Shown here: piece by piece, positions 1 to 64,000 of the stretch
Layout of the letters: the number at the start of each line of letters is the position of its first letter
Numbering within the stretch: position 1 is the stretch's first letter
DNA from: Phycisphaerae bacterium
GTDB lineage: Bacteria > Planctomycetota > Phycisphaerae > UBA1845 > UTPLA1
Direction of reading: 5' to 3'
Length of the DNA: 64,000 bases
Assembly: GCA_019636475.1 (NCBI GenBank)
Contig: JAHBXN010000002.1
Span: forward strand, 434,001 to 498,000
Program-made: the position numbers and the translations under genes
Notes under the pieces: generated by a model
Told to the model about the DNA's origin: nothing
What the model saw: the letters and a program-made list of their open reading frames with translations, nothing else
The model's database searches: none

Positions 1-1719
1 CCGCTTGCGCACTACGAGATGAGCTTCTTGCTGCCGCACTTTCTCAAGAGCGGACGGGGACGGATCGACACCTACTTCACGCGCGTCTTCAATCCGGTCT
101 GGACCTATCCCGACGGCTTTGTCTGGATCGAAGCCCTCCGGGATGAATCAAGGATCGGCTGCCATGTCGCCCTGACGCCGACATGGAATGAAACGGCGCT
201 GTACGCCGATTATGTGCTGCCGATGGGACACGGACCCGAGCGTCACGATCTGAACACATACGAAACGCACAGTGCCACATGGATTGCATTCCGTCAGCCG
301 GTGCTGCGGGCGGTCGCGCAATCCGAGGGCCGGGTCATCCGCGACACGCGAGAAACGAATCCCGGCAAGGTCTGGGAAGAGGACGAATTCTGGATCGCCC
401 TGACCTGGGCGATCGATCCGGACGGATCGCTGGGCATTCGCAGGTACTTCGAGAGTCTCAAGCGTCCGGGCGAGATTCTCGGCGTCGATGAATACTACGA
501 ACACATCTTCGACCGCGTTCCGGGACTGACGGAGAAAGCCCGGGAGCAGGGACTCTCGCCGCTCGATTACATGCGAAAGGTCGGCGCGTATGAGGTGAAG
601 AAGAAGTCGTACAGACGGCACGAGCGCGTCCTGAGCGATGACGAACTGTCCGGCGCAACGATCGATCCCGCGTCGGGCGTCGTCAGCAGGAATGGCCACG
701 CGATCGGCGTCTGCCTCGACGTGGCACATCGAGACCGGCAGAATCGTGCCGCGGCAGGAGCGACCTCCGCCATCTCCGCCCTGGAAAATCCGAAATCGCC
801 GGTGGCCTTCCGGGCGAGCAGGTTCGAACTGTCCCGGTCGGTTACGGCGGAAGAGGCCGGCGATGTGCCGGCGGTTGACGACGCCTTCACGGCGACAGTC
901 GTCGAGGGATTCGCGACACCCTCGCGGCTGCTGGAGTTTTTCAGCCCGACGATGGCTGAATGGGGCTGGGCGGACCAGTCGTTCCCCGGCTACATCCCGA
1001 GTCATGTGTATGTTGAAGAAACGCCCCAGGCCGCGAACGCGCCGCCACGGGAGGCGTTTGTTCTGCTTAACACCTTCCGCCTGCCGACGCTGATTCACAC
1101 ACGCAGCGGCGCCGCCAAATGGCTGAACGAGATCTCGCAGCGCAACCCGGTCTGGATACACACCTCCGATGCCGCGCAGTTCGGCCTGTCCACCGGCGAC
1201 CTGGTCCGCGTCGTCACGGACATCGGCCATTTCGTCGATCGCTGCTGGGTGACCGAAGCGATTCGACCGGGGGTGATCGCCTGTTCGCACCATCTCGGGC
1301 GATGGCGTCGACGGGTGGACCCGCCGAACAGCCGGTGGAGTGCCAATACTGTGGCAGTCGAGGAGGCGGGCGAAGGGGTTTGGCGGATGCGGACCCTTGA
1401 AGGCCCCGTTCCATTTGAAAGCAAGGACCCCGACAGCAAACGGCTGTGGTGGCGCGAAGGCGGCGTGCCGCAGAATCTGACCTTCCCCGTCCATCCCGAC
1501 CCGATCAGCGGCATGCACTGTTGGCATCAGCGCGTGCGGATTGAGCGGGCCGGGCCGGGCGATCAATGCGGCGATGTCGTTGTCGACACCAAAAAGTCGA
1601 TGCAGATATTCGAGGCATGGATGAATAAGACGCGATGGCCGGTCGGACCGGGAAATCTGCGACGTCCGCTCTGGTTCAATCGACCGCTGCGGCCGACGGA
1701 TGAGGCCTACCGGATTTGA
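1..1719 (+). CDS. Molybdopterin-dependent oxidoreductase, C-terminal part (5' truncated by window edge)
   Basis: The frame is open from base 1, so the gene begins upstream and about 572 residues are visible. The first part resembles the late molybdopterin domain of the DMSO-reductase/formate-dehydrogenase superfamily: a T-W-N-E-T-A-L-Y-A-D-Y-V-L-P stretch (compare T.TA..AD.VLP) followed by E-R-H-D. From about residue 345 there is a molydopterin-dinucleotide-binding domain (LNTFR, HTRSG, NPVWIHTSDAAQFGLSTGDLV). The N-terminal iron-sulfur site and the metal-ligand region are outside the window, so the substrate (formate, nitrate, a sulfur or arsenic compound) cannot be decided. No partner electron-transfer subunit follows; the next gene is an RNA methyltransferase. 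The family assignment is firm and the exact reaction is unknown. Confidence 0.85.
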   Translation, partial: PLAHYEMSFLLPHFLKSGRGRIDTYFTRVFNPVWTYPDGFVWIEALRDESRIGCHVALTPTWNETALYADYVLPMGHGPERHDLNTYETHSATWIAFRQPVLRAVAQSEGRVIRDTRETNPGKVWEEDEFWIALTWAIDPDGSLGIRRYFESLKRPGEILGVDEYYEHIFDRVPGLTEKAREQGLSPLDYMRKVGAYEVKKKSYRRHERVLSDDELSGATIDPASGVVSRNGHAIGVCLDVAHRDRQNRAAAGATSAISALENPKSPVAFRASRFELSRSVTAEEAGDVPAVDDAFTATVVEGFATPSRLLEFFSPTMAEWGWADQSFPGYIPSHVYVEETPQAANAPPREAFVLLNTFRLPTLIHTRSGAAKWLNEISQRNPVWIHTSDAAQFGLSTGDLVRVVTDIGHFVDRCWVTEAIRPGVIACSHHLGRWRRRVDPPNSRWSANTVAVEEAGEGVWRMRTLEGPVPFESKDPDSKRLWWREGGVPQNLTFPVHPDPISGMHCWHQRVRIERAGPGDQCGDVVVDTKKSMQIFEAWMNKTRWPVGPGNLRRPLWFNRPLRPTDEAYRI

Positions 1720-1773
1720 ACGGATTGTCAGTATTCACCCGCGCCGAGATCGCGCACGGCGACAATCGATGCA

Positions 1774-2574
1774 ATGACCGACGCCATCACCAGCACGAGA
1801 AACCCGCGCATCAAGGAAGTGACCGATCTGCGCGATGCGCGGACCCGGCGCGAGACCGGCCTGATTCTCATCGACGGCCTCCGCGAAATTCAGCGCGCCA
1901 TCGACTCCGGCGTCGTGATCGAAGAAGCCTTCGTCCACCAGCCGAAACTCCAGACCCCCGCCGGACAGGCCGTTTTGCACCGACTCCGCGAGATCGGAGC
2001 AAGGCTCGTCACGATCTCCGATCGTGTACTGGAAAAAATCGCCTATGGCGAGCGCGGAGACGGCCTGGTGGTCGTCGCCCGGAGGCCGTCGCATAGTCTT
2101 GAGCAAATCGACCTGGGGAATTCCGCGCTGGTCGCGGTCATCGAGGGATTGGAGAAACCCGGCAACATCGGCGCGATCGTGCGGAGCGCAGACGGTGCGG
2201 GGGTCCGCGCGGTAATCGTCACCGAGGCGGCTGCTGATCCGTACGGTCCAAACGCCATTCGGGCCAGCACCGGAACGATTTTCAGCACGAGGCTCGTCGA
2301 AGCCACATTCGATTCGACCCGCGACTGGTGTGCGGAACAAGGGCTTCAGATCGTGGCCGCGACACCCCATGCCTCACGCAGTTACCATGAACTGGACTAT
2401 GGACACCCCACAGCGGTCGTACTCGGCTCCGAGGCGAGGGGACTGACGCAGCGATGGGGCGATCGTGCGATCGGGGCTCGTGTGCCGATGTGCGGTCGGG
2501 CAGACAGTCTCAACGTGTCAGTGACGGCCGCGCTCTTTTTCTATGAAGCGCTCAGACAACGGGGCACGATGTGA
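1774..2574 (+). CDS. TrmH/SpoU-family RNA 2'-O-methyltransferase (RlmB-like)
   Basis: 266 residues. An N-terminal L30e-like substrate-binding domain (about residues 1-85) is followed by a SpoU methyltransferase domain with a trefoil knot. The three SpoU motifs are visible: E-K-P-G-N-I-G-A-I-V-R-S-A-D (motif 1), V-V-L-G-S-E-A-R-G-L (motif 2) and M-C-G-R-A-D-S-L-N-V-S-V-T-A-A (motif 3), which form the S-adenosylmethionine site. The family methylates ribose 2'-OH in rRNA or tRNA; the target here is not predictable. It lies 54 bases after the oxidoreductase and 59 bases before sppA in the same direction, so the three may be cotranscribed. Length is normal for a two-domain SpoU enzyme. Confidence 0.9.
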   Translation: MTDAITSTRNPRIKEVTDLRDARTRRETGLILIDGLREIQRAIDSGVVIEEAFVHQPKLQTPAGQAVLHRLREIGARLVTISDRVLEKIAYGERGDGLVVVARRPSHSLEQIDLGNSALVAVIEGLEKPGNIGAIVRSADGAGVRAVIVTEAAADPYGPNAIRASTGTIFSTRLVEATFDSTRDWCAEQGLQIVAATPHASRSYHELDYGHPTAVVLGSEARGLTQRWGDRAIGARVPMCGRADSLNVSVTAALFFYEALRQRGTM

Positions 2575-2633
2575 ATTGCCTCGATTGGCACGCTTCGCGA
2601 CGGAGTTCAACTCAGAGAACGGAGGAGAATTTC

Positions 2634-3647
2634 ATGTTTCGCTTTGTGAGAACTCGCCTGGTGGCAAGCGGGATCGCCGGCTTCGTGGTCATCGTTTTCG
2701 CCGGATGCATGCCCACCGGCAGCTTCAAAATCACCTCGATGCCGAACGACCAATCGCTGAAAGAGCGGATTGTCCACAAGGATCCCGGCTGGGTCAGTGA
2801 TCGAATTGCCATCATCGACATCAGCGGCCTGTTGATGAACGCTCACCAACCGGGCTTGTTCTCCGAAGGCGAACACATGGTGTCGGCCACGGTCGAGAAG
2901 CTGGACAAGGCGGCAAACGACTCCCGCGTGAAGGCTGTCGTGCTTCGAATCAACTCCCCAGGCGGCACAGTCACTGCTAGCGACATCCTTTACAGCGAAA
3001 TTCAGGCGTTCAAGCAGAAGACCGGCAAGCCCGTTGTGGCGTTCTTCCAGGATGTCGCGGCGAGCGGAGCGTACTATCTGGCCTGCGCGTCTGACGAGAT
3101 CATCGCCCAGCGTTCGACGATCACCGGCTCGATCGGCGTTATCATGCAGATGATGGACCTGTCCGACGGTCTCGGGAGACTGGGAATCACGGCGGATGCG
3201 ATCACCTCCGGTCCACACAAGGATTCGGGCACTCCCCTGCGAAAAATGCGCAAAGAGGAGCGGGAACTCTTCCAGACGATGGTGGATGGACTCTACGCGC
3301 AATTCGTGGATGTGGTAGTCGCCGGACGACCGAACATGGACCGCGAACAAGTGCTAAAAGCCGCTGACGGCAGGGTTTATCTCGCAAAACAGGCGTTGGA
3401 AGTGGGGCTGGTGGACGGCATTGGTACCCTGCACGACGCGCTTGAAGCGGCAAAACGCCGGGCCGGGATCAAATCCGCTCATGCTATCATATATCACAGG
3501 CCGCTGGGTTGGGCACCCAACATATACGCACAGGCACCAGAAGGCGGCCCGTCAGCAGGGGGCACCACAATTAACCTGCTTAGCATTCAAAATTCCTTAG
3601 ACTGGACAATTCGCCCCAGATTCTTGTATATTTGGAGTAGTCAGTAA
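2634..3647 (+). CDS. sppA: Signal peptide peptidase SppA (S49 family), lipoprotein form
   Basis: 337 residues from the ATG at 2634, chosen because GGAGGAG lies just upstream; the frame is open back to 2571. Residues 1-25 form a lipoprotein signal ending in F-A-G-C (Cys25). The protease core starts near residue 58 (I-A-I-I-D-I-S-G). Serine 144 in D-V-A-A-S-G-A-Y-Y and lysine 196 in S-G-P-H-K-D-S-G match the Ser/Lys dyad of S49 peptidases, and S-P-G-G-T-V also fits. It is the short single-domain type, not the two-domain form of E. coli. SppA degrades cleaved signal peptides in the membrane; here the lipid anchor replaces the usual N-terminal transmembrane helix. Confidence 0.9.
   Translation: MFRFVRTRLVASGIAGFVVIVFAGCMPTGSFKITSMPNDQSLKERIVHKDPGWVSDRIAIIDISGLLMNAHQPGLFSEGEHMVSATVEKLDKAANDSRVKAVVLRINSPGGTVTASDILYSEIQAFKQKTGKPVVAFFQDVAASGAYYLACASDEIIAQRSTITGSIGVIMQMMDLSDGLGRLGITADAITSGPHKDSGTPLRKMRKEERELFQTMVDGLYAQFVDVVVAGRPNMDREQVLKAADGRVYLAKQALEVGLVDGIGTLHDALEAAKRRAGIKSAHAIIYHRPLGWAPNIYAQAPEGGPSAGGTTINLLSIQNSLDWTIRPRFLYIWSSQ
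3603..3632 (+). promoter_or_regulatory. Candidate sigma-70-type promoter inside the 3' end of sppA
   Basis: TGGACA (3603-3608) and TATATT (3627-3632), each five of six to consensus, are separated by 18 bases. The predicted start of transcription near 3640 would serve the zinc-ribbon gene that begins at 3808. Seen by eye only. Confidence 0.45.
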
Positions 3648-3807
3648 CGGACAACTCGGCGTGTGCTCTGGGCGGAAATCCGGCGAATTGTCCGGTGTCT
3701 TCAGCGATCAGTCTGATCGGCTGAACCGTAGTAATTTGGGCGACCCGAGGAGTGGGTTCTTCCGCTTGATTTCCAGGCGGCTTCTGGTTGCTCAAGGAGC
3801 GGTACAA

Positions 3808-4860
3808 GTGCCGCTGAATCTGAAATGCAGTTCTTGCGGGCGAATGCTCGTTCTGGAAGAGGCCTTCCAGGGCGCACGCTGCCGTTGCAAATACTGCCGT
3901 CAGATCGTCGATGTGCCGCGAGCCTCCGCGGTCCCCCCGGCACGAAGCGGCGCTCGCCCAGATTCGCCGGCGTCCCTTGCCGACACACTCACTGCAATCG
4001 AGTCGCACTCCTCCGGCCACTATGTCGAAGCACTTCCGACTCGGCGGCCCGGCGTCGCGGCTCAGCCCGCCGGATCCAGGCAGCCTCTGCTCGGCGGGCG
4101 CATCACCGCATACCGCATCATTGCGTCTTTCTCGTTGGTCGCCGCCGCGATTCTGGGATTCGTCGTCTGGACGGTTTCTAGCGATGGAAACGGACGGCCG
4201 CCCCGTGCGACGCTTCTGACTTATGACACCTCCGTCGATAACGACGGTTCGGATCGGCCGGCGCCCCGGGCGGCAGACAATCCGAGACTGGCGATTCGCA
4301 ACTCCGACCCGCTGCACAGCTACTTCGGCATTCCGGTCGAGGGCGGAACTATCGGCTATGTCGTGGATTGGGACGCGACGATGTCGCCCTATGCCGACAG
4401 GCTGGCACTGGTCACCAATGGCGTCAATCAGTCGCTCGGATCGGAAAGCACTCGATTCGGAATCGTCCAGGCGGTCGAAAATCCCGATGGCCTTCGTCTG
4501 TACGAGGTGTTCGAACCCTCGACTGATCTGGCCGGCGCTTCGGCGATTCTGCACGGCCGAATTCCGTCCGGCATGACGGATCTCCCACGAGCCTTTTCTG
4601 TGACGGAAAGCTGGTATGCGAACGAGATTTTCCTCGTCCTTTCAAAGCAACTTTCGACGCAGGAAATCGAATTCCTCTCCCAGTTGGCCGAGCAGTCCGG
4701 CGCCGTCACGCATGTCATCGCATTGGGCGACGCGGCCGCTGATACCGAGCTGGCCCGCATCTCAGACGCAACCGGCGGACAATTCGTCCCCGTCGCGGAC
4801 GACGTGCTGGATGAACTCGTCAGCCTTCATGAGGCTGTCGCCGAAGCGTCCCAGAAGTGA
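3808..4860 (+). CDS. Zinc-ribbon, single-pass membrane protein with a degenerate VWA-like domain
   Basis: 350 residues from the GTG at 3808, chosen because AAGGAG lies 8 bases upstream and the protein then starts at the zinc ribbon; the frame is open back to 3661. The ribbon near the N-terminus has C-S-S-C and C-K-Y-C knuckles. After a low-complexity Pro/Ala linker comes one transmembrane helix at about residues 105-125 (I-I-A-S-F-S-L-V-A-A-A-I-L-G-F). The C-terminal half begins G-T-I-G-Y-V-V-D-W-D-A-T-M-S, which resembles the start of planctomycete VWA domains (V.D.SGSM), but the MIDAS serines are replaced (D-W-D-A-T). It is probably a cytoplasmic ribbon tethered to an external VWA-like fold that may not bind metal. 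Function unknown. Confidence 0.65.
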   Translation: MPLNLKCSSCGRMLVLEEAFQGARCRCKYCRQIVDVPRASAVPPARSGARPDSPASLADTLTAIESHSSGHYVEALPTRRPGVAAQPAGSRQPLLGGRITAYRIIASFSLVAAAILGFVVWTVSSDGNGRPPRATLLTYDTSVDNDGSDRPAPRAADNPRLAIRNSDPLHSYFGIPVEGGTIGYVVDWDATMSPYADRLALVTNGVNQSLGSESTRFGIVQAVENPDGLRLYEVFEPSTDLAGASAILHGRIPSGMTDLPRAFSVTESWYANEIFLVLSKQLSTQEIEFLSQLAEQSGAVTHVIALGDAAADTELARISDATGGQFVPVADDVLDELVSLHEAVAEASQK

Positions 4861-4946
4861 CTTCCATTCCTGAGAAAGCGGCTGATTCTGCGCCAGCCCG
4901 GCGACGCATGCTATTGCGCTCGCTCGAGGGCCGCCATGCGGCGGCG

Positions 4947-6371
4947 TCAATCCTCGGCGAATCCGTCGTCCGCCATTTTCACGATGCGCGGTTCGAATCG
5001 GGCGACGACCCGTACCAGATCTCGCTGTGCGGCCATCACATCCTCGATCGGCTTGTAAGCACCGGGCACTTCGTCCAGCCCCGCTGACATGAGCCTGACA
5101 CGCCGCTCGCCAAGCAGCTTCCGGACGGGGTCCCAACTGAAAGTCTCTTTGGCCTTCTTTCGCGAAAACTGCCGCCCCGCACCGTGGGCAGCGGAGTCGA
5201 GACTGCTGTGACGCCCCATGCCCTCCACCAGGAATCCGGGCGCCGCCATCGAACCGGGAATCACGCCCAGCACCCCTGCGCCGGCGGGCGTCGCTCCCTT
5301 GCGATGTACGATCACTTCCCGGCCGCCGTGCACTTCCTTCCACGCAAAATTATGGTGATTCTCCACCTGCAAAATAGGTGACATATTCATGTCACGAAGA
5401 ATCGTCTCGTGGATGCAGTGATGATTGGCTGATGCGAATCGCCCCATGAGTTCCATCGCGGCCCAATATTCCAGACCCTCGGGCCTGTCGAGAAGCAGCC
5501 AGGCAAGGTGCCGATATTCCTTCGGCAGCCGGGGGTGGAGCGATTGAGCGAGCCGCGAATAGAAATCGCAGGTTCGCGCACCCGGCCCGCGCGAGCCTGA
5601 ATGAGTAAGAATCGCCACATATCGGCCGGCCGGGACGCCCTTGTAGTCCTCGGCAAACTCAAGCTCGCCGACATCGACGAAATGATTGCCGCCGCCGCTG
5701 GTGCCGAGCTGCTCGCATGCCGTCGGCTTCATTTTTTTCGTGATGTCCGTGATGTTCCAGTCTTCATCGAGAACCGGCGCTTCGCGACGATCACGCCCGG
5801 TGAACTTCGCGCCTGCGCCGAATCGCGTATTGCGTTCGATGACACGGACGAATTCGCTTTCGAGCTTCTTGATCGGGTCAGGCTCCGTCGTCGAAGCATT
5901 GATCGGCAACACGGAGAGCATCATGCGACAGGCGATATCCACGCCGACGGCATAGGGGATGACCGCACCCTCGGTGGCGAGCACACCGCCGATCGGCAGG
6001 CCGTAGCCGACATGGGCGTCCGGCATGAGCGCCCCGGCCACCGCAACAGGAAGTCGCATCGCATTGACCATCTGGTCGATGGCGCCGGCGTCGATCCGCT
6101 CCTCACCCCAGATATCGAACATCGATCGGGCCTGGCCGGCCTCACGAAAGATGTATCGTTCGAGGCGGGTGTCCTGCAGTATCATGTCCGCGGCAACCCC
6201 GAAGTAAGTGTCGTTCGACAGCGCCGAAGGATCTTCCCGAAGCAATCTCAATCGCTCGAGAATTTCATCCGAGGCGACCCCACCGGCCAGCGCGCGCTCC
6301 GCGGCCCGGACGATCTCCCCGATCGCCGGACCCTCCGAGAATCCGAGATTGATGAGCTCACGCGGCTTCAT
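4947..6371 (-). CDS. rtcB: RtcB-family RNA ligase (tRNA-splicing/RNA repair ligase)
   Basis: 474 residues. RtcB joins 2',3'-cyclic phosphate or 3'-phosphate RNA ends to 5'-OH ends through a GMP-linked histidine, with Mn2+. Visible signatures: D-A-H-V-G-Y-G-L-P-I-G-G, G-V-D-I-A-C-R-M (metal-binding Asp and Cys), G-T-S-G-G-G-N-H-F, T-H-S-G-S-R-G, E-N-H-H-N-F-A-W-K, V-H-R-K-G-A-T-P and, near the C-terminus, S-A-A-H-G-A-G-R with the guanylylated-histidine region. All active-site motifs appear present, so the enzyme should be active. No RtcA cyclase or RtcR regulator is nearby. It converges with the zinc-ribbon gene and lies just downstream of the mmsA-like gene on the same strand. Confidence 0.93.
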   Translation of the reverse strand: MKPRELINLGFSEGPAIGEIVRAAERALAGGVASDEILERLRLLREDPSALSNDTYFGVAADMILQDTRLERYIFREAGQARSMFDIWGEERIDAGAIDQMVNAMRLPVAVAGALMPDAHVGYGLPIGGVLATEGAVIPYAVGVDIACRMMLSVLPINASTTEPDPIKKLESEFVRVIERNTRFGAGAKFTGRDRREAPVLDEDWNITDITKKMKPTACEQLGTSGGGNHFVDVGELEFAEDYKGVPAGRYVAILTHSGSRGPGARTCDFYSRLAQSLHPRLPKEYRHLAWLLLDRPEGLEYWAAMELMGRFASANHHCIHETILRDMNMSPILQVENHHNFAWKEVHGGREVIVHRKGATPAGAGVLGVIPGSMAAPGFLVEGMGRHSSLDSAAHGAGRQFSRKKAKETFSWDPVRKLLGERRVRLMSAGLDEVPGAYKPIEDVMAAQRDLVRVVARFEPRIVKMADDGFAED

Positions 6372-6410
6372 GAATCCGACGCCGCCGAAGCGACGCTCCC
6401 CGCGGTCTGG

Positions 6411-7940
6411 TCAGCCGCGCGTGGTGACAAACTCCCCGGCGCCTCCGGCGCTTGCGCCGCCGTCGCCATACCAGCGCGACATGATCATCTTCTGCTGCGA
6501 GTAGAACATGATCCCTTCGCGACCCTGCATATGCAGATCGCCAAAAAAGCTGGCATCATGTCCGGTGAAGGGAAACATGGCCATCGGGGCGGGAACGCCG
6601 ACATTGATACCGATCATTCCCGCGCCAGCCCGATGCTTGAATTCGCGGGCGGCATGACCGCTTCGCGTGTAGAGAACCGCGCCGTTGCCGTACGGGCTCC
6701 TGTTCGTCAGTTCGATCGCCTCATTCAGCGAGGCCACCCTTGTGACACCCAGCACAGGGCCAAACAGTTCGGTCTTTGAGACGTGCATCTCGGGCGTGAG
6801 ATGATCCAATATGGTGGGGCCAAGGTAGAACCCGCTCGGCGCCTCCGCCACCTTCAGCCCGCGTCCGTCCCGCGCCAGCTTCGCGCCCTCCTTTGCGCCC
6901 TGGTCGATATGCGAAATAAGGCTATTCAGATGCTCGCGCGTAATCACCGGCCCCATGTCCGCCCCGCTGTCGCGATCGGTGGGACCGACCTTCATCCTGT
7001 CCGCGCTCGCCGCCAGCGCCGACACCAGGGCATCCCCCACTTTTCCGACGGCCACGGCATGACTTCCCGCCATGCAGCGTTGCCCCGAACATCCAAACGC
7101 GCTGGATTGAAGGGCTCCCACTGTCCGATCGAGATCGGCGTCGGGCATGACGATAATGTGATTCTTCGCGCCGCCGTTGGCCTGGACGCGCTTTCCGTGT
7201 TTCGTGCCGACTTCCCACACATGACGAGCAATCGGCGTCGAACCGACAAAGCTCACGGCCTTGATGAGCGGATGCGTCAGCAGCGCATCGACACAGGCTT
7301 TGTCGCCATGGACGATGTTGAACACGCCCGATGGCAAACCAGCCTCGCATAGCAATTCGCCGAGCTTCATCGCCGAGAGCGGAACTTTCTCGCTGGGCTT
7401 GAGCACAAACGTGTTGCCGCAGGTCAGCGCGACCGGCACCATCCACAGTGGCACCATGAAGGGGAAATTGAAGGGCGTGATGCCCGCGACCACGCCGAGC
7501 GGATGCCAATAGGTCTCGCAGTCCACATCCTGCGCGAGATTGTGGACCGTGTCGCCCATGCTCAGCGTTGGGATGCCGCAGGCGAATTCCACCATCTCGA
7601 TGCCACGCCGGATGCTGGCGACCGACTCCGCATGAGTCTTGCCATGTTCGAGCGAGACAATCCGAGCAATCTGCTCGGCGTTCTTCTCCAGGAGCGCAAC
7701 CAGCCGAAACATAACCCGCGCCCGCTCCACCACCGGCGTTTCCCGCCATGCCGGAAACGCATCCTGTGCCGCGCGGACCACCCGGTCGACCTCATCCGGC
7801 TCGCAAAACGGCGTTTGAGCGATCTGCTCGCCCGTGGACGGATTGAACACCGGCCCGAACCGCGTGGAGGCCGAAGGCGTTGGTCGATTGTTCAAAAACA
7901 GCGGGACCGTTTCGATGCTGGAACCGGCAGTCGTATGCAT
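6411..7940 (-). CDS. mmsA: CoA-acylating methylmalonate/malonate-semialdehyde dehydrogenase
   Basis: 509 residues, start ATG at 7940 with GGAG 7 bases upstream. It is an aldehyde-dehydrogenase superfamily member of the MMSDH branch: T-P-F-N-F-P-F-M-V-P, K-P-S-E near residue 181, the F-V-G-S-T-P NAD loop, and catalytic Cys289 in F-G-C-S-G-Q-R-C-M-A. The usual general-base glutamate is replaced in A-N-G-G-A-K-N-H, as is typical of CoA-dependent members. It turns malonate semialdehyde (from beta-alanine) or methylmalonate semialdehyde (from valine) into acetyl- or propionyl-CoA. It is divergent from the amidohydrolase at 8141, whose product would be beta-alanine, which favours a role in pyrimidine or beta-alanine breakdown. 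Confidence 0.92.
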   Translation of the reverse strand: MHTTAGSSIETVPLFLNNRPTPSASTRFGPVFNPSTGEQIAQTPFCEPDEVDRVVRAAQDAFPAWRETPVVERARVMFRLVALLEKNAEQIARIVSLEHGKTHAESVASIRRGIEMVEFACGIPTLSMGDTVHNLAQDVDCETYWHPLGVVAGITPFNFPFMVPLWMVPVALTCGNTFVLKPSEKVPLSAMKLGELLCEAGLPSGVFNIVHGDKACVDALLTHPLIKAVSFVGSTPIARHVWEVGTKHGKRVQANGGAKNHIIVMPDADLDRTVGALQSSAFGCSGQRCMAGSHAVAVGKVGDALVSALAASADRMKVGPTDRDSGADMGPVITREHLNSLISHIDQGAKEGAKLARDGRGLKVAEAPSGFYLGPTILDHLTPEMHVSKTELFGPVLGVTRVASLNEAIELTNRSPYGNGAVLYTRSGHAAREFKHRAGAGMIGINVGVPAPMAMFPFTGHDASFFGDLHMQGREGIMFYSQQKMIMSRWYGDGGASAGGAGEFVTTRG

Positions 7941-8140
7941 GGGTTTTCTCCGTTAATCACTCTCGTGAATCATAACCCGCCCGGTGGAATTAGGCGAAAC
8001 CTGACACGCCGTGCGCAAGAGCAGGCAGTGCTCGATTCGGCTCCAACGCCATCGACGGCGTCACCTCGTCGCGACGACACTGGCCACATACCGATTCCTG
8101 CTCAATAATGCGTGCAATCCAGCTTTCGAAGGAGCCAATC

Positions 8141-9010
8141 ATGCCACGCATCGTCCGAGGCGCCCTCATCCAGGCCACGCTGTCCGAACCCGGGACCACA
8201 CCCATCGAGAAAATCAAGAAAAGCATGATCGAAAAGCATGTCGCCCTCATCGAGCAGACTGCCGCCAAAGGCGCGCAAGTGGTCTGCATGCAGGAGCTTT
8301 TCTACGGCCCATATTTCTGCTGCGATCAGGATACGAAGTGGTACAGCCTCGTGGAAAAAATTCCCGATGGCCCGACCGTCAAGCTGATGTCCGAACTGGC
8401 GCGCAAGCACAAGATGGTCCTGGTCGTGCCCATGTACGAAGAGGACATGCCCGGTGTCTATTACAACGCCGCCGCCGTCATCAACGCGGACGGCTCATAC
8501 CTCGGCAAATATCGCAAGATGCACATCCCCCATGTCGCCCCCGGCTTCTGGGAAAAGTTCTTCTTCCGGCCGGGCAATCTCGGATATCCCGTGTTTGACA
8601 CGGCTGTCGGCAAGGTTGGGGTCTACATCTGCTACGACCGCCACTTTCCCGATGGGGCCCGCTGCCTGGGTCTAAATGGCGCCGAGATCGTCTTCAACCC
8701 GTCAGCCACGGTCGCGGGACTCAGCGAATATCTGTGGAAACTGGAGCAGCCGGCCCACGCCGTCGCCAATCAGTACTTCGTCGGAGCGATCAACCGGCCC
8801 GGCATCGAGGAACCGTGGCGCATCGGCGAGTTCTACGGCCAAAGCTATTTCTGCGACCCCCGAGGCCAGATTATCGCTGAAGGCAAGCGCGATTCCGATG
8901 ACATCGTCGTGGCAGACCTGAATCTGGACATGATCCGCGACGTGCGAAATACATGGCAGTTTTTCCGCGATCGCCGGCCGGAGTCCTACGGCGAGATCGT
9001 CCGCCTGTAA
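8141..9010 (+). CDS. Nitrilase-superfamily amidohydrolase, beta-ureidopropionase-like
   Basis: 289 residues from the ATG at 8141, chosen for the AAGGAG 6-12 bases upstream; an in-frame ATG at 8108 lacks such a site. The carbon-nitrogen hydrolase triad is visible: Glu52 (M-Q-E-L-F), Lys126 (K-Y-R-K-M-H-I-P) and Cys164 (Y-I-C-Y-D-R-H-F-P). The motif set is closest to N-carbamoyl-beta-alanine / N-carbamoyl amino acid amidohydrolases (my recollection of the family, not a search). The reaction would release beta-alanine, CO2 and ammonia. It shares a 200-base divergent intergenic region with the semialdehyde dehydrogenase. An N-carbamoylputrescine amidase is the main alternative. Confidence 0.8.
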   Translation: MPRIVRGALIQATLSEPGTTPIEKIKKSMIEKHVALIEQTAAKGAQVVCMQELFYGPYFCCDQDTKWYSLVEKIPDGPTVKLMSELARKHKMVLVVPMYEEDMPGVYYNAAAVINADGSYLGKYRKMHIPHVAPGFWEKFFFRPGNLGYPVFDTAVGKVGVYICYDRHFPDGARCLGLNGAEIVFNPSATVAGLSEYLWKLEQPAHAVANQYFVGAINRPGIEEPWRIGEFYGQSYFCDPRGQIIAEGKRDSDDIVVADLNLDMIRDVRNTWQFFRDRRPESYGEIVRL

Positions 9011-9335
9011 TTTGACGCCCACGCCGGCCGCGTCACCGGGTTCGCGGCATCCGCTTCCCGCGGAGTGTCCGCGATCCTGCCAGGATCCAGCCTCGGATCG
9101 CCTGGCTCAGCAACCGTCGGGAACTCTCGATCCGCCGATGCATGCGGGCGACATGACGTCGGACAATCCGAATTCAAATCCGTGCGCACGTCCGATTCTC
9201 TGCGGAATTGACGACGGCCGTTTACTATGATAGAAGGAGTTTCCTCGCCACTTGATAATGATCGGACAGGCTGCCGAAGTCGGTCGGCGCGGGGACGGCT
9301 TGCCTGTCGGGCAACCGGCGTGCGGTGTTCTCTTC
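9011..9335. other. Intergenic stretch between amidohydrolase and HEAT-repeat gene
   Basis: No convincing gene. Near the right end is an AAGGAG at 9234-9239 followed by TTG (9252) and ATG (9258) in frame with the HEAT protein, so translation might start there instead of at 9336. No terminator or RNA gene seen. Confidence 0.5.
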
Positions 9336-11936
9336 ATGCGCTTCGCTGCACCATTCCTGATCGCGTTACTCCTTCTCGGTGCAGTGGTACGCGCCGAGAC
9401 GCCGCAAACGGATACCGGACCCACGGCAGGCTCCCCATCCCTCGCGGACTTGGAAACTGCCGATACGGTCTCGCCATCGCCGACGCTTGATTCGACCCTC
9501 GGTTCGATCGCCGTACATCTCGGAGCCACCACGCAGCCAAATCCAACGACTCAGCCCGCGGAAGGCACGCCGGCAAGTGCGAACAAATCCTCGGCGCAGG
9601 AATTGGACGAATTCCTTCTGCTGGTCACGGGCAACAACACGCCGGAAGCGCGTGAACTGGGGGCGCGCAGCCTGCTTCGCAACGCCTCCGACGAAGCGGC
9701 ACGCCGATTGATCGATGTGTTGAAAGGTCCGAATGACACGCTTGCGAAGCAGGCCGTTTGCCGCGCGATTATCAACACGGAGCAGACGCCCTCCGCACTG
9801 CTCGATCCGCTTCTGAATTTGCTTGGGCGGAGTCCGCCGGAAGTTGCGCAATTGATCCCGCCGACGCTTCGCCGATTCGACTCAAGCGCTGTGATTCCTC
9901 GGCTTCGGGTTCTGGGCGGTGATGAAAAGCAGCCGATCGAATCTCGCGAGGCGGCGATTCGCACGCTGGGCTTGCTCGGGGAAGACTTGCAGGCCGTCGC
10001 AGCGTTGATTGACTTGCTCTCCGCCTCCGGCGAGTTCGTTCCCGTCATCGCGCTCGATGCCTTGTCCGACGCGGCCGGGGTGCGGTTTATCGACGCGGTG
10101 TCTGCCCGAACCTGGTGGGACACCCATCGTGAGAAAAAACCGCTTGACTGGCTTCGCGATGTGAACCAGCGTCGCCGCGATGAAATCCAGCGCATGCGAA
10201 TGGATCGTGAGGCGGTGCTTGGACGGCTGGTTTCGGCGCTGCGCGAGACATACACCCTGACGCCGGACGCCTCCCAACCGCAGAAGTTGCTCGGATTCCT
10301 TCGCGATGACTCGGCCGCCGTTCGCGGGCTGGGTCTCGACATTATCAACGGCCTGATTACCGACCGTCGCGAGATCAGTTCCGACATCAGGTCGCAAGTG
10401 CTCAAGATGGTCGGCGACACCAGTCCGGTTATTCGCCGTCGAGCGGCCGCACTGGTCGGCGACCTTCGTCCGCCCACCAGCGGCGAGCGGCTTTCAAATG
10501 CGCTGGCCGTCGAACTGGACCCGGTCGTGCGTTCAGCCCAGGTGACGGCGCTGGGTCGCCTTGACGACGCGGCGGTGATTCCCGCGCTCATTGCCCGCCT
10601 GGATGATCCGTCGCGAGTGGTCGTTGCCGAAGCCGCGACGGCACTCGGTCAGATCGCGCGGCGCGGCGGATCAGCTGGGGGAGCGGCTGGGAGCGTCATT
10701 GAGACACTGCTGAAGCGATTTGAGCGCGTCACGCCGGGCGATGACGAAATGGCTGAGCGATTCATCGAATCGATGGGCCGCATTGGCGCGGAGGAGTTTC
10801 GCCCCATCTTCATCGCGCAGATGGATGAGTCGCGGTCGGCCCGAGTGCGTAGTGCCGCGATCACGGCATACACTTCCTATCCCGGCAGCGCAGAGCAGAT
10901 TCGAAGTATCGCGACAGCCAAGGACCCGGAAGTGCGACTGGCCGTCGTACAGTCCCTCGGGCGGTGCGGTCGCAGCCGTGAGGATCTCGACGCGCTCGGT
11001 TACTGCATCGACGCGGCACAGGAGCCAATCGCGGCGGTCCGCGAGAAGGCGTGGGAGAGCTACCTTGTCGTTCTTCGCCGGCTGCCGATCCGCGAGCAAC
11101 TCGACCTTGCCGAGCGGTTCAATCGACCGAACGATATCGCCTCGCAGCGGCGGCGATCGGAGATTCTGCTCGCAATCAAGAACGCGAACGACCGGACCGA
11201 GCCGCTGCCCGCGGCGATGCGGCTAACCCTCCTCGATCGACTTGCATCGGCTCAGTCGGGCATCCGCGACTACGCCGGCGAAGCCAAATCACTGACCGAA
11301 GCGCTGCCGCTGACGGCGGATCTCGATGCGGCGGTCCGTGTCGATCTGCACGTGCGCCTCATCGAAGCCCTGCTGCATGCGGGTCAGGATGACAATGCCT
11401 TGGCACGATTCGGTGAGTTTGCGCAAGACGCTGCCGACGGACCGTTTCACTCCCGGCTTGCCGACGCCATTCTCCGCGAGGCCCGCGCGAGGCTCGACGC
11501 GGCCGACTCCGCCCCCGAATTTGTCCGCCTGTATGACCTGCTTCGGCTGGCCGAGTCACCCCTGCAACAGACCCTGCCGGATGCGGCCGCACGGCTCGCG
11601 GAAATTCGTGCAGGCGCCGATGAGGCTCGACGCGGCACGGTCAATCGCCTCCTCGACACACTCTCGACAGATGCCGATGCCGAAGTGCGGCTTCTGGCCT
11701 TCGGCCGCGACAGTGTGCTTCCGGAAATTGCGGCGCGGCTGTCGCGCGAGGGTGCATCGCGGCCGGCACCGGACGATGAGGCACGACTGATCGATCTGGC
11801 CCGCAAAATTGCGAAGGATTGGCCCGGCTACGCCGCCGGCGCGACCGAGACGGATCGTCGCGAGGCCGTCGAATTGCTCAAGGCGATCACCTCAGGGACG
11901 AATGTCGCCGCCCCCCCTGCGCCCAGCGGCCAGTAG
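9336..11936 (+). CDS. Exported HEAT-repeat protein
   Basis: 866 residues from the ATG at 9336, chosen because the protein then opens with a clean signal peptide (MRFAAPFLIALLLLGAVVRA). A longer form from TTG 9252, which has a better ribosome site, would carry 28 extra residues. After a Thr/Pro-rich linker (about 30-90) the rest is alpha-helical, with repeated HEAT-type units such as V-I-P-R-L-R-V-L, V-I-P-A-L-I-A-R-L-D-D and D-P-E-V-R-L-A-V-V-Q-S-L-G-R. HEAT solenoids are protein-binding scaffolds; no catalytic motif is seen. It is likely periplasmic. The partner is unknown and the neighbours give no clue. Confidence 0.75.
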   Translation: MRFAAPFLIALLLLGAVVRAETPQTDTGPTAGSPSLADLETADTVSPSPTLDSTLGSIAVHLGATTQPNPTTQPAEGTPASANKSSAQELDEFLLLVTGNNTPEARELGARSLLRNASDEAARRLIDVLKGPNDTLAKQAVCRAIINTEQTPSALLDPLLNLLGRSPPEVAQLIPPTLRRFDSSAVIPRLRVLGGDEKQPIESREAAIRTLGLLGEDLQAVAALIDLLSASGEFVPVIALDALSDAAGVRFIDAVSARTWWDTHREKKPLDWLRDVNQRRRDEIQRMRMDREAVLGRLVSALRETYTLTPDASQPQKLLGFLRDDSAAVRGLGLDIINGLITDRREISSDIRSQVLKMVGDTSPVIRRRAAALVGDLRPPTSGERLSNALAVELDPVVRSAQVTALGRLDDAAVIPALIARLDDPSRVVVAEAATALGQIARRGGSAGGAAGSVIETLLKRFERVTPGDDEMAERFIESMGRIGAEEFRPIFIAQMDESRSARVRSAAITAYTSYPGSAEQIRSIATAKDPEVRLAVVQSLGRCGRSREDLDALGYCIDAAQEPIAAVREKAWESYLVVLRRLPIREQLDLAERFNRPNDIASQRRRSEILLAIKNANDRTEPLPAAMRLTLLDRLASAQSGIRDYAGEAKSLTEALPLTADLDAAVRVDLHVRLIEALLHAGQDDNALARFGEFAQDAADGPFHSRLADAILREARARLDAADSAPEFVRLYDLLRLAESPLQQTLPDAAARLAEIRAGADEARRGTVNRLLDTLSTDADAEVRLLAFGRDSVLPEIAARLSREGASRPAPDDEARLIDLARKIAKDWPGYAAGATETDRREAVELLKAITSGTNVAAPPAPSGQ

Positions 11937-11968
11937 CAGTCCATCTCGAATTTCGGTGTCCGGCAGAC

Positions 11969-12568
11969 CTAATTGATCACCACTTCATGACAGTCCAGGC
12001 AGTTGGTCACACCCGGCTGATAGACCGTGTGGCCTTCCGGTTGAGGGTAAATCGGATCCTCCCCGATGTGACAGATAATGCACGCTTCGATGTCGTTGGT
12101 ATGCGTCTCACGCCGGTCGGCCGCAAAGCTCCGACGGAAGATTGACAAATCCAGCGAGCCGGTCGCCGTGCCGTTCGATTGCTCCACGGCCCCCAACGCC
12201 GCGAGTTGCTTTTCTTCTTCCCGACCGAAAAGCACAACCTCGCCCGCCGGATCATACTCGCCCGTGTCATAGAAACTGACGGCAAATTGCTGCTCTCGGC
12301 CGTCGTCATCCCGGATCAGCACGCGCCAATCGCCGCAACCGCAGGTCGCGAGCAGAAAATCCCCACGTTCAATGTTCAGGGCGTCGTAGGTCTTTCCAAA
12401 GAAAGGTCGCCCGTCGGCAATGCCACCGCTCACGCGCGAGTAACTGTCCGGCAACACAAGCGGCGCGAAAAACGAAAGGCCATCGCACGCCGGCAAACCC
12501 ATGAGCACCGTGAGCCAGATCAGACGCCCGGCTGCAAATCGGCGTGGTTGTCGCGTCTTTTTTATCAT
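11969..12568 (-). CDS. Lipoprotein with two C-terminal CxxCH motifs, possible dihaem cytochrome
   Basis: 199 residues. The N-terminus is basic and then hydrophobic, ending L-P-A-C-D (lipobox Cys28). A central beta-rich region carries an A-T-C-G-C-G-D pair of cysteines. The last 40 residues hold C-I-I-C-H (163-167) and C-L-D-C-H (190-194), each a covalent haem c attachment motif, so a small dihaem domain tethered to the membrane is plausible. It does not match a common cytochrome family that I recognise. It converges with the HEAT protein and no respiratory genes adjoin. Without spectroscopic or family support, haem binding remains an inference from the motifs. Confidence 0.65.
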   Translation of the reverse strand: MIKKTRQPRRFAAGRLIWLTVLMGLPACDGLSFFAPLVLPDSYSRVSGGIADGRPFFGKTYDALNIERGDFLLATCGCGDWRVLIRDDDGREQQFAVSFYDTGEYDPAGEVVLFGREEEKQLAALGAVEQSNGTATGSLDLSIFRRSFAADRRETHTNDIEACIICHIGEDPIYPQPEGHTVYQPGVTNCLDCHEVVIN

Positions 12569-13027
12569 CGTCAGACCATTCTATCCGGTCGGGCCCCCGA
12601 ATGTCGCCGCCTGAGCCAACGCGAGGCCGTGGCCAATTCCACCGGCCAAACCCGACGGAGTTCCAGCCACGTTGCGGCGCGGTTAGCGATTACTCATCAA
12701 TTTCCGATCTCGCAGCGTCCGAAATGGCGAAAAAACGGTAATCCCCATGGCGAACTGTCACCCGGGGTGTCGACGTACCATTTCAAGTCGATTCGGCGCA
12801 TAATATACGTCCAGGCGTTGCCGAATCCGCTCTTCCGCGGCGCTCGCGGTGAGAATCCGATGTCGTGGGCTGCCTCGTCAGGGGGTTGTATCCCTGCTGG
12901 TTTGATTCGGTTGGCGGCCGGCCTCGATGCCGATGCTCGATCGACGGCTTTGGGCGTCCGATGAAATGCGGATACACCGCGCTTCCGGAGTCTCAAAGCG
13001 CGACAACTTCTTCAGGAGCCAAACGTT
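12569..13027. other. Intergenic region upstream of glmS
   Basis: 459 bases without a credible gene. Open frames here run antisense or lack starts. A small hairpin CAGGG...CCCTG lies near 12880-12900 in the likely glmS leader. I saw no glmS ribozyme-like sequence and no clear promoter beyond a CATAAT at 12799-12804. Confidence 0.4.
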
Positions 13028-14854
13028 ATGTGCGGAATCGTCGCATACACCGGTTTTCGCGAAGCCCAGGCGCTTCTGATCGAGGGGATCAAGCGCCTCG
13101 AATACCGCGGGTATGACTCCGCAGGCATCGCCATGCAGCGCAATGGAAAGATCGTTGTCGAAAAGGCCGTCGGGCGCATTGCCAACCTTGAAAAGAGGCT
13201 TGTCGGCGCTGAACTCAAAGGCGTTTGCGGCATGGCGCACACCCGCTGGGCCACCCACGGTTCACCCAGCGACCTCAATGCGCACCCGCACCTCGACGCC
13301 ACTGGTCGCATCGCGCTGGTCCACAACGGCATCATCGAAAACTACCAGTCACTTCGCACGTACCTTGAGCATCGCGGCGTCGAATTCAGAAGCGAAACCG
13401 ATACTGAGGTGCTCGTTCAACTCATCGGGCATTTCTATAGCGGAGACATCGAGACCGCGGTCCGCACGGCGTTGCGCGATGTTCGCGGCACATATGGCAT
13501 TGCAGTGATCGCCGCGGATGAACCGGGCAAAATCATCGCCGCCCGAAAAGGCAGCCCGCTGATCATCGGCGTGGGCGATAACGAATACGTTGTCGCGTCC
13601 GACGCCGCCGCCATCATTCAGCACACGACCCAGGTCATCTACCTTTCCGACGGAGAAATGGCCGTCGTCTGGGAAGACGGATTCCGCACCACGACGCTTG
13701 ATGCCCTGCCGGTCACGAAGGAAGTCCAGGAACTGGAAATGACGCTCGAGGACATCGAGCTCGGCGGACATGAGCACTTCATGCTCAAGGAAATCCTCGA
13801 ACAGCCGGACGCGATCGCGGACTGCATGCGCGGCCGCGTCAATCTGGCCGAAGGCCGAGTTCACCTGGGCGGCATCGCCAGCTTCGCGCGGGAGCTGGTG
13901 CGCACGCAGCGCGTGGTGATCACCGGTTGTGGCACGGCCTGGCACGCCGGCCTCGTGGGCGAGTACCTCTTCGAGGACCTGGCCCGCATCCCGACGGAAG
14001 TCGAATATGCCAGTGAATTCCGATATCGCAATCCGATCATCGACCAGGGCACCGTGCTCATCGCAATGAGCCAGTCCGGCGAAACTGCTGACACACTCGC
14101 GGCACTCAGGGAGGCCAAGGAAAAAGGCGCCACCGTTCTCGGCATCGTCAATGCCGTCGGTTCCACCATCGCGCGCGAAACCGACGCCGGCGTCTATCTG
14201 CACGTCGGCCCGGAAATCGGCGTCGCAAGCACCAAGGCCTACATCGGCCAGGTGCTTGTCCTTACGATGATGGCTCTGTATCTCGGACGACGGCGCAACC
14301 TTTCACAAAACGCGCTGCAGTTCTATCTCGAAGCACTCGCATCCATTCCCGAAAAAGTGCGTTCCATCACGGCGCAGTCCGATGAGATCCGGGAAGTCGC
14401 CGACCGCTACAAGGATGCCGAAAACTGGCTCTACCTCGGACGCGGTTACAACTACCCGACGGCTCTCGAAGGCGCTTTGAAGCTGAAGGAAATCTCCTAC
14501 ATTCACGCCGAAGGCATGCCGGCCGCCGAAATGAAGCACGGGCCCATCGCACTGATCACCAAGGACATGCCCGTCGTTTTCATCGCCACGAAGAACAGCC
14601 AGTACGACAAGGTCGTCAGTAACATCGAAGAAGTCCGCGCCCGCAAAGGACGCGTCATTGCCGTGGCGACTGAGGGAGACACGGAAATCGCCGGTCTGGC
14701 GGAACACGTGTTCTACGTCCCCGAGGTGCCGGAACCGCTCCAGCCGATCGTCAGCATCATTCCGCTCCAACTGCTGGCCTATCATGCCGCCGTCCTGCGC
14801 GGGTGCGACGTGGACAAGCCGCGAAACCTCGCCAAGAGCGTGACCGTGGAGTAA
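13028..14854 (+). CDS. glmS: Glutamine--fructose-6-phosphate aminotransferase (isomerizing)
   Basis: 608 residues, full length, with AGGAG before the ATG. It makes glucosamine-6-phosphate, the first step to UDP-GlcNAc for cell-envelope polymers. The N-terminal nucleophile amidotransferase domain starts M-C-G-I-V with Cys2 as catalytic residue, followed by H-T-R-W-A-T-H-G and H-N-G-I-I-E-N-Y. The two SIS isomerase domains hold S-Q-S-G-E-T-A-D-T, S-T-K-A-Y-I-G-Q-V and K-L-K-E-I-S-Y-I-H-A-E. The C-terminus K-S-V-T-V-E is canonical. The gene stands alone, without glmM or glmU next to it. Confidence 0.97.
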   Translation: MCGIVAYTGFREAQALLIEGIKRLEYRGYDSAGIAMQRNGKIVVEKAVGRIANLEKRLVGAELKGVCGMAHTRWATHGSPSDLNAHPHLDATGRIALVHNGIIENYQSLRTYLEHRGVEFRSETDTEVLVQLIGHFYSGDIETAVRTALRDVRGTYGIAVIAADEPGKIIAARKGSPLIIGVGDNEYVVASDAAAIIQHTTQVIYLSDGEMAVVWEDGFRTTTLDALPVTKEVQELEMTLEDIELGGHEHFMLKEILEQPDAIADCMRGRVNLAEGRVHLGGIASFARELVRTQRVVITGCGTAWHAGLVGEYLFEDLARIPTEVEYASEFRYRNPIIDQGTVLIAMSQSGETADTLAALREAKEKGATVLGIVNAVGSTIARETDAGVYLHVGPEIGVASTKAYIGQVLVLTMMALYLGRRRNLSQNALQFYLEALASIPEKVRSITAQSDEIREVADRYKDAENWLYLGRGYNYPTALEGALKLKEISYIHAEGMPAAEMKHGPIALITKDMPVVFIATKNSQYDKVVSNIEEVRARKGRVIAVATEGDTEIAGLAEHVFYVPEVPEPLQPIVSIIPLQLLAYHAAVLRGCDVDKPRNLAKSVTVE

Positions 14855-14928
14855 CCCGCCGCGTGCCCCGGCCGGGATCAACACCCGTCGCGGGGCCATC
14901 GTGACATGCGATCGCGCGGGCATCGGAC

Positions 14929-14934
14929 TATAAT
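14929..14934 (+). promoter_or_regulatory. Perfect -10 hexamer (TATAAT) before the aldehyde dehydrogenase gene
   Basis: TATAAT lies 68 bases before the ATG at 15002. The best upstream match, GTGACA at 14901-14906, is 22 bases away, which is too far for a normal spacer, so only the -10 element is convincing. Confidence 0.35.
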
Positions 14935-15001
14935 GAGGCCCGGCGGCCCGGACATCGCGCGCGGCGCGCCGTGCCGCATCACCCAAACTGAATCGCTCGT
15001 C

Positions 15002-16477
15002 ATGCTACACATTCCGATACTACGCAACGGAAGACCATACAGCTCCGTCGATTCTGTCGAGATCGTCCATCATGCCACTGGTGAGCCGGTCGCCCGCGTG
15101 TCGCAGGCCAATAGCGGCATGCTCAGCCGGGACATCGCCTGCATGGACCACGGCGTGCTCGATGCCTTCAGCGTCACAGCATTGATGGACATGACCCGAC
15201 GCGCCGGCGACCTTTTCATGACCGCCGATCTGCCTCTGGGCGATGGAAAACAATCGTTCGACGACTACATCACGCAATTGTCCGCCACCACTGGCATGCC
15301 GATCAGCTATTGCCGCTCCAACGCGGGCAAGATTCATCGCATGTTTGCGGAAATCGATACAGTCGTGAAAGGGCTCACGCGCGGCTTTCCGCTGGAGATT
15401 CTGGACACCGGTCACGGACAGGTCGCAGGCCATACGCTCAGCTTCTTCCGGGTTGCGAACTGTCTCGGGGCGGTGCTGCCGAGCAACTCTCCCGGTGTTC
15501 ATTCACTCTGGATTCCGGCGATTGCATTGAAAACGCCCGTCGTCCTCAAGCCGGGCCGAGAGGAGCCCTGGTCGCCTTACCGGATCATCCAGGCATTCAT
15601 CGCCGCGGGGATTCCTGAAGACGCCTTCGGGTTTTACCCGACGGACCATGCCGGAGCGGCGGAACTGCTGCGGTGTTGCGAACGCTCAATGCTCTTCGGC
15701 GGCAGCGACACAACCCGGCCCTACGAAAACGACCCGCGCGTCGAATTGCACGGGCCCGGATACAGCAAGATCATCCTCGGCCCCGATGCCGCGGACGACT
15801 GGGAGAAGTACATCGACATCATGGCCCAGTCGATCGCCGCGAACGGCGGTCGATCGTGCATCAATGCGTCGGGAGTGTGGACGCCAAGAAATGGACGTGT
15901 CATCGCCGAGGCACTTTCCGATCGACTGGCGAAGGCGGAAGCGCTGCCGGCCGAGGACCCCCGCGCCGAAATTGCGGCATTCGCCAATCCGCGCATGGCG
16001 GAGATGATCTCGCTCTCCATTGATTCGCAGCTTAAGAACGGCGCGATCGACGTGACGGCCGCAAAACGCGGCGGGCCGCGACTCGTTCAGAAGGGGCGTC
16101 TTGCATGGCTGCTGCCGACGATCGTGTGGATTGAGCCGGGGACGCCGGCGTCGGGTGCATCGTCAAGCGCCGCGGTCGATCTCCAGGATGAACCATCATG
16201 GAAACATCCGCTCGCCAACAAAGAGTTTCTCTTCCCGTTCGCAGCGGTGGTTGAATGCCCTGCTCAGGTCATTCCCGAGGCGATCGGGGATACGCTGGTG
16301 GGGACAGTGATTTCGCGGGACCCGGCATTTCTTCGTGCCATGCGTTCGACACCGCATATTGACCGGCTGAACCTCGGGCCAATTCCGACCTACCAGTTGA
16401 GCTGGGATCAGCCTCACGAGGGAAACCTGTTCGAACATCTCTACCGGCAGCGGGCGTTTCAGGCAATTCTGGCGTAA
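15002..16477 (+). CDS. Aldehyde dehydrogenase superfamily protein
   Basis: 491 residues from the ATG at 15002; the frame is open to 14906, but the extension looks non-coding and overlaps the TATAAT. Core aldehyde dehydrogenase residues can be matched: the Asn of L-P-S-N-S-P-G, Lys of V-V-L-K-P-G-R-E-E-P, Glu of V-E-L-H-G-P-G and the catalytic Cys of G-G-R-S-C-I-N-A-S-G. The surrounding sequence is divergent from the common betaine, succinate or CoA-acylating types, and the first 120 residues are unlike the usual N-terminal segment, so the substrate is unknown. It follows glmS by 147 bases with its own probable promoter. Confidence 0.8.
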   Translation: MLHIPILRNGRPYSSVDSVEIVHHATGEPVARVSQANSGMLSRDIACMDHGVLDAFSVTALMDMTRRAGDLFMTADLPLGDGKQSFDDYITQLSATTGMPISYCRSNAGKIHRMFAEIDTVVKGLTRGFPLEILDTGHGQVAGHTLSFFRVANCLGAVLPSNSPGVHSLWIPAIALKTPVVLKPGREEPWSPYRIIQAFIAAGIPEDAFGFYPTDHAGAAELLRCCERSMLFGGSDTTRPYENDPRVELHGPGYSKIILGPDAADDWEKYIDIMAQSIAANGGRSCINASGVWTPRNGRVIAEALSDRLAKAEALPAEDPRAEIAAFANPRMAEMISLSIDSQLKNGAIDVTAAKRGGPRLVQKGRLAWLLPTIVWIEPGTPASGASSSAAVDLQDEPSWKHPLANKEFLFPFAAVVECPAQVIPEAIGDTLVGTVISRDPAFLRAMRSTPHIDRLNLGPIPTYQLSWDQPHEGNLFEHLYRQRAFQAILA

Positions 16478-16524
16478 GCGCCGGATCGCGGGCGGTCGGG
16501 GCTGGATTACGGTGTGCGTTGAGA

Positions 16525-17016
16525 TCACGAACTGGGCCTGTGAAGGCGGTAGCTAATGAGTAGAGCGACTATCAATATGATGAGCGCTCCGTTGCGAACA
16601 AGCGACTCCTGAATGGTCAATCTGGAGAATGGGCCCATACACCCGCATTTCTCGCTCCATCCGACTGATTGGCCGAGTTGAACCAGCATGGCAGAGAACA
16701 GGATCAGGCAGATTAGCGTGAACCAGGAAGCCACACGCGGGAACCTGCCAGTTGCAAGCCAGCAGCCAAGAATGACTTCAAAAATTGCGATTGAATAGGC
16801 AACGACCGGGGACGCGTCCCACCCCAGCGCGCCAAACGCCGCCATAATCTGACCCGGGCCGTAATAGAGTTTCTGAGTTCCCGCGACAACAAAAATGAGG
16901 GCCACTGCGGACTGTCCGATGAGAAATGCGGCCGGGAAGAATTTGCCCAACAAGGCGTATCTTGATGCCGTTTTCACGGCACTGGCGCCGATCGACCATG
17001 TCGGAGACGGGCTCAT
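16525..17016 (-). CDS. MauE/DoxX-family redox-associated membrane protein
   Basis: 163 residues from the ATG at 17016, chosen because it overlaps the stop of the upstream gene as ATGA, a sign of translational coupling; a longer frame begins at 17043. Four hydrophobic segments are visible. Family hallmarks are the F-V-V-A-G-T-Q-K-L-Y-Y stretch in the first helix and, between helices 3 and 4, the cysteine pair in E-K-C-G-C-M-G. MauE-type proteins supply or remove reducing power for disulfide chemistry outside the cytoplasm (known for methylamine dehydrogenase maturation). Being coupled to a 12-cysteine exported protein two genes upstream makes a disulfide-handling role likely here (inference). 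Confidence 0.75.
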   Translation of the reverse strand: MSPSPTWSIGASAVKTASRYALLGKFFPAAFLIGQSAVALIFVVAGTQKLYYGPGQIMAAFGALGWDASPVVAYSIAIFEVILGCWLATGRFPRVASWFTLICLILFSAMLVQLGQSVGWSEKCGCMGPFSRLTIQESLVRNGALIILIVALLISYRLHRPSS

Positions 17017-18119
17017 CGCCGTCGCCCACGCTGCGCTACCCATACTGAACAGGCGCGGAATCCAAGAACCACGGCGACAATAAAGACACCGATATATGTA
17101 GCGGCCATTCCCGGCTTCTGTCGGCCTGGCGGTGGTGTCGAGGGCTGGGACATTGCATAAGCCGGCACTTCATGCAACTGACCGGCGGAGTCCGCTTCAA
17201 AGGCGATCTGACGTCCGCCGTGCAACTCCGTTCGATTATCCAGGACGAGTGAATTCGGCGGAAACTGAAACTGCATTGCCTCGGGGGACGGGACGCCGTA
17301 CACGAAAGATTCGGTTCGAAGTTCGCTTCGCCGAATCAATGAGCCGTTATTATCGCGTAATTCGATTTCGGCCAGACGCGGAACGACGCGACCCGCAGCG
17401 TCCCTTCCGTAATAAATGGACCCGCTTGCCCGATTATCGCCTGATCTCCAGTTCGTGATGGAAAAATCGAACGCCGCTGACAATGTCATATTTATGACAC
17501 TTATCCCGTCTGCGGCAATCCTGATCAGGCAATCGCCATCATTTCCATCCCAGAAACCCCGAATCTGAAAACGATCATCTCCCCGGAATGTCCCAAGGCC
17601 CTTCTTTGAACCAGGGATGAGCCAATCTGCCGGACTCTTCGAACGAAGCAGGCCGGGACGTAAGATGGCGGCCTGACGGGTGCGACACAGGAAATCGATC
17701 TGTCTTTCAGCGTCCTTCACGATGACGAAGTCCTCGTATTCGTGCCGCATCAACTCCTCTGGAATGTCGAAGGCGGCATCCAGTCGCTCGCGCTGTCCGT
17801 CTCGCCACCATCGCATCGTGCCGGTCATGTGGCCGTTGTTGTAGGCGAGGTGCGGGACGGACTGAATCGATTCCATCGAGAACCGTTCGAGATTCTCGTG
17901 GAAAGTCAGTGAGAATTCGGCACTCAGTGCATCGAACTGACTCTGCGTTGCGGTCGCCTGATCGAGAATGGCTTCAAGTTCGTCAGCCGCAATCGCCATG
18001 ACTTCGGGGTTTTGAGCATTCGGGCCATCCATTCGATTGCCCTCTTGTCCGATAGCGATCGGTGCCACAGCGCACAGCGATACACCAACTATTATGCTTG
18101 TGTGAGTTCGCGTTAACAT
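17013..18119 (-). CDS. Exported LolA-like protein with C-terminal membrane anchor, unknown function
   Basis: 368 residues, start ATG 18119 with AAGGAG 7 bases upstream. A signal peptide covers about residues 1-24 (ending I-A-I-G-Q). The body looks like a half-barrel beta sheet of the LolA/LolB or DUF2092 kind (residues about 50-300: repeated hydrophobic/aromatic strands, W-W-R-D-G-Q-R-E-R-L). This is a weak structural guess. A single transmembrane helix near residues 340-357 (I-G-V-F-I-V-A-V-V-L-G-F) ends in R-G-R-R-R, so most of the protein would face the periplasm. It sits between the cysteine-rich gene (48 bases away) and the MauE-like gene (4-base overlap). Confidence 0.65.
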   Translation of the reverse strand: MLTRTHTSIIVGVSLCAVAPIAIGQEGNRMDGPNAQNPEVMAIAADELEAILDQATATQSQFDALSAEFSLTFHENLERFSMESIQSVPHLAYNNGHMTGTMRWWRDGQRERLDAAFDIPEELMRHEYEDFVIVKDAERQIDFLCRTRQAAILRPGLLRSKSPADWLIPGSKKGLGTFRGDDRFQIRGFWDGNDGDCLIRIAADGISVINMTLSAAFDFSITNWRSGDNRASGSIYYGRDAAGRVVPRLAEIELRDNNGSLIRRSELRTESFVYGVPSPEAMQFQFPPNSLVLDNRTELHGGRQIAFEADSAGQLHEVPAYAMSQPSTPPPGRQKPGMAATYIGVFIVAVVLGFRACSVWVAQRGRRR

Positions 18120-18167
18120 TGGTTCTCTCCTTCAAGCGGGGTATGCCGCGCGGCGGCACCCTGGACA

Positions 18168-18554
18168 TCACCAACATCCCTGCACATACACCTGATATTC
18201 GTTGCAATAGTCCTCACATGTCCCGCAGAAGAAATCGGTGACATAATAGTCTCGATAGCACATCATATTCTGCCGAAAGCAGGTGGTTGGGTAGGAGATG
18301 CACAGTTTAAACGGGAAATTATGCCCTTCTTTACAACCCGACACTCCCCCTTTCACACACTCATAGCCAATCGATTCGACGCAGATAAATGTGGCATCGC
18401 ATCCCCAATAGACAGTCTTGCCGCATTTACCTGCAATCAACTCACCTCGTGCCACGCCACAGACATCCACCATGACCAGTCCGACTGCCACAATGAAAAT
18501 CAACAGCGAACTCATGAATTCCCGCAGAGTGGCTGCTCGTGGTTCTAATCGCAC
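18168..18554 (-). CDS. Small exported cysteine-rich protein, 12 Cys in the mature part
   Basis: 128 residues from the GTG at 18554, with a perfect AGGAGG 5 bases upstream; ATG at 18515 is a second in-frame start that begins right at the signal sequence. The signal peptide runs to about G-V-A-R-G (residue 37). The remaining 91 residues hold 12 cysteines, many Tyr and Phe, and end in C-W; no known domain is recognised. An even number of cysteines in an exported protein suggests six disulfides. It is first in a minus-strand set with a LolA-like protein and a MauE/DoxX protein. Base composition is lower in GC than flanking genes, which may mean transfer. A toxin, adhesin or enzyme subunit are all possible. 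Confidence 0.7.
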   Translation of the reverse strand: MRLEPRAATLREFMSSLLIFIVAVGLVMVDVCGVARGELIAGKCGKTVYWGCDATFICVESIGYECVKGGVSGCKEGHNFPFKLCISYPTTCFRQNMMCYRDYYVTDFFCGTCEDYCNEYQVYVQGCW

Positions 18555-19178
18555 GGCTACCTCCTTTCACATTGGGATTGATCTCTGCCTGCTTTACACG
18601 CCCATAGGTTAATTCTACCCCCCCCCCCCCCTCAGAAAGAAAAGAGAAAAAAACAAATTTACGAGATCGAAGAAACCTCAGGTGACAGTCTCGCAACTGT
18701 CATCGGGGTGCAATCAGATACAAACCCGACATTCGCAACTCACACGGGACAATGTGGTTGAGAACGCCTGAAATCTGCTTATCACTGGCAAGTCAGTGAC
18801 CGGCATCGAAGCCGAACTCGAACCACAGTCATGTCATCGAGCTTCGTACCCTTCAAACCGTGCCTCACCTACAGCCACGGGAATCACCAAATCGACATGG
18901 TCGCCGTCGCATTTCGCACTCGGCATGCAACGTGTCGCATGCGCTGCAAGACAGGCCACATTCCAGGATTGATCATCCACGCTGCCAGTTGCCAACGATT
19001 GGTGTCACTTCGCCTCAAGCCCGGCAGGTCAGGAACAATGCGTTCTGCCGCCTCGTCGCCGCAGGTCGTGCGAGGTGCTGAATCTGGACACCGCCAATTG
19101 TGGCCGTTACGATCCGATTTCGGAGGGGTGATGCTTGGCCGTGAGTGGCTTGGCGTCCATCAGGAGCCATCGACCTGC
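18555..19178. other. Divergent intergenic region with G tract, no gene seen to the right of it
   Basis: The left part (18555-18660) is the leader and promoter of the cysteine-rich gene. The frame of the methyltransferase stays open from 18831, but its codons there do not look coding and the homologous region starts at 19179. Nothing else was recognised. Confidence 0.4.
18612..18641 (-). promoter_or_regulatory. Promoter with a 14-G homopolymer between -35 and -10 positions
   Basis: On the minus strand TAGAAT (18612-18617), five of six to the -10 consensus, is directly preceded by 14 G (18618-18631). The G run fills nearly all of the spacer, and a T-rich region (18635-18660 read on minus) lies upstream where a -35 and UP-like element would be, though no good -35 hexamer is present. 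The predicted leader is about 50 bases to the GTG at 18554. This is the layout of phase-variable promoters in which tract length sets spacer length. Confidence 0.55.
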
Positions 19179-19913
19179 ATGTGGAAGAGCATTTTACAGC
19201 GTTGTGCCCGATCGCTGGGCTATGAAATTTCGCGTCGCGGGAAAGCCGAGACCTATACGGAGTGCCCACCTTACGGATACTTCACGTATTCGCCCTGGTT
19301 CGAGCCGTGGTTTCAGGAGAAGTACAACCGCATCAAGGATCATACGTGCGTCAAGGAAGACCGCTGTTACATGATTTATCGCTTCGCGCAGACGTGCGCG
19401 CGTCTGCCCGGCGATTTCGCGGAATGCGGTGTATATCGCGGCGGGACCGCGGCACTGACGGCGGGGACGCTCGTTGAAAGCGGCATCCATGGCAAGCAAC
19501 TGCACTTGTTCGACACGTTCGCCGGCATGCCGACGACGGCCGACAGCGATCCGAGCAGCCACAGGAAAGGCGACTTCGGTGACACGAGCCTTGACCATGT
19601 GAAAGGCCTGTTGCGCGATTATCCGTTCGTGACGTTCAACCCGGGCTTCATTCCGCAGACGCTGGAAGCGGTGAAGGATCGGACATTTGCGATGGCGCAT
19701 ATCGACGTGGACCTGTATCAGTCGACGCGCGATGCGTTCGAGTTTTTCTATCCGCGCATGAGTCCGGGCGGCATCATGCTGTGTGACGACTACGGCGCGC
19801 CGGCCTATACCGAAGCGGCAAAGAAGGCGGTGGACGAATTTTTCGCCGACAAGCCCGAAAAGCCGATCTCTCTTCGGAACGGCCAGTGTTTCGTGATCAA
19901 AGCGCCGGCCTGA
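19179..19913 (+). CDS. TylF/MycF-type O-methyltransferase family protein
   Basis: 244 residues from the ATG at 19179 (AGGAG at 19162-19166, a rather long 12-base gap); the open frame continues upstream to 18831. It matches the macrocin O-methyltransferase family: G-D-F-A-E-C-G-V-Y-R-G-G-T-A at the SAM site, L-F-D-T-F-A-G-M-P, a central G-D-F-G-D-T-S, then H-I-D-V-D-L-Y-Q-S-T-R and G-G-I-M-L-C-D-D-Y-G, where the aspartates bind Mg2+. The founding members methylate sugar hydroxyls in macrolides; in most bacteria homologs act on unknown glycans or are linked to surface sugar modification. No sugar biosynthesis genes are next to it, so the substrate is open. Confidence 0.8.
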   Translation: MWKSILQRCARSLGYEISRRGKAETYTECPPYGYFTYSPWFEPWFQEKYNRIKDHTCVKEDRCYMIYRFAQTCARLPGDFAECGVYRGGTAALTAGTLVESGIHGKQLHLFDTFAGMPTTADSDPSSHRKGDFGDTSLDHVKGLLRDYPFVTFNPGFIPQTLEAVKDRTFAMAHIDVDLYQSTRDAFEFFYPRMSPGGIMLCDDYGAPAYTEAAKKAVDEFFADKPEKPISLRNGQCFVIKAPA

Positions 19914-20066
19914 CTAGGCCGATTCACGGCCGAAAACAGGCCGGTTCGACGCCCTCGGCAATTCCTAACAATTTCCTAAAATTTCCACTTGCCTCCGTCC
20001 GATCTTACTGGCAAGATACCCGAAGAATCACCGAACGTCATTTCGCGCCGCTGCTCGGGCGGACCG

Positions 20067-20089
20067 AGGCTGAACGTTCGAATCAGCCT
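20067..20089 (+). promoter_or_regulatory. Inverted repeat in the recA leader
   Basis: AGGCTGA (20067-20073) and TCAGCCT (20083-20089) form a perfect 7-bp hairpin with a 9-base loop containing ACGTTCGAA, ending 6 bases before the recA ribosome site. It could be an operator or an RNA hairpin; it does not match a standard LexA box that I know. Confidence 0.3.
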
Positions 20090-20112
20090 GAAATCGAAGG
20101 AGCATCATCATC

Positions 20113-21357
<1,245 letters not shown>

Positions 21358-21603
21358 GCTTCGCGGCCAATCGGCCCGATCTCCCGTCATTCGTCGGTGC
21401 TCGGCATGCACGACATCGCCCGGACCTCAGGCCCTACCGCGCGGACAACATTCAATTCCGGTACCATCCCCCTGATGTTCCGTTCGGCCCAACCTCTTCG
21501 AGACGGATCCACCGACGTCGGCTGAACGACGTCGACGCAAGCGATCAAGGCCGATTGAGGCACAACGCGAGCAAACCATAAACTCCGCGATGAGGGGAAC
21601 GAC

Positions 21604-22170
21604 ATGATGCAACAAGGCACACTCCGAAAACCACAGATCGCCATCATGGGTAGCAGCGAGGCCGACGAGCACATGCTGCGGATTGCAGAACAGGCCGGTG
21701 CAGCCGTCGCGAGGCTTGGCGCGGCAATTGTCACCGGCGGACGCGGCGGCATTATGGAGGCCGCGTCCAAAGGCTGCGCGGAAGCCGGTGGACTTGTTCT
21801 CGCGGTGACACCCGGCACAGACATGAATGAGGCCAATCGATTTGCCCACTACGTCATTCCCACAGGGCTGGGCTGGGCGCGCAACGTCATCACCGCCATT
21901 AGCGGCGACATCATCGTGATCATCGGCGGCGCCTGCGGCACACTCAGCGAGATCGCCTATGCCTGGATGTACAATCGGCCCGTGATCGCGCTGTCGGAGT
22001 CCGGCGGCTGGGCAAAAAAGCTGGCCGGGCAGGCCATCGACCATCGCCGAAACGGCGAGGTCATCGTCGACTGCAAATCGGTGAACGAGTTGGAGAGCAT
22101 ACTGAAACGGATGCTGGCCGACCCGAAGCTCCGACAGCCCAAAAATGTCAGCGTCGCGTCACTCGGATGA
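21604..22170 (+). CDS. LOG/SLOG-fold protein, TIGR00725-like
   Basis: 188 residues, with GAGGGG before the ATG. It shows the Rossmann-like SLOG fold pattern: G-G-R-G-G-I-M-E-A-A and I-G-G-A-C-G-T-L-S-E-I-A, the second being the PGGxGTxxE nucleotide/phosphate site in a variant form (Gly-Gly-Ala-Cys-Gly-Thr). Relatives include cytokinin riboside 5'-monophosphate phosphoribohydrolases (LOG) and uncharacterised TIGR00725 proteins; the replaced proline and overall pattern favour the latter. It may hydrolyse or bind a nucleotide. It stands between recA and the RpiB-DeoC fusion with over 190 bases on each side, so it is probably transcribed alone. Confidence 0.75.
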   Translation: MMQQGTLRKPQIAIMGSSEADEHMLRIAEQAGAAVARLGAAIVTGGRGGIMEAASKGCAEAGGLVLAVTPGTDMNEANRFAHYVIPTGLGWARNVITAISGDIIVIIGGACGTLSEIAYAWMYNRPVIALSESGGWAKKLAGQAIDHRRNGEVIVDCKSVNELESILKRMLADPKLRQPKNVSVASLG

Positions 22171-22262
22171 GTGGCCGGCGACGCAGCGATGCGACCCTGA
22201 AGAGCCGATTCCCGAACTAGCCGCGGCCAGGCATGTGGTCACTGACCCGCGCGGGACACGCC

Positions 22263-22302
22263 GGGTGGCGTAATTTGCCGGTCCGCCACCCTGCGGTAGA
22301 AT
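22263..22302 (+). promoter_or_regulatory. Promoter overlapped by an 8-bp inverted repeat before rpiB-deoC
   Basis: TTGCCG (22275-22280) and TAGAAT (22297-22302) with a 16-base spacer resemble a promoter that would start near 22309. A perfect inverted repeat, GGGTGGCG (22263-22270) and CGCCACCC (22284-22291), spans the -35 and half of the spacer, as a repressor operator would. Confidence 0.4.
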
Positions 22303-22367
22303 GACCCACAGAGTTTCGCCAATGGAGCGGGCTCGCCGACCTGCAAAAACTGTTACCATCGCAGTGA

Positions 22368-23915
22368 ATGACCCAATCGACCGCTGAAAAACGAATCGCC
22401 ATCGGAGCCGATCACGGCGGATTTCCGCTGAAGGAGAAGCTCAAGAGATTTCTTGTCGATCGGGGCTACGTGATCGACGACTGCGGCACATATGACGCCG
22501 CCGCCTGCGACTACCCGACATTCGCCGGAGCCGTCGCCTCCCGCGTATCGGAAGGCTCCGCATGGCGCGGCATCGTCATCGATGGAGCCGGCATCGGATC
22601 CTGCATGACCGCCAACAAGTTTCCCCGTGTGCGCGCGGCGATGTGTTATGATCTGTCGTCGGCCGCCAACAGCCGCGAACACAACAATGCCAACGTGCTG
22701 ACACTCGGCGCGGGGTTGATCGGCGCCTCCCTGGCAGAGCAGATTGTCGAACTCTGGCTGGCCAAAGACTGCACGGTCGATCGCCACCTCAAGCGGGTCG
22801 CGATCATCGATGAGATCGAGCGTCGCGTGCTCGGCGGCGATCGTCCCGTCCCCTCAAAGGCCGCCGCCCATCCGGCGGATTCCGCGCAGACGCAGCACGA
22901 ACATGACTCCGGTCGTGCGGACGCCAAACCACGCGCCGCCCCAATCGAGAATACAATGAACAAAGCATCGGGCGATTCGCTACTCCCTGCCGAACTTTCC
23001 AATGCCGATTTCGAACGCATCGCCGAGCGCATTGTACAGATTATGGGCGGCACGCTTCGAGCCACATGCCGCTGCGCGAGCTGCGGACCAACATGCTGCG
23101 AACACTGCGCCGTCAAAGACCCGGCGGCTGTCCGAGAATTGATCGCCCACGGCGCATCCCGCATCGGTCACGGCCTGGGCGGCGGCCGTGTCGATAAGGA
23201 AGTCGCAAAATTCATCGATCACACGCTGCTCAAGCCCGAGGCCACGCGCCAGCAGATCGACCAGCTTTGCAGAGAAGCGGCTGAGTATGGCTTTGCGTCG
23301 GTCTGCGTGAATCCCACCTATGTGAAGCAGTGTGCCAGTCTGCTCAAGGGAACAAGCGTCAAGGTCTGCACGGTCATCGGCTTTCCGCTCGGAACCCACG
23401 TCGCTGACATCAAATCGCTCGAAACCCGCCGGGCCATTCGCGACGGAGCCCGAGAGATCGACATGGTCATCAACATCGGCGCACTCAAGAGCGGCGACGA
23501 TGAGCTGGTCTTCCAGGACATCAAGGCTGTCACCGACGCTTGCATCGACGGTCGCGCCATCTGCAAGGTCATCATCGAATGTGCGCTACTCACCGACAAC
23601 GAAAAAGTGCGAGCCTGTCTCGCAGCGAAACGGGCGCGCGCTGAGTTCGTCAAAACGAGCACCGGCTTTGCAACCGGCGGCGCAACGGCACGCGATGTTG
23701 CCCTCATGGCCGAAGTCGTTCGCGGCACTCGCATGAGCGTCAAGGCGGCCGGCGGCATACGCAATTTCGAAGACCTCAAGGCAATGATCGCCGCAGGCGC
23801 GTCACGCATCGGCGCGAGCGCGGGCGTGGCGATTGTGCAAGCGGCGAAAGGACTCACCGTCTCCGGAAGCGACGCCGCACCGGCAAAGTCCGGCGCCGGC
23901 GCGGAGAAGTACTGA
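22368..23915 (+). CDS. RpiB-DeoC fusion: sugar-phosphate isomerase plus deoxyribose-phosphate aldolase
   Basis: 515 residues. Residues 8-152 are an RpiB/LacAB-type sugar-phosphate isomerase ([25 protein letters not shown]). The position of the E. coli RpiB catalytic cysteine is Asp72. A disordered linker (155-208) leads to an amphipathic helix (212-227) and a cysteine cluster, C-R-C-A-S-C with C-C-E-H-C (Cys 234, 236, 239, 243, 244, 247). Residues 275-495 are DeoC with Schiff-base Lys429 in F-V-K-T-S-T-G-F and Lys459. DeoC splits deoxyribose-5-phosphate into glyceraldehyde-3-phosphate and acetaldehyde. Met197 could serve as an internal start, but no ribosome site precedes it. RpiB with DeoC is typical of sugar-phosphate-using microcompartment loci; no shell genes are in this window. 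Confidence 0.85.
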
Positions 23916-24093
23916 CGGGCCGCCACCCGCGAATCCTCCCCGCTCCAACCGCGCCTCATTAACACCCGTCCATATTACGCACGCTCGGTTCCTTGCAATT
24001 CCGGCCGGGCCTCGCTACGTTCTACATCCCAACCGGAACCAGAGTTTGTCCGGGCCCTTCTCGCCGTCTGATAGAGTGCAAAGGAGTACCGCG

Positions 24094-25704
24094 TTGGCAA
24101 AGGAACAATGGGGTTCGCGCCTCGGCGTCGTTCTCGCTGTCGCCGGTTCGGCGGTGGGACTGGGTAACTTTCTCCGCTTTCCCGGCAATGCCGCACAGAA
24201 TGGCGGCGGCGCCTTCATGATTCCGTACTTCGTCGCCCTCCTTGTGCTGGGCATTCCGATCTGCTGGGTTGAATGGAGCATGGGGCGTCGTGGCGGTCTG
24301 GCCGGTTACAACTCATGTCCCGGCGTTTTCAGCGTAATTTGGCGAAACCCGATCAGCAAATATCTCGGCTCATTCGGCCTGCTCATTCCGCTCATCATTT
24401 ACATGTACTACATCTACGTCGAAGGCTGGTGCCTTGGGTATTGCTACTTGTACCTCACGATGCCCCAGGAATTTCTCGCCTGCGGGAAAGATCCCGAAAA
24501 GTTCTCAGCCTACTTCAAGTCCTTCGTCGGCCAGGACTCCGATGGTCTGATGATGGAGGGCGGCCTCCACATCAGCGTGATTTTCTGGATCATTGTCTTT
24601 TGCGTGAATTTCTTCCTGATCTACCGCGGTTTGACCAAGGGAATCGAGTCTTTCTGCAAGTATGCCATGCCTGCGATGGCCGTGTGCGCGATCGTCGTGC
24701 TTGTTCGCGTCCTGACTCTCGGCACCCCCGACGAAAGCCGGCCGGATCAGAACGTGATCAGCGGCCTGGGCTTCATGTGGAATCCCAATCTCGAAAAACT
24801 CAAAGACTTCAACACATGGCTCGCCGCCGCCGGTCAGATATTTTTCAGCCTCTCGGTCGGCTTCGGAGTCATTGTCAACTACGCAAGCTATCTCAACCGA
24901 AAAGATGATGTCGTGCTGTCCGGCCTGACAGCCACCTCAACCAACGAGTTCTTCGAAGTCTGCCTCGGTGGACTTATCACCATTCCGGCCGCATTCGTGT
25001 TTCTGGGTGCCAGTGGAATCGCCGGCAGCATCAACTCCAGCTTTTCGCTCGGCTTCCACACCTTGCCGGTTGTATTCGCCTATATGCCGTTCGGCCGGCT
25101 AATCGGCTTCCTCTGGTTCTTCATGCTGTTCCTTGCAGCCATTACCAGCTCACTTTCGATGTTGCAACCGGTCGCCGCTTTCCTCGAAGAGGCGTTCAGG
25201 TGGTCTCGAAAACAGTCGATCATCGTGCTCGGCGCGATCACCGGCGCCGGCGGTTTGTTTGTGATCTACTACAGCAAGGGACTCGCTGCTGTCGACGCCA
25301 TCGATTTCTGGGTCGGCACCCTGGCGATTTTCGTGCTCGCCATGATTCAGGTCATTATGTTCGGTTGGATTTACGGCGTGGAAAAGGGTCTCAATGAGGC
25401 CCACGAAGGCGCTCACATCCGAATCCCTCGAATCTTCTACTTCATCATCAAGTATGTATCGCCGACCTACCTGCTCGTGATCTTCATCGGCTGGTGCACT
25501 CAGAATCTGCCGGGCCGGATCAAAACCCTCACCGCGGGCAGCACGGAATTGAAGTCGGTATATATGATTGCAGTCTGCTTCGTCACTTTACTCATCATGA
25601 TCTACTTCGCCGGAAAGCACTGGAAATCGCGGGGCCCCGAACCAACGAACATCCCGCTTCCGGGCGGATTTCCCACGGCTGAGATGGAGAGGAACAACCG
25701 ATGA
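24094..25704 (+). CDS. Sodium-dependent neurotransmitter-symporter family (NSS/SNF) transporter
   Basis: 536 residues from the TTG at 24094, chosen because AAGGAG ends 7 bases before it and the protein then begins A-K-E-Q-W-G-S-R, the usual start of the family; the frame is open back to 23833. Hallmarks in the first helix are G-S-A-V-G-L-G-N-F-L-R-F-P and N-G-G-G-A-F, which form the sodium and substrate sites of LeuT-fold carriers. About 11-12 membrane helices are visible. The family imports amino acids or similar solutes with Na+. A 39-residue membrane protein follows with a 4-base overlap, as in MetPS-type methionine/alanine importers. Substrate not determinable by eye. Confidence 0.92.
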   Translation: MAKEQWGSRLGVVLAVAGSAVGLGNFLRFPGNAAQNGGGAFMIPYFVALLVLGIPICWVEWSMGRRGGLAGYNSCPGVFSVIWRNPISKYLGSFGLLIPLIIYMYYIYVEGWCLGYCYLYLTMPQEFLACGKDPEKFSAYFKSFVGQDSDGLMMEGGLHISVIFWIIVFCVNFFLIYRGLTKGIESFCKYAMPAMAVCAIVVLVRVLTLGTPDESRPDQNVISGLGFMWNPNLEKLKDFNTWLAAAGQIFFSLSVGFGVIVNYASYLNRKDDVVLSGLTATSTNEFFEVCLGGLITIPAAFVFLGASGIAGSINSSFSLGFHTLPVVFAYMPFGRLIGFLWFFMLFLAAITSSLSMLQPVAAFLEEAFRWSRKQSIIVLGAITGAGGLFVIYYSKGLAAVDAIDFWVGTLAIFVLAMIQVIMFGWIYGVEKGLNEAHEGAHIRIPRIFYFIIKYVSPTYLLVIFIGWCTQNLPGRIKTLTAGSTELKSVYMIAVCFVTLLIMIYFAGKHWKSRGPEPTNIPLPGGFPTAEMERNNR

Positions 25705-25820
25705 CGACACTCGGCTGGATCATCATGCTCGTCTCGATCACATTCGTTGTGTCGCTGGCGAGCTACTGCTACTACAAAGTCCTCACGTTGCCGCCACTCG
25801 GACCGGACGAACACGTATAA
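25701..25820 (+). CDS. 39-residue single-pass membrane protein, likely small subunit of the NSS transporter
   Basis: Short gene beginning with the ATG that overlaps the transporter stop as ATGA (25701-25704). It encodes M-T-T-L-G-W-I-I-M-L-V-S-I-T-F-V-V followed by a short Tyr/Lys and Pro-rich tail ending D-E-H-V: one membrane helix and a cytoplasmic tail. This matches in size, position and topology the MetS-type small subunits needed by some bacterial NSS carriers (established for MetPS of Corynebacterium; homology here is inferred from context). It is too short for standard gene callers. Confidence 0.6.
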   Translation: MTTLGWIIMLVSITFVVSLASYCYYKVLTLPPLGPDEHV

Positions 25821-25896
25821 ACTGCACATGCCTGTGCACGGCGGCTTTGTCCAGCGACGGTTCACGGGCGAACGCCGCTGCCAGATTGCGCGGGCG

Positions 25897-27039
25897 ATGA
25901 CACGTCTCATGACTCGATTCCTCTTCCATTGCAGCGTTCCCGACATGCTCGACGAAGGAATCGAGGCCGCGATCGACCGGCTGCACGGTGAAATCGGCGT
26001 CAATGGGCTCGTGGTCGACGCAGTCGGGCCGGAACGCATGGCCTTCAGACCACGAATCGCCGATTCGTCGAAGATCGTTTCCCATGGTGCGGCCGCCTGG
26101 TTTCAGCCGACAGCCCGGCACTACACAAGCACCCGGCTCCGCCCCAATACCGCCCCCGCTATCAAGTCGCGCAACGAGTTGGAAAAGATCATCACCGCGG
26201 CCGCTGAGACCGACCTGACCGTCGCCATCAGGGTCGGCCCATTCGAGAATGCCACGCTCGCGGCACGACATCCCGGAACGGCCTGCGTTGATCTTTTCGG
26301 CCGACCACACGATGCTCGACTCTGTCCGGCCAATCCCGATGCAAGGGAGTTCGTCGCCGCCATGGTCGAGGACCTCACCACGAACTTTCAAATTGACTCG
26401 ATCGAACTGGCGGGCGCGGACTTCGGCCCGGGACTCTATCAAATCCAACGCCCTATCATCGGCTTGCCGAATGAGGCCTCGACTTCGGCACTCATCGGCT
26501 GGTGCTTCTGCTCTGCCTGTCGCCAACGGGCGATGGACGCCAATCTCGATCCCGACGCCATATCGAACGAGTTGAAGACGCTTCTCGACTCGCTTCCCTC
26601 TCTGATGCCCTGCCCTGAATCAGATTTCGCCGCGATCGTATCGGGCAATCCCCGGCTCAGAGCATTCGCCGCCATCCGGGAAGAGATCGTGTCATCGCTT
26701 CTCCGATCAATCCGGAAGCGAGCAAGCCGTCCGCTCTTCGTACGGACGACATCGCCCGCGATCATGTCCGCTGCCAATCCGCACGCGCTCGCCGAACATT
26801 GCGATGGTTTCGTGCTGGCGCCAGAACACTCCAACGATAGACTGCCTTTACCCGCACGACTGGAGATGCACACCTGCCCACCTGCGTGGAACGACAGCCC
26901 CTCCCTGGTCGCATCCGTGTATGACGCCACGCGGCAACGCCACGACGCCATCGAATTCCTCGACTATGGCACGACGCCGACGCCCTGCCTCGAATGGGTG
27001 CGCCAAGCCATCCGATTCGCGCGTCGCAAGCAAATGTGA
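25897..27039 (+). CDS. Putative TIM-barrel glycosidase-like protein, unknown substrate
   Basis: 380 residues from the ATG at 25897; ATG at 25828 or 25909 are alternatives and none has a good ribosome site. The pattern suits an (alpha/beta)8 barrel: I-N/V-N-G-L-V-V-D early, then a stretch A-A-A-W-F-Q-P-T, then L-C-P-A-N-P-D-A-R-E-F-V and I-D-S-I-E-L-A-G-A-D-F, which resemble the strand 3-4 region of uncharacterised planctomycete glycoside-hydrolase-like barrels. A C-F-C-S-A-C triplet follows, as is common in that group. There is no signal peptide. Catalytic residues cannot be assigned. It follows the transporter pair by 76 bases. Confidence 0.5.
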   Translation: MTRLMTRFLFHCSVPDMLDEGIEAAIDRLHGEIGVNGLVVDAVGPERMAFRPRIADSSKIVSHGAAAWFQPTARHYTSTRLRPNTAPAIKSRNELEKIITAAAETDLTVAIRVGPFENATLAARHPGTACVDLFGRPHDARLCPANPDAREFVAAMVEDLTTNFQIDSIELAGADFGPGLYQIQRPIIGLPNEASTSALIGWCFCSACRQRAMDANLDPDAISNELKTLLDSLPSLMPCPESDFAAIVSGNPRLRAFAAIREEIVSSLLRSIRKRASRPLFVRTTSPAIMSAANPHALAEHCDGFVLAPEHSNDRLPLPARLEMHTCPPAWNDSPSLVASVYDATRQRHDAIEFLDYGTTPTPCLEWVRQAIRFARRKQM

Positions 27040-27128
27040 TCTGCGCACCCTGCACGAAAATCGTACATGATCCGAGGATTTGCCCGACAAACGGCGCACG
27101 GCAGCGTGGAACCCGGATTCACCCGCGA

Positions 27129-27854
27129 TCAGGCGACGGCCGACGATTGCGGCTCCTTGCGATCGAACCAGAAATTGAGCAGCAGGACGATCACACCGAC
27201 GACAAGCAGCGCATCCGCGATATTGAAAATCCAGGGCCACAACGGAACCCCTCCCACCCGGGCATCAATCTTGATGAAATCGCGAACGACCGGCTGCGGA
27301 CCCGATCGGAAATCATCCGTCTTGCGAATGGTGCGTTCGTTGCCGCCGTGCGGAAAATCCTCCAGGTACACGTGCGTCGGCGTCTCGCGTACCAGCTTGC
27401 CGATGTCGCGGCCGAAGTGATTGTGCACGACATAGGCTTCCTGCGTGCTGCGGTCGTACAAGTTGCCCAGTGCGCCGCCAAGCACCAGACCCAGGGCGAT
27501 GTGCATCGACCATTTCGATGCGCCGGAGTTTGCGAAGATGTAAAGCACGAACAGAAGTGCCAATACGGACGCACCCACGAAGATCGGGGCGAATCCCGCA
27601 CCGATCCCGAATAGCGCGCCCGGATTCAGTGACAATTGCAGCGTCAGCAGCTTGTCGACCAGGACGCGCGGCTCATCCGCCTTCATTGAGTCGAACGCCC
27701 ACGTCTTCGTCCACAGATCAACCGCCAGCCCCACGATCGTCACCAGCCAGAGTCGCAGATGGCTTGGAAGGTGCGTCATCGACCACGGCTCAACCATCTC
27801 GGCAGCCACGATCGCAGGCTTCGGCGCCGGTTCGGATATGTCTGCGTCACTCAT
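27129..27854 (-). CDS. lspA: Lipoprotein signal peptidase (signal peptidase II) with a periplasmic insertion
   Basis: 241 residues from the ATG at 27854; the frame continues to 27899. It removes the signal peptide of prolipoproteins at the lipid-modified cysteine. Family motifs: D-L-W-T-K-T-W, L-N-P-G-A-L-F-G, G-G-A-L-G-N-L-Y-D-R, V-V-R-D-F-I and F-N-I-A-D-A, the last two with the catalytic aspartates. Four membrane helices are present. Unusual: about 45 residues are inserted between G-N-L-Y-D-R and V-V-R-D-F-I, where typical enzymes have 4-6. The many lipoproteins in this window would be its substrates. It converges with the barrel gene. Confidence 0.92.
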   Translation of the reverse strand: MSDADISEPAPKPAIVAAEMVEPWSMTHLPSHLRLWLVTIVGLAVDLWTKTWAFDSMKADEPRVLVDKLLTLQLSLNPGALFGIGAGFAPIFVGASVLALLFVLYIFANSGASKWSMHIALGLVLGGALGNLYDRSTQEAYVVHNHFGRDIGKLVRETPTHVYLEDFPHGGNERTIRKTDDFRSGPQPVVRDFIKIDARVGGVPLWPWIFNIADALLVVGVIVLLLNFWFDRKEPQSSAVA

Positions 27855-28036
27855 GAAAGACCTCAAACGGAGCGCCCGCCGATGACAACCTTCGATCATC
27901 CCGGCGCGGTCAAAAAGTCGCCGTCAACAATGCCGGATTATACGAAAACCCCGGCCTGGAGCGACCGGGGTTTCGAAATGTTCCATTCGTGCAGGGAAAG
28001 TGCTGCCGCCGAACCGCAGTTGCCGCGGAGCCCCAA

Positions 28037-28645
28037 TCAATAGCGACGCGCTCGGCGACGCTCCGCATCCTCCTGTGTCCGCTTGTACTCGATGCAATAG
28101 CGCGCCCAGGGCTTCGCACGCAGTCGAGCCTTCGGAATCGGTTGATGCGTCCCTAGACAGACCCCGTACGTTCCGTTGGCAACGCGGGCCAACGCCTCGT
28201 CGATCTCCTTCAAGGTCGCACGCTCACCCGCGATCAATCCAATGGTGAACTCCTGCTCATAGTTGTCCGTTCCGATGTCCGCCATGTGAATCGGCATCAT
28301 CGACAGATCGCCGGATGCGTCGGAACGGTTCGTGCGAAGCGCTTCCCGTTCCATATGATTCACAGCCCCAACCAGTTCACGGCGTTTGAGCAGCAGCAGT
28401 TGCTTGAAAAATTCCAGTTCAGCCGCCTTCAGGCTTGTCTTCGGAGTTGGCTTCGGCGCTTCAATCTGAGACGCACCATTTCCGCCAAGTTGCTTTCGAT
28501 GAGAACGAGACGGCGTCCGTGTTGATTTCAGCTCCGCTCCGTTGGAACCGGCCGCTCCGTTTTTGACAATGGAAGACTTGCCCGACTGCCGTGTCGAACG
28601 GCTCGCCGGGCCGGCGATTCGCTTTTTCAAACGAATTCCCTCCAT
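28037..28645 (-). CDS. DksA/TraR-family protein with a degenerate zinc finger
   Basis: 202 residues from the ATG at 28645; a longer frame starts at 28693. The first 90 residues are basic and Ser/Lys/Thr rich. The DksA-like part has a coiled-coil stretch (F-F-K-Q-L-L-L-L-K-R-R-E-L) and the conserved A-L-A-R-V-A-N-G-T-Y-G-V-C motif. The C-terminal zinc finger, normally four cysteines, keeps only Cys in Y-G-V-C and A-R-Y-C; the partners are Thr and Tyr. DksA-type proteins bind RNA polymerase through its secondary channel; here loss of zinc suggests altered or metal-independent folding. A good minus-strand promoter lies at 28862-28891, giving a 5' leader of about 210 bases. Confidence 0.8.
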   Translation of the reverse strand: MEGIRLKKRIAGPASRSTRQSGKSSIVKNGAAGSNGAELKSTRTPSRSHRKQLGGNGASQIEAPKPTPKTSLKAAELEFFKQLLLLKRRELVGAVNHMEREALRTNRSDASGDLSMMPIHMADIGTDNYEQEFTIGLIAGERATLKEIDEALARVANGTYGVCLGTHQPIPKARLRAKPWARYCIEYKRTQEDAERRRARRY

Positions 28646-28966
28646 ATCGACGGCGCAAAGGCCGTCATAACCGCGGGCATCGTGCCTCCGCACAGCGCGT
28701 CAGCCTCCTGCCGATACGCCCGCTACGCTGACATTGCGCCGAATCACTTCCTCTCCAGCGGAACGGGCGGGGGAACATGGCCCAAGCGCCCCGATTTCAA
28801 CCCGGCCGGACTGATTCGTTACGCAATCCCGAAGCGATGACTAGGCGCTTCGAGCCTCGTCAGTATACTTGCACACTGCCGCGGAAGTCAATGGTTTGAC
28901 AGGTCCGACAATCATCCAGTTCACGGCCCCCCGGTGCCGCTCATGCACGGCCTCCGGTAGCGTGCC
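28646..28966. other. Divergent intergenic region between the DksA-like gene and tgt
   Basis: 321 bases without a gene. It contains the minus-strand promoter described separately and the leader of the DksA-like gene. No tgt promoter was identified. Confidence 0.4.
28862..28891 (-). promoter_or_regulatory. Sigma-70-type promoter for the DksA-like gene
   Basis: On the minus strand TTGACT (28886-28891) and TATACT (28862-28867), both five of six to consensus, with an 18-base spacer. The start site would be near 28855, about 210 bases before the ATG at 28645, so the leader is long. Confidence 0.55.
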
Positions 28967-30139
28967 ATGATAACGGCACTGACCGCGAGAAAGTATTCCG
29001 ACGACTTGTTCGAATTCGACGCCATTCATAACGACCGCGGCACACGCGCCCGTATCGGCCGATTCGCCACACCGCACGGCACAATCGATACACCTGTCTT
29101 TATGCCCGTCGGCACAAGAGGAAGCGTCAAGGGCATCTTGCCCGAACAACTCCGGCAGGTCGGCTCGTCCATCATTCTCGCGAACACCTATCACCTCGCG
29201 CTTCGGCCCGGATCACAGACCGTTCGCGATCTCGGCGGCCTTCATCGCTTCATGTCGTGGGACGGCCCCATCCTCACCGACAGCGGCGGGTTCCAGATCT
29301 TCAGCCTCGCCACGCTTAATGCCATCGATGACGACGGCGTCTCCTTCAAATCGCATATCGACGGCGCGCTGATGCGCCTCGATCCTGCCAGCGCCGTCGC
29401 CATCCAGCAGGAACTCGGTGCTGACATCATCATGGCATTTGATCAATGCCCTGCCCTTCCCGCCACACCCGACGCCCTCAGCCTCGCCGTCGAAAGAACC
29501 ATCCGGTGGGCCGCGGAGTGCAAATCCGCATGGACCTCCTCGGCTCAGGCCCTTTTCGGAATCGTGCAGGGCGGGCTCGACCTGGATCTCCGGCGCCGTT
29601 GCCTCGACGCACTCGTCCACATCGGATTTCCCGGCTACGCCATCGGCGGATTGTCGGTCGGCGAGTCAACCGGCGACATGGCGACCTGTCTCAACGCATT
29701 TGCACACCTGATGCCCTCGGACCGCCCCCGGTACCTCATGGGAGTCGGCCGACCGCTCGACATCATTCGTGCCGTCGCCGCGGGAGTGGACATGTTCGAT
29801 TGCGTCATGCCCACCCGAAACGGCCGCAACTCCTTCGCATTCACCGACGCAGGCTTTGTGAGGCTGCGCAACGCAAGGTACCGCCTCGATGAGCGGCCGC
29901 TCGACGAAACCTGCGATTGCCCCTGCTGCAAACAATTCACACGAGCCTACCTGCGACATCTTTTCCTGGCGGACGAGATGCTCGGCCCAATACTGGTCTC
30001 ACTCCACAATATCGCTTACTATCACCGGTGGATGCGGCGCATTCGCGACGCCATTCGACAAGATGCCCTGGCGGACATGCTTCGAGAGGCTGAGAACTCC
30101 GCGGCCGCCGGTTCGCCCCTTTCCGAGGCCCCCGAATGA
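28967..30139 (+). CDS. tgt: tRNA-guanine transglycosylase
   Basis: 390 residues. It exchanges guanine 34 of tRNAs with G-U-N anticodons for preQ1 on the path to queuosine. Visible: T-P-V-F-M-P-V-G-T, L-T-D-S-G-G-F-Q-I-F-S (catalytic Asp), F-G-I-V-Q-G-G, G-V-D-M-F-D-C-V-M-P-T-R (nucleophile Asp) and the zinc site C-D-C-P-C-C followed by His in L-H-N. All catalytic residues are present. The stop overlaps the yajC start as ATGA (30136-30139), the usual tgt-yajC pairing; secD/secF, which often follow, are not here. Confidence 0.95.
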   Translation: MITALTARKYSDDLFEFDAIHNDRGTRARIGRFATPHGTIDTPVFMPVGTRGSVKGILPEQLRQVGSSIILANTYHLALRPGSQTVRDLGGLHRFMSWDGPILTDSGGFQIFSLATLNAIDDDGVSFKSHIDGALMRLDPASAVAIQQELGADIIMAFDQCPALPATPDALSLAVERTIRWAAECKSAWTSSAQALFGIVQGGLDLDLRRRCLDALVHIGFPGYAIGGLSVGESTGDMATCLNAFAHLMPSDRPRYLMGVGRPLDIIRAVAAGVDMFDCVMPTRNGRNSFAFTDAGFVRLRNARYRLDERPLDETCDCPCCKQFTRAYLRHLFLADEMLGPILVSLHNIAYYHRWMRRIRDAIRQDALADMLREAENSAAAGSPLSEAPE

Positions 30140-30525
30140 TCGACACCCTCGCACTACTCGCACAAACGACATCAGCCCCGACTTCCCCGCAACCGGCGCC
30201 GGGATTCTTCGACATGTTTCCGTTGCCGCTCATGGTCGGCATGTTTGCAATCGTCTATTTCCTGATGATCCGGCCTCAGTCCAAAGAGCGAAAAAAACGC
30301 GAATCCATGCTCAGTGCGATCAAGAAGAACGACCGCGTCATCACGATCGGCGGCATCATGGGAACCATCACGGCGGTCCGGGACGATGAAGTCACCCTCA
30401 AGGTGGATGAATCAAGCAACACGAAAATCACTTTCTCAAAAGCTGCGATTCAGCGTGTCCTAACCGCCACCCAGGGCGCTGCCGACACCGGTGATGCGAG
30501 CGACGCCGCGAAGGACAAGAAATAA
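30136..30525 (+). CDS. yajC: Preprotein translocase subunit YajC
   Basis: 129 residues, start overlapping the tgt stop by 4 bases. One membrane helix (residues about 28-46, M-V-G-M-F-A-I-V-Y-F-L-M-I-R-P) is followed by the conserved P-Q-S-K-E-R-K-K-R and the beta-strand segment I-T-I-G-G-I-M-G-T-I-T-A-V. YajC associates with SecDF in the Sec membrane export complex. Length and motifs are normal; the Ala/Asp/Lys tail is low complexity. Confidence 0.92.
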   Translation: MIDTLALLAQTTSAPTSPQPAPGFFDMFPLPLMVGMFAIVYFLMIRPQSKERKKRESMLSAIKKNDRVITIGGIMGTITAVRDDEVTLKVDESSNTKITFSKAAIQRVLTATQGAADTGDASDAAKDKK

Positions 30526-30845
30526 GACCCCCGGCGACGACAACCCGAACGGGCCGGACCCCGCAGACAGGGTTGACTTCTCCGGACCGATATCGCCGAA
30601 AACACTATAAACTCATTACAAATCAATGGATGCGTAAATATCGCCCCGCACCCTCGATTCCGGCAGATTCTGCCGACCGCCGATTCACCGCCCCGGAATT
30701 TCGCATACGCGGATTCGATTCCGATTGCGACTCACGACCCTCGCCGATGTATAATGCATCGCGACTCGGCCACCGATCCGCACAGCGGTCGGTGATTCAT
30801 GCAATCTTCGTGGATTGCGGAACTAATTTTCGGAGCGAAAGACTT
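30526..30845. other. Intergenic region with promoter before an exported protein gene
   Basis: 320 bases without a gene. The frame of the next protein is open from 30573 but lacks coding character there. The right half has the TATAAT promoter given separately. Confidence 0.4.
30725..30755 (+). promoter_or_regulatory. Candidate promoter with perfect TATAAT
   Basis: TATAAT at 30750-30755 is preceded by TTGCGA at 30725-30730 (four of six) with a 19-base spacer. The start near 30762 would give an 84-base leader for the gene at 30846. Confidence 0.45.
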
Positions 30846-31319
30846 ATGTCCAGAACACTTGCCCGGCGGATGATCGGCCAGACTCTCATCCTCGGAAGCG
30901 TTGCGATCGCCCTCGTTCTTTTCACCGTCGCTCCAAACGAGGCTCAGACAACGACGCAGCCTTCGGGCACGACGCGACAGCCCATCGTCACGAACCAGTT
31001 TACAACGACCAGCGGCTCAGCCCTCCAGGCAAGAGCGCCCGGCCTTTACACCCGGCAGGCGATCAGCATCCAGGCGGGAACCCTCGACCCCTTCGATGGC
31101 AACATCCCGGACGATACGCCGTGGGTTCGCCAGACTTTCGATATGCTCTTCCTGCAATTCGTCGACATCATCAAGGGACTCGTCGACAGCCTGAATCTGC
31201 TCGTCGGCCCGGGTAATGCGCTCGGAGGAATTTTTAACGGCGGCTTGGGTGGCGGACTTTCAAACGCAATCTCCAACCCGCTCACCAGCGGTGCCGGCAC
31301 CAGCACGCCCATCAACTGA
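30846..31319 (+). CDS. Small exported protein of unknown function
   Basis: 157 residues from the ATG at 30846 (GAGCGAAAG just upstream is a weak ribosome site). A signal peptide spans about residues 1-33 (basic R-R then L-I-L-G-S-V-A-I-A-L-V-L-F). The mature part is Thr/Gln-rich and then has a hydrophobic helix region (F-D-M-L-F-L-Q-F-V-D-I-I-K-G-L-V-D-S-L) and a C-terminal Gly/Asn/Ser-rich tail. It has no cysteine. I do not recognise a family. It is followed by a convergent membrane protein gene. Confidence 0.6.
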   Translation: MSRTLARRMIGQTLILGSVAIALVLFTVAPNEAQTTTQPSGTTRQPIVTNQFTTTSGSALQARAPGLYTRQAISIQAGTLDPFDGNIPDDTPWVRQTFDMLFLQFVDIIKGLVDSLNLLVGPGNALGGIFNGGLGGGLSNAISNPLTSGAGTSTPIN

Positions 31320-31376
31320 ATCCCGCATCAAACGCATCGAATTGATGATCAAACCGGGCGCGGCCAGGGTCCGATT

Positions 31377-33008
31377 TCACGCCGAAATGCCGCCTTCACG
31401 GTGATTCGACACCTTGCGCGCCGCGATTCCGAGCACGATCAAAAGGCACACGCTCGCACACACGATACCCCGGACGGTCAAATCGGCGCCCCAGCCGGCC
31501 GGATGCAGTGAATTGATTCGCGCGGCCGCCCCTTCGTTCCAACGCTCCCCGTAATAGGCCTGGACCATGACATTCAGGGTTCCCGCCCACTCCGCCATGA
31601 CCTGAACGACCAACCAGATCGCCATGACCCCGATCGCCGCGCGTCGCCAGGGCAGCTTTCCCAGGCCGGCATAAACAAGGCAGATCAGCCACGGGAATAC
31701 CACGGCGCCGTACCACACATTCGTGCCGATGTTCCCGACGGCCGCTTGCGAATGAATGGCATGATAGGCCAGCGCGGCCATCATCCCCGCCCCAAGCGCG
31801 CCAATCGCCAGGCTCGTTCGGCCGCCACCCGCGAAGACGCTCCTTCCCAACCGCCTCCGACCTGCCGCAATAACTGCCGCGATGATGGAACATGCCACAA
31901 TCGCGCCGTATAGCGTCGGGAGCGGCTGCCTGATTCCGAGAATCGGCGTATCCAGACCCAGCATGCTCCAGCCACCGCGCCAGAGCGATTGACGAAACAA
32001 CCGCATGACAAAATCGCGACGCCAATCAATCTCTGCCGCGGCTCGCGCCAGATCGGCCACACCGCGACCGGACGCCTCATTCCTGACGGCCTCCTGCAGC
32101 GGCGTCATGACGCCGTGACGAGCAACATTTGCGCGGAAATACGGAAGGGTGATCGCCGCCGTGATACCGAAGATGATCGCCGGGCCAGCCACTGCCCGGC
32201 CCCATGCCGCCTTGCGACGCCACGCCAGCCACAGGCAAACCACGAGCACAAATGGAATCAAGCCCAGCAGGTTCGTCTTGGAGAGAATTGAGAGGCCCAG
32301 CGTCATCCCTGCGACGACCGCACGCCACCAGGACCATCGCGACAACAGTTGAAACAACATCGCCACGCAGATACTGCCGAGCAGAACGGCGAGCGCATCA
32401 TTCGCAACGCGAGCGCAATTCAGCAGATACAGCGGCTGCGTTGCCACGATCAACCCGACAGGATATCGATGCGCGGTCGGTCCGAACAAGAACGAAATCG
32501 ACCCCAACGCGACTGCCACAGCCGCCGCACACAGCCATACATTCACCAATCGCAAACCGGTAATGGCCGGAAGCATGCCGCCGTCCGCCTTCAGTCCGGC
32601 ATAGAGCGGTGCAACAAGCCGGTAGTACAAAGGCGGCTGCTGCGCCTGATACAACGGAAGATCGCGCGCATCAGGAACGAGCGTCGGAGGTTCGTTGAGG
32701 CTCCAGTACTGTTCGTAGTCGACTCCGCCGAGTCGCCGAACCTGCTCGGCACCGAACGGGGGGTGCGGATAACGGACGAGGTCGGCATGCATCGACCGCG
32801 GCACGATGCTCTGCCCCATCACCGGCTCGCTGCCATGCTCGATCAAATGCTCAATAAAAGCGATGTGCTGGTATTCGTCCCAACCCTCGAACGGGGGCAG
32901 GATCGACATGACGAACAGGCCGCGCGCTGCAACCAGACAAACGAGCAGCGCTGCGTAGCATCGCCACACCGTCAGCCGTTTCGACAATCCTCCGCTCGGT
33001 GAAGCCAT
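31377..33008 (-). CDS. Polytopic membrane protein, GT-C / DUF2142-like, possible glycosyltransferase
   Basis: 543 residues from the ATG at 33008; the frame continues to 33101. About 11-12 membrane helices are spaced through the protein. Just after the first helix is P-F-E-G-W-D-E-Y-Q-H-I-A-F, an acidic loop that matches the D-E-x-x-H catalytic loop of GT-C glycosyltransferases (PMT/ArnT type) and of DUF2142 proteins. These enzymes use lipid-linked sugars to modify proteins or envelope glycans on the outer face of the membrane. The acceptor is unknown. It is divergent from the zinc-ribbon gene at 33107. Confidence 0.6.
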   Translation of the reverse strand: MASPSGGLSKRLTVWRCYAALLVCLVAARGLFVMSILPPFEGWDEYQHIAFIEHLIEHGSEPVMGQSIVPRSMHADLVRYPHPPFGAEQVRRLGGVDYEQYWSLNEPPTLVPDARDLPLYQAQQPPLYYRLVAPLYAGLKADGGMLPAITGLRLVNVWLCAAAVAVALGSISFLFGPTAHRYPVGLIVATQPLYLLNCARVANDALAVLLGSICVAMLFQLLSRWSWWRAVVAGMTLGLSILSKTNLLGLIPFVLVVCLWLAWRRKAAWGRAVAGPAIIFGITAAITLPYFRANVARHGVMTPLQEAVRNEASGRGVADLARAAAEIDWRRDFVMRLFRQSLWRGGWSMLGLDTPILGIRQPLPTLYGAIVACSIIAAVIAAGRRRLGRSVFAGGGRTSLAIGALGAGMMAALAYHAIHSQAAVGNIGTNVWYGAVVFPWLICLVYAGLGKLPWRRAAIGVMAIWLVVQVMAEWAGTLNVMVQAYYGERWNEGAAARINSLHPAGWGADLTVRGIVCASVCLLIVLGIAARKVSNHREGGISA

Positions 33009-33106
33009 CGTCGCGAAAGTTAACCGAAAACTCCACGCGTGCGAGAACCCATTCCACTCGACTGATTCTCCGAGCCGGATCTCGGGTATGATGTCGCGCA
33101 AAATCG

Positions 33107-33691
33107 ATGATCGACGAGCCCCTGCCAGTCTGCCCGCAGTGCGAATATGCGCTCACCGGCCTGCCTCCGCCGCATCGCTGCCCGGAATGCGGCTTCGAGT
33201 ATGACGAGCGATCCCGCGCATGGTATGCGCCTGTCCGTTCCCATTATTTGATCGAATACATCGGTCCGGTCGTCGCCGTCGGGCTGATTGGGCTTGGGCT
33301 TGGGCCCATCTTCGTCAACGGGATCAGCCGACCGGCCCATCTGATATTCGTCGCCCTCCTGATGCTCGCAGTCGCGGGGATCGTTCGGGGCGGATCTCGA
33401 AAGCTCGCTTCGCGTCGCAGGCTTTCCTGTGTGGCCATCGCGCCTCGCGGACTCTACATTCGAAGCGACATCGGCGAGAAATGGATTCCGTGGCAGGACG
33501 TCGGCCGCGCGGTTTTCTCAGGGGAGTTCAGCTACATGACTTACCGCGGAAGCGACCAGACCGCCAACATCCCCGGCGTCTTCACGGATCAGGAAGCGCA
33601 GGCCGTCTTCTCCGAACTGGTCCAGCTCGCCAGAAAGCACTACCTGGAAATCGCGATTCCACCCGATTCCCGGGCATCGCAACCGTCCTGA
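33107..33691 (+). CDS. Zinc-ribbon protein with two membrane helices
   Basis: 194 residues. N-terminal zinc ribbon with C-P-Q-C and C-P-E-C-G knuckles and the Y-A-L-T-G-L-P spacer that recurs in planctomycete proteins. Two membrane helices follow (about 48-65, Y-I-G-P-V-V-A-V-G-L-I-G, and 77-94, L-I-F-V-A-L-L-M-L-A-V-A-G-I-V). The C-terminal half is a beta-rich domain with I-P-W-Q-D-V, resembling PH-like/YcxB-like domains of small membrane proteins (weak guess). Function unknown. Confidence 0.7.
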   Translation: MIDEPLPVCPQCEYALTGLPPPHRCPECGFEYDERSRAWYAPVRSHYLIEYIGPVVAVGLIGLGLGPIFVNGISRPAHLIFVALLMLAVAGIVRGGSRKLASRRRLSCVAIAPRGLYIRSDIGEKWIPWQDVGRAVFSGEFSYMTYRGSDQTANIPGVFTDQEAQAVFSELVQLARKHYLEIAIPPDSRASQPS

Positions 33692-33921
33692 CTCCGCAAT
33701 CGGCCATCGCGGCATGTCATACTGGCAGTCGCGAGCGATCCACGTAGCGACTTTGCGGACTCCTGTGTTCATAACTCAAACAAATACATACAGTTATATT
33801 TCAATTCGAATAAGCTCGCGTCTGGCACCGACCTTGCTTTTCGGAAGACGGGGCGATGCGCGCCGGTTGTCTTCAGACGGCGATCGCACCGCCCCGAACC
33901 CAAAAACAGGAGACGAGACAG

Positions 33922-35847
<1,926 letters not shown>

Positions 35848-35918
35848 CGCGACGCACCCACGATCACCCGGGGCCGGCTCTACGGTGACGAGTTGGCCTC
35901 GCATCAAGCAGGGCCTAC

Positions 35919-35950
35919 AAAGCCCACGGCAGGAATGTCGTGGGCTTTTT
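35919..35950 (+). terminator. Rho-independent terminator of dnaK
   Basis: A perfect 10-bp inverted repeat, AAAGCCCACG (35919-35928) and CGTGGGCTTT (35939-35948), with a 10-base loop and a T run (35946-35950). It lies 71 bases after the dnaK stop and, because of the A run on the left, may also stop the obgE transcript from the other side. Confidence 0.85.
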
Positions 35951-36069
35951 CAATGGCAACATCCGGAATTTTCGGTGGATCTCTGCGAGACCCACGGCAT
36001 GACGCACGCGCCGAAATCGTCGCATGCACGGGAAATCGAAGACGAATGGGCCGCGTGGGCAATGCAGGA

Positions 36070-37137
<1,068 letters not shown>

Positions 37138-37196
37138 TCAGAACGCCTCGGACATCCGACGTGAGGAGCGACCAATCGCAGATGGCGTAAAAGCAG

Positions 37197-37233
37197 AGCG
37201 CACCGGCGCGAGCAGACGCGACGGTGCGCTTTT
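37197..37233 (-). terminator. Hairpin between rpmA and obgE
   Basis: AGCGCACCG (37197-37205) pairs perfectly with CGGTGCGCT (37222-37230), with a 16-base loop; TTT follows on the plus strand and CTTTTA follows three bases later on the minus strand. It may attenuate or end the rpmA transcript before obgE. Confidence 0.5.
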
Positions 37234-37261
37234 AGAATCGAAACCGTCCGATCGCGGCCGG

Positions 37262-37510
37262 CTATTCCGTCGCAACCGGCACAATCGAAACGCGACGACC
37301 GGTGAACACAACCCTGCCCTCGCGCATTGCGAACAAAGTATCATCCCGGCCTCGGCCGACGTACATGCCCGGCTTGTAGGGCGTGCCGTTCTGCCGCACG
37401 AGAATGGTTCCGATTGTGACCATCTCGCCGTCATGCCGCTTCAATCCGAGAAACTGCGGATTGGAATCGCGGCCGTTTTTGGTGGAGCCTTGTCCCTTCT
37501 TATGTGCCAT
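37262..37510 (-). CDS. rpmA: 50S ribosomal protein L27
   Basis: 82 residues, with GAGGA before the ATG. The start [16 protein letters not shown] is typical; the N-terminal tail reaches the peptidyl-transferase centre. No processed N-terminal extension is present. Its usual partner rplU (L21) is not upstream; an unrelated exported-protein gene is there instead. It is therefore separated from rplU, while the link to obgE is kept. Confidence 0.96.
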
Positions 37511-37590
37511 GTTGAATATCCTCTACCGCGTGGGTATGCCCCACTCATTCACCTTTCAACAATCCGATTCAACGCAGGATGACGCGGTCC

Positions 37591-38295
37591 TCACCGCATC
37601 ACCCATTCCATCCGCCCCAGCGCGGGTTCGGCATTCCGCCTCGTGGCCGGATCGCCGGGAAGCGTGTAAGGAATCGCCAGCGTTTTGGTCAGGACGAAGA
37701 CCGGCTGATTCTCATCAGAGACCGGCCGCTTCGCGTCGAACGCCGGATTCGGCTTTGTGACCCGCTCGCCCGACAGGCCGCTGACATAAATCGTGAACTT
37801 GCTGACGCGCGGGTCCAGTTCCGGAAACACGACGACGGATGTCAGGGCGTTGTCCTTGCCCTGCCTGAGTTTCGTAATCGCCTTGTATGGCTCAACGAGG
37901 AAGGGGTGCGTCTTGGCATGCAGCGATTTGATCGCCTCGAAAACCTTCGGATGGATTCCGACAATCGACGGCTCGACCGTCAATCGCGCGGCCTTCTCCG
38001 GCATCTGTGCGGCCTGATCCTCCGGCACCTCGCTCGAAATCTCGCTGACGCGAACGATCTCAGGATGAAAATCGACATCCTGGGGAGAATTGTTCGTCAC
38101 CGTGTAGAGGAAATACCAGTACACCTTTTGGCCGGCGCCGGTATCGACAAGGATTCGCACCGGGGCCGTGGGCTCGAATTGCAGCTCCCACGACACGCGA
38201 ACAGGGCTCGGCTCAGGCGTCGCCCAGACCAATGAATCCGCGGAGATTCCGACGAGCGCGATCAGCGTTAGACTGGCAATCAATTTTCGCTTCAC
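37591..38295 (-). CDS. Exported protein of unknown function
   Basis: 234 residues from the GTG at 38295 with GAGG upstream; ATG at 38340 is an in-frame alternative. A signal peptide covers about residues 1-26 (L-I-A-S-L-T-L-I-A-L-V-G-I). The mature part looks like a beta-sandwich (V-R-V-S-W-E-L-Q-F, Y-W-Y-F-L-Y-T-V-T-N-N-S, V-V-V-F-P-E-L-D). Phrases such as T-V-T-N-N-S-P-Q-D-V-D recall immunoglobulin-like domains of secreted proteins. No catalytic motif. It has a near-consensus promoter and lies upstream of rpmA on the same strand with an 80-base gap, so read-through into rpmA is possible. Confidence 0.65.
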   Translation of the reverse strand: MKRKLIASLTLIALVGISADSLVWATPEPSPVRVSWELQFEPTAPVRILVDTGAGQKVYWYFLYTVTNNSPQDVDFHPEIVRVSEISSEVPEDQAAQMPEKAARLTVEPSIVGIHPKVFEAIKSLHAKTHPFLVEPYKAITKLRQGKDNALTSVVVFPELDPRVSKFTIYVSGLSGERVTKPNPAFDAKRPVSDENQPVFVLTKTLAIPYTLPGDPATRRNAEPALGRMEWVMR

Positions 38296-38744
38296 GACTG
38301 GACCTCGTTCGGTTCCCCCGCACACCGGCGCGATCATCACCGCGCCGCGGCGATAAGGTCTGCGGGGAAACCTGTTAATATATTGTTTTCCCGCGCGTTG
38401 TCAATTTTCGGCGGACGGTGTTAACTTGCGGCGGACTCGAATGTTGTGATCCGAACTTCGCCACACGAATTTCGGCGGGCGGCTGGATGCGATCCTGCCA
38501 CCTTCTGATTATGGCGAACCGATGGCTGAAACTCAACAGAACACCAGCTCAACATTCCGAATTCGACTGGAAGAAACCGACTGCACGAGCAGCGACTGGC
38601 AATTTTTCGGACCCAGCGGGCCGACAGAATCGCCGATACCCGCTATCGTGACACGGACCTGATCGATTGTCGCTCGGCTCGCCGAGGGCGCCGGCGAACA
38701 ATCGTGGAACAAATCGGCGGATACCCGCCTCTGCGAGGACCCAG
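38296..38744. other. Divergent promoter region between exported-protein gene and S1/P1 nuclease gene
   Basis: 449 bases. It carries the strong minus-strand promoter at 38377-38404. To the right, open frames are not convincing; the nuclease frame is open to 38667 but its coding part starts at 38745. Confidence 0.4.
38377..38404 (-). promoter_or_regulatory. Near-consensus sigma-70-type promoter
   Basis: On the minus strand TTGACA (38399-38404, perfect) and TATATT (38377-38382, five of six) are 16 bases apart. The start near 38370 gives a short leader for the exported protein beginning at 38295 or 38340. It is the best promoter match in the window. Confidence 0.7.
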
Positions 38745-39878
38745 ATGCGCCGGATGATACGCCGCAACGTGACTCAGGCCGACGGACGGAAGCGACCCAT
38801 TCGATCGCGTTGGAATGAGCGAATCCGCGCCACACTTGCATCGTTGCTGATTTCGATCGCGATGCCGTCGATCGCCGCCGCATGGGACGAGGATGGGCAC
38901 GCCATCATCACGCTGCTGGCCATTGACGCACTGCCGACAGACATGCCCGACTGGCTGCGCTCGCCCGATGTCCGGGAGCGTCTGGTGTACCTTTCCTCGG
39001 AACCCGATCGATGGCGGGGCCAACGGGACTTTCAACTCGATCACATCAATGGGCCGGATCATTATCTGGACGAAGAGATGCTGCACCCGTTCGGCCTGTC
39101 GGTTCGATCGCTGCCGCGATTCCGGGTCGAATTCACTGACATGATGGCGACACAACGGGCGCTGCATCCGGAGAAGTTTGCTGAGCCCGCCGGGGAAGAG
39201 AAGCCACGGCCCGATCGCGATTACACGCGTAAGTTGCCCGGCTTCCTTCCATATCGCATCACGGAGCTGCAATGGCAGGTCGCAGCGAGCTGGACACAGC
39301 TCAAGACCTACGAAGCCCATCCGGACCGCGTGACGCCGGGCATGATCCGCAATGCGCGAGAGAACATCGTCTATTCTATGGGGATACTCAGTCATTATGT
39401 CGGCGACGGATCGCAGCCGCTTCATATGACGATTCATCATCACGGCTGGGTCGGCCCGAATCCGAAGGGGTACACGCGCGACAACAAGTTTCACGCGTAC
39501 ATCGACGGCGACGTTCTCACGCTTCACAACATCAGCTATGACACACTGAAGGACCGAGTGAAGCCGGCTCGAAAGTTCTCGAAGAAGAACAATTGGCAGG
39601 ACATCGTCGCCTATCTGTACGAAACCTTCGAATTGGTTGAGCCGCTCTACGAGCTGGAGAAAACCGGCGAGTTGAAGCGCGCGCCCGGCAAGCAGTTCAT
39701 CGAAGGCCGCATGCTTGAGGGCGGCGCGGCGCTGGCGGGCGTCTGGAAGGCGGCGTACGACGCAGCCAGGATCGACGAGTTTCGCGAAAACCGGTTGAAA
39801 TCCGAGTTCCCGCATGAGCCGGGCCGAAAACGTGCGCTGCGAGATCAGGACGAGAAGAAACCGGCCGATTCACAGTAA
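38745..39878 (+). CDS. S1/P1-type nuclease, exported
   Basis: 377 residues from the ATG at 38745 with GAGGA 5 bases upstream; the frame starts at 38667. Signal peptide about residues 1-47 (long basic n-region, then L-A-S-L-L-I-S-I-A-M-P-S-I-A-A). The mature protein begins near A-W-D-E-D-G-H, matching the S1/P1 N-terminus where the N-terminal Trp and a His bind zinc. H-Y-V-G-D-G-S-Q-P-L-H-M-T is the conserved zinc-site H-x-x-x-D...H motif. These are three-zinc phosphodiesterases that cut single-stranded nucleic acids and remove 3' phosphates; the family also contains phospholipase C relatives. A scavenging role outside the cell is likely. A terminator follows. Confidence 0.85.
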   Translation: MRRMIRRNVTQADGRKRPIRSRWNERIRATLASLLISIAMPSIAAAWDEDGHAIITLLAIDALPTDMPDWLRSPDVRERLVYLSSEPDRWRGQRDFQLDHINGPDHYLDEEMLHPFGLSVRSLPRFRVEFTDMMATQRALHPEKFAEPAGEEKPRPDRDYTRKLPGFLPYRITELQWQVAASWTQLKTYEAHPDRVTPGMIRNARENIVYSMGILSHYVGDGSQPLHMTIHHHGWVGPNPKGYTRDNKFHAYIDGDVLTLHNISYDTLKDRVKPARKFSKKNNWQDIVAYLYETFELVEPLYELEKTGELKRAPGKQFIEGRMLEGGAALAGVWKAAYDAARIDEFRENRLKSEFPHEPGRKRALRDQDEKKPADSQ

Positions 39879-39913
39879 TTCCTGAATCAAGCCGGCGCTT
39901 TTGCGCAGTCTTT

Positions 39914-39938
39914 GCGCGATTGTGATTCGCGCGTTTTT
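39914..39938 (+). terminator. Rho-independent terminator after the S1/P1 nuclease gene
   Basis: GCGCGA (39914-39919) and TCGCGC (39927-39932) form a 6-bp GC-rich stem with a 7-base loop, then G and five T (39934-39938). Confidence 0.65.
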
Positions 39939-40010
39939 ACGGTGTGAAGTGCGTGAAAATACCAGCCGATTTTTTTTGCCTTTTCACCGGCATGTTGTAT
40001 TTATTAATTA

Positions 40011-40159
40011 GGCGCGATGAGCGACATTGGCGCTAAGCGAGTCGACGGTTCCTGTAACTGCACTCGCAACCCGACTCGAGCACCCTTGTGTGCACCTGCA
40101 GGCTTAAGCAGAAAACCTAGGTAGGGTTGCCGCTGGTCGCTCGTCTCGCCTGTTTTTTT
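40011..40159 (+). ncRNA. Probable small structured RNA of unknown family
   Basis: The ends pair: 40011-40025 with 40136-40150 make a 15-position helix with one C-U mismatch and one G-U pair, followed by TG and seven T (40153-40159), a terminator. Inside, a hairpin 40038-40078 has perfect 7-bp (CGAGTCG/CGACTCG) and 4-bp (GGTT/AACC) stems separated by an AC bulge. A second domain uses ACCCT (40082-40086) and ACCT (40094-40097) against AGGT-AGGGT (40119-40127), with an inner CTGC/GCAG hairpin. An AT-rich stretch at 39992-40010 could be a -10 region. It sits between a terminator and the next gene, so it looks like its own transcription unit. It lacks the SRP, tmRNA and RNase P signatures; a 6S-like RNA is possible. 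Confidence 0.6.
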
Positions 40160-40396
40160 GCGCATGATTCAATGCGGAATCGGGGCCGAGGATGTCATTT
40201 GGTACATGATCCACCCAATGGTGCCATTCGCGCGCCGTGGCCCGATCCGGAAACTCTTTTGAAATAATTGGCTCCCACGATTCAATACAGAGGATGCGTG
40301 CCGTGGATCGATGTCGGCGTTAGTCTCCGACTTCGACCATCTGCCACGAGAATTTCGTAAATGACGGTTGATTCCCTGAAAGTGGAGTTTCATCGC

Positions 40397-41215
40397 ATGT
40401 TTGTTCCTCGTATGTGCCTCGCCATCCTGCTGGCTCCCATTTTGACCGGCTGTGCCAGTCCCCGTGTCTGGATCGAAGAAACTCAGACGATTCGCGTCGC
40501 CGCGGAGCAACTGGAGTCTCTCGAGATTCAGTCGCACAACGGCGATATCAGCATGTCGGGGGATTCCGCGGCCACCGAGCTTCGCGTGGTCTTGAAGGCA
40601 CGCTTTGGCGGGGTAACCACCGCGTCCGCCGAGGCGTGCAAAGCGGCTGTCGAGATTGCGTCAGAAACGCTTCCAGGCGGGCAACACCGCATCCTGTCAA
40701 AATGGTTGAAACCCAAGGCGCCGGACTGGCAGCTTTGCACCGAATTCACTGTCGTCGGCCCGCCGCGGCTGGTCACCACGTTCATTTCGCACAACGGCAA
40801 CATCACCCTCAAGGATGTCACGGCCGCAACCCAACTCACGACGCACAACGGCAACATCATTGTCAAATCTGAATCGCCGTCACTGCAAATTCTCACGCAC
40901 AACGGCGATATCGATGCCGTCGCGCCGGCCAAGACGGTCCATCTTGAGTCACATAACGGAAATGTTCGAATGAACGCGTCGGCCTCGCCGGAAATCGGCG
41001 GCGAGATGACGACGCACAACGGCACGATCATCGCCACATTCAGCGAGCGCACGGCGACCCGACTATCCTGCCGAACTCACAACGGGCGAATCCGATGGTC
41101 GATCCCGTGGAATCTGACAAGCTTCGATCGACGATCCGCGGAGGCCGTTCTTGCGGATGGGGATTCTCAACTGACGATCGAGAGTCATAACGGCAATATC
41201 GTGCTTCAGAAATGA
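40397..41215 (+). CDS. Lipoprotein with repeated HNG motifs (DUF4097-like beta-helix)
   Basis: 272 residues from the ATG at 40397 with GGAG 9 bases upstream. Lipoprotein signal ends I-L-T-G-C-A-S. From about residue 45 the protein repeats short strands of the form S/T-H-N-G-D/N-I: eight copies of H-N-G are visible (two S-H-N-G-N-I, T-H-N-G-N-I, T-H-N-G-D-I and so on), spaced about 18-20 residues in the second half. Such turns suit a right-handed beta-helix like the DUF4097 putative adhesins, in which the turn is usually x-S-G-D/N-I. Replacement of Ser by Asn-preceding His throughout is notable. Cell-envelope location is likely; function unknown. Confidence 0.7.
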   Translation: MFVPRMCLAILLAPILTGCASPRVWIEETQTIRVAAEQLESLEIQSHNGDISMSGDSAATELRVVLKARFGGVTTASAEACKAAVEIASETLPGGQHRILSKWLKPKAPDWQLCTEFTVVGPPRLVTTFISHNGNITLKDVTAATQLTTHNGNIIVKSESPSLQILTHNGDIDAVAPAKTVHLESHNGNVRMNASASPEIGGEMTTHNGTIIATFSERTATRLSCRTHNGRIRWSIPWNLTSFDRRSAEAVLADGDSQLTIESHNGNIVLQK

Positions 41216-41252
41216 GTCGGTTCGCCGCGGCCGGTATGACCGGTCGATTCGC

Positions 41253-41912
41253 CTAGTTCGTTAATACAACGTCCATGATGCCGGGCGCTTCCCACTCCCA
41301 ACGGTCGTCGCTCGCCCAGCGAAGTGCGGCCAGCATGCCGGCGTGCTCACACGCGGCGGCGAAGAGCGCATCATTCGAACAAAACCGCACGTCTTCTCCG
41401 TAGATGCTGACCGAGTGCATTGCGGCCGTTTCAAATTCCCGTTGCATTGCCGGATCGCGGCGGGCCGCTTCGTCGAAGCGCAAGCGCATTTCCAACCGAA
41501 TTCGCCAGAGATTTCTCTGCACCTGCTCCTGCTTGCTGAGCACATCGCCGCAGCATCGCATCGCCTGAGCCGGCGACAACGAATGAAAATCCATCGGCGA
41601 CTGGGGCTTCACAAACGGGAACAGCCAGCACAGTGCGCAGAACTCACCCCATACCTGGCGCAGCCGCATCATCGTCTCGTCCGGGGTGTAGGCTTTCACG
41701 GTTTCACGATCCAGCAGCAAATGCCGCATTTGCGTCACCGCGCCCGGCGCGGGTGTGCGAATATCGTCCAGCCCCTCCATGTGACCGACCTTGCGCTCGA
41801 GCGCCACACGCAGCGTCACGACATTTGCCTGAACGGCCAAGGTCGCGGCTGCGATCTCGTCCATTGATCGCGGCGACAGTGCGGACAGACATTGGGGCAA
41901 TTCCATCGACAT
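41253..41912 (-). CDS. Unknown protein, mostly helical
   Basis: 219 residues; no signal peptide or membrane segment. Predicted helical throughout. Paired aromatic/Cys features (F-C-A-L-C-W, R-C-C-G-D) do not form a recognised metal motif. No family recognised. Coding potential is supported by a long frame with sensible amino-acid composition and a convergent position next to the HNG lipoprotein gene, but an antisense frame of 174 residues also exists here, so the call is moderate. Confidence 0.5.
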   Translation of the reverse strand: MSMELPQCLSALSPRSMDEIAAATLAVQANVVTLRVALERKVGHMEGLDDIRTPAPGAVTQMRHLLLDRETVKAYTPDETMMRLRQVWGEFCALCWLFPFVKPQSPMDFHSLSPAQAMRCCGDVLSKQEQVQRNLWRIRLEMRLRFDEAARRDPAMQREFETAAMHSVSIYGEDVRFCSNDALFAAACEHAGMLAALRWASDDRWEWEAPGIMDVVLTN

Positions 41913-42174
41913 GGCGCCATTCTAGCCCGACTCGGCAGCCGAAACGAGAGATTCGACCGCAGCCCCCAATAAGACGCCGAGACGGCCGACCGCGGGAGAG
42001 GCAGCCGACACGCCCCGGCGTTGCGAGAACAGGCCGCGGTGCGAATTGCAGCGCGCATCCGCCGCACCCGATGGCGAATGCATCGAGATGAGGAGAGGTC
42101 CTTTCGCACCGCAGCCGCAGATGGATCAAGGCGCCGTCGGAGCTTTCGCCGGCGGGACACCGCGAACGGCGCCG

Positions 42175-43191
42175 CTAGCGGGCGGGATTCCAGACATACG
42201 CCCCTGCCGAATTCACATATCCGCGCTTGCCGTCCACCTTCACCAGCGCGATATTCGCCTGACAAAATGCGTCGGCCATATCAAAGGCAGGCTTCACGAC
42301 GACGCGCCCGCTCTTGTCGATATAACCCCACTTTCCTCCAGACTTGACGGCCGCCCTGCCGAACACGAAGAGCCGGACTTCCTCATACTGCGGACTGACG
42401 ACCATCTTCCCATTTCGATCGATGAAGCCCCACTTCGCTCCCAGCATCGATCCAACCAGCACCGCCGCACGGCCGTCGCTGAAGAGGCGCGCCTGCGCGA
42501 ACTGCGGCTCAATCACAGCTTCGCCCCGGCGGTTGATGTATCCCCACTTTCCATCTTCCTTGAAAGCGGCCAATCCGTCGTTGAAATCACCGCACTCGTC
42601 AAATTTCGGGTTGATGACGAATCCACCCTTGGAATCGATGAACCCAACCTTGCCTCCCCAGTCTCCACCGACACGAACCCGCGCCATGCCCTCTGAAAAA
42701 TCCGAGGCCTCGTCGTATTGAAGCTTGATGACTTCATCGCCCGCGGGATCGACATAGCCCCAGGACCCGTCACGCTTCACGCGGGCGAGCCCTTCATGAA
42801 AGTCGCCGGCATCGACATACTTCGGATGAATGACGGCGGCGCCGGACCTGTCGATGAAACCGTAGCGGCCGCCAATGAGCCCCTGTTTCTCAAAGACGCG
42901 GGCCATTCCCTCGCGGAACGATTCCGCCTCGTGATAGGTCAGGTTCACGATCATCTCACCTTTTTCGTTGATGAATCCGCGAATGTCGCCCTTCTGCACG
43001 AGCGCCAGTCCGTCGGAGAATTTCCCGGCCTTGTCGTATTGGGGTTCGACGACGACGTTGCCTCGTGAATCGATATAGCCCCAGCGATTGTCCTTCTTCA
43101 CCGGGTGAAGGTCATCCGCCATCGCCGGCATGACAGCAACCGAGCCTGAGATCACGATGAGCAGACCCATTTGTCGAATGTACGCGTTCAT
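42175..43191 (-). CDS. Exported WG-repeat protein
   Basis: 338 residues with a signal peptide (about 1-25, L-L-I-V-I-S-G-S-V-A-V-M-P-A-M-A). The rest consists of about 10 WG repeats of roughly 30 residues, each with a W-G-Y-I-D or G-F-I-D strand, G-x-x-V-I/V, P-Q-Y-D/E and F-x-x-G-x-A. WG repeats form beta-rich solenoids or propellers found in many bacteria; their general role is not settled. Length and repeat regularity show the gene is intact. Next on the same strand is a short lipoprotein gene, whose stop is 80 bases upstream of this start. Confidence 0.85.
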   Translation of the reverse strand: MNAYIRQMGLLIVISGSVAVMPAMADDLHPVKKDNRWGYIDSRGNVVVEPQYDKAGKFSDGLALVQKGDIRGFINEKGEMIVNLTYHEAESFREGMARVFEKQGLIGGRYGFIDRSGAAVIHPKYVDAGDFHEGLARVKRDGSWGYVDPAGDEVIKLQYDEASDFSEGMARVRVGGDWGGKVGFIDSKGGFVINPKFDECGDFNDGLAAFKEDGKWGYINRRGEAVIEPQFAQARLFSDGRAAVLVGSMLGAKWGFIDRNGKMVVSPQYEEVRLFVFGRAAVKSGGKWGYIDKSGRVVVKPAFDMADAFCQANIALVKVDGKRGYVNSAGAYVWNPAR

Positions 43192-43271
43192 CTCTCTGCC
43201 TCACTTTCGTATGCTCGCACACATGAATCAGAATTACATTACGCCAGAGATTCTTCCGGAGCAGCCTGGCG

Positions 43272-43628
43272 TCACACTCGGCCTTTGCGAGCGAAGACCG
43301 CTTTCACCTTGTGGTCCCTCCAGAACTTTCCGACAACAAGTCGTCGGCCGTCACCGGATAAGGTCGCGTCGAAAGTCATTGCTTCACCATCGTGTGGATC
43401 CAGGACGAGAAGCCGGCCATCGAAGCGATAGGTTCCCGATGTCGTGCGAATGCCACCCATGTTGCGTTCGGCGTAGTATGTTCCGTCCTCCTGAAGAGTG
43501 ATGACGGAAAAGTCAAAATCGCGGATTGCGGCCGTCGGCTCTATATCCTTCATGTTCCACTTGCCATGCACGGTGCAGCCGCACAACACCGCGACAAGGC
43601 CAGTGACAATCCATGTACACACCTGCAT
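43272..43628 (-). CDS. Small lipoprotein
   Basis: 118 residues from the ATG at 43628 with AGGAGG upstream. The signal ends V-L-C-G-C-T (lipobox Cys18). The mature domain of about 100 residues has the layout of a lipocalin-like or copper-resistance-like small beta barrel: L-Q-E-D-G-T-Y-Y-A-E, S-G-T-Y-R-F-D-G-R-L-L-V-L and then L-S-G-D-G-R-R-L-V-V-G. This resembles the lipocalin-like (DUF4488/DUF5004) type used for small ligand or stress roles, but I only suggest it. It precedes the WG-repeat gene by 80 bases and could be in one operon with it. Confidence 0.6.
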   Translation of the reverse strand: MQVCTWIVTGLVAVLCGCTVHGKWNMKDIEPTAAIRDFDFSVITLQEDGTYYAERNMGGIRTTSGTYRFDGRLLVLDPHDGEAMTFDATLSGDGRRLVVGKFWRDHKVKAVFARKGRV

Positions 43629-43719
43629 ATTCACAGCCTCCTTTCTCGGGCTTCGGGGATGCGCTGAGCCGGAAGACAAACGGCCCTGGCGTCCAGCTTC
43701 GTCATCGCCGATTCGTGCA

Positions 43720-44196
43720 TCAGTCGGGCGCGCGTCCGGTCGTGACGTCGAAGTCGACCAGGACGGCGGAATGATCGAAGGTGAACAGAATGGTGTCGCG
43801 ACAGCCGAAGTCCGTACCGTCGCGCAGCACCTCGCTGCTGGTCTCCGGCCCGATTGCTCCGATCACGCGCAGATCAGCATCATCGAGCACAATGGCCTGC
43901 AGATCGTCGCAGTCACGCACGAACGGCATGGTCTGGCCCGGCTCGATCGTGATTGCGATGCGTTCGCCCAATTCAACGAGCAGCGCCCGCGGGATATTCT
44001 GCTCGCCGCTGATATAGAACACCGCATCCACGGGATAGTCCCCGTTATTTGTCACTTCGACGCGCGTGCCGCGGTCCAGAAGCCGACCGAGGAGTGCCTC
44101 CAACTCGTCACACCCCGTGCAGGTCATTATCAACAACGAGGCTGACAGGAAGGCGACACCCAGCATTTCCATTCGCCTTATGCGGATAATCGACAT
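43720..44196 (-). CDS. Small lipoprotein of unknown function
   Basis: 158 residues from the ATG at 44196 with AGGAG upstream; the upstream extension to 44496 looks non-coding. The lipobox is T-C-T-G-C (Cys29). The mature part has V-E-V-T-N-N-G-D-Y-P-V-D-A-V-F-Y, which recalls a beta-sandwich fold, and L-F-T-F-D-H-S-A-V-L-V-D-F-D near the end. No family recognised. Independent unit 92 bases upstream of the lipoprotein at 43628. Confidence 0.6.
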   Translation of the reverse strand: MSIIRIRRMEMLGVAFLSASLLIMTCTGCDELEALLGRLLDRGTRVEVTNNGDYPVDAVFYISGEQNIPRALLVELGERIAITIEPGQTMPFVRDCDDLQAIVLDDADLRVIGAIGPETSSEVLRDGTDFGCRDTILFTFDHSAVLVDFDVTTGRAPD

Positions 44197-45204
44197 GTCC
44201 GTTTCTCCTTTCCGGTTCGGCCGCCACTGAATTCTCGAACCGCCATGGGCGCGGTGTCTTCGAATCGCGACGGCGCGAGGTCCACTTTTCCGAAACCAAT
44301 TCCAATCCATGAGAACTGCACGCACGGGGTGCGGGTGCAGGATGAACCACCGTGCCTCGCACATGATGCGCGCGAAGGACGTTCGGTTCGCTATGTCAGC
44401 GCGCGTGCTGTCGCGGCCTCGCCGCGATGCGAGGATATTCTGAAGCGGATTGATCGTGGGGTGGAGATCACTCGGCCGCTGACGGCACAAGCGCACAGGC
44501 CGGGGAGGACACTTTGTACGCAGGGATGAATGTCAATCGAGCGACCGTTCGTGGGCACCTGGGTTACGCGGGAACTCACGGGCTTTCGAGTTTCCACCAT
44601 GGGATACCTCCAATCCTGCCATCATCAAAGAAGCGTCGAAACGCAAACGCCCTTGATCGAATCCGGAAAGATTCTCGGATGCTCCATTACCTAGACCGTA
44701 ACCCGTGAGTTCGTGAAGTCAAATCGGTCCGGGGATGCGAGCCGACAAATGCATCACCGAGACGAAGCGCAAGTTCTTGAATTTCAAAAGCCGGCCACAC
44801 GATTGCCCTATTTCCGCGCGCTCGAAAAAAAATCGCGTGAATTTCCGATTACGCCGAACTCCGGCAAGCCGAGTGCCACGCGGATGACAAATTGAGAATC
44901 GAAAATTATTCAATCGCATCCATTCGGCATCGAGTTTGCCGGGATCCCGACATCAGACCGGTACGTCGCCATTTTCATACAGACGTTTGTCTATTTTTGA
45001 CGGACCTGCCCGTTGCTTCCCGATCGTCGACTTCCCCATCCACGCCGTTTGCGGAGCGCGATTCCCCCTCGCCATCCCGCGACCCCGCCGACGAATGCCC
45101 GGCCCCCGGCTTGTGCAGCACTCGCCCGATCGATGACCCGTGGCGGACCGGCCGACAGGTAGAGCCGTTTCCCGCCGAAATCGCCGATGCTATGATTCCC
45201 TTTG
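44197..45204. other. About 1 kb without a convincing gene
   Basis: The longest frames (94 and 147 residues) have no ribosome site and show shadow-like composition rich in Arg, Ser, Pro and His. GC content drops between about 44700 and 45000, with runs such as an eight-base A run near 44825. A short AGAC/GTCT hairpin with a T run lies near 44984-44999. I saw no RNA gene or repeat. It may be decayed sequence. Confidence 0.4.
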
Positions 45205-46134
45205 ATGTCGCCAAAGATCGGAAAAACTTGCGTTCGTCTGGGTGTGCCGACCGCGTTTTTTTTCATCGCGTTGACGAGTGGCTGCGGTCCCGGCAGGCTG
45301 CTCGAACGTCCTGCCGACATGCCGGCGGAGGTTGATGGTCGTCGCCTCTGGCATACCAGCCGGGCCTATATTTATGCAACCCACGAGGCCACGGCCGGCG
45401 AGACGAATCGATGGATCGGGGAGTTGGCCGGTCACCTCAATCGCACGTACAAGCGGCCGCTTGGCAAGGGACTGGTGATCGTCGTTGACGACAACGAAGC
45501 GCCATTTGTCGACTCCATCGTCGAACTGATTCGCCTGCAAAATCGAACGGCGGTTGCGGCGGGCGTTGAACAACATGAACTGCCGAATGAGGAGATTCAG
45601 CGCCAGAAATACAAAGATGCGGAGATGTCGGAGGACCTTGTTTGTCGCATTACCCCGTTTGAACTCGACGCCAAGGCCCTGGCCGCCCGCGGATTTCCCG
45701 AGAATCTGCCCCCGGACGTTGAGTGGCGCCTCTGTTGCCCTTCCGAATCGCTTATGAAATCCGCCATGTGGGACTTCGGGCCCAAGGCAATCGAGAAGAA
45801 ACAGGGCAAGACCTTCGCTGTCGCGACCGCCTGGGCGTGGCCTCTTGCGTTTGCCGAAGCGGCGAAGGGCTTCGAACTGGGACGCGATGTCCTTGCATTC
45901 GAGCTGTGGTCGACTCGGCAAGCGGATTGGGAATCTGAGTTTCGGCGTCGAGAAATCGAAAAATACGCGGAACAACGGGCTTTGGTGCTGAGTCCGACTT
46001 TGGCACTCGCCATGAAGATTGCCAAAGGCGGAGATGATCCGAAGCCGCGTCTAAAGACGCCTGACTCAAAACCCCCGGAGGATTCCGATCCGAAGCCACA
46101 CAGCTCGGCGGATCGATCGGACGATGGTGACTGA
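45205..46134 (+). CDS. Lipoprotein of unknown function
   Basis: 309 residues from the ATG at 45205 (a TTG precedes it directly). The signal ends A-L-T-S-G-C (lipobox Cys28 or so). Features: W-H-T-S-R-A-Y-I-Y-A-T-H-E-A-T, L-V-I-V-V-D-D-N-E-A-P and a helical middle; the C-terminus is Lys/Asp/Pro-rich. The early A-T-H-E-A-T and V-V-D-D-N-E-A segments resemble the opening strands of basic secretory or peptidase-MA-like domains, but I see no H-E-x-x-H motif, so a protease role is not supported. No ribosome site is obvious. Confidence 0.55.
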   Translation: MSPKIGKTCVRLGVPTAFFFIALTSGCGPGRLLERPADMPAEVDGRRLWHTSRAYIYATHEATAGETNRWIGELAGHLNRTYKRPLGKGLVIVVDDNEAPFVDSIVELIRLQNRTAVAAGVEQHELPNEEIQRQKYKDAEMSEDLVCRITPFELDAKALAARGFPENLPPDVEWRLCCPSESLMKSAMWDFGPKAIEKKQGKTFAVATAWAWPLAFAEAAKGFELGRDVLAFELWSTRQADWESEFRRREIEKYAEQRALVLSPTLALAMKIAKGGDDPKPRLKTPDSKPPEDSDPKPHSSADRSDDGD

Positions 46135-46641
46135 ACGCAGCCGGGCGGCGATATCGGCATCGATTGAACATTGCATGGCGCGGCAGGCAATCTTCGGCGC
46201 ATCATTTCTCGCTCAGACGCTGTAACGTCCACGGCACAAAGTCCGACGGCAAAGCGGCAGTGAATCAGCCGGAGGGTGAATTGTCCGCCGGGAAAATCAT
46301 GGAGCGTGCCGGGCCGTGTCCATTGCATCAGGCCATTCGGCAAATCACCCAGTCACTGCGCAAAGTTTCGCGATTCGCAGATGAGCCCAACGCGGCTTAC
46401 GGCATCGATTCGCACGTTTTCAGGCCACGGCAAAGCGGAAGCTGCCCAGCCCTTGCTCGAACTGATTGGGATCATCGCAGTCACAACGGCGGCCAGCGTC
46501 GATCTCACCCGACGATGGCTGAGGCGAATCATCGCTTGACGGGACGCGGATTCCCGCCGATGCGGCGCGCCGATTGCGTAGTGAATGTTTGACGAGGTGA
46601 CACTAATATTCAACCGCCCCAGCGGGGCCGATGGTATCACG
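46135..46641. other. About 0.5 kb without a clear gene
   Basis: Frames of 142 and 87 residues on the plus strand lack ribosome sites and good starts. The last part of one (ending 46539) reads L-L-E-L-I-G-I-I-A-V-T-T-A-A, which is somewhat protein-like, so a decayed gene is possible. Nothing else recognised. Confidence 0.35.
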
Positions 46642-48570
46642 ATGTTCGAATCAACCGAAACAAGGGAAAAGACATTGGTGACCGCCAGCTGGAAAGATCG
46701 CTATCGGGACAAAATCCGGACGGCAGCGCAGGCTGTCGCCGGTATCAAGCATGGGCAGCGCGTCTTTCTGAGCAGCGGCCCTGCGGTCCCGCAACTTCTG
46801 TCCGAGGCCTTGGTCGCGCGTGAGGACCTGACGGACGTTGAAATCGTGCACATCATGACGCTCGGTCCGGCGCCGTACATCGATCCGAAGTTCGTGGGCC
46901 GGTTTCGCCACAACGCCTTTTTCATCGGTGAAAACGTCCGCAAGGCGATCAAGGAAGGACGCGCCGACTACACGCCGATTTTCCTGTCCGAGATTGCGGA
47001 GCTGTTCCGATCCCGGCGCATGGTGATTGATGCAGCGCTGTTGCAGGTGAGTCCGCCCGACGCGTTCGGCTACTGCAGCTTCGGCATCTCATGCGATGTG
47101 GGCAAGAGCGCGGCTGACATGGCGCCGCTGATCATCGCGCAGGTGAACGAGCAGATGCCGCGCGTGCTCGGCGATAACTTTATCCACGTCAGCGATATTG
47201 ACGTGATGGTTCCCTGCGACATGCCGCTTTTCGAGCTGACGATGGGCAAGCCGGACGACCTTTCCCGTCGGATCGCGCGGCATATCGCCAATCTCATTGA
47301 AGATGGGTCCACGCTCCAGCTGGGAATCGGAAACATTCCGGATGCGGTGCTGCACAATCTCCACGGCTTCAAGAATCTGGGGATCCATACAGAGATGTTC
47401 AGTGATGGCGTGATTCCGCTGGTGGAGGCGGGCGTCATTGATAACAGCGAGAAGACGCTGCACCGCGGCAAGATCGTCGCGAGCTTTGTCATCGGCTCGC
47501 GAAAGCTCTATGACTTCGTCAATAACAACCCGATGGTCGAATTCCATCCGACGGAGTACGTCAACGATCCGTTCGTCATCGCGCAGAACGAGAAGCTGGT
47601 CTCGATCAACGGCGCGATCGAAGTCGACCTGACCGGGCAGGTCTGTTCAGACTCCATCGGAACCGCCTTCTACAGCGGCATCGGAGGACAGGTGGACTTC
47701 ATGCGCGGAGCGGCCCGGTCCCACGAGGGCAAGCCGATCATTGCGCTGCCTTCGACCACGGGCGACGGCAGCGTCTCGCGCATTGTGCCGACGCTGAAGC
47801 CCGGCGCGGGTGTCGTCACGAGCCGTGGCGATGTGCACTATGTCGTCACGGAGCATGGCGTCGCGTATCTCCACGGCCGAAACGTGCGAGAACGGGCCAT
47901 GGCGCTGATTCAGATCGCCGATCCCCGCTTCCGCCCGTGGCTGGTGGGCGAGGCAAAGTCCCGCAGGCTGATCTACCCGGATCAGATCGAACTGCCGATA
48001 CGGACTCCGGTCTATCCCGAGGACCTGGAGCGATGGATCGTGCTGAAGGACGGCCGCCGGGCGTTTCTCCGGCCGCTCAAGCTTACGGACGAGCCGCTGC
48101 TCCGCGACATGTTCTACCGGCTTTCGGAGGAATCGATTCACTATCGGTTTTTCCGAATGATCAAGGCCATGCCTCATGAGCGATTGCAGGAGTTTCTGAA
48201 GGTCGATTATGACGCGGATATGGCACTTGTGATGTTGACCGATGCGGACGCCGACGGGCAGCTCATGGGAATCGCCCACTACAGCAAGGACCCGCGCAAC
48301 ACATTCGCCGAAGCGGCGTTCCTTGTCCGCGATGAGGATCACGGCAAGGGCATCGGCACGCAGATGCTGCAATCGCTTGTCGAAGCGGCGATTTCACGCG
48401 GCGTGACCGGATTCACCGCGGAGGTCCTGCTCGACAACCAGGGAATGCTCCGCGTGTTTCACAAATGCGGCTATCCTGTGCAGAGCGAATTGTCCGACGG
48501 CAAGTACTCTCTCAGGATTCCGTTCAAGCGGCGCAAACGCACCACGGCCAGCCGAGCGGACAATCTGTGA
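46642..48570 (+). CDS. Acetyl-CoA hydrolase/CoA-transferase fused to a GNAT acetyltransferase domain
   Basis: 642 residues from the ATG at 46642; ATG at 46585 is an in-frame alternative, and neither has a clear ribosome site. Residues about 20-440 are an acetyl-CoA hydrolase/4-hydroxybutyrate CoA-transferase domain (G-I-G-N-I-P-D-A-V, H-T-E-M-F-S-D-G, and N-G-A-I-E-V-D-L-T-G-Q, where the Glu forms the CoA thioester). Residues about 475-620 are a GNAT domain with R-D-E-D-H-G-K-G-I-G-T (the acetyl-CoA loop) and a V-L-L-D-N-Q-G-M-L-R-V-F helix. CoA-transferase-GNAT fusions are known in planctomycetes and deltaproteobacteria. The two domains may couple CoA metabolism to protein acetylation (inference). 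Confidence 0.88.
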   Translation: MFESTETREKTLVTASWKDRYRDKIRTAAQAVAGIKHGQRVFLSSGPAVPQLLSEALVAREDLTDVEIVHIMTLGPAPYIDPKFVGRFRHNAFFIGENVRKAIKEGRADYTPIFLSEIAELFRSRRMVIDAALLQVSPPDAFGYCSFGISCDVGKSAADMAPLIIAQVNEQMPRVLGDNFIHVSDIDVMVPCDMPLFELTMGKPDDLSRRIARHIANLIEDGSTLQLGIGNIPDAVLHNLHGFKNLGIHTEMFSDGVIPLVEAGVIDNSEKTLHRGKIVASFVIGSRKLYDFVNNNPMVEFHPTEYVNDPFVIAQNEKLVSINGAIEVDLTGQVCSDSIGTAFYSGIGGQVDFMRGAARSHEGKPIIALPSTTGDGSVSRIVPTLKPGAGVVTSRGDVHYVVTEHGVAYLHGRNVRERAMALIQIADPRFRPWLVGEAKSRRLIYPDQIELPIRTPVYPEDLERWIVLKDGRRAFLRPLKLTDEPLLRDMFYRLSEESIHYRFFRMIKAMPHERLQEFLKVDYDADMALVMLTDADADGQLMGIAHYSKDPRNTFAEAAFLVRDEDHGKGIGTQMLQSLVEAAISRGVTGFTAEVLLDNQGMLRVFHKCGYPVQSELSDGKYSLRIPFKRRKRTTASRADNL

Positions 48571-48632
48571 CGACCGAGGAGCCTCGTCGCAACGCGGGAC
48601 GTTTGCGAAAGCGTCGCGGAGATTCCCGCGCG

Positions 48633-49310
48633 TCATTCAAACTCGCTGGATAAGTCGATCCCGCCTTCGCGGAGATAGGGATTGTGACGCTTTTCATCTC
48701 CGATCGTCGTCGTCGGGCCATGACCGGAAAATACGACGGTTTCGTCCGGGAGCGTCAGCAGATTTTCCCGGATATTCTCGATGAGCAGCTTCGGTTGGCT
48801 GTGATGAAAATCGACGCGGCCGACCGATCCCTGAAACAAGGCATCCCCAACAATCACGATACCAGCGCTTTCGCAATACAGGCTGCGACTGCCGGGCGCG
48901 TGCCCCGAGGTGTCAAACACACGCCATCTTGTATTATCCAGCGTCAGGACGCCGCCGGGCGGCAGGTCGATGGTCTCAAAATCGCCGACGACCATGCCCA
49001 TGCCGAACGGGCCGGACAGATTCTCGTCCGGATCAGTGAGCGCGGGTTTCGCGTCGTTCGCGATGTGAATCGGAATTGACGGCAGCGCTTCGCGAATTGC
49101 GGGCACGCCGGCGATGTGATCAAGATGGCCGTGCGTCAGAATCAACGCCGCCGGTTGCAGATTGTGGGACTTGAGATGGGCGAGAATCTCATGCGGCGAG
49201 GGCGGTAAGCCGGGATCGATGATCCAGCATGGGCCGCCGTCGCGTGTCCGAACGACGTAGGCGTTCTCACCGTAGAGGCGGTCGACGAAGGTCGAGATCT
49301 GAATCTTCAT
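48633..49310 (-). CDS. Metallo-beta-lactamase-fold hydrolase (glyoxalase II-like)
   Basis: 225 residues. The metal motif is T-H-G-H-L-D-H (59-65), with further ligands in D-T-S-G-H-A-P-G-S and V-V-F-S-G-H-G-P. These bind two metal ions. The size and the G-H-A-P-G-S region are as in hydroxyacylglutathione hydrolases and other small thioester hydrolases; the true substrate is not predictable. It lies just downstream of the large beta-propeller gene on the same strand (74-base gap) and may be cotranscribed. Confidence 0.87.
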   Translation of the reverse strand: MKIQISTFVDRLYGENAYVVRTRDGGPCWIIDPGLPPSPHEILAHLKSHNLQPAALILTHGHLDHIAGVPAIREALPSIPIHIANDAKPALTDPDENLSGPFGMGMVVGDFETIDLPPGGVLTLDNTRWRVFDTSGHAPGSRSLYCESAGIVIVGDALFQGSVGRVDFHHSQPKLLIENIRENLLTLPDETVVFSGHGPTTTIGDEKRHNPYLREGGIDLSSEFE

Positions 49311-49384
49311 CGGGCGATTTCCAGAGGATCGTCATGTACGATCAGCACATCCGCCTCGCTGCGCGGAAAACCCGTGCGTCCGCG

Positions 49385-52300
49385 TTATCCGTCACCGCCA
49401 ACGTATCCGATCAACCGATCGCCGTCGAGAACGATGATCGCCCCGTCGCGCACAAAGACGCCGCCGAACGAAGTGAGCGGCTCGGTGATGAGCGGTCCGT
49501 CCGCGGTCGCAGCGGCGGCGCGACCATCGCTGAGCAGGAAGCGATCGATCCGGAATTGCACGGACTTTTCGTGGTCGTCGCGGGAAAACGGAGGTTGCCC
49601 GTCGCGTTTCCTCTCAACCGGCGTCACGGTCAAAACCGAATCCGCCGTCACAATCGGCGACTGCCAACGCATTACCAGCGGCGCGTTTGTGCTCCACAGC
49701 AGACGGCCGTCAGCGGAATCCAGAGCGGTCAGGCCGTCTCGCGCACCGATCAGCACGCGTCCGTCAGCGAAGGAAGTCCAGAGCCCGTCGCGTTCATCCG
49801 CACCGATTAATGACGACCGCCAGAGTAGCCGCCCGGACTGGTAATCCCGTTTGAAGACGCTTCGTCCGTCGTCGCTGAGAATGAAGCCGTCCACATCAGC
49901 AAGAAACGTCGAGACGAGATAGTGCCGCGAGGTCGCCACACTCCAGAAAACTTCACCTCGCGCCGGATCGACGCACATCGCGCTGCGTGCGAGAAGAATC
50001 AGCAATCGGCCGTCGCCGATGGGGCGAAGCATCTGGATCGGCCGGCTATCGTCGCATTGGAACTCACCGCGCGGCTCTCCCGTTCCGGCATCAAGAAGAT
50101 GGATGACATTGTGCCGTCCTCGCCATTTCGCGCAATAGACGAGCCGTTGATCGGCCGCGAGATGGCTGGCTGTACCGCCCTCGAGCGCTCGCCTCCAACG
50201 GACCTGCCCATCCGCGAGCTGAACACAGACGAGTTCTCCCCGATCCGACGCGCTGATCACCCGATCGGCGAGCACAACGTGGTCGGTCCAGGTCGGCAGC
50301 GCTTCCGGGTCGATCATGGGATCGTCATCCGATTCGACACCGAACTGCCAGGCAACGTTGCCGCTCGTCCTCGTCAGCGCGAAAAGACTGTGAGCGCCGG
50401 CGAAGTAAAGCAACGCCGGATCATGTCCCAGCAGAATCGGCAGCGTCGGACATGCAAAAGCGCGGGGCCAGATGCTGCGGCCCGTGGATGCCTGTCGAGC
50501 TTCGATCTTCGAAGCAGCAAACGTCAACACCGCATCCCACGGAACGGCGCGTGCATCCATCTCGCCGGACCCCAGTACGGACACACGCTCGGACGACAGC
50601 CGGCGATACCCGATTCTTGCCGGAAAACTCGGCGAAGGAAACTCCGATGCCGCAATACCGTCACCCTGCTGGCGCGCGTTCGCATGGAAATTCGGCGCGG
50701 GATCGGCGCCGGTTCGCGACTCAGACCAGTTCAGTTCCGGATGCCATCGCGTGCAGCGCTCCCGCCATCGCCGGGCTTCGGTGACGTCACCCATCGCGGA
50801 GAGTTGATCCACAAGCAGTTGAAGATTCGATACACGAGCTGACGCCACCGCGCCCCGAAATGGGTCGGGTGACAGATCGCGGGACAGTCCCAGCCGCAGT
50901 GAACGAACCGCCGCCTCCGCATCGTGCTTTGAAGCCGACAGCCGAGCAGCATGGAATAACGCATCACAGGCAGCAGCGCTGTTGGGATATTCCGATGCAA
51001 TTCGCAGATAAGACTCGGCATCCGGCGTGGATTCACCGGCGTCATTGAGCTTGTCCAGCGTGGCCCGCGCCGCTGATTCCACTCCAGAATATGCCGGACG
51101 GCCGAACTTCGAGATCGCCAGGTCGATCCATTCTTCCGCAATCAGCTTGATGGTGGTTTCCTGCTCAGCGTCGATGGACTCACCATTGTCCAGCGGAGGG
51201 CACCACGCCCGCCGCATCGGCACGCGAAGCTCGCGCAGCTCCGGCCGCGAAAGCAGCGATTGATAAAGATCGATCGCCTCCGACGGCTCGCCCAGAGTCC
51301 AACGCCACCTCGCAAGCAGCAGGCGAGCGATCACATCTTCGGCCGGCGCAGCGGCACAGCGCCCGGCCAGTTCAACCAAATGGACCGCGGTTGCCGCATT
51401 TGATGCCGCCGTTTTGGCATCGTCGCCCTGCCGGCCTGTCCGATTCGCGACTGACTCCGCCAGCGTTAGCAGCCGGGCAAACAGGCGACTTCGGGCCAAG
51501 GCGGCCTCGTCGTCGCGCCGCGAGGGCCGATCCGGTGATTCGTCCGCGAGACATCGCTGCACGCTCTCACGCGCGGCATCGAGGCCCCGGTCGTCGTCGC
51601 GGGATTCAAATGCCAGTTCGGCCATCGCAAGAGCCGGCGCGACATCGTTCGGCCCGGTTTTCATTCTTGCTTCCAGTCGGGCAAAGGCGCCGGTCCGGGA
51701 CATTAAGCCCGACAAACCACTGGACGATGCAACGACAATCACATCGTCGATCGGCACGAGATTTCCCGCATGTTCGATCGGCCACGGATGAACCGACTCA
51801 GACTGGCCGTCCAGTGAATAGGCTATTACTGCCTGAGCCGTCGGAACGAAAATGCCCGCCGACGTCACCACGCCGCGTCCAAAAGGCCGCCCCTCCGAAA
51901 TCGGACGCTGCCAGGCGATCTCATCGCGATCAAGGTCATAGGCGACCAACTGCGCACCGGCCGCGTAAAGCAGATTCCCCCGAATGCCCAACAGCGATTG
52001 GGCATTGAAAAGCCTATCCATCGGCAATCGGCGCTTCACATGCCCGTCCGCCGCATCCAGCATGAGAATCTCGTCGAGGTCCATCGGCATGCAGACGACG
52101 TTGCCGCGCCACACCATCGTCGGCTGGTACTGCCACGAGCGGATCGGCTGGCCCAGTCTGGTCGGCCAGGTCGCCTCCGTTTCATCCGCATATCGTGAGC
52201 GGTAGGTCGCCAGCCAGATTGTGCCGCCGGTGGACGCGCTCACCGCCGCGACGGTGCCGAGATTCGAGTGTACATAGATCCGATCGCCGGATGCCGCAGG

Positions 52301-53797
52301 CAGCGAGCATGTCGGATGGGTGTATCCGTAGCTGCCGGTCGCGGCTTCACCCACATGAAGTGCCCAATCCAGCCTGCCTGATTCCGGATGGATGCAAAAC
52401 AGGTGGCACGATTCGAAGCCGAAGCCCTTCCGCTTGCGGGCAAGCGTGTACAAGCGTCCGCGATGAAGGATCGGCGCGCCATCGAGCGACAGTTCCTCGA
52501 AGCGCGTCGCCTGACTTGCGAAATCGTTCCGCCAGAGCTCCGTGCCCGTTCGCGCGTCGAGACAGACGAGACAGGACGATCGGCGCGGCGTCTCTTCCCC
52601 GGCCGATTCATTGGCCTCCCGATCCAGAGCGGCATAGACCCGTCCGCCCGCGTAGAGCAGCGTATGCAGTTCCGGCGGCTCGTCCTCGCTCATCCAGCCC
52701 GAATTCGACCGCGGCGCGCCCGACAGATCGAACCGCCAGACGGGACGCTGCGGACGCTCAGGATCGATCGCCCATACGCTGCCGGTGCCGCTCACAAATA
52801 CTCTGCCGCCGCCGCCAACCGGCATCGCCGAAAGCAGACGGCCGCTCTGCACGGAACGCGACTGCAACCCCGAATCGCCACCCTTCAGGAGATCGAAGAC
52901 CGTGTGTTCAACGCCGGCCTGAGTGTCATATAGGTTGCACCGCCACAGCGCCGCCTCCGGCACCGCCTGCGTCGAGAACCAGGCCAGTCGATCGGCGCCA
53001 CCGCAGAATGCGGCCGACGTTCCGAAGGGCTCCCCACGCGCCCCAAGTCCGGCCTGTTCTTTCAGATCGGCGGCCATGTCGGAAGCGAATGCGCGAATGC
53101 TTCGCTCACGCCCACCCCAATTGACGCGCATGGTGTCCGGCTCCGCGGCCTGCGACGAGACAATTGCCTTGAGGCGGCTCAGATCGCCCAGCCAGGCATC
53201 GCACACCGCCAGCTTTGTCGTCCATTCCAATCCGCGCTGTGCTCGGTCCGGATGATGTTGCACCAGATCTTCCATCCACTGACGGGCAGCCTCGAAGTCG
53301 CCGGACTCCATCGCCAGTTCGACCGCGCGATCCATCGCGGCGGCCCCGCTTTCCGTGCAGAAGAAGCGCTCCGCCACTTCGAGAACCCGAATAGGATCGC
53401 GCTGTGTGGCAACTGCTTCAAGATCAAGGCGAGCCGCCTTCTCGAAGGCCAACCGATACGCCCTCAACCCTGCATCGGGCCACTGACTGATTTCGAACTG
53501 AACGAGGCGCGGAATACCGACGAAACGATCCCGGTCAATGCGCGAGACCTGACGGCCATGCCGAGAAATGATTTCCTGCATCGCGACAGCCGCGGCGGTC
53601 CAGTCTCCTTCATCCGCCCGCGCGCGAGCCTTCCGGATCTGTTCGTCCGCCTCAAAACTGGAATTGACGTATGACGCATTCCCATTCGCGGAGGAATCCG
53701 CAGCGGTGGAGGTCGGCGACGAATCGCCTCGCGGTGACGCGTCGTCCTGCATCGCGACGGCGGACACCAGCAGCACAATCAGAAGAAACGAGTGCAT
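49385..53797 (-). CDS. Very large exported PQQ-type beta-propeller protein
   Basis: 1470 residues from the ATG at 53797, with GAGGTGG upstream; the frame begins at 53881. Signal peptide: M-H-S-F-L-L-I-V-L-L-V-S-A-V-A-M-Q. Next is a helical, TPR-like region to about residue 250. Several blocks of PQQ-like beta-propeller repeats follow, with G-x-x-W motifs (T-G-T-E-L-W, T-G-G-T-I-W, S-G-N-V-A-W, D-G-Q-V-R-W, D-G-R-L-L-W). A helical region with more TPR-like repeats splits them into two propellers (about 280-680 and 1090-1440). Catalytic cofactor-binding residues of real quinoproteins are not obvious, so this is more likely a structural or BamB-like scaffold. Proteins of this layout are common in planctomycetes. 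Confidence 0.85.
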   Translation of the reverse strand: MHSFLLIVLLVSAVAMQDDASPRGDSSPTSTAADSSANGNASYVNSSFEADEQIRKARARADEGDWTAAAVAMQEIISRHGRQVSRIDRDRFVGIPRLVQFEISQWPDAGLRAYRLAFEKAARLDLEAVATQRDPIRVLEVAERFFCTESGAAAMDRAVELAMESGDFEAARQWMEDLVQHHPDRAQRGLEWTTKLAVCDAWLGDLSRLKAIVSSQAAEPDTMRVNWGGRERSIRAFASDMAADLKEQAGLGARGEPFGTSAAFCGGADRLAWFSTQAVPEAALWRCNLYDTQAGVEHTVFDLLKGGDSGLQSRSVQSGRLLSAMPVGGGGRVFVSGTGSVWAIDPERPQRPVWRFDLSGAPRSNSGWMSEDEPPELHTLLYAGGRVYAALDREANESAGEETPRRSSCLVCLDARTGTELWRNDFASQATRFEELSLDGAPILHRGRLYTLARKRKGFGFESCHLFCIHPESGRLDWALHVGEAATGSYGYTHPTCSLPAASGDRIYVHSNLGTVAAVSASTGGTIWLATYRSRYADETEATWPTRLGQPIRSWQYQPTMVWRGNVVCMPMDLDEILMLDAADGHVKRRLPMDRLFNAQSLLGIRGNLLYAAGAQLVAYDLDRDEIAWQRPISEGRPFGRGVVTSAGIFVPTAQAVIAYSLDGQSESVHPWPIEHAGNLVPIDDVIVVASSSGLSGLMSRTGAFARLEARMKTGPNDVAPALAMAELAFESRDDDRGLDAARESVQRCLADESPDRPSRRDDEAALARSRLFARLLTLAESVANRTGRQGDDAKTAASNAATAVHLVELAGRCAAAPAEDVIARLLLARWRWTLGEPSEAIDLYQSLLSRPELRELRVPMRRAWCPPLDNGESIDAEQETTIKLIAEEWIDLAISKFGRPAYSGVESAARATLDKLNDAGESTPDAESYLRIASEYPNSAAACDALFHAARLSASKHDAEAAVRSLRLGLSRDLSPDPFRGAVASARVSNLQLLVDQLSAMGDVTEARRWRERCTRWHPELNWSESRTGADPAPNFHANARQQGDGIAASEFPSPSFPARIGYRRLSSERVSVLGSGEMDARAVPWDAVLTFAASKIEARQASTGRSIWPRAFACPTLPILLGHDPALLYFAGAHSLFALTRTSGNVAWQFGVESDDDPMIDPEALPTWTDHVVLADRVISASDRGELVCVQLADGQVRWRRALEGGTASHLAADQRLVYCAKWRGRHNVIHLLDAGTGEPRGEFQCDDSRPIQMLRPIGDGRLLILLARSAMCVDPARGEVFWSVATSRHYLVSTFLADVDGFILSDDGRSVFKRDYQSGRLLWRSSLIGADERDGLWTSFADGRVLIGARDGLTALDSADGRLLWSTNAPLVMRWQSPIVTADSVLTVTPVERKRDGQPPFSRDDHEKSVQFRIDRFLLSDGRAAAATADGPLITEPLTSFGGVFVRDGAIIVLDGDRLIGYVGGDG

Positions 53798-53893
53798 CCA
53801 CGCCACCTCGCTCATTCTACGCCCCGGACCGAGCAACGCGGCAGACGGGGACCCGGCGCATTCGGAATGGCGACCGCACATCCCTTTCCAGGA

Positions 53894-54487
53894 CTACTCT
53901 TTATCGCGGCGGCGGCGATCCTCTTCCCGTCGGACTTTCGCCTCCTCGTCTTCTTCGAACTCGCCTTCGCGGCGGGCGCCGAACCACTCAACCAGTTCCT
54001 TAGCCGACGAAGCCGCCATATCCGAATCGTCGGTTCGCGAAGCGGCGCTCTTGGTCACGATTTGCACGCGATCCAGAATTCGACCCTCGATCGACATGGT
54101 GTAAACCACGACCGTATATGAATAGGTGCCGAGGATGTCGCCAAGCGCGCCGGGCTTGTGATACCACATGACGCGAGCATCGATATTCAGCGCGGGCTCG
54201 TCTGACTTCCGGAACAACGGCTTATCCCCGCCGGTCAACTGGTTAACCAATTCTATGCGCAGCGCCTTCATGAATTCAGGCGCGACCAGGGGCTCGACCT
54301 CGGTGGTCGCGGGGCTGACGCTCACCGCGCCGTACGACCGGTACTGATCGCGTGAGGAGCCGGGAACGGTTCGCGATTTCGAGGTCGCGCCTTGCGCTTC
54401 CTTCAAAACGCGCTTCGCTGCCGTCATGCAGCCGGTGTTCATCGCCATAAACAATGCAAGACAGATCAGCGGCACGTATCGTCGCAT
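53894..54487 (-). CDS. Lipoprotein of unknown function
   Basis: 197 residues from the ATG at 54487, with GAGG 8 bases upstream; the in-frame GTG at 54496 overlaps that site. Lipobox M-N-T-G-C (Cys20). The middle has L-R-I-E-L-V-N-Q-L-T-G and Y-S-Y-T-V-V-V-Y-T-M, like DUF4410-type outer-membrane lipoproteins that share the pattern 'regulated minor pilin-like' beta strands (weak). The C-terminus is a highly charged E/R/D tail. It is 96 bases upstream of the propeller gene and in the same direction, so it may belong to the same operon. Confidence 0.65.
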   Translation of the reverse strand: MRRYVPLICLALFMAMNTGCMTAAKRVLKEAQGATSKSRTVPGSSRDQYRSYGAVSVSPATTEVEPLVAPEFMKALRIELVNQLTGGDKPLFRKSDEPALNIDARVMWYHKPGALGDILGTYSYTVVVYTMSIEGRILDRVQIVTKSAASRTDDSDMAASSAKELVEWFGARREGEFEEDEEAKVRREEDRRRRDKE

Positions 54488-54563
54488 GGGTGTCACCTCA
54501 GAATGTCGACGCCTGGTTTCACGCCTTCAAGACACGGCCATTCTAGAAGCCCCCGCCGTAGGG

Positions 54564-55859
54564 TCAATTTTCAGTCTGTGCCGTTGCAGCCTTGGCCACG
54601 CTGAAGCGTTGCCGAACGAGTTCAAGCAGGCTCGCCGCGTCCGGCAATCGATCAACATGAAGAAACACGCCTGCCGCCTTGTCGCCCTGAAACAGGAACT
54701 TCGCGACAAGGGAAGCCAATTCGCCACGCTGCACCGCCTCCGCACGCGCCGATGCGACGCCAGCCGTCGATTTCGCGCTGCGTCTCACGAGTCGGAATTG
54801 TCGAGCGGATTCGATCCACGCAGGCAGGTGCTCGGCGACCGACGCCAACGACACGGCCGCCCCGGTCTCGAGATGGCCACCCGCAACGAAGTAGGGCCGC
54901 AACAGCGACTTTCTCTCATCGCGCCGCGGACTGGAAGCACGTTGAATCACCAATCGCGCCTCAGTTGCCATGTCGCCCATGAAGGCGTACTCCGGCCGCG
55001 CCGCAGTCATCTCGGCTCGTTCGATGACCTTGCGAATCGTCGAGGCTTTCTCGAACGCCAGCCTGTCGGATGCCTGCTGCATCAGGTTTCGAAGCACCGC
55101 CAGGCGATCGTCATGTCGCCCACCGGTGAATTCGATGGTGCCGCGAATCATGTCGCGATATGCGTCCATCGAGAGACTGCCGTCACAAGGCGCCGGGCAC
55201 TTGCCCATGTCGAAATAGGCGCAGCGCTCGCCGTTCGGTGCCCTTTCCAGAACGTTGTGATAGCGGCACAAGTCGAACGCATCTTCCAACATGTGGATCC
55301 ATTCGTCGGCATCGCGCATCGCCGCAAGCGGACCAAAATATCGAGCATCGTCCGTGCGAATCCGATCCGTCGCCGTGAAACGTGGAAACGGCGCGGATGG
55401 GTCAATTCGGACGAACCACGCCGGCGCAAATCCGATCATTTCGCCATACGACGCCGGATACATCGCTCGGGCCGCGCGATAATGGACCCAGTGTGTTTCG
55501 AATGGGCTGAAGGTCTCTGCCCAGTGGAGGCGCCGCGTCACGTCTGACAGATTCGCACGCTTTGTGCGTTCATTCGGATCGGGTGCGGCCAATCGATGCG
55601 CCACCGCCCGCCGCACGTTTTGTGCATGGGCAAGCAGAATCGGGCGATCGGATTCATCGGTGAGCAGATAGACGCCGGCGGAAGCTGTCACATTTTTAAG
55701 GGGATCGACAAGCGATGTTTCCGCGGTTGCTGCACCATCCTCCGGCAACGCGCCAACCACATCGGGCAAGGAATTCGGCGACGGACCATCGCCACGAGCT
55801 GCTGGAATTTCAATCGAATGCGGAAAGAGTGATCTGGCAATCGCCGAGCACCGCGTCAT
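54564..55859 (-). CDS. Truncated UvrC-like protein
   Basis: 431 residues from the ATG at 55859, 8 bases after the stop of the upstream methyltransferase. An internal block matches UvrC: a degenerate GIY-YIG-like domain (S-A-G-V-Y-L-L-T near residue 60, then N-V-R-R-A-V), the cysteine-rich segment R-C-A-Y-F-D-M-G-K-C-P-A-P-C-D-G (UvrC: C...C-x-x-x-C), and a UVR-like helical domain. The C-terminal RNase H-like endonuclease and helix-hairpin-helix domains of UvrC are missing, and the Y-I-G half of the nuclease motif is not conserved. It may be a regulatory or decayed relative, or a Cho-like protein. Its true role in repair is uncertain. Confidence 0.7.
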   Translation of the reverse strand: MTRCSAIARSLFPHSIEIPAARGDGPSPNSLPDVVGALPEDGAATAETSLVDPLKNVTASAGVYLLTDESDRPILLAHAQNVRRAVAHRLAAPDPNERTKRANLSDVTRRLHWAETFSPFETHWVHYRAARAMYPASYGEMIGFAPAWFVRIDPSAPFPRFTATDRIRTDDARYFGPLAAMRDADEWIHMLEDAFDLCRYHNVLERAPNGERCAYFDMGKCPAPCDGSLSMDAYRDMIRGTIEFTGGRHDDRLAVLRNLMQQASDRLAFEKASTIRKVIERAEMTAARPEYAFMGDMATEARLVIQRASSPRRDERKSLLRPYFVAGGHLETGAAVSLASVAEHLPAWIESARQFRLVRRSAKSTAGVASARAEAVQRGELASLVAKFLFQGDKAAGVFLHVDRLPDAASLLELVRQRFSVAKAATAQTEN

Positions 55860-55866
55860 CGGCAAC

Positions 55867-56688
55867 TCACGCGCCGGCGCGGACGTTCGTCGGCCGCGCG
55901 CGGAACAGATCGTAACCCAGGCATCGCCAGCGCAGCAGCTTGGCCAGAACGGCCATAAAGCCAATGCGACCGCGAAAGCCCCGGCTCGCGCGCCAGCCGC
56001 GATGCCTGATTTCCGCGAGCCCGTCTTCAATGGAACGAGCGACCGGCAGCGACGCATCTTCGTGACGCAATAGCTCGAAACCGTGTCGGCGGAATGCATT
56101 CTTGTAATCCGTCACGGACCACAGATGCACATTGGAGTTAAACTGCGACGGAAGCTTGTTCAGCATTTCCACGGGCGCGAACAGCCATTTCCGGCTTGTG
56201 GTGATATCGCCAAGACACAGCGTGCCCGCGGGCTTCAGGACGCGCCGACACTCGCTGATGAAACGATCCTTGTCGGCATAGTGCAGCGCGGATTCGAGAT
56301 TAAAAATCACGTCGATCGACGCATCCGGCAACGGCAGGTGATGGGCGTCGCCCTGCACGAAGAATGGCCGCCGTGCCGACGACGCGAATCGGTCATTGGC
56401 CGCGCGGACGCTCGATCCCAGGTATTCAATCCCGAAGAGTCGCGCCGGATTGAATTTCTGAAACATCCAACCTGCCGGCCCGCCGATGCCGCTACCGACA
56501 TCGAGTACCGTGGATTCGGCTGAGATTGGCGCATCGCCAAGCAGCTGCCAGACCAGCGATTTCTGGTGTTCATCGAAAGTCTCGACGACATCTGGCCGGG
56601 CATAGCCGCAGTTATAGCCGAGCAGGCCGTGAGCCTGGGTCAATTCCCAGTTCGGCCGATAGTGGGCTTCCATCGTTCGCTGCGACAT
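55867..56688 (-). CDS. Class I SAM-dependent methyltransferase
   Basis: 273 residues from the ATG at 56688 (alternative ATG 56838); the frame goes to 57054 but overlaps pyrD, so the shorter form is preferred. Motif I is V-L-D-V-G-S-G-I-G-G-P-A-G, followed by Y-L-G-S-S-V and D-V-I-F-N-L-E-S-A-L-H-Y, which place it among the Methyltransf_11/UbiE or sterol/phosphoethanolamine-like group. Before motif I lies W-E-L-T-Q-A-H-G-L-L-G-Y-N-C-G-Y, as in small-molecule methyltransferases of the gamma-tocopherol kind. Substrate unknown. It is divergent from pyrD and leads the UvrC-like gene. Confidence 0.8.
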   Translation of the reverse strand: MSQRTMEAHYRPNWELTQAHGLLGYNCGYARPDVVETFDEHQKSLVWQLLGDAPISAESTVLDVGSGIGGPAGWMFQKFNPARLFGIEYLGSSVRAANDRFASSARRPFFVQGDAHHLPLPDASIDVIFNLESALHYADKDRFISECRRVLKPAGTLCLGDITTSRKWLFAPVEMLNKLPSQFNSNVHLWSVTDYKNAFRRHGFELLRHEDASLPVARSIEDGLAEIRHRGWRASRGFRGRIGFMAVLAKLLRWRCLGYDLFRARPTNVRAGA

Positions 56689-56980
56689 GCCGCGAAAACT
56701 CCAAATGGCGTCGCCAGCGCTTGCTGCACCGACGACCGCAATCAAGGTTCGGCCCGACTTCGGACGGCTCGTCCTCAGATGGAACGGGCAAACTGCCAAA
56801 CGGGATCGCCTCAGCCGCGCTCCCGACCAAAGCCGCATTGTATCGCACCACCCTTCGACGGTCACCCTCGGCTTGACAACCCCGATGCCCCGCGAGATGG
56901 TGCGCTCGCGGCGGATGCGACTGAGACCTGCCGCCAGGACCCGAATCAGAACTCGCCCCCCGCCAAGGAGCCGGCCGCGC

Positions 56981-57931
56981 GTGTCAAAGCCCGATCTAAG
57001 CGTCCGCATCGGTGGCATTCGCCTGTCAAATCCGGTCCTCACCGCGTCCGGCACCTGCGGTTATGGTCGCGAATATGCCCCCTACCTGGACATGTCGCGG
57101 CTCGGAGGCTTCACCACCAAGAGCGTCACGCTTCAGCCGCGCAAAGGTAATCCTCCGCAGCGCATCGTGGAAACGCCGGGCGGCATGCTGAATGCGATCG
57201 GCCTTGCCAATGTCGGCCTCGACGAATTCATGCGGTCAAAGCTGCCGGAATGCGCGACGCTGGGACCCGCGGTCTTTGTGAATGTCGCGGGACACAGCAT
57301 CGACGAATATGTGGAAGTGTGCCGCGTACTTGACACCGCGGAGGGTCTCGCGGGGATTGAATTGAATGTTTCCTGTCCCAATGTCAGGGACGGCCTGACG
57401 TTCGGGACCGATCCAGGCCTCCTGCGCGAACTCGTCGCGGCGGTCCGTCCGACCGTGACGCGCGGCGTGCTGATGGTGAAGCTCTCGCCCAACGTCACCG
57501 ACATTTGCGCCACCGCGCGGGCGGCCGTCGAAGGCGGAGCCGACGCCCTTTCGATGATCAATACCTTCATGGGTATGAAAATTGACATTCGCAGCCGTAA
57601 GCCCGTGCTGGCAAACACCACCGGCGGCGTCAGCGGACCAGCCATCAAACCGATGGCGGTTCAGATGATCCATCGCGTCTATCGCGAGGTGGCCCGCGAC
57701 GCAGGCGTGCAGATCGTCGGCATGGGCGGCGTTCGTGGCTGGCAGGATGCGATTGAGTTCATGCTGGCTGGAGCGACCGCCGTCGCGGTCGGCACCGCGC
57801 TATTCGCGCATCCGGATGCCCCGATGCGGATTGTCAGCGGGATCGAGCGATATCTGATTGAGCAGGGCGAACCGTCGGCTTCGGCCATAATCGGCGCGGC
57901 GCATCCGCCGGCGGGACCTGCCCGGGCCTGA
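56981..57931 (+). CDS. pyrD: Dihydroorotate dehydrogenase, class 1B catalytic subunit
   Basis: 316 residues from the GTG at 56981, with AAGGAG upstream; the frame begins at 56687. The enzyme oxidises dihydroorotate to orotate with FMN. Motifs: S-N-P-V-L-T-A-S-G-T-C-G-Y-G, G-L-A-N-V-G, E-L-N-V-S-C-P-N-V (catalytic Cys, as in 1B), V-K-L-S-P-N-V-T and V-G-T-A-L-F at the FMN phosphate. The cysteine and the opening sequence place it in the NAD-linked class 1B, which usually needs the PyrK iron-sulfur subunit; no pyrK is adjacent. pyrD and thyA both lie in this region without other pyrimidine genes. Confidence 0.93.
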   Translation: MSKPDLSVRIGGIRLSNPVLTASGTCGYGREYAPYLDMSRLGGFTTKSVTLQPRKGNPPQRIVETPGGMLNAIGLANVGLDEFMRSKLPECATLGPAVFVNVAGHSIDEYVEVCRVLDTAEGLAGIELNVSCPNVRDGLTFGTDPGLLRELVAAVRPTVTRGVLMVKLSPNVTDICATARAAVEGGADALSMINTFMGMKIDIRSRKPVLANTTGGVSGPAIKPMAVQMIHRVYREVARDAGVQIVGMGGVRGWQDAIEFMLAGATAVAVGTALFAHPDAPMRIVSGIERYLIEQGEPSASAIIGAAHPPAGPARA

Positions 57932-58078
57932 GTCCGGCGCTGTTCGCGACGAGGCCGCGTAGCCGCGCGGACGACCGGCATTTTTGCCGCGCCAATCAAT
58001 CCGGATTAAACTTCGAGTGCCGCACGAGAACTGCTCCCCGGCCTCACGCCGGATGGCACGAAATAGAGGACTCGGCGA

Positions 58079-59554
58079 ATGGCATCCGAAGTGGGCTCCG
58101 CATTCAATCCGATCGGCTGGGTTCAGATACGCCTCGCGGGCGGCATCAACCGCGTTCTGGCCATGTGCGGTATTTATGCCGGTGCCATGCTCGCATTGAA
58201 CATCTTCATTTACCGCAGTTCGGCCGATTATCGTTCGCTCAGCCAATTCGCCGCCGGCTCCCTGATTTTGACGCTCGGGATTTCGGGCGTCCTGCTGGTG
58301 CTTGTCGGCTCTGGCGTCATCAACAAGGCGATTCTGCGCGACTACACCAGCGACATGATCACGTCGCACCGCTGCTCGGCAATGTCCGGCTATACGGCGG
58401 TGCTGGGCTATCTCACCGGGCCGACGCTCTCGATTCAGTGTTTCACGCTCGTCAATATCATCGCCTGCATGATCCTGGCGAGACTTGCCGGGTTGCAATG
58501 GTATGCGCCAATCCTGATTTTCGGGGCGTTCGCGTGTGGAGCTGCCGTGACGTGGACTGCTTCGGTTCTGTCCGCGTTGTCCTATCGAGGCAAAGTGGCC
58601 ATCGCGGGAATCGTCACGCCGATTGCGGTCATTCTGATCGTTCCGCCGCTTCAGGAGATGATGGCCGCACACCCCGGATTCTCATTACTGACGAATTTGC
58701 AATTGGTCAGCCGTCTCGCTTCCGCCGCCGGCTCGACGCTCTCACCCGACGACGGGATGCTCGTTGTCGTATCCATGCTGTTTCAGCTCGCCATGGCGCT
58801 GACGTTTTTCATCGGAGCGTCGCGACGATATCTGCGTGATGATGTGCCGGCCTTCACCCCGACGCTCGCACTGGGATTTGTCGCCCTATGCACGCTGGCC
58901 TGCGCGGCCGGCATGCGCATGTCGCAACCATCGCAACCTCGGATTGTCTCCCCGGAATTCGCCGAAACAAGCACGCAATTGCTGGCATCGATTGCGTCGC
59001 TCGCGCTCGTGGCGGTTCTGCCGGTCTCGAACGCGGCATGGAGATCAGTCGCCTGGAATCGGCGAAAGCGGAAAGACCCGAACTTCAAGGACCGTCGCCC
59101 ACGCGGCATGTGGGAGGCTGCGATTGCCTCCGCACTCGTCGTCTTCGGTGTTCTCGGCCTGGTTGCTCCGAGGCAGGTGATTGCCGGATTTGATGGCAAT
59201 TTGCATTGGCCGATTCCAGACGCCATTGCGTTGGTGATCGCATCGTTTCTGCTTTTCATGCTGGCAGCGGGCGGCCTGATGCGAATCGCATACTGCCATC
59301 TGCGGTCCGCCGGCTGGCTCACGGCCATATTCGTCGTGGTGCTCTGGGCCTTTCCGCTGCTCGCCGAAATGTTCGTTCAACTCGCGAACGAGTTTTCCGA
59401 GGACGATCCCGCCACATTTCTGTTTGGCATTTCGCCGCTCGGGACGTGGATCATCCTGATCAAGGACTTCAACGGCCCGGTCTGGCCTGGACTTGCGATC
59501 CAGGCCGGCCTGGCTGCCTGTTTGCAACTTTTCGCGCGTCGCTCCAGATATTGA
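58079..59554 (+). CDS. Polytopic membrane protein, possible ABC-2-type permease, unknown function
   Basis: 491 residues, with GAGGA about 10 bases before the ATG. Ten to twelve hydrophobic helices are spaced evenly. The first block contains G-I-Y-A-G-A-M-L-A-L-N-I-F-I-Y and G-S-L-I-L-T-L-G-I-S-G. The final helix ends with W-P-G-L-A-I-Q-A-G-L-A, as in ABC-2-like permeases of planctomycetes (recollection only). There is no ATPase next to it, so transport by a complex is unproven. Neighbours are pyrD and a small lipoprotein. Confidence 0.6.
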   Translation: MASEVGSAFNPIGWVQIRLAGGINRVLAMCGIYAGAMLALNIFIYRSSADYRSLSQFAAGSLILTLGISGVLLVLVGSGVINKAILRDYTSDMITSHRCSAMSGYTAVLGYLTGPTLSIQCFTLVNIIACMILARLAGLQWYAPILIFGAFACGAAVTWTASVLSALSYRGKVAIAGIVTPIAVILIVPPLQEMMAAHPGFSLLTNLQLVSRLASAAGSTLSPDDGMLVVVSMLFQLAMALTFFIGASRRYLRDDVPAFTPTLALGFVALCTLACAAGMRMSQPSQPRIVSPEFAETSTQLLASIASLALVAVLPVSNAAWRSVAWNRRKRKDPNFKDRRPRGMWEAAIASALVVFGVLGLVAPRQVIAGFDGNLHWPIPDAIALVIASFLLFMLAAGGLMRIAYCHLRSAGWLTAIFVVVLWAFPLLAEMFVQLANEFSEDDPATFLFGISPLGTWIILIKDFNGPVWPGLAIQAGLAACLQLFARRSRY

Positions 59555-59596
59555 CGACGCCGCAAGAATTGCTCCCTCGCCCACGGAGTGCATTCT

Positions 59597-60019
59597 ATGA
59601 AAGCAAAACGATTCCATCCCCGAAAGCTCGTTCTGGTCGCAATCGTCCCGATTCTCGCCGGCTGCGATACGACGCCGATTCCCGTGCCGGAGGCCGTGCT
59701 CGAAGGCCAGTGGCAGCTCATCAAAGCAAGCGATCCAGACGGCAACAACCGAATCGTGATCGAACTGAATCAGCTCGGAACGGTCACATCCGTGACAAAC
59801 TTTCTCGGTGGCGTTTCATTCAAACAAACCAACGCCTCGGGGAAGGCCACGCTGACTGGCGATAACCTTCTGCTCCGCACCAGCACCAATCTGAAATTCG
59901 AAGCCAGTTTCAACGCCGGCTTCACGGAGGCAATCGGGCGACAATTCACAGAAATCTCCTTTCTGGGGATCATCACCACAATCGACGAAGGCGAGGCAAC
60001 GCTGACGCGCGTTCCTTAG
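59597..60019 (+). CDS. Small lipoprotein, stop codon supplied by the inverted-repeat element
   Basis: 140 residues from the ATG at 59597 with GGAG 8 bases upstream. Lipobox I-L-A-G-C (Cys23). The mature domain has V-L-E-G-Q-W-Q-L-I-K-A and other short strands like a lipocalin-type fold; no family recognised. The stop codon TAG at 60017-60019 is the first triplet of the 101-bp inverted-repeat element, so the original C-terminus may have been cut by insertion of that element. The protein still ends in a plausible place, so truncation is only a possibility. Confidence 0.6.
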   Translation: MKAKRFHPRKLVLVAIVPILAGCDTTPIPVPEAVLEGQWQLIKASDPDGNNRIVIELNQLGTVTSVTNFLGGVSFKQTNASGKATLTGDNLLLRTSTNLKFEASFNAGFTEAIGRQFTEISFLGIITTIDEGEATLTRVP

Positions 60020-60117
60020 AAGCGGTTTCAAAATTGGTTCTTGGGGCCGCCGAACTGCCGTAACGAGCCCAAATCGCATGCTTTGAGGAGCGATGTCGAA
60101 TATTGAAACCGCTTCTA
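60017..60117. repeat. 101-bp element with perfect 15-bp TA-flanked inverted repeats (MITE-like)
   Basis: TAGAAGCGGTTTCAA (60017-60031) is perfectly repeated in inverted form at 60103-60117. Each end begins with TA, as in Tc1/mariner/IS630-type elements, whose target duplication is TA. The 71-base centre holds two short hairpins, TTGGG/CCCAA (60041-60045, 60068-60072) and ATCGC/GCGAT (60073-60077, 60090-60094), so an RNA copy would form a three-way junction. It is non-coding. No second copy was noticed in this window. Confidence 0.55.
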
Positions 60118-60248
60118 GTCAGATTCACAATCATTCCATTTCAGAAGTTGAGGAACCGACCGACGATCGTTTATATTCGACCGGTCGGCTGCTCGGCAGT
60201 TCATGCGCCAGAAAAATCCGCGCCCGTCCAGCTCATGGAGGAGCCCCC

Positions 60249-61088
60249 ATGCAGGTTTATCTCGATCTCGTCAGGAACGTGCTTGAAAACGGGACTTTCA
60301 AGCCCTCGCGCACCGGCATCGACACAATCAGCCTTTTCTCAGCGCATTACCAGGTCGATCTGGCACAGGGCTACCCTCTTTTGACAACCAAGCGCGTCAA
60401 CTTCGAAGCCGTCATCCGCGAACTGCTCTGGTATCTCTCCGGCGAAAACCACATCCGCAACCTGCGGAAGCACACCAAAATCTGGGACGCCTGGGCCGAT
60501 CAAGACGGAAATCTCGAGACCGCCTACGGCCACTACTGGCGACATTTTCCCAGCGCAACGCGCGATCAGGACGGCCAATGGCGCGTTCGCGAGATCGATC
60601 AAATACGATATATCATCGATACAATCCGGCGCGATCCAAACAGTCGGCGCCTCGTCGTGACGGCATGGGAACCGGGCAACGCCACAACAAGCAAGCTGCC
60701 GCCTTGCCACTACACCTACGCGTTCCACGTCCTCAATGGCCGCCTGAATTGCCATCTCACCCAGCGCAGCGGCGACATCGCCCTCGGCATACCGTTTAAT
60801 TTGGCCGCGTATGCCGCCCTGACCCAGATGATCGCCCAGGAATGCGATCTGTCGGTCGGGAAGTTCGCCCACACCATCGTGGATGCCCACATCTACTGTG
60901 CAAAACCCGGCAGTCCGACCGCCGATTTCGATCATGTCGCCGGCCTGCGAGAGCAGTTGCAACGTAAACCCTTGCCGCTGCCCAGATTGGTGATCGCCCG
61001 GAAACCGATCGATGAATTGAAATTCGAGGACTTCCAACTCATCGGCTATCAATGCCACGACGCGATCAAGTTCAAAGTCGCCGTCTAA
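60249..61088 (+). CDS. thyA: Thymidylate synthase
   Basis: 279 residues from the ATG at 60249, after GGAGGAG; an in-frame ATG at 60093 lies in the inverted-repeat element and is unlikely. The enzyme makes dTMP from dUMP with methylene-tetrahydrofolate. Motifs: S-R-T-G-I-D-T, R-E-L-L-W-Y-L-S-G, W-A-D-Q-D-G, the catalytic Cys153 in L-P-P-C-H-Y, and Q-R-S-G-D-I-A-L-G-I-P-F-N. All key residues are present. folA is not adjacent. Confidence 0.95.
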   Translation: MQVYLDLVRNVLENGTFKPSRTGIDTISLFSAHYQVDLAQGYPLLTTKRVNFEAVIRELLWYLSGENHIRNLRKHTKIWDAWADQDGNLETAYGHYWRHFPSATRDQDGQWRVREIDQIRYIIDTIRRDPNSRRLVVTAWEPGNATTSKLPPCHYTYAFHVLNGRLNCHLTQRSGDIALGIPFNLAAYAALTQMIAQECDLSVGKFAHTIVDAHIYCAKPGSPTADFDHVAGLREQLQRKPLPLPRLVIARKPIDELKFEDFQLIGYQCHDAIKFKVAV

Positions 61089-61322
61089 GGCTTCATCCGG
61101 GAACAAACGGCCGCCTCATGACGTGTTTGCGCGCTTCGCAGCCATCACGGGGGATGTTCAAACGGGATCAGGCTGCTCCAATCAACATCCGGGGCGATTC
61201 GATGCAACAGTCGGTCGGCATTGCCGAATCCGTACGCATCGCGCATAATAATGTAGTTGTTTCTCAAGTGAATCGCGCTTTGTCATATCGCGTCGCCCGG
61301 ACGCGGAAGGGACTCGACATCG

Positions 61323-62066
61323 ATGGGAGCCACGATCGAGGCACTGCATCGCCTTCAGGAAGTGGAAACACAAATTGCTGAAATTGAACGCGGCATCGAC
61401 CGCAGGGTTCGCGCCTGCACGCGGCAAATGCAGCGAATAGCCGAAGTTGAAGCGCGGATCAAATCGCAGGAAAAGCAGATCAAGTCCGACCAGATGGAGG
61501 CCGATCGGCTTAATCTCGAAGCACAGACCGCCGAAGCCGAAATCGCCCGTTATCGTGCAGCCCTCAATACTTCAAAGAATCAGAAGGAATATTCCGCGGT
61601 CCTCACCCAGTTGAACACCTTCAAGGCGGACACGAGCAAGGTGGAGGAGCGCGTTATCACCCTGCTCACCCAGATCGACGAGAAAAAGAAGCAGCTCGAA
61701 TCCATCCGAGCCGAACACGAAAAGGAAAGATCGCGCCTCACCGAGTTGGAAGCCGAGGTCGCGGACGCCCGTTCCCGAAGCAAGGACCGGCTCGACAGAC
61801 TCCAGGCACAGCGTGAAGAGGCGGCGGCCGCTGTTCCATCCAAGACGCTCGAAATGTTCAACCGCGTGGCCCGCGCCAACGAGGGTGAGGCGATGGCCGG
61901 CGTCCTGCGCACGCACCCGCGCCGGCAGGAATATGCCTGCGAAGGCTGTAACATGTCGATCACCATCGAGCAGGTGAATTCAATCCTGTCGCGTGATGAA
62001 GCCGTGCTTTGCAGCGTCTGCGGGCGCATTCTCTACATGACGCACGCCGCGGCTGCCCACTCCTGA
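61323..62066 (+). CDS. Coiled-coil zinc-ribbon protein (CT398/CdsZ-like)
   Basis: 247 residues. Residues 1-185 are a long, heptad-rich coiled coil (many Glu, Lys, Gln, Leu). The C-terminal ribbon has C-E-G-C and C-S-V-C, the C4-type zinc-binding motif of the zf-RING_7 family, whose best-studied member is CT398 (CdsZ) of Chlamydia. Relatives often lie beside RNase HI genes, as here (62144). The role is not established; a chaperone-like or regulatory function has been proposed in the literature for some members. Confidence 0.85.
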   Translation: MGATIEALHRLQEVETQIAEIERGIDRRVRACTRQMQRIAEVEARIKSQEKQIKSDQMEADRLNLEAQTAEAEIARYRAALNTSKNQKEYSAVLTQLNTFKADTSKVEERVITLLTQIDEKKKQLESIRAEHEKERSRLTELEAEVADARSRSKDRLDRLQAQREEAAAAVPSKTLEMFNRVARANEGEAMAGVLRTHPRRQEYACEGCNMSITIEQVNSILSRDEAVLCSVCGRILYMTHAAAAHS

Positions 62067-62143
62067 ATGGCTGACAACCGATTATCGTGTAACCCTGCAA
62101 ACCGGACCGCGGACTCTGTCCCGTCGAACGCTGAGCTGGGCCG

Positions 62144-62590
62144 ATGAAACTGATTCTTCATGTCGACGGTGGTTCGCGAGGCAATCCCGGACCGGGCGGA
62201 GCCGGCGCGGAACTGCGAAATGCCGACGGCGAGCCGGTTTTCGAAGCCGGCTACTTTCTCGGTCACGTCACCAACAATCAGGCGGAGTACACGGGTTTGA
62301 TTCGCGGGCTTGAGGCGGCAATACGCGCCGGCGCGGACGAAATCGAGATTTACGCTGACAGCGAACTGCTCGTGAAGCAGATTCATGGCGATTACCGCGT
62401 GCGAAACGCGGGGCTCCTGCCGCTTTATGACAAAGTCATGGCACTGCTTGGCAATGTCCGAAAATGGCGAATCCGACATGTGCGGCGAGAACAGAACCAG
62501 GCCGCCGACGGCCTCGCCAACGACGCGATGGACGCCCAATCCGATGTCATCCGCACCGACCACTTCGCTTCGGCAGGCCAGGACGATTGA
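62144..62590 (+). CDS. rnhA: Ribonuclease HI (prokaryotic-like, RnhA family)
   Basis: 148 residues. Removes RNA from RNA-DNA hybrids. Active-site acidic residues are visible: Asp8 in H-V-D-G-G-S-R-G, Glu48 in Q-A-E-Y, Asp72 in Y-A-D-S-E-L and Asp122 in Q-A-A-D-G-L-A-N. The sequence style is the short type (related to archaeal Sto RNase HI and reverse-transcriptase RNase H) and lacks the basic protrusion of E. coli RNase HI. It follows the coiled-coil zinc-ribbon gene by 77 bases on the same strand. Confidence 0.93.
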   Translation: MKLILHVDGGSRGNPGPGGAGAELRNADGEPVFEAGYFLGHVTNNQAEYTGLIRGLEAAIRAGADEIEIYADSELLVKQIHGDYRVRNAGLLPLYDKVMALLGNVRKWRIRHVRREQNQAADGLANDAMDAQSDVIRTDHFASAGQDD

Positions 62591-62693
62591 CTGGACGCCC
62601 GTTCTTCCTCCCCATAAAAGCAAAGCACCGACCGCGGTGGGCCGGCGCATTGGATCCGCATGGATTGACCAGCGACCGAGGAATGCACAGATG

Positions 62694-63794
62694 TCAAATC
62701 ACGACGCGCCGAGCATTTCTTTCGCCGCGACCCTGGCCGGGGCGCGCCGCATCAGGCCGCTGGCCCTGATCGCCGCCATCACGAAATCGTCGCATCGCAT
62801 CGCGAAGCTCTTCCTTCGATAGTCTTCCGTCGTTGTTCCGGTCGATCGCCTTGAATCGTTCGGGGCCGCCCGGGAACTCCTCAGCCGTCACGAATCCGTC
62901 ACTGTTCCTGTCCATGCGGCGAAACTGCATTTGCTGCCCGAGTTCGCCCGGCCGACCCTCATGCGGCAATCCATCCCGCATGTCCGCGCCTCGTCCTGCC
63001 CGACCCGCGTCCGCCGCCGGAGGTGTCTCGCCCTTGGCATCCGGCGGGCCGTCCCGTCCAGGCTTCTGCCAACCCGGTCGACGCGGTCCACCCATCGGCG
63101 GAGGCGGAGGACCATCCGGCCCCTTGCCCGGACCGAAGCGTGCACCATCCCGTTCGCCCGGACCTGCGTCGGGTCGCCGGCCGTCCCGTCGATCGGGCCC
63201 GCCGCGTCGCCAATCGCCGCCGCGCGGTCCGCCGCGTTCACCCATCGTCCTCTCGTGGGCATGACGCAACCCATTGATGACCGCCTCGATCACGTCGCGC
63301 CGAAGCTCTGGCGGATATCCCTGCAAGACGTCATTAACAGATTCCTCAATGACGCCGCGAAGCCGCTCCAGATGCGCACCGTCCCGCCCGCCTTCCCGCA
63401 TCGGTCCACCCGATCGGTCACGCGTTTCCCCTCGTCCCGGTCCACGCCGATCGCGGTCCCGTTGCCACATGCCTCGCTCGCCATCGGGGCCGCCCGGTCC
63501 CTTCCAGCCGCCACGCCCTTCCCCAAAGCCGCGGTCAGCCGGTCCGCGACGTCCATCGCGATCACTGATCCGGTCACGAATCCCATCGCGAAATGCAAGA
63601 AACTCGGCTCGATCGATGACGCCATCGCCATTGGCATCCATGCGATCAAAAATCATTGCGGGACGCCCTTCGCCCGCGCCGCGGTCACCACCCGGACGCG
63701 GTGGACCCTGGGGCGGCTGAGCCGCGGCAACTTTCACTCCCAAACCAAGCAGAAGAAACAACGCGATCCGCGCTGAGAAAAATCGAGCAACCAT
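62694..63794 (-). CDS. Exported EF-hand protein, Gly/Arg/Pro/Asp-rich
   Basis: 366 residues with GGAGGT before the ATG at 63794. Signal peptide about 1-25 (I-A-L-F-L-L-L-G-L-G-V-K-V-A-A-A). Three canonical EF-hand loops are visible: D-A-N-G-D-G-V-I-D-R-A-E-F near the start, and D-R-N-S-D-G-F-V-T-A-E-E-F and D-R-N-N-D-G-R-L-S-K-E-E-L near the C-terminus. Between them is a long low-complexity Gly/Arg/Asp/Pro segment. These look calcium-binding. Proteins of this type are frequent in planctomycetes, with unknown function. Confidence 0.88.
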   Translation of the reverse strand: MVARFFSARIALFLLLGLGVKVAAAQPPQGPPRPGGDRGAGEGRPAMIFDRMDANGDGVIDRAEFLAFRDGIRDRISDRDGRRGPADRGFGEGRGGWKGPGGPDGERGMWQRDRDRRGPGRGETRDRSGGPMREGGRDGAHLERLRGVIEESVNDVLQGYPPELRRDVIEAVINGLRHAHERTMGERGGPRGGDWRRGGPDRRDGRRPDAGPGERDGARFGPGKGPDGPPPPPMGGPRRPGWQKPGRDGPPDAKGETPPAADAGRAGRGADMRDGLPHEGRPGELGQQMQFRRMDRNSDGFVTAEEFPGGPERFKAIDRNNDGRLSKEELRDAMRRFRDGGDQGQRPDAARPGQGRGERNARRVVI

Positions 63795-64000
63795 GTGAAA
63801 TTACCTCCATCTGCGAAGATGTGCCCCGTTTCGGCATTCTCCGCTACCAATCTTGTCCCACATCGCTAAACGAGGTACCTTCGCAGTTATTGCCGCGACT
63901 TCGAGCGAGACAGCGACCTGTTCCCAGCGCCGCAAGTCGTTCGGCATGCGTGCGTTGGCGTTCGCCTGACGCCGGACCGTCCGCATTTGTGCGTTAGCAC
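63795..64000. other. Right edge: leader of the EF-hand gene and beyond
   Basis: 206 bases upstream of the EF-hand gene. No gene or RNA was recognised; a short antisense frame (63801-63986) is shadow-like. Confidence 0.3.

Follow-up and report, generated by a model that had tools for sequence, protein, structure and literature searches.

A 14-G run abutting a putative -10 element upstream of a cysteine-rich, export-like protein: a candidate phase-variable promoter in the Phycisphaerae

Introduction

Does a run of 14 guanines, located directly before a putative -10 element in the genome of a Phycisphaerae bacterium, act as a length-variable switch of the operon that it precedes? The run lies in a stretch of 64,000 nucleotides, hereafter the window (contig JAHBXN010000002.1, positions 434,001 to 498,000), for which an original prediction had proposed that the run fills the promoter spacer of an exported-protein operon and is phase-variable.

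In Neisseria meningitidis porA, a poly-G tract is located between the -10 and -35 elements (11G, with 9G and 10G in escape variants), and changes in its length alter expression (PMC3639595). The poly-C tract of opc is placed over the -35 element in PMC7864442, at odds with PMC2791445, where it is located between -10 and -35. In Treponema pallidum, the poly-G promoter of tp0126 works best at a distance of 17, and tprL transcription begins with the fourth nucleotide past the poly-G run (PMC7864442). The repeats of Neisseria nadA are located upstream of the promoter, act with a repressor and change expression (PMC2791445), while PMC2831843 deals with runs within coding genes. The review PMC11868660 contains no word beginning with "Planctomyc", and, among the papers listed and as far as titles and the openings of abstracts go, the literature that joins phase variation with Planctomycetes/Planctomycetota, or homopolymers with MAGs and promoters, has yielded no case of this kind of promoter outside pathogens.

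The G14 run and the putative -10 element

Read on the minus strand, a T-rich stretch and a TGA are followed by G14, the hexamer TAGAAT, 57 nt and the GTG start of gene 1 at 18554 (Table 1). The tract, the T-rich strand just upstream of it and its unusual length within the window had all been described beforehand, and all three are borne out: the second-longest homopolymer in the window has a length of 8, and dinucleotide shuffles of the window contained C14 in 0/100 cases and G8TANNNT in 0/100. The window's own genome (4.41 Mb, 18 contigs) has eight G/C runs of at least 10, of which G14 is the longest. A long homopolymer that adjoins the -10 element within the core promoter is one of the marks of the porA/opc type of promoter, and G14 has this arrangement.

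Table 1. Features of the G14 locus and of the operon downstream (positions in the window)
Feature	Position	Strand	Remark
G14 homopolymer (C14 on the + strand)	18618..18631	-	longest G/C run in genome
TAGAAT, putative -10 element touching G14	18612..18617	-	5/6 to TATAAT
T-rich stretch at expected -35 place	18632..18660	-	best hexamer 3/6
AAGGAGG, Shine-Dalgarno of gene 1	18560..18566	-	sequence
Gene 1: 128-aa export-like protein	18168..18554	-	12 Cys in mature part; AAGGAGG before start
Gene 2: 368-aa protein	17013..18119	-	hydrophobic N- and C-terminal segments (by eye); adjoins gene 1 in relatives
Gene 3: MauE/DoxX-family membrane protein with CGC motif	16525..17043	-	Pfam MauE; homolog in G003

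The proposal that the run fills a promoter spacer holds on one side only: the run touches the -10 element, but no recognisable -35 element is found beyond it, as the hexamers located 12-25 nt upstream of TAGAAT have at most 3/6 matches to TTGACA, and a consensus promoter scan has found no minus-strand promoter at G14/TAGAAT. Since the -35 element is not recognisable, G14 cannot be shown to be a -35/-10 spacer in the window promoter; on the other hand, as the nadA repeat alters expression from outside the spacer, the missing -35 element does not exclude a switch. An Rfam search of the window gave 0 matches, and the single-strand DNA fold around G14 is not better than that of shuffles, in a fold model without G-quadruplexes. 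The divergent neighbours of the operon are an ORF of a TylF-family methyltransferase (18831-19913) and recA (20113-21357).

The three-gene operon and its relatives

The protein of gene 1 has 13 Cys in total, and 12 of these are located after the signal peptide (cleavage by eye), while its N-terminus is hydrophobic by a crude score; this agrees with the 12-cysteine exported protein of the original prediction, and with the exported or surface products of porA/opc-type promoters. A Pfam search of gene 1 gave 0 families. The methylamine dehydrogenase light chain, MauA, also has 12 Cys; gene 1 was considered as a MauA and, with its 0 Pfam families, rejected. Its PDB matches are antifungal proteins, all with E 0.5 or worse. 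In NCBIfam, one of seven gene 1 homologs matched the hypothetical family PRK10040 (E 0.0014), and the window protein had no match. Gene 2 has no Pfam family, its PDB rows have E 0.06 or worse, and no search result backs the LolA-like reading that was considered for it; single-sequence structure predictions were too poor for use (mean pLDDT 41.8 for gene 1 and 36.9 for gene 2). Gene 3 matches Pfam MauE (E 1.2e-15, 58.4 bits, cut-off 27), and we infer that its product may assist disulfide formation.

When the region was searched as DNA against 61 genomes, among them its own, the only match was the region itself, and a scan of genome contigs with gene 2 has confirmed no relative. Relatives of gene 2 occur in 6/114 genomes of the order, and a profile of gene 1 has matches in 6/397 class genomes; both counts include the window's own genome. 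The gene 1 matches comprise 7 intact copies and 3 fragments, and two of the fragments belong to a single split copy; in this profile search, 11 first-look candidates per genome were scored among the rows listed, so that the set of copies may be incomplete. The seven homologs share ten invariant Cys columns. In G003, which belongs to another genus of the same family, the three homologous genes are found in the same order, with identities to the window operon of 29-31, 23-25 and 32 percent for genes 1-3 (the ranges reflect different alignments). In a second operon copy of G019 (L324, L334, L336), the 12-Cys gene is split by an insertion that carries a transposase-like ORF.

Repeats upstream of the 12-Cys gene

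A run or a tandem repeat is located upstream of the 12-Cys gene in 7/7 intact copies from the 6/397 class genomes, and the kinds differ. Next to the G14 of the window, the copy in G003 has C13, plus A8; just before the Shine-Dalgarno sequence of the gene, G019 has an array of 9 bp x12.2 (L320 862-971), G044 one of 10 bp x12.1 (L321 867-987) and G065 one of 8 bp x6.1 (L323 820-868); and the two copies of G029, which are paralogs, have T9 and T8. A repeat kept at one gene across lineages, by which SSR contingency loci are recognised, is found at all seven copies, two of which count as weak evidence (T9/T8), because T runs of 8 are present twice in the window itself.

In G003, C13 is located upstream of TATATT, with 116 nt between its end and gene 1; that genome has 13 G/C runs of at least 10 in about 5.4 Mb, so that, by our own arithmetic, the chance that such a run would lie in the 300 bp before any one given gene is roughly 0.0007. 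The arrays of G019, G044 and G065 were first spotted by eye and measured afterwards; TRF, applied to 221 loci (690 kb, overlaps included), gives a score of at least 90 to these three arrays and to no others of period 5-12. The predicted promoters TTGACA-19-TAGTAT in G019 and TTGACG-16-TAGACT in G065 lie upstream of the respective arrays, as does a weakly predicted one in G044; the repeats would be situated in the leader, and, as they sit past the predicted promoter in G019 and G065, a switch there would act after initiation. Near one operon copy of G029, on the side away from its promoter, there are three 14-bp arrays (L326 117-785, TRF score at least 90).

G-filled promoter spacers in the order and beyond

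The pattern TTGAC-N(6-15)-G8-TANNNT has 31 matches in 25/114 genomes of the order, against 2 matches in 2/114 for the reversed control, while G9-TANNNT alone gives 65 vs 28. The promoter scoring of 101 tracts suggested the pattern, and its 31 matches are therefore not fully independent evidence: 7/31 were already among these tracts and 24 are new. The reversed-pattern control covers the order set, and the wider set consists of the matches listed.

The genes that follow such spacers are mostly export-like. In the order set, export-like products are found at 23/26 sites vs 20/82 background ORFs (p 6e-9), and Cys-rich products at 12/26 vs 5/82 (p 1e-5); among the matches listed in the wider set, export-like products are found at 78/105 sites vs 187/680 (p 6e-20), and Cys-rich products are not enriched (6/105 vs 19/680). 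These counts leave out the sites without an ORF (5/31 in the order set and 16/121 in the wider set); the background ORFs are those that a simple Shine-Dalgarno rule picks out, and "export-like" denotes a crude hydrophobicity score, not SignalP. The matches listed for the pattern with a G9 spacer (L167-L282) come from many phyla, with Clostridia, Spirochaetes, Saccharibacteria and Alphaproteobacteria among the groups represented, and export-like genes often follow them.

In the window's own genome, a -10-like hexamer is located within 3 nt of 6/17 G runs of at least 9, vs 3/29 runs of exactly 8 (one-sided p 0.05); the remaining 11/17 longer runs have no such hexamer within 3 nt, and some of them are located inside long ORFs. 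At five of the six sites the downstream gene can be read, and the crude score classes all five as export-like; the remaining site (L083) is near a contig end. One of the three sites with a run of exactly 8 (L067) has a fair -35 element, TTGAAT, at a spacing of 17, and its ORF is not export-like.

Two of the six sites, L045 and L007, precede paralogs that are 38 percent identical, with 16 Cys in the former and 14 in that part of the latter which lies within the contig. Their family profile has 6 members in 4/114 genomes. The promoter can be read for five of them and in each case has TTGAC or TTGAT followed by a G-rich spacer; the remaining member, L317, starts at a contig end. Another protein family, A7, follows G-filled spacers in 2/114 genomes (G001 and G012, spacers 20 and 16). 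A near-identical leader occurs twice in the window's own genome (L005/L073 and L317): one copy follows G10 on contig C7, and the other, where contig C3 ends, precedes a 161-aa protein with 20 Cys.

Tract and spacer lengths

Several homologous tracts, among the pairs listed, are unequal in length: G10/G9 in L288/L291, with flanks that are 85 percent identical; G13/G12 in L190/L216; G9/G10 in L196/L214; G9/G11 in L182/L240, with spacers of 19 and 20; and G12 and G13 in two copies within G003, which have 97 percent identical flanks and are both near contig ends. The spacer is constant at 19 in the G002/G013 orthologs and the L149/L163 paralogs, with an A interrupting the G stretch in 3/4 of them, and it is 18 in both copies of L221; in these groups, judging by the sequences, spacer length appears to be fixed. 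The spacers of the 121 wider-set sites, among the matches listed, are distributed as 14:6, 15:11, 16:18, 17:10, 18:27, 19:35, 20:9, 21:4 and 23:1, and those of the 31 order-set sites as 14:3, 15:3, 16:5, 17:5, 18:3, 19:9, 20:2 and 22:1, so that both distributions peak at 19 and not at 17, where the wider set has a dip.

The conserved spacers of 18 and 19, the interrupted G stretches and the peak at 19 would be expected if what matters is a G-rich spacer of fixed length, whose sequence counts because of DNA shape, G-quadruplex formation or contact with a regulator, with slippage as a side effect under purifying selection. We regard this as rather unlikely for G14, given that spacers span lengths from 14 to 23, that the listed pairs include tracts of unequal length, and that relatives of the operon carry C13 or repeats of 8-10 bp in place of a G-rich spacer.

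Discussion

The reading that we favour, with a probability of roughly 0.7, is that G14 is a slippage-variable promoter tract that serves as a random expression switch. On this reading, G14 is hypermutable and lies in the promoter of three genes that form an operon for an exported, disulfide-rich protein; its length would grow or shrink by slipped-strand mispairing at replication, presumably also among cells of this species; the change in length would shift an upstream element, either a weak -35 element or an activator contact, relative to TAGAAT, and single cells would then differ in the expression level of the operon. We infer, in addition, that TAGAAT is used as the -10 element and that the length of G14 sets expression. 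The switch proposed in the original prediction gains from the comparison, through the promoter class (31 vs 2), the export-like and Cys-rich products and the repeats at all seven copies, and it loses through the window promoter itself, where no -35 element is recognisable, through the several related promoter pairs that have a constant spacer length, through the rarity of the 12-Cys gene (6/397 genomes, among the candidates scored) and through the wider set, in which Cys-rich products are not enriched.

If G14 were a homopolymer that arose by chance in intergenic DNA under little constraint, without a regulatory role, the missing -35 element of the window promoter and the 11/17 own-genome runs away from any -10-like hexamer, some of them in long ORFs, would be readily understood, but the enrichment of such runs beside -10 elements and before export-like genes, and the presence of a run or repeat upstream of every intact 12-Cys copy, make this quite improbable. 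An assembly or sequencing artefact in the length of the homopolymer is very unlikely, for, although several long G/C blocks of other genomes are located at contig ends, which means that assemblies handle such blocks badly, G14 is internal to a 650-kb contig, and G002 and G013, whose genomes are single contigs, also have G9 sites with the poly-G promoter pattern.

The favoured mechanism, slippage in a promoter tract, is already known from porA, opc and tp0126; the lineage, the gene class and the turnover of repeats appear to be new. The window promoter shares with porA a poly-G tract that lies within the core promoter and precedes a gene for an exported product, and differs in having no recognisable -35 element and in its unrelated product and organism. 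The closest likeness to opc is found in the G003 sister operon, which has TTG-C13 at the expected place of the -35 element; the spacing to TATATT there is 20 if TTGCCC is the -35 element. With tp0126 and the tpr genes, whose products are outer-membrane proteins, the shared feature is poly-G in promoters, whereas the spacers found here peak at 19 and the products in this order are often Cys-rich. The nadA promoter is comparable in that its expression responds to a repeat outside the -35/-10 spacer, but its repeats are located upstream of the promoter, while the window run touches the -10 element.

Repeat-driven switches are, in the literature consulted, known mainly from pathogens; here, promoter-spacer poly-G recurs across a bacterial order and precedes a class of Cys-rich exported proteins, of which the window's protein matches no Pfam family. 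At one operon, the repeat type seems to have been exchanged several times. It is conceivable, at somewhat less than even odds, that slippage switches a set of promoters in the order, with six or more candidate sites in the window's own genome, which control exported, often disulfide-rich proteins; that the repeat of one operon has been replaced repeatedly in kind (G, C, 8-, 9- and 10-base) while its presence has been kept, by selection on switchability itself; and that G-filled spacers may work at 19, not 17. If so, a comparison of the repeat kinds that one operon carries would allow a direct test of selection for switchability, and export-like genes in many phyla would be located by a simple promoter pattern.

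Runs of G10 also occur inside long ORFs of the window's own genome (L006 2073-2082 and L008 2020-2029), where they may be frameshift switches.
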